Origin: JBHIBR01 sp046759145 [NCBI: Nitrospinota bacterium]
GTDB lineage: Bacteria > UBA8248
Assembly: GCA_046759145.1 (NCBI GenBank)
Contig: JBHIBR010000025.1
Span: forward strand, 1 to 11,248
Direction: 5' to 3'
DNA: 11,248 nt
The notes beneath the pieces were generated by a model that was given only the letters and a program-made list of their open reading frames with translations, was not told the DNA's origin and ran no database searches. This document shows, piece after piece, positions 1 through 11,248 of this stretch. Position 1 is the stretch's first letter. Every line of letters starts with the position of its first letter. Made by a program: the position numbers and the translations under genes.

Positions 1-2447
<2,447 letters not shown>

Positions 2448-2477
2448 GAGCCCGCTTGCCCGCCGCGGAGCGGCCCC

Positions 2478-2507
2478 TTGACACCCGCGGCCGCTGCTCC
2501 GTAGCAT
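2478..2507 (+). promoter_or_regulatory. Sigma-70-type promoter ahead of the amidase gene
   Basis: A perfect -35 hexamer TTGACA (2478-2483) is followed after 18 bases by TAGCAT (2502-2507) as -10. The same layout (TTGACA, 18 bases, a TAG-starting hexamer) recurs at 5236-5265. It lies in the 58-base gap after ahcY. Transcription would start near 2513-2515, downstream of the ATG at 2506, which argues that this ATG is not the amidase start. This is inferred from sequence only. Confidence 0.6.
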
Positions 2508-2544
2508 GGATTCTGCCCAGAGGAAGGCTGCGGGCGGTGGAGAA

Positions 2545-3840
2545 GTGAGAGTTCGGGTCCGGGAACGGCTCCTCCTCTTCGCACTAGTCCTCGCCCCGCT
2601 CGCGTGGAGTCCTTCCCTCTCCGAGGGCGCCCCTTTCGTTCGAGGCATCCGTCGCTGGAGCACTCCCCTCTACACCCGGATCGTCATCGACCTCGATGGT
2701 CCGGCCCGCTACTCGCGAGGCCATCTGCGCCGGCCCGAGCGAGTCTTCGTGGATGTGCACGGGGCGAGGTTGTCCTGGGAGTTTGGCCCCCGCGCGGTGG
2801 AGGTGGGGGATGGCCTGCTGCGGAGGGTGCGGGTGGGGTATCCCACTCCCGGGGTGGTGCGGGTGGTTCTGGACCTGGCGGTGCTCGGCAGCTACAAGGT
2901 TTTCTCCCTGGAAAACCCCTTCCGGATCGTGGTCGATGTGAAGGGGAGAGGGGGAGGGCGCGGGCGACGCGCTCTCTCTGCCCCCCCCTCGGTCTGGCCC
3001 TTCCTGCCAACGCCAGGCCCCCGGCGGGGGTCCCCAACGCGCCCGCGCGTTGGGGTGCCCCGGCGGGATGCGCCGGCCGAGCCTGAGGACCCCCGGCAGC
3101 TTTCCCTCTCGGAGCGTTTCCGACGCGGCCTCGTGACGGTGGTGATAGATCCCGGCCACGGGGGGAGGGACCCGGGAGCCATCGGCCGCTACGGGGTCCG
3201 GGAGAAGGAGGTGGCCCTCAACCTCGCCCGGATCCTCCGGCAAGAGCTTCGCCCGCGCTTCGGGCGCAACCGCATCCTCCTCACGCGGGAGGAGGACGTC
3301 TTCCTCACCCTCGAGGGGAGGACGGCCATCGCGAACGCCCGGGAGGCGGACTTCTTCCTCTCCATCCACCTGAACGCGAGCCCTCGGTCGGCCGCGCGGG
3401 GGATCGAGACCTATCTGCTGAGCGAGGCCTCCAGCCGGCGAGCCCTTGAGGTAGCGGCCCGCGAGAACGGGACCACCATGGACCAGCTCACCGACCTCCA
3501 GAAGATCCTGAGCGACCTCGTCCACCGCTCCAAGGTGGATGAGTCCACCCCCTTGGCCCAAAGGATCCAGGACAGCCTGGTCGGTCGGCTCAGCCGTCGC
3601 TACCGCGGGGTGCGCGACCTGGGGGTGAAGCGGGCCCCCTTCTATGTGCTCCTGGGGGCGCAGATGCCGAGCGTCCTGGTGGAAGCCGGCTTCGTCACCA
3701 ACCCCCTCGAGGCCCGCCGGCTGCGCTCCCGCACCTACCGTCGCGAGATCGCCCGCGCCCTCGCCGCCGGCATCCTCCGCTTCATTGAATCCCCGCAGCT
3801 GGCCGAGGCCGAGCGAACCGGGGAGTTCGCCTACCGCTGA
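2545..3840 (+). CDS. Exported N-acetylmuramoyl-L-alanine amidase with AMIN domain (AmiC type)
   Basis: Zinc amidase that cuts the bond between N-acetylmuramic acid and the L-alanine of the stem peptide in peptidoglycan, typically at the division septum. From the GTG at 2545 the protein (431 residues) begins with an arginine-rich stretch and a hydrophobic run (LLLFALVLAPLAW), a good signal peptide probably cut near SEGA. Residues about 30-130 form an AMIN domain (VRGIRRWSTPLYTRIVIDLDG to NPFRIVVDVKG), which in AmiC targets the enzyme to the septum. A low-complexity Pro/Arg linker follows, then the Amidase_3 domain. Zinc and catalytic residues are visible: His205 in DPGHGG, Glu220 in REKEV, His275 in SIHLNAS and Glu380 in VLVEAGFVTNP. 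The frame also offers an ATG at 2506 (444 residues), but it has no ribosome site, overlaps the predicted -10 box and would bury the signal peptide behind 13 polar residues. The GTG has only an imperfect site (GGTGGAG close by, AGGAAGG further up). der follows after 8 bases. Confidence 0.93.
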   Translation: MRVRVRERLLLFALVLAPLAWSPSLSEGAPFVRGIRRWSTPLYTRIVIDLDGPARYSRGHLRRPERVFVDVHGARLSWEFGPRAVEVGDGLLRRVRVGYPTPGVVRVVLDLAVLGSYKVFSLENPFRIVVDVKGRGGGRGRRALSAPPSVWPFLPTPGPRRGSPTRPRVGVPRRDAPAEPEDPRQLSLSERFRRGLVTVVIDPGHGGRDPGAIGRYGVREKEVALNLARILRQELRPRFGRNRILLTREEDVFLTLEGRTAIANAREADFFLSIHLNASPRSAARGIETYLLSEASSRRALEVAARENGTTMDQLTDLQKILSDLVHRSKVDESTPLAQRIQDSLVGRLSRRYRGVRDLGVKRAPFYVLLGAQMPSVLVEAGFVTNPLEARRLRSRTYRREIARALAAGILRFIESPQLAEAERTGEFAYR

Positions 3841-3848
3841 GGGCCGCC

Positions 3849-5189
3849 GTGGGCCTCCCCGTCGTAGCCATCATGGGCCGGGCCAACGTGGGAAAATCCA
3901 CCCTCTTCAACCGCCTCCTGGGGGAGCGAAGGGCCATCGTGGAGCCCGAGCCCCGCATCACTCGGGACAGGAACTATGGCCTCTGCGACTGGAGAGGGCG
4001 GCGATTCGTGGTGGTGGACACGGGAGGGCTCATCCCCCCTGAGGAGGACGCCCTCACCGCCCAGGTGGAGCGGCAGACCCGGGCGGCGTTGGAGGAGGCG
4101 GATGCCGTCCTCCTGCTGACCGATGCCCGCGAGGGCCTCACGCCCGCCGATGAGGCCATCGCCGGCTGGCTGCGCAAACATCCCCGCCCCCACCTCCTGG
4201 TCGTCAACAAGGTGGACCACCTCCGCCACGAACGCGCCGCCTTGGAGTTCCACCGGCTGGGGATGAGCCCCGTGTTCGCGGTCTCCGCGGAGCACGGCCG
4301 CGGGGTGGGCGACCTGCTGGACGCGCTCATCGCCGTGCTCCCCCCGCCCCCCATGGAGGTGGAGGAGGGAGGGGTCCGGGTGGCCGTGGTGGGGCGGTCC
4401 AACGTCGGGAAATCCTCCCTGGTGAACCGCCTGCTGGGCTTGGAGCGGGTGCTGGTGGACGAGCGTCCGGGGACCACCCGCGACCCTGTGGACTCGGCCA
4501 TCGAGCGGCAAGGCAAGCGCTATGTCTTCGTGGACACCGCCGGCATCCGGAGGAGGCGGCGGGCGCGCAGGGGGAAGGTGGAGGCGGTGAGCTCCCTCCT
4601 GGCCCTCCGCAGCCTGGGCCGGGCGGAGGTGGCCCTCCTCCTGCTGGACGCCTCGGAGGGGGTGACCTCGCAGGACGCCGCCATCGGGGGGCACATCGTG
4701 GAGGCGGGGGCCGGGTGCGTGCTCCTGCTCAACAAGTGGGACCTCGTGCCGAAGGAGGCCCCCACCCTGGCGCGCCACACCGAGGCCGTCCGCTCTCGCC
4801 TTCCCCACCTGGCCTTCGCGCCCATCCTATCCATCTCCGCCCTCACGGGCCTGAGGACGAGCCGCATCTTCCCCCTCATCGACCGGGTGGCGGAGGAACG
4901 GACTCGGCGCGTTCCCACCGCTGAGCTGAACCGCCAGCTCGAGGGGTGGCTGCGGGCCCAGCCTCCGCCCAGCGCGGGGGGGAAGCCCGTGAAGGTCTAC
5001 TATGCGACCCAGAGCGCCGTCGGGCCGCCCACCTTCGTCTTCTTCGCCAACCGGCCCGACCGCATCGGCCCCGCATACGAGCGCTTCCTCGAACGACGCC
5101 TGCGCGAGACCTTCGGGTTCGAGGGAACGCCCATCCGGCTCCATTTCCGCCCACGCGGAAAGGGGGAGGGAGGTGGAGGCCGCCCCTAA
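3849..5189 (+). CDS. der: Ribosome-assembly GTPase Der (EngA), double-Era-like
   Basis: Essential GTPase with two tandem G domains that helps mature the 50S ribosomal subunit. First G domain: GRANVGKS (residues 10-17), TRD in switch I, DTGG (57-60), NKVD (120-123). Second: GRSNVGKS (182-189), PGTTRD, DTAG (229-232), NKWD (295-298). The C-terminal KH-like RNA-binding domain covers about 350-432 and ends in a short basic, glycine-rich tail. Total 446 residues, normal for the family. Two small departures are visible: the first switch I reads PEPRITRD where PGVTRD is usual, and the segment after DTAG is an unusually dense arginine run (IRRRRRARRG). All nucleotide-binding residues are present, so it should be active. 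The start is a GTG 8 bases after the amidase stop, with no clear ribosome site, which suggests translational coupling. It is followed by 141 bases containing a new promoter. Confidence 0.96.
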   Translation: MGLPVVAIMGRANVGKSTLFNRLLGERRAIVEPEPRITRDRNYGLCDWRGRRFVVVDTGGLIPPEEDALTAQVERQTRAALEEADAVLLLTDAREGLTPADEAIAGWLRKHPRPHLLVVNKVDHLRHERAALEFHRLGMSPVFAVSAEHGRGVGDLLDALIAVLPPPPMEVEEGGVRVAVVGRSNVGKSSLVNRLLGLERVLVDERPGTTRDPVDSAIERQGKRYVFVDTAGIRRRRRARRGKVEAVSSLLALRSLGRAEVALLLLDASEGVTSQDAAIGGHIVEAGAGCVLLLNKWDLVPKEAPTLARHTEAVRSRLPHLAFAPILSISALTGLRTSRIFPLIDRVAEERTRRVPTAELNRQLEGWLRAQPPPSAGGKPVKVYYATQSAVGPPTFVFFANRPDRIGPAYERFLERRLRETFGFEGTPIRLHFRPRGKGEGGGGRP

Positions 5190-5235
5190 CTTCACGAAGT
5201 GCTTTAACTTTCCGCCACTAATCCCTGCCCTTAGG

Positions 5236-5265
5236 TTGACACGACGGAAGAGGCGATGCTAGTTT
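5236..5265 (+). promoter_or_regulatory. Sigma-70-type promoter ahead of the EF-G-like gene
   Basis: TTGACA (5236-5241) is separated by 18 bases from TAGTTT (5260-5265). A TG at 5257-5258 sits in the extended -10 position. Transcription would start near 5272, giving an untranslated leader of about 60 bases that ends in the ribosome site GAGAGGG (5314-5320), 10 bases before the ATG at 5331. The -10 is imperfect but the -35 is perfect and the location is intergenic. Confidence 0.6.
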
Positions 5266-5330
5266 GCGCTGCGAAGGATGGAACCCGGCGAAAGGTCTAA
5301 CCGAGGCAGTGGCGAGAGGGTTTCTTCCCC

Positions 5331-7415
5331 ATGGCCAACTACCAGGTGGCACAGGTGAGGACGGTGGGGGTGCTCGGAGAGGGGGGGAGCGGCAAGACCT
5401 CCCTTTGCGAAGCGCTCCTCTACTGTGCAGGGAGCACAGACAGGCTGGGCCGGGTGGACAATGGAAGCTCGCCCCTGGACTACGAGCCCGAGGAGATCCA
5501 GCGCCGAAGCTCCCTGGGGGCCGCCCTCTGCTTCTGCGATTGGAAAAAGCACCGGATCCATCTGGTGGACACCCCGGGCTATGCGAACTTCGCCGCAGAC
5601 ACCATCGCCGCCATGCGCGTGGTGGACGCGGCCCTGGTGGTCGTCCCCTCGTACGGGGACCTCAAGGTCCAGAGCGAAAAGGTGTGGGGTTGGGCGCGGG
5701 AGGAGGGGATCCCTGCTTTGGCGTTCGTGACCGCCATGGACCACGAGCGGGCGGACTTCTCGGGGGCGTTGGAGCGGGCGCAGAAGGCCTTCGGCGCGCG
5801 CATGTTGCCCTTCCAGCTCCCCCTCCGGGTGGGGGGGGCGTCCGGGGGGATCGTGGACCTGGTGACGGGGAAGGCCTTCCGGTACGCGGGGGATGAGAGC
5901 GGGCGGTTTGAAGAGGTTCCGGTGCCCGATGAAATCGAGGGGGAAGTGGAAACGGCCCGGGGCAATCTCACCGAAGCGGCAGCCGAGACGGACGACGCCC
6001 TCCTGGAGAAATACCTCGAAGGGGGAGGGCTCTCCCCCGAAGAGGTCCGGACGGGCCTGCGGAAGGGCGTCCTGGGGGGGAGTTTCTGCCCGGTCTTTTG
6101 CGGTTCCGGCTTGAAAAACGTCGGAGCGGCCCACCTCCTGGATGCCCTCCTCGCCTTCGCCCCCACCCCGGCCGAGCGCGAACTCCCCGCCGGGAAGCGG
6201 CCAGGGGCCGAGGAGAGGGTCGCCATCGCGGGCGACGCGGGGGAGCCCTTCTCCGGCCTCGTCTTCAAGACCGTCGTCGACCCCTTCGCGGGGAAGCTGA
6301 ACCTCTTCCGGGTGTTCTCGGGCTCGCCCCAGGCGGACTCCTCGGTCCTCAACGCCAGCCGGGGCGAGCGGGAGCGTCTCGGGCAGCTCTACCTCCTCCT
6401 CGGAAAGAACCAGAAGCCCACCAGGGTGCTCGTCCCGGGCGAGCTGGGGGCGGTGGCGAAGCTCAAGGTGACCGCCACGGGCGACACCCTCTGCGAGGAG
6501 AAGCGGCCGGTCTCCTTCGAGCCCATCCGGTTCCCCGAGCCCGCCATCTCCTTCGCCGTCTCCCCGAAGTCCAAGGGCGACGAGGAGAAGTTGAGCACCG
6601 GCCTGGGGCGTCTTCTCGAGGAGGACCGCGCCCTGCGCGTCGGCCGCGACCCCCAGACGAAGGAGCTCCTGGTCTCCGGCATGGGGGCCCTGCACGTTGA
6701 GGTGGTGATAGAGCGTTTGCGGCGGAAGTTCAACGTGGCTGTGGAGCTCAAGACCCCGCGCGTGCCTTACAAGGAGACCATCCGGGGGACCGCCAAGGTG
6801 CAGGGGAAGTACAAGAAGCAGACGGGCGGCCGGGGCCAATATGGCGATACCTGGGTCGAGGTAGAGCCCCTCCCCCGAGGGAAGGGTTTCGAGTTCGTGG
6901 ACAGGATTGTGGGGGGCGTCATCCCGAGGCAGTTCATCCCCGCCGTGGAGAAGGGCATCGTAGAAGCCATGGGATCGGGCCCCCTTGCGGGCTACCCTGT
7001 CACGGACGTGAGGGTCACCCTCTACGATGGCTCCTACCACAGTGTGGATTCCTCCGAGCTCGCCTTCAAGATCGCCGGCTCGGTGGGGTTCAAGAAGGGG
7101 GTGATGGGATCCAGGCCCGGGCTCCTGGAGCCCATCATGAACCTCGAGGTCACGGTGCCCGACGAGATGATGGGCGACATCATCGGGGACTTGAACGCCC
7201 GGCGGGGCCGGGTCCTCGGGGTGGTGGCGGCCGAAGGCCGGCAAATCATCAGGGCGCAGGTGCCGATGGCGGAGGTGCTCACCTATGACTCGGCCCTGCG
7301 CTCCATGACGGGAGGGAGGGGGGACTTCACCGTGGAGTTCTCCCATTACGAGGAGGTACCAGCCCAGGTCGCCGAGAAGATCATCGCCCAGGCGAACGCC
7401 CGCAGGGAGCAATAG
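5331..7415 (+). CDS. Elongation factor G-like translational GTPase (EF-G-2 type, fusA paralogue)
   Basis: Ribosome-dependent translational GTPase with the full EF-G domain set. G domain: P-loop GEGGSGKT (residues 16-23), switch II DTPGYANF (80-87) and a G4 box reading TAMD (134-137). Domain II follows near residue 300. Domain IV contains GKYKKQTGGRGQYGDTW and YHSVDSSELAFKIAGSVGFKKG, and domain V begins at LLEPIMNLEVTVPDEMMGDIIGDLNARRGR. At 694 residues it is full length. It resembles Thermus EF-G-2 and the cd04170-like bacterial subgroup rather than the main EF-G: the subgroup has GYxDF in place of GHVDF, so Tyr84 replaces the usual His. The TAMD box is a further departure, because the Asn and Lys of NKxD that support guanine binding are missing and only the Asp remains. 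Canonical fusA normally sits with rpsL, rpsG and tuf, which are absent here, so a second true fusA is expected elsewhere. First gene of a unit with its own promoter; the SPOR gene follows after 12 bases. Confidence 0.93.
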   Translation: MANYQVAQVRTVGVLGEGGSGKTSLCEALLYCAGSTDRLGRVDNGSSPLDYEPEEIQRRSSLGAALCFCDWKKHRIHLVDTPGYANFAADTIAAMRVVDAALVVVPSYGDLKVQSEKVWGWAREEGIPALAFVTAMDHERADFSGALERAQKAFGARMLPFQLPLRVGGASGGIVDLVTGKAFRYAGDESGRFEEVPVPDEIEGEVETARGNLTEAAAETDDALLEKYLEGGGLSPEEVRTGLRKGVLGGSFCPVFCGSGLKNVGAAHLLDALLAFAPTPAERELPAGKRPGAEERVAIAGDAGEPFSGLVFKTVVDPFAGKLNLFRVFSGSPQADSSVLNASRGERERLGQLYLLLGKNQKPTRVLVPGELGAVAKLKVTATGDTLCEEKRPVSFEPIRFPEPAISFAVSPKSKGDEEKLSTGLGRLLEEDRALRVGRDPQTKELLVSGMGALHVEVVIERLRRKFNVAVELKTPRVPYKETIRGTAKVQGKYKKQTGGRGQYGDTWVEVEPLPRGKGFEFVDRIVGGVIPRQFIPAVEKGIVEAMGSGPLAGYPVTDVRVTLYDGSYHSVDSSELAFKIAGSVGFKKGVMGSRPGLLEPIMNLEVTVPDEMMGDIIGDLNARRGRVLGVVAAEGRQIIRAQVPMAEVLTYDSALRSMTGGRGDFTVEFSHYEEVPAQVAEKIIAQANARREQ

Positions 7416-7427
7416 GACAGGGCAGCC

Positions 7428-8564
7428 ATGGCGAAAGATGTGAACCTGCTGGACGACGACGAGGGGGAAGGCCTGGCCGGGCCGGGCGAGGGGGGCCGGA
7501 AGGGAGGGGGCGCGCTCAAGCTGGTCCTCATCGGATTGGTGTTGGTCGGCCTGGTTGGGGGAAGTGCGGCGGCAAGCTACTACTTCTGGTGGGAGCCCCG
7601 CCAGCGGGCGAAGCTCCTGGCCCAGAAGCGGGCGGAGGAGAGGCACCGCCGAGAGACTGCGCAGGAGAGGCGCCGTCGAGAGATTGAAGAGGTACGGTAC
7701 CGCCGAGAGCTTGAAGAGGCGCGGCGCGAGGCGGAGCGGCGCCAGCGGGAGCTGGAGGCCCTCCGACGGGAGCTGGAGGCGCTCCGGCGGGTGCGGGAGA
7801 TGGCAGCCGCCCCCAAGCCCCCCGAAGGGACGAAACCCGCCGCCACCGCGCCCAACTCCCCCGAGGCGGCCAAGCCCCTCATCCAGCCCACCCCCCCCGA
7901 AGAAAAAGGAGCCCCCGCCCGGGCTGCACCCCGCAAAGGCGAAAAGCTCATCTCGAAGGAGGCGCGACCTCCCTCGGCGCCCAAGGCTGCGACCCCCCCT
8001 GGCCGGCCGCCCGAGAAGGCTGTTAAGCCTGTGCGGCCCAAGCGGCCGAAAACGGAGCGCGCCCCTCCGCTAGCCCCCCGGCGAGTCGCCCGAGGGCCGC
8101 GCGCCTCCGCCGCGACCTACGCAGTTCGGGTCGCGGCCTGTGTGACCGAGTCCTGCGTGCGGGTGGTGCGAGAGAAGATGGAGGCCAAGGGGATATCTAC
8201 CTATGTGGGCCGAGGCAAAGCGAGGCTCCCGCTGCTGGATGTGGTGGCGGGGGATTTTTCGAGCCGGCAACAAGCGGAGAAGCTTGCTGGGCGGATCCGC
8301 CGCAAGGGGCTCAAGGCAAAAGTCGTCCCCCTGGGGGACAGCCGGTTCCGCGTGAGCCTGGGTGCGTTCCTGATGGCCGAGGACGCCCACATCCAGCTCG
8401 ACCGGCTGGAGGAGGCGGGTTTCTCCGGCAGCCTGGAGACCGGGAGGGTATTTGCCCCGCTGCGGGAGGTGCGGGTGGGACGCTTCGCCACCCGCGCCGA
8501 GGCGCTCGCGGAGAGGCGCAAGCTCCGCCAACGGGGCATCCCCTCCGTGGTGGTCCGGCGGTAG
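7428..8564 (+). CDS. Membrane-anchored SPOR-domain protein with charged coiled-coil stalk
   Basis: Not a named orthologue, but the architecture is clear. Residues 1-29 are acidic and then glycine-rich (cytoplasmic), residues about 30-52 are one membrane segment (ALKLVLIGLVLVGLVGGSAAASYY), and residues 60-125 are a highly charged Arg/Glu helix, probably coiled coil, built of short repeats. Residues 128-228 form a Pro/Ala/Lys-rich linker suited to crossing the periplasm or wall. From residue 230 (TYAVRVAACVTESCVRVVREKM...) a SPOR domain follows, with a second SPOR-like half (RFRVSLGAF... to LREVRVGRFATRAEALAERRKLRQRGI). SPOR domains bind glycan strands stripped of stem peptides at the division site, the product of amidases such as the one at 2545. 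Two cysteines in ACVTESC could form a disulfide. Start ATG is 12 bases after the EF-G-like stop. Function beyond septal peptidoglycan binding is inference. Confidence 0.88.
   Translation: MAKDVNLLDDDEGEGLAGPGEGGRKGGGALKLVLIGLVLVGLVGGSAAASYYFWWEPRQRAKLLAQKRAEERHRRETAQERRRREIEEVRYRRELEEARREAERRQRELEALRRELEALRRVREMAAAPKPPEGTKPAATAPNSPEAAKPLIQPTPPEEKGAPARAAPRKGEKLISKEARPPSAPKAATPPGRPPEKAVKPVRPKRPKTERAPPLAPRRVARGPRASAATYAVRVAACVTESCVRVVREKMEAKGISTYVGRGKARLPLLDVVAGDFSSRQQAEKLAGRIRRKGLKAKVVPLGDSRFRVSLGAFLMAEDAHIQLDRLEEAGFSGSLETGRVFAPLREVRVGRFATRAEALAERRKLRQRGIPSVVVRR
7638..7718 (+). repeat. Three imperfect 27-base tandem repeats inside the SPOR gene
   Basis: Three in-frame 27-base units (7638-7664, 7665-7691, 7692-7718) encode ERHRRETAQ, ERRRREIEE and VRYRRELEE. 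Each contains the core of CCG or CGC codons for Arg-Arg-Glu (CGCCGAGAG or CGTCGAGAG). They build the charged helical stalk and probably arose by slippage or unequal exchange. Confidence 0.75.
7746..7787 (+). repeat. 21-base direct repeat pair inside the SPOR gene
   Basis: Two adjacent 21-base copies (7746-7766 and 7767-7787), differing at only two bases, both encode the heptad RELEALR. The heptad length supports a coiled coil immediately before the Pro-rich linker. Confidence 0.8.
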
Positions 8565-8570
8565 GTCGCC

Positions 8571-8933
8571 ATGGGCACCGAGGCCGAGATCCCCGACAAG
8601 CTCTTCTTCAAAATCGGAGAGGTGGCGGAGATCACCGGCACCAAGCCCCACGTGCTCCGCTACTGGGAATCGGAGTTCAAGATCCTAAAGCCCGCGAAGG
8701 CCGAGTCGGGCCAGCGCGTCTACCGCCGGAAAGACGTGGAGCTTATCTTCGCCATCAAGAGGCTCCTCTATGAGGAGAATTTCACCATCGCCGGCGCCAA
8801 AAAACAGCTCCAGCGGATGCGCAGCGCAAGCAGCCGCCTCCCCGCGGTTTCGAGGCAGGAGCAGTACGGGAAGACCTTACGCCAGATCCGGAAGGAGCTG
8901 ATGGCTATCCTGGACATCTTGAATTCCAAGTGA
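8571..8933 (+). CDS. MerR-family transcriptional regulator, small, cysteine-free
   Basis: DNA-binding protein of 120 residues. Residues 12-82 form the MerR winged helix-turn-helix: [25 protein letters not shown] (recognition region with the LRYWE core), the wing with [12 protein letters not shown], then [21 protein letters not shown]-terminal helix ([20 protein letters not shown]) is the likely dimer coiled coil. There is no effector domain and not a single cysteine, so it is not a thiol or metal sensor of the classic MerR/CueR/SoxR kind. This short MerR type is common in Deltaproteobacteria, where its target is usually unknown. It begins 6 bases after the SPOR gene, so it is co-transcribed; the ribosome site (TAGGT) is weak, suggesting coupling. 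Regulation of its own operon is possible but no operator is evident. Confidence 0.9.
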
Positions 8934-9023
8934 GAGCCGGGAGACCAGGGGGCTGGCCTGCTCGAGGTGACCCATCTTCTCCGGCCCGGGATACCGGAAA
9001 CCCTAACCAGAGGCGGACCCCTC

Positions 9024-9698
9024 ATGCGGTCTCGGGGCGGCCTCCCCCGAAAAGAGCTCAAAGCGCCTGACCCCTTCCTCACCTGGAGCGGCAGGACCAT
9101 CCTCTGGGCGCGGAAAAACGCCCGTCTCCTCCTGCGGTTGCTGGTCGCAGTGGTCCTGGTGGTAGCGGGTGTCCTGAGCTACCGCGCTTACCGGGAGGCC
9201 AACCGCTTGCGGGCGGAGGAGGCCCTTTTCCAGGCGCTCGCCCTCCGCCGCCAGAGCGGGGGCAAGCAGGAGGCCCTCGACGCGCTCTCCCGACTGGTAG
9301 ACCGCTACGCGGGATACCCTGCGGGGGAGCGGGCGCGCCTTTTCCTGGGGGAACACTATTTCCAGGAGGGGCGATATCGCGAAGCGCAAGAGGCCTTCCT
9401 TGCCGCCCTCCACGGAGCCGATGGGGTGGAGGCCCAGGTCGCCCGGAGGGGCCTTGCCAAAAGCCTCGCGGCGGCCGGCCGCTGCGGCGAAGCGATCCCG
9501 CTATGGGAAGACATGATCAAGTCGGAAGGGAGGCTACCCCACCAAGACCTCTATCTGGCCGTCGGGCAGTGTTATGAAGCCACAGGCGCGACCGAGAAAG
9601 CGGTGGCGACATACCGAGAACTCCGGGAAAAACATCCGGCCAGCCCCTTCCTGAGCGCTGATTTCGAGGAAAAGGTGCGGAAGCTGGAGGGCGGCTGA
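9024..9698 (+). CDS. Membrane-anchored tetratricopeptide-repeat protein
   Basis: Protein of 225 residues from the ATG at 9024. The N-terminus (KAPDPFLTWSGRTILWARKN) precedes one membrane helix at about residues 35-52 (LLLRLLVAVVLVVAGVLS). The rest is helical TPR-like repeats facing the outside: EALDALSRLVDRYAGYPAGERARLFLGEHYFQEGRYREAQEAF, then GLAKSLAAAGRCGEAIPLWEDMI and LYLAVGQCYEATGATEKAVATYRELREKHP. This layout matches YfgM-like TPR proteins, seen at the Sec translocon or in envelope complexes; the partner here is unknown. The frame is open from a GTG at 8967 (243 residues), but that codon lacks a well-spaced ribosome site, whereas the ATG has AGAGG about 10 bases upstream. The 90-base gap after the MerR gene has short inverted repeats (for example TCCGG 8980-8984 with CCGGA 8994-8998) but no terminator or promoter that I can defend, so readthrough is likely. 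Confidence 0.82.
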   Translation: MRSRGGLPRKELKAPDPFLTWSGRTILWARKNARLLLRLLVAVVLVVAGVLSYRAYREANRLRAEEALFQALALRRQSGGKQEALDALSRLVDRYAGYPAGERARLFLGEHYFQEGRYREAQEAFLAALHGADGVEAQVARRGLAKSLAAAGRCGEAIPLWEDMIKSEGRLPHQDLYLAVGQCYEATGATEKAVATYRELREKHPASPFLSADFEEKVRKLEGG

Positions 9699-9719
9699 AA
9701 AAGCAGAAAAAAGCCGTCC
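9689..9719 (+). terminator. Hairpin over the TPR stop codon, possible weak terminator
   Basis: GGGCGGCT (9689-9696) can pair with AGCCGTCC (9712-9719), eight pairs with one G-U, around a 15-base A-rich loop. The T of the stop codon TGA is the last base of the 5' arm. No T-run follows, so it is not a standard intrinsic terminator; it may mark the 3' end of the transcript or depend on Rho. Confidence 0.35.
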
Positions 9720-9967
9720 GGGCAAGTAGAGGCTGAGCGAGAACCTGAAGTGACGATAAGATATGTTATGTAAACTATCAGTCGCATTAGCCAACGGCTC
9801 ATTCGGGTAAAGGCAGTGCCCCTCCGGCGAGCGCTCGGGGACCGGGCGCGCGGACCACTCCCAGACCTAAAATTGGCGCCTGCTTACGCGCGCCTCTTCG
9901 AGACGCCTCATTGCGGTGCCGGGCCACCCTGGAGCGAACTCCCAGCCACCTTCGGGGGAAGACAGCC
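9699..9967. other. Gene-free stretch containing the dif-like site
   Basis: No open frame here has recognisable coding character in either strand. It contains an AT-rich island at about 9749-9790, the dif-like site within it, a tiny hairpin AGCC-AAC-GGCT (9789-9799) and the self-complementary CGAGCGCTCG near 9830. No tRNA, promoter or transposon end was found. With the remnant and leader that follow, the span without an intact gene is 9699-10312. Confidence 0.6.
9749..9776 (+). other. dif: Candidate dif/XerCD recombination site
   Basis: The 28 bases have the exact architecture of a dif site: left arm AGTGACGATAA (9749-9759), 6-base centre GATATG (9760-9765) and right arm TTATGTAAACT (9766-9776). 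The inner ends ATAA and TTAT form the inverted repeat contacted by XerC and XerD. From memory, the right (XerD) arm equals that of Bacillus subtilis dif in all 11 bases and matches 9 of 11 in Escherichia coli dif (TTATGTTAAAT). The left arm is more divergent, as is usual for the XerC side. It is AT-rich in a GC-rich setting and lies between genes. XerCD would resolve chromosome dimers here at division, so the site would mark the replication terminus. It could instead be the attachment copy of an Xer-using mobile element. No genome context is available to decide. Confidence 0.6.
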
Positions 9968-10126
9968 GTGGCCACCCTGATTCGCGCGGGCCAGTTGAGC
10001 GACGGGACAGGCGGGGAGCCCATTCCTCAAGGCTGCCTCCTCATCGAGACGGGCCGCATCCGGAGTGTAGGGCCCTCCGGGGAGGTTCAGGCCCCGCCGG
10101 GGCTGAGGTATGGGGCGGTCCTATGA
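9968..10126 (+). pseudogene. Amidohydrolase N-terminal remnant
   Basis: From the GTG at 9968, which has a purine-rich site (GGGGGAAG) upstream, 52 codons read as the start of a metal-dependent amidohydrolase of the imidazolonepropionase/dihydroorotase-like superfamily: TLIRAGQLSDGTGG, then CLLIETGRIRSVGP. This is the first beta-sandwich segment, with the usual RAG-x-L-x-DGTGG and LIE-x-GRI-x-x-VGP wording. The frame stops at 10126 just where the VIDL...LPGLIDxHxH metal-binding segment should begin. None of the three + frames after it restores that motif, so more than 300 residues including all metal ligands are absent. I infer a deletion remnant, not a functional short protein. It starts 192 bases after the dif-like site. 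A 71-codon version from 9911 adds only unconvincing residues. Confidence 0.6.
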
Positions 10127-10165
10127 CAGCCATTCCGAGAGGGTGATCGAACGCAGAGGGGCCAG

Positions 10166-10202
10166 GCCTACTAGCGGGGGTGACCCGGCAGCCCTCGTAG
10201 GC
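10166..10202 (+). promoter_or_regulatory. Long imperfect hairpin between the remnant and the cold-shock gene
   Basis: GCCTAC (10166-10171) pairs with GTAGGC (10197-10202), and after a 4-base bulge GGGGG (10176-10180) pairs with CCCTC (10192-10196), giving 11 pairs with one G-U. No T-run follows directly; a T6 run occurs about 45 bases later. It could be a terminator remnant, a leader element of the cold-shock mRNA or part of a small RNA. Confidence 0.35.
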
Positions 10203-10254
10203 ACCCAACCTCAAGGTCCCGAAAGGATGCGCAGTTGTTGCTCGGTTTTTTGGG

Positions 10255-10274
10255 CAAGGACTGAAGGGTCCTTG
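10255..10274 (+). promoter_or_regulatory. Perfect 7-bp hairpin in the leader of the cold-shock gene
   Basis: CAAGGAC (10255-10261) and GTCCTTG (10268-10274) are perfect complements around a 6-base loop. The stem ends 17 bases before the strong ribosome site AGGAGGGAGGTGG (10292-10304) and 38 bases before the ATG. Cold-shock genes are often controlled through leader structure, so a role in translation is plausible but inferred. Confidence 0.4.
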
Positions 10275-10312
10275 TGGTTGTAACCCACGAAAGGAGGGAG
10301 GTGGTCCCAGGC

Positions 10313-10519
10313 ATGCCAAGGGGTGTCGTCAAATGGTTCAACGAGTCCAAGGGCTACGGGTTCATCAGTCAGGAAGGCGGACCCGACGTTTTCGTCCACT
10401 ACTCGGCCATCGTCGGTGAGGGGTTTAAGGCGCTGCGAGAAGGGGAAGTGGTCGAGTTTGAAACTGAAAAGGATCCCAAGGGGCTGAAAGCAGTCAACGT
10501 AAAGCCAATCGTTCCTTAG
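10313..10519 (+). CDS. Cold-shock-domain protein (CspA family)
   Basis: A 68-residue single cold-shock domain, a beta-barrel that binds single-stranded RNA and DNA and melts RNA structure. It shows [13 protein letters not shown] with RNP1 (KGYGFI, residues 13-18) and RNP2 (DVFVHY, residues 25-30), then [30 protein letters not shown]. All stacking aromatics of the family (Trp8, Phe9, Tyr15, Phe17, Phe27, His29, Tyr30) are present. The frame is open from 10274, but the ATG at 10313 gives the normal family start ([10 protein letters not shown]) and is preceded at about 10 bases by an excellent ribosome site, AGGAGGGAGGTGG, which predicts high expression. It stands alone, with 186 bases of non-coding leader containing two hairpins, so it is probably monocistronic. 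I could not find a convincing promoter. Confidence 0.95.
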
Positions 10520-10537
10520 ACGAAATCGGACCGGGAT

Positions 10538-10558
10538 CGGGCCCTGAGGCCTTGCCCG
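10538..10558 (+). terminator. Possible terminator hairpin after the cold-shock gene
   Basis: CGGGC (10538-10542) pairs with GCCCG (10554-10558), with an inner CC-TGA-GG pairing. It lies 19 bases after the cold-shock stop, but A-rich sequence and no T-run follows, so intrinsic termination is doubtful. Confidence 0.25.
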
Positions 10559-10667
10559 TCAAAGGAAAAACCGGAAGGCGCCCATCTGCACCCTATACTA
10601 GATGCCGCGCCTCGGGCGGCCTCGATTCGGCGCGAGCGTCCCCCACCAGCGAGAGGAAAGGCCTTCG

Positions 10668-11248
10668 ATGGACAACCCTTTCGCCCCACAGAGCGCGGTT
10701 TTCTACCGCAACCCTCACCGCCGTTACCCCGCAGCCGCGCGGGGCGAGGGGGTCTACATCTACGACGCCGAGGGGAAGCGCTACCTCGACGCCTCGGGCG
10801 GATCCGCCGTCGTCACCATCGGGCACGGGGTGAAGGAGATCGCGGCCGCCGCCGCCGCGCAGATGGATCAGATCTCCTTCAGCCACGGCTCCCAGTTCAC
10901 GACCCCTGCCCAGGAAGAACTCGCCCGGCGGATGGCCGCCCTCGCGCCCGGCGACTGCAAGCGCTTCTACCCGCTGACGAGCGGCTCCGAGGCGGTCGAA
11001 GCCGCCTTTAAGCTCGCCCGCCAGTACCACCTCGAGCGGGGAAAACCAGGCAAGCGCCTCATCGTCTCGCGCCACCAGAGCTACCACGGCGCGACGCTCG
11101 GTGCCCTCTCGGCCACCGGCTTCCATTCCCGGCGGCACAAGTACCTGCCGATGCTCCTGCCCTTCCCCCACATCTCGCCGTGCCACTGCTACCGCTGCCC
11201 GTTCGGCAAGACCTATCCCGAATGCGGCGTCGCGTGCGCGGAAGAGCT
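10668..11248 (+). CDS. Class III PLP-dependent aminotransferase, 3' end cut off
   Basis: The first 193 codons of a fold-type I transaminase of the omega-aminotransferase group (the family of BioA, GabT, ArgD and beta-alanine:pyruvate transaminases), running off the window in frame. Seen: FYRNPHRRYPAARGEGVYIYDAEGKRYLDASGGSAVVTIGHG (substrate-site N-terminal part), TSGSEAVEAAFKLARQY with Ser105-Gly106-Ser107 as the PLP phosphate loop, and RHQSYHGATLGALSATG with Tyr139-His140 stacking on the PLP ring. The PLP lysine lies beyond the end. Residues 172-190 hold five cysteines (C-H-C-Y-R-C, then two more), a feature I recall from a subgroup often annotated as aspartate aminotransferase family protein; amino donor and acceptor are unknown. 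ATG 10668 has the ribosome site GAGAGGAAAGG just upstream. A TATACT at 10594-10599 is the only promoter-like hint and lacks a -35. Confidence 0.92.
   Translation, partial: MDNPFAPQSAVFYRNPHRRYPAAARGEGVYIYDAEGKRYLDASGGSAVVTIGHGVKEIAAAAAAQMDQISFSHGSQFTTPAQEELARRMAALAPGDCKRFYPLTSGSEAVEAAFKLARQYHLERGKPGKRLIVSRHQSYHGATLGALSATGFHSRRHKYLPMLLPFPHISPCHCYRCPFGKTYPECGVACAEE

What the first reader, a model, noticed from the sequence alone, without database searches (positions are those of the whole stretch)
9749..9776. Candidate chromosomal dif site, or attachment site of an Xer-using element
A 28-base sequence with the 11-6-11 layout of dif sits in a gene-free gap of a GC-rich chromosome. Its right arm TTATGTAAACT agrees in all 11 bases with the XerD arm of Bacillus subtilis dif as I remember it, and its inner ends ATAA and TTAT are the expected inverted repeat. 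If real it places this window at the replication terminus and defines the dif sequence for this lineage. The neighbouring gene remnant also fits a place where Xer-dependent elements come and go.
Basis: partly seen in the sequence, partly recalled or inferred. Interest (0 to 1): 0.78.

Follow-up and report, generated by a model that had tools for sequence, protein, structure and literature searches.

The report
Chromosome dif site of uncultured bacteria
A 28-base sequence in the window is almost certainly the site where a poorly known group of uncultured bacteria separates joined chromosome copies before dividing; it is an ordinary member of a well-known kind, found beside the same gene in the relatives examined.

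Summary
Observation confirmed; main interpretation supported. Window 9749-9776 (AGTGACGATAA-GATATG-TTATGTAAACT) has the 11-6-11 dif layout, and its right arm equals the B. subtilis XerD arm printed by Kono 2011. No genome is held for the window, so relatives were tested. Of 18 genomes in one phylum-level group, 17 have the site, 16 exactly once. Its 22-base core averages 1.84 bits per column against 0.28-0.29 in flanks. GC skew turns 5-19 kb from the site on three of four long contigs; the fourth is uninformative. The KOPS-like motif GGGNAGGG points at the site from both sides on all four. XerC- and XerD-type recombinases are both found in 15 of 18 genomes, FtsK gamma in 16 of 18. The same TPR gene lies upstream in 17 of 17 relatives with the site and in the window, unlike proteobacterial dif; but a second region is also collinear, so this may be general gene-order stability. 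No evidence for a mobile element was found. A canonical dif, new for its lineage.

The parts
9749..9776 (+). dif site, 28 bp
   Evidence: Sequence; one match in 16 of 18 relatives; matrix score and conservation
9749..9759 (+). XerC-side arm AGTGACGATAA; outer 4 bases variable, inner MYGATAA conserved in relatives
   Evidence: Column conservation; assignment to XerC by likeness to dif of E. coli and B. subtilis (sequences)
9760..9765 (+). central region GATATG
   Evidence: among 17 relatives its columns 1, 5 and 6 vary, the other three are fixed
9766..9776 (+). XerD-side arm TTATGTAAACT
   Evidence: Identical to the B. subtilis arm; TTATGTHAAAT in 17 of 17 relatives, so the window's tenth base (C) differs from all of them
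8967..9698 (+). TPR gene immediately upstream, the constant neighbour of dif
   Evidence: Pfam TPR_21 and TPR_16; matched upstream of the site in 17 of 17 relatives that have the site
8571..8933 (+). MerR-family gene, conserved neighbour
   Evidence: Pfam MerR_1; on the same contig, upstream, in 16 of 17 relatives
1..8564 (+). metK (cut by the window start), ahcY, AMIN/amidase, der, EF-G-like fusA2 and SPOR genes: left flank, same order in relatives as far as their contigs reach
   Evidence: amidase and SPOR by Pfam; the other gene names are recognised from sequence, without a family scan
10313..10519 (+). cold-shock protein gene to the right of dif; no match within the relatives' right flanks that were held
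   Evidence: Pfam CSD
10674..11246 (+). class-III aminotransferase, cut by the window end; no match in the relatives' right flanks that were held
   Evidence: Pfam Aminotran_3

Best explanation
The site is the chromosomal dif of this lineage. XerC is expected to bind the left arm and XerD the right arm on the two dif copies of a chromosome dimer at the septum. FtsK is expected to be steered there by KOPS-like GGGNAGGG sequences that point at the site from both sides, and to activate XerD through its gamma domain; XerD then XerC exchange strands and give two monomers. Shown here, in relatives: sequence, copy number, terminus position, KOPS polarity, presence of the proteins in most genomes. Inferred from the E. 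coli and Vibrio systems: binding, strand exchange and order of cleavage. Inferred also: that all this holds for the window's own genome.
For: Right arm identical to B. subtilis dif. 17 of 18 genomes carry the core at up to 3 mismatches, 16 exactly once; reversed-pattern control 0 in 18. Core columns average 1.84 bits against 0.28 and 0.29 in flanks. GC skew left/right of the site: G012 +0.061/-0.019, G013 +0.052/-0.010, G001 +0.057/+0.005, with the cumulative maximum within the contig 19.1, 5.2 and 5.4 kb from the site. GGGNAGGG forward/reverse, left then right: G012 65/12, 4/27; G013 84/27, 8/29; G001 72/23, 2/8; G011 88/40, 2/13. The polarity change point falls in an interval that holds the site in 3 of 4 contigs and ends 0.8 kb short of it in G011; pooled, GGGNAGGG (386 toward, 118 away) ranks first of 56 motifs of the same make-up, the middle one having 256 to 144. 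Both a XerC-type and a XerD-type protein in 15 of 18 genomes; FtsK gamma in 16 of 18.
Against: No genome is held for the window, so nothing beyond its 11 kb was tested in it; KOPS counts inside it are too few to use (6/3 left, 0/2 right). In G011 the skew is weak (+0.006/-0.028) and its cumulative maximum lies 100 kb from the site; G001 has only 13.5 kb to the right of the site. G004 has no copy; its MerR contig ends before the place where the site is expected. G018 has no Xer match, G003 and G006 show only one strong Xer protein, G018 and G002 have no FtsK gamma match; all are drafts of unstated completeness. 0 of 18 pass the curated XerC cut-off and 13 of 18 the XerD one (2 and 4 of 14 control genomes do). 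G021 has a second, poorer match. The window's right arm differs at one base from all 17 relatives.
Confidence: 0.94

Rival explanations
1. It is the attachment site of an integrated element that uses host Xer recombinases (IMEX or dif-phage), or the junction left by one.
For: 61 IMG/VR stretches hold a generic dif-like site against 2 for the reversed pattern, so such sites are common in viral contigs. One of them, L268, has exactly the 22-base core of G011 and G016. Contigs of G014, G015 and G017 end 28-71 bp right of the site, which could reflect strain variation there.
Against: One match only in 16 of 17 positive relatives; no second copy in the window; none of the 61 stretches matches a window protein or has the window's core, and the proteins of L268 match none of the relatives' flanks; window 9600-10320 has no match in the phage collection.
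Confidence: 0.03
2. It is an operator of the neighbouring MerR-family regulator, or another cis element of the conserved gene cluster, resembling dif by chance.
For: It lies downstream of the same MerR and TPR genes in the relatives, and it is partly palindromic.
Against: It is about 0.7-3 kb downstream of the end of the merR match, not in front of merR. The GC-skew turn and the KOPS reversal lie at or near it. Of 12 genomes outside the group, 9 carry a 19-base degenerate core at up to 1 mismatch, and none of the 12 short loci around those matches has a window protein.
Confidence: 0.02
3. Chance resemblance in a GC-rich gap.
For: The window alone offers only the 28-mer itself.
Against: Matrix score 47.9 against at most 8.8 in 30 random windows; same position in relatives.
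Confidence: 0.005

Closest known systems
Bacillus subtilis dif (as printed in PMC3025954)
   Same: 11-6-11 layout; XerD arm identical in 11 of 11 bases
   Different: XerC arm and centre differ; different phylum
E. coli and other proteobacterial dif with XerCD, FtsK gamma and KOPS
   Same: Layout, terminus position, low GC, intergenic, conserved XerD arm; GGGNAGGG, the motif named for Vibrio 'in a similar way' to E. coli (PMC5357621, passage), points at the site in relatives
   Different: Proteobacterial dif is described as having no apparent specific genetic environment (PMC2731167, passage); here the TPR gene lies upstream in 17 of 17 relatives with the site. xerD lies 42-45 kb from dif in four genomes, whereas Kono 2011 reports xerD near the origin and xerC mostly near dif (passage).
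difSL/XerS and difH/XerH single-recombinase systems (recalled, and named in passages)
   Same: Function
   Different: Here 15 of 18 genomes have two distinct Xer proteins and the site is of the canonical XerCD type

Membership tests
canonical XerCD dif | 28 bp, two 11-bp arms around 6 bp, inner inverted repeat, conserved XerD arm | tested here: met
canonical XerCD dif | single copy per chromosome | tested here: met
   In relatives only: 16 of 18 with one match, 1 with an extra 3-mismatch match, 1 with none. The window's own genome is not held.
canonical XerCD dif | near the GC-skew turn of the terminus | tested here: met
   In relatives only: 3 of 4 contigs, 5-19 kb away; in G011 the skew is weak and the maximum 100 kb away
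canonical XerCD dif | non-coding, lower GC than surroundings | tested here: met
   Between the TPR stop at 9698 and the cold-shock start at 10313; 8 of 28 G+C
canonical XerCD dif | XerC and XerD present | tested here: met
   In relatives only: both types in 15 of 18, one strong Xer protein in G003 and G006, none in G018; XerD cut-off passed in 13, XerC cut-off in 0
canonical XerCD dif | FtsK with gamma domain; KOPS converge on the site | tested here: met
   In relatives only: FtsK gamma in 16 of 18; GGGNAGGG points at the site from both sides in 4 of 4 contigs, change-point interval holding the site in 3 and ending 0.8 kb short in 1
canonical XerCD dif | XerC/XerD binding and recombination | not testable with these tools
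   Needs bench work
Xer-using mobile element (IMEX) attachment site | two dif-like copies flanking an insert with mobility genes | tested here: not met
   One copy in the window and in 16 of 17 positive relatives; no phage match

The most novel reading that the evidence does not exclude
The setting of dif was fixed before the window's lineage split from the 18 relatives and has been kept since, because gene order along much of the chromosome is under unusual constraint in this group. G011 and G013, whose matched ORFs are about 54% identical at the median, are collinear in every matched ORF over about 170 kb left of dif and also in a second region.
Probability: 0.35. Interest if true: 0.5.

Novelty: new member of a known kind. 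Interest (0 to 1): 0.3.

Why it matters
It gives a dif core (GATAABATAYRTTATGTHAAAT in 17 relatives; the window ends in AAACT) for an uncultured phylum-level group; no paper pairing 'dif site' with Tectomicrobia or Entotheonella was found in the library. It marks the replication terminus on draft genomes, orients contigs, and offers a landmark for asking why gene order seems so stable in this group.

Tried and rejected
The attachment-site reading was tested and not supported. A MerR-operator reading was considered because of the constant neighbour and set aside on skew, KOPS and occurrence outside the group. A first, loose pattern at up to 3 mismatches was useless for counting: in 9 genomes the backward control gave as many matches or more in most (for example G001 12 and 10 against 27 and 21); the longer core pattern replaced it.

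I first took the fixed neighbourhood for something special to the terminus. A second region (G011:C35 against G013:C6) was also collinear, 45 of 45 matched ORFs (of 122) against 60 of 60 (of 118) left of dif, so this was dropped. That second region was chosen because it holds xerC in both genomes, so it is not a random control, and the ORF picker includes antisense frames.

Contig ends near the site were followed with an RtcB-like (name recalled) protein start from G013: no match in G014, G004, G015 or G017, which in drafts says nothing firm. Rfam at gathering thresholds gave nothing in the window.

Full report
What is there. Window 9749-9776 reads AGTGACGATAA GATATG TTATGTAAACT. The right arm is found once in the window at up to 2 mismatches and equals the XerD arm of B. 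subtilis dif as printed by Kono et al. 2011 (PMC3025954, passages seen). It lies 50 bp after a TPR gene (8967-9698) and before a cold-shock gene (10313-10519); an 86-codon mechanical ORF on the minus strand crosses it. No genome is held for the window.

Relatives. Six loci of the group (L001-L005 and L050, 58-62% identity) are draft genomes labelled Tectomicrobia, Nitrospinota or simply bacterium. The search tool places 18 held genomes in the phylum of G001 and does not name it. In a tree of the EF-G-like protein with 10 outside rows, the window is sister to all 18 (support 100/100), on a long branch of unusual composition, so its depth is unsure.

Copy number and conservation. The core GATAAGATATGTTATGTAAAAT at up to 3 mismatches is in 17 of 18 genomes: 16 with one match, G021 with two (the second at 3 mismatches), G004 with none; the pattern read backwards gives 0 in all 18. 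In the 17 aligned sites the 22 core columns average 1.84 bits against 0.28 and 0.29 in the flanks, and the first four bases of the XerC arm are variable. The window site scores 47.9 with this matrix; 30 random windows reach at most 8.8.

Terminus. Four long contigs were fetched. GC skew left and right of the site is +0.061/-0.019 in G012, +0.052/-0.010 in G013, +0.057/+0.005 in G001 (only 13.5 kb on the right) and +0.006/-0.028 in G011. The cumulative maximum within the contig lies 19.1, 5.2 and 5.4 kb from the site in the first three, 100 kb away in G011. Carnoy and Roten 2009 give a median of 7.3 kb with quartiles of 2.1 and 21.4 kb in Proteobacteria (PMC2731167, passages). GGGNAGGG, the KOPS-like motif named for Vibrio in PMC5357621 (passages), points at the site from both sides in all four contigs. 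Its change-point interval holds the site in three (intervals of 3-5 kb) and runs from 2.3 to 0.8 kb left of it in G011; support is weakest in G001 (log-likelihood gain 6.1). Among 56 motifs of the same make-up it has the strongest polarity, 386 to 118; G-rich motifs are polar in general (middle motif 256 to 144), so only part of the signal is particular to it.

Machinery. XerD-model matches at E 0.001 occur in 17 of 18 genomes, 13 above the curated cut-off; XerC-model matches in 17 of 18, none above the cut-off, which 2 of 14 control genomes pass. Counting strong matches (over 250 bits) by place, 15 genomes have two proteins, one scoring better with each model. G003 and G006 have one, of XerC type, and G018 none. 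One of the two in G002 lies at a contig start and is partial. FtsK gamma is in 16 of 18. In G001, G011, G012 and G013 xerD lies 42-45 kb left of dif on the same strand.

Setting. A match to the TPR gene lies upstream of the site in 17 of 17 positive relatives, ending 36-167 bp away in 15 and about 1.25 kb away in G002 and G011; MerR is on the same contig in 16 of 17. Of the 80 EF-G loci I count 7 inside the group; of the 73 others, 59 reach 4 kb downstream and none has a dif-like site there at up to 1 mismatch, and the TPR protein matches none of the 73 (5 of the 7 inside). Pairs sharing a protein match within 5 kb are 152 of 153 on the left and 46 of 105 on the right; the window, with only 1.5 kb on the right, shares none there. 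This differs from the 'no apparent specific genetic environment' of proteobacterial dif. However, G011 and G013 are collinear both left of dif (60 of 60 matched ORFs, of 118) and in a second region chosen for its xerC gene (45 of 45, of 122); right of dif 3 of 17 ORFs match. The fixed setting is therefore best explained by general gene-order stability, measured here in one pair of genomes and two large regions.

Mobile elements. A generic dif-like pattern occurs in 61 IMG/VR stretches against 2 for the reversed pattern. None of the 61 stretches, which are parts of the contigs in many cases, encodes a match to the window's proteins. None has the window's core; L268 has exactly the core of G011 and G016, but its proteins match none of the relatives' flanks. 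Cores of this kind also occur in 9 of 12 genomes outside the group, so this is weak evidence of a link. Contigs of G014, G015 and G017 end 28-71 bp right of the site; this is unexplained and was noticed after the fact.

Literature. Searches for 'dif site' with Tectomicrobia or with Entotheonella gave 0 papers; with metagenome and candidate-phylum terms 5, and with neighbourhood terms 7, judged from listings. 'dif site' with Nitrospinota was not searched. The library holds open-licence papers only, so absence is not proof. No paper was read whole.

Verdict. A canonical dif by every feature that could be tested in relatives, very probably functional, new for its lineage and known in kind.

Noticed in passing
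G011:C38 against G012:C17 and G013:C20 (L198-L207, L145-L163, L164-L182); G011:C35 against G013:C6 (L294-L302, L303-L313): Gene order is collinear over about 170 kb left of dif and in a second region holding xerC at a median of about 54% identity of matched ORFs, which seems unusually stable for such divergence.
   Followed up: partly
G014:C121, G015:C28, G017:C43 (L134, L136, L138): Contigs end 28-71 bp to the right of the dif site in 3 of 17 relatives, possibly strain variation at dif.
   Followed up: partly
G009:C1 1261164 and 1340133 (L277, L286): The chromosome of bin47 holds two identical dif-like cores 79 kb apart in opposite orientation.
   Followed up: no
   Followed up: partly
L216-L276: 61 IMG/VR stretches carry dif-like sites against 2 for a reversed control: candidates for Xer-using phages. 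L268 has the core of G011 and G016.
   Followed up: partly
G001:C21, G011:C38, G012:C17, G013:C20: xerD lies 42-45 kb from dif, whereas Kono 2011 reports xerD near the origin (passage).
   Followed up: no
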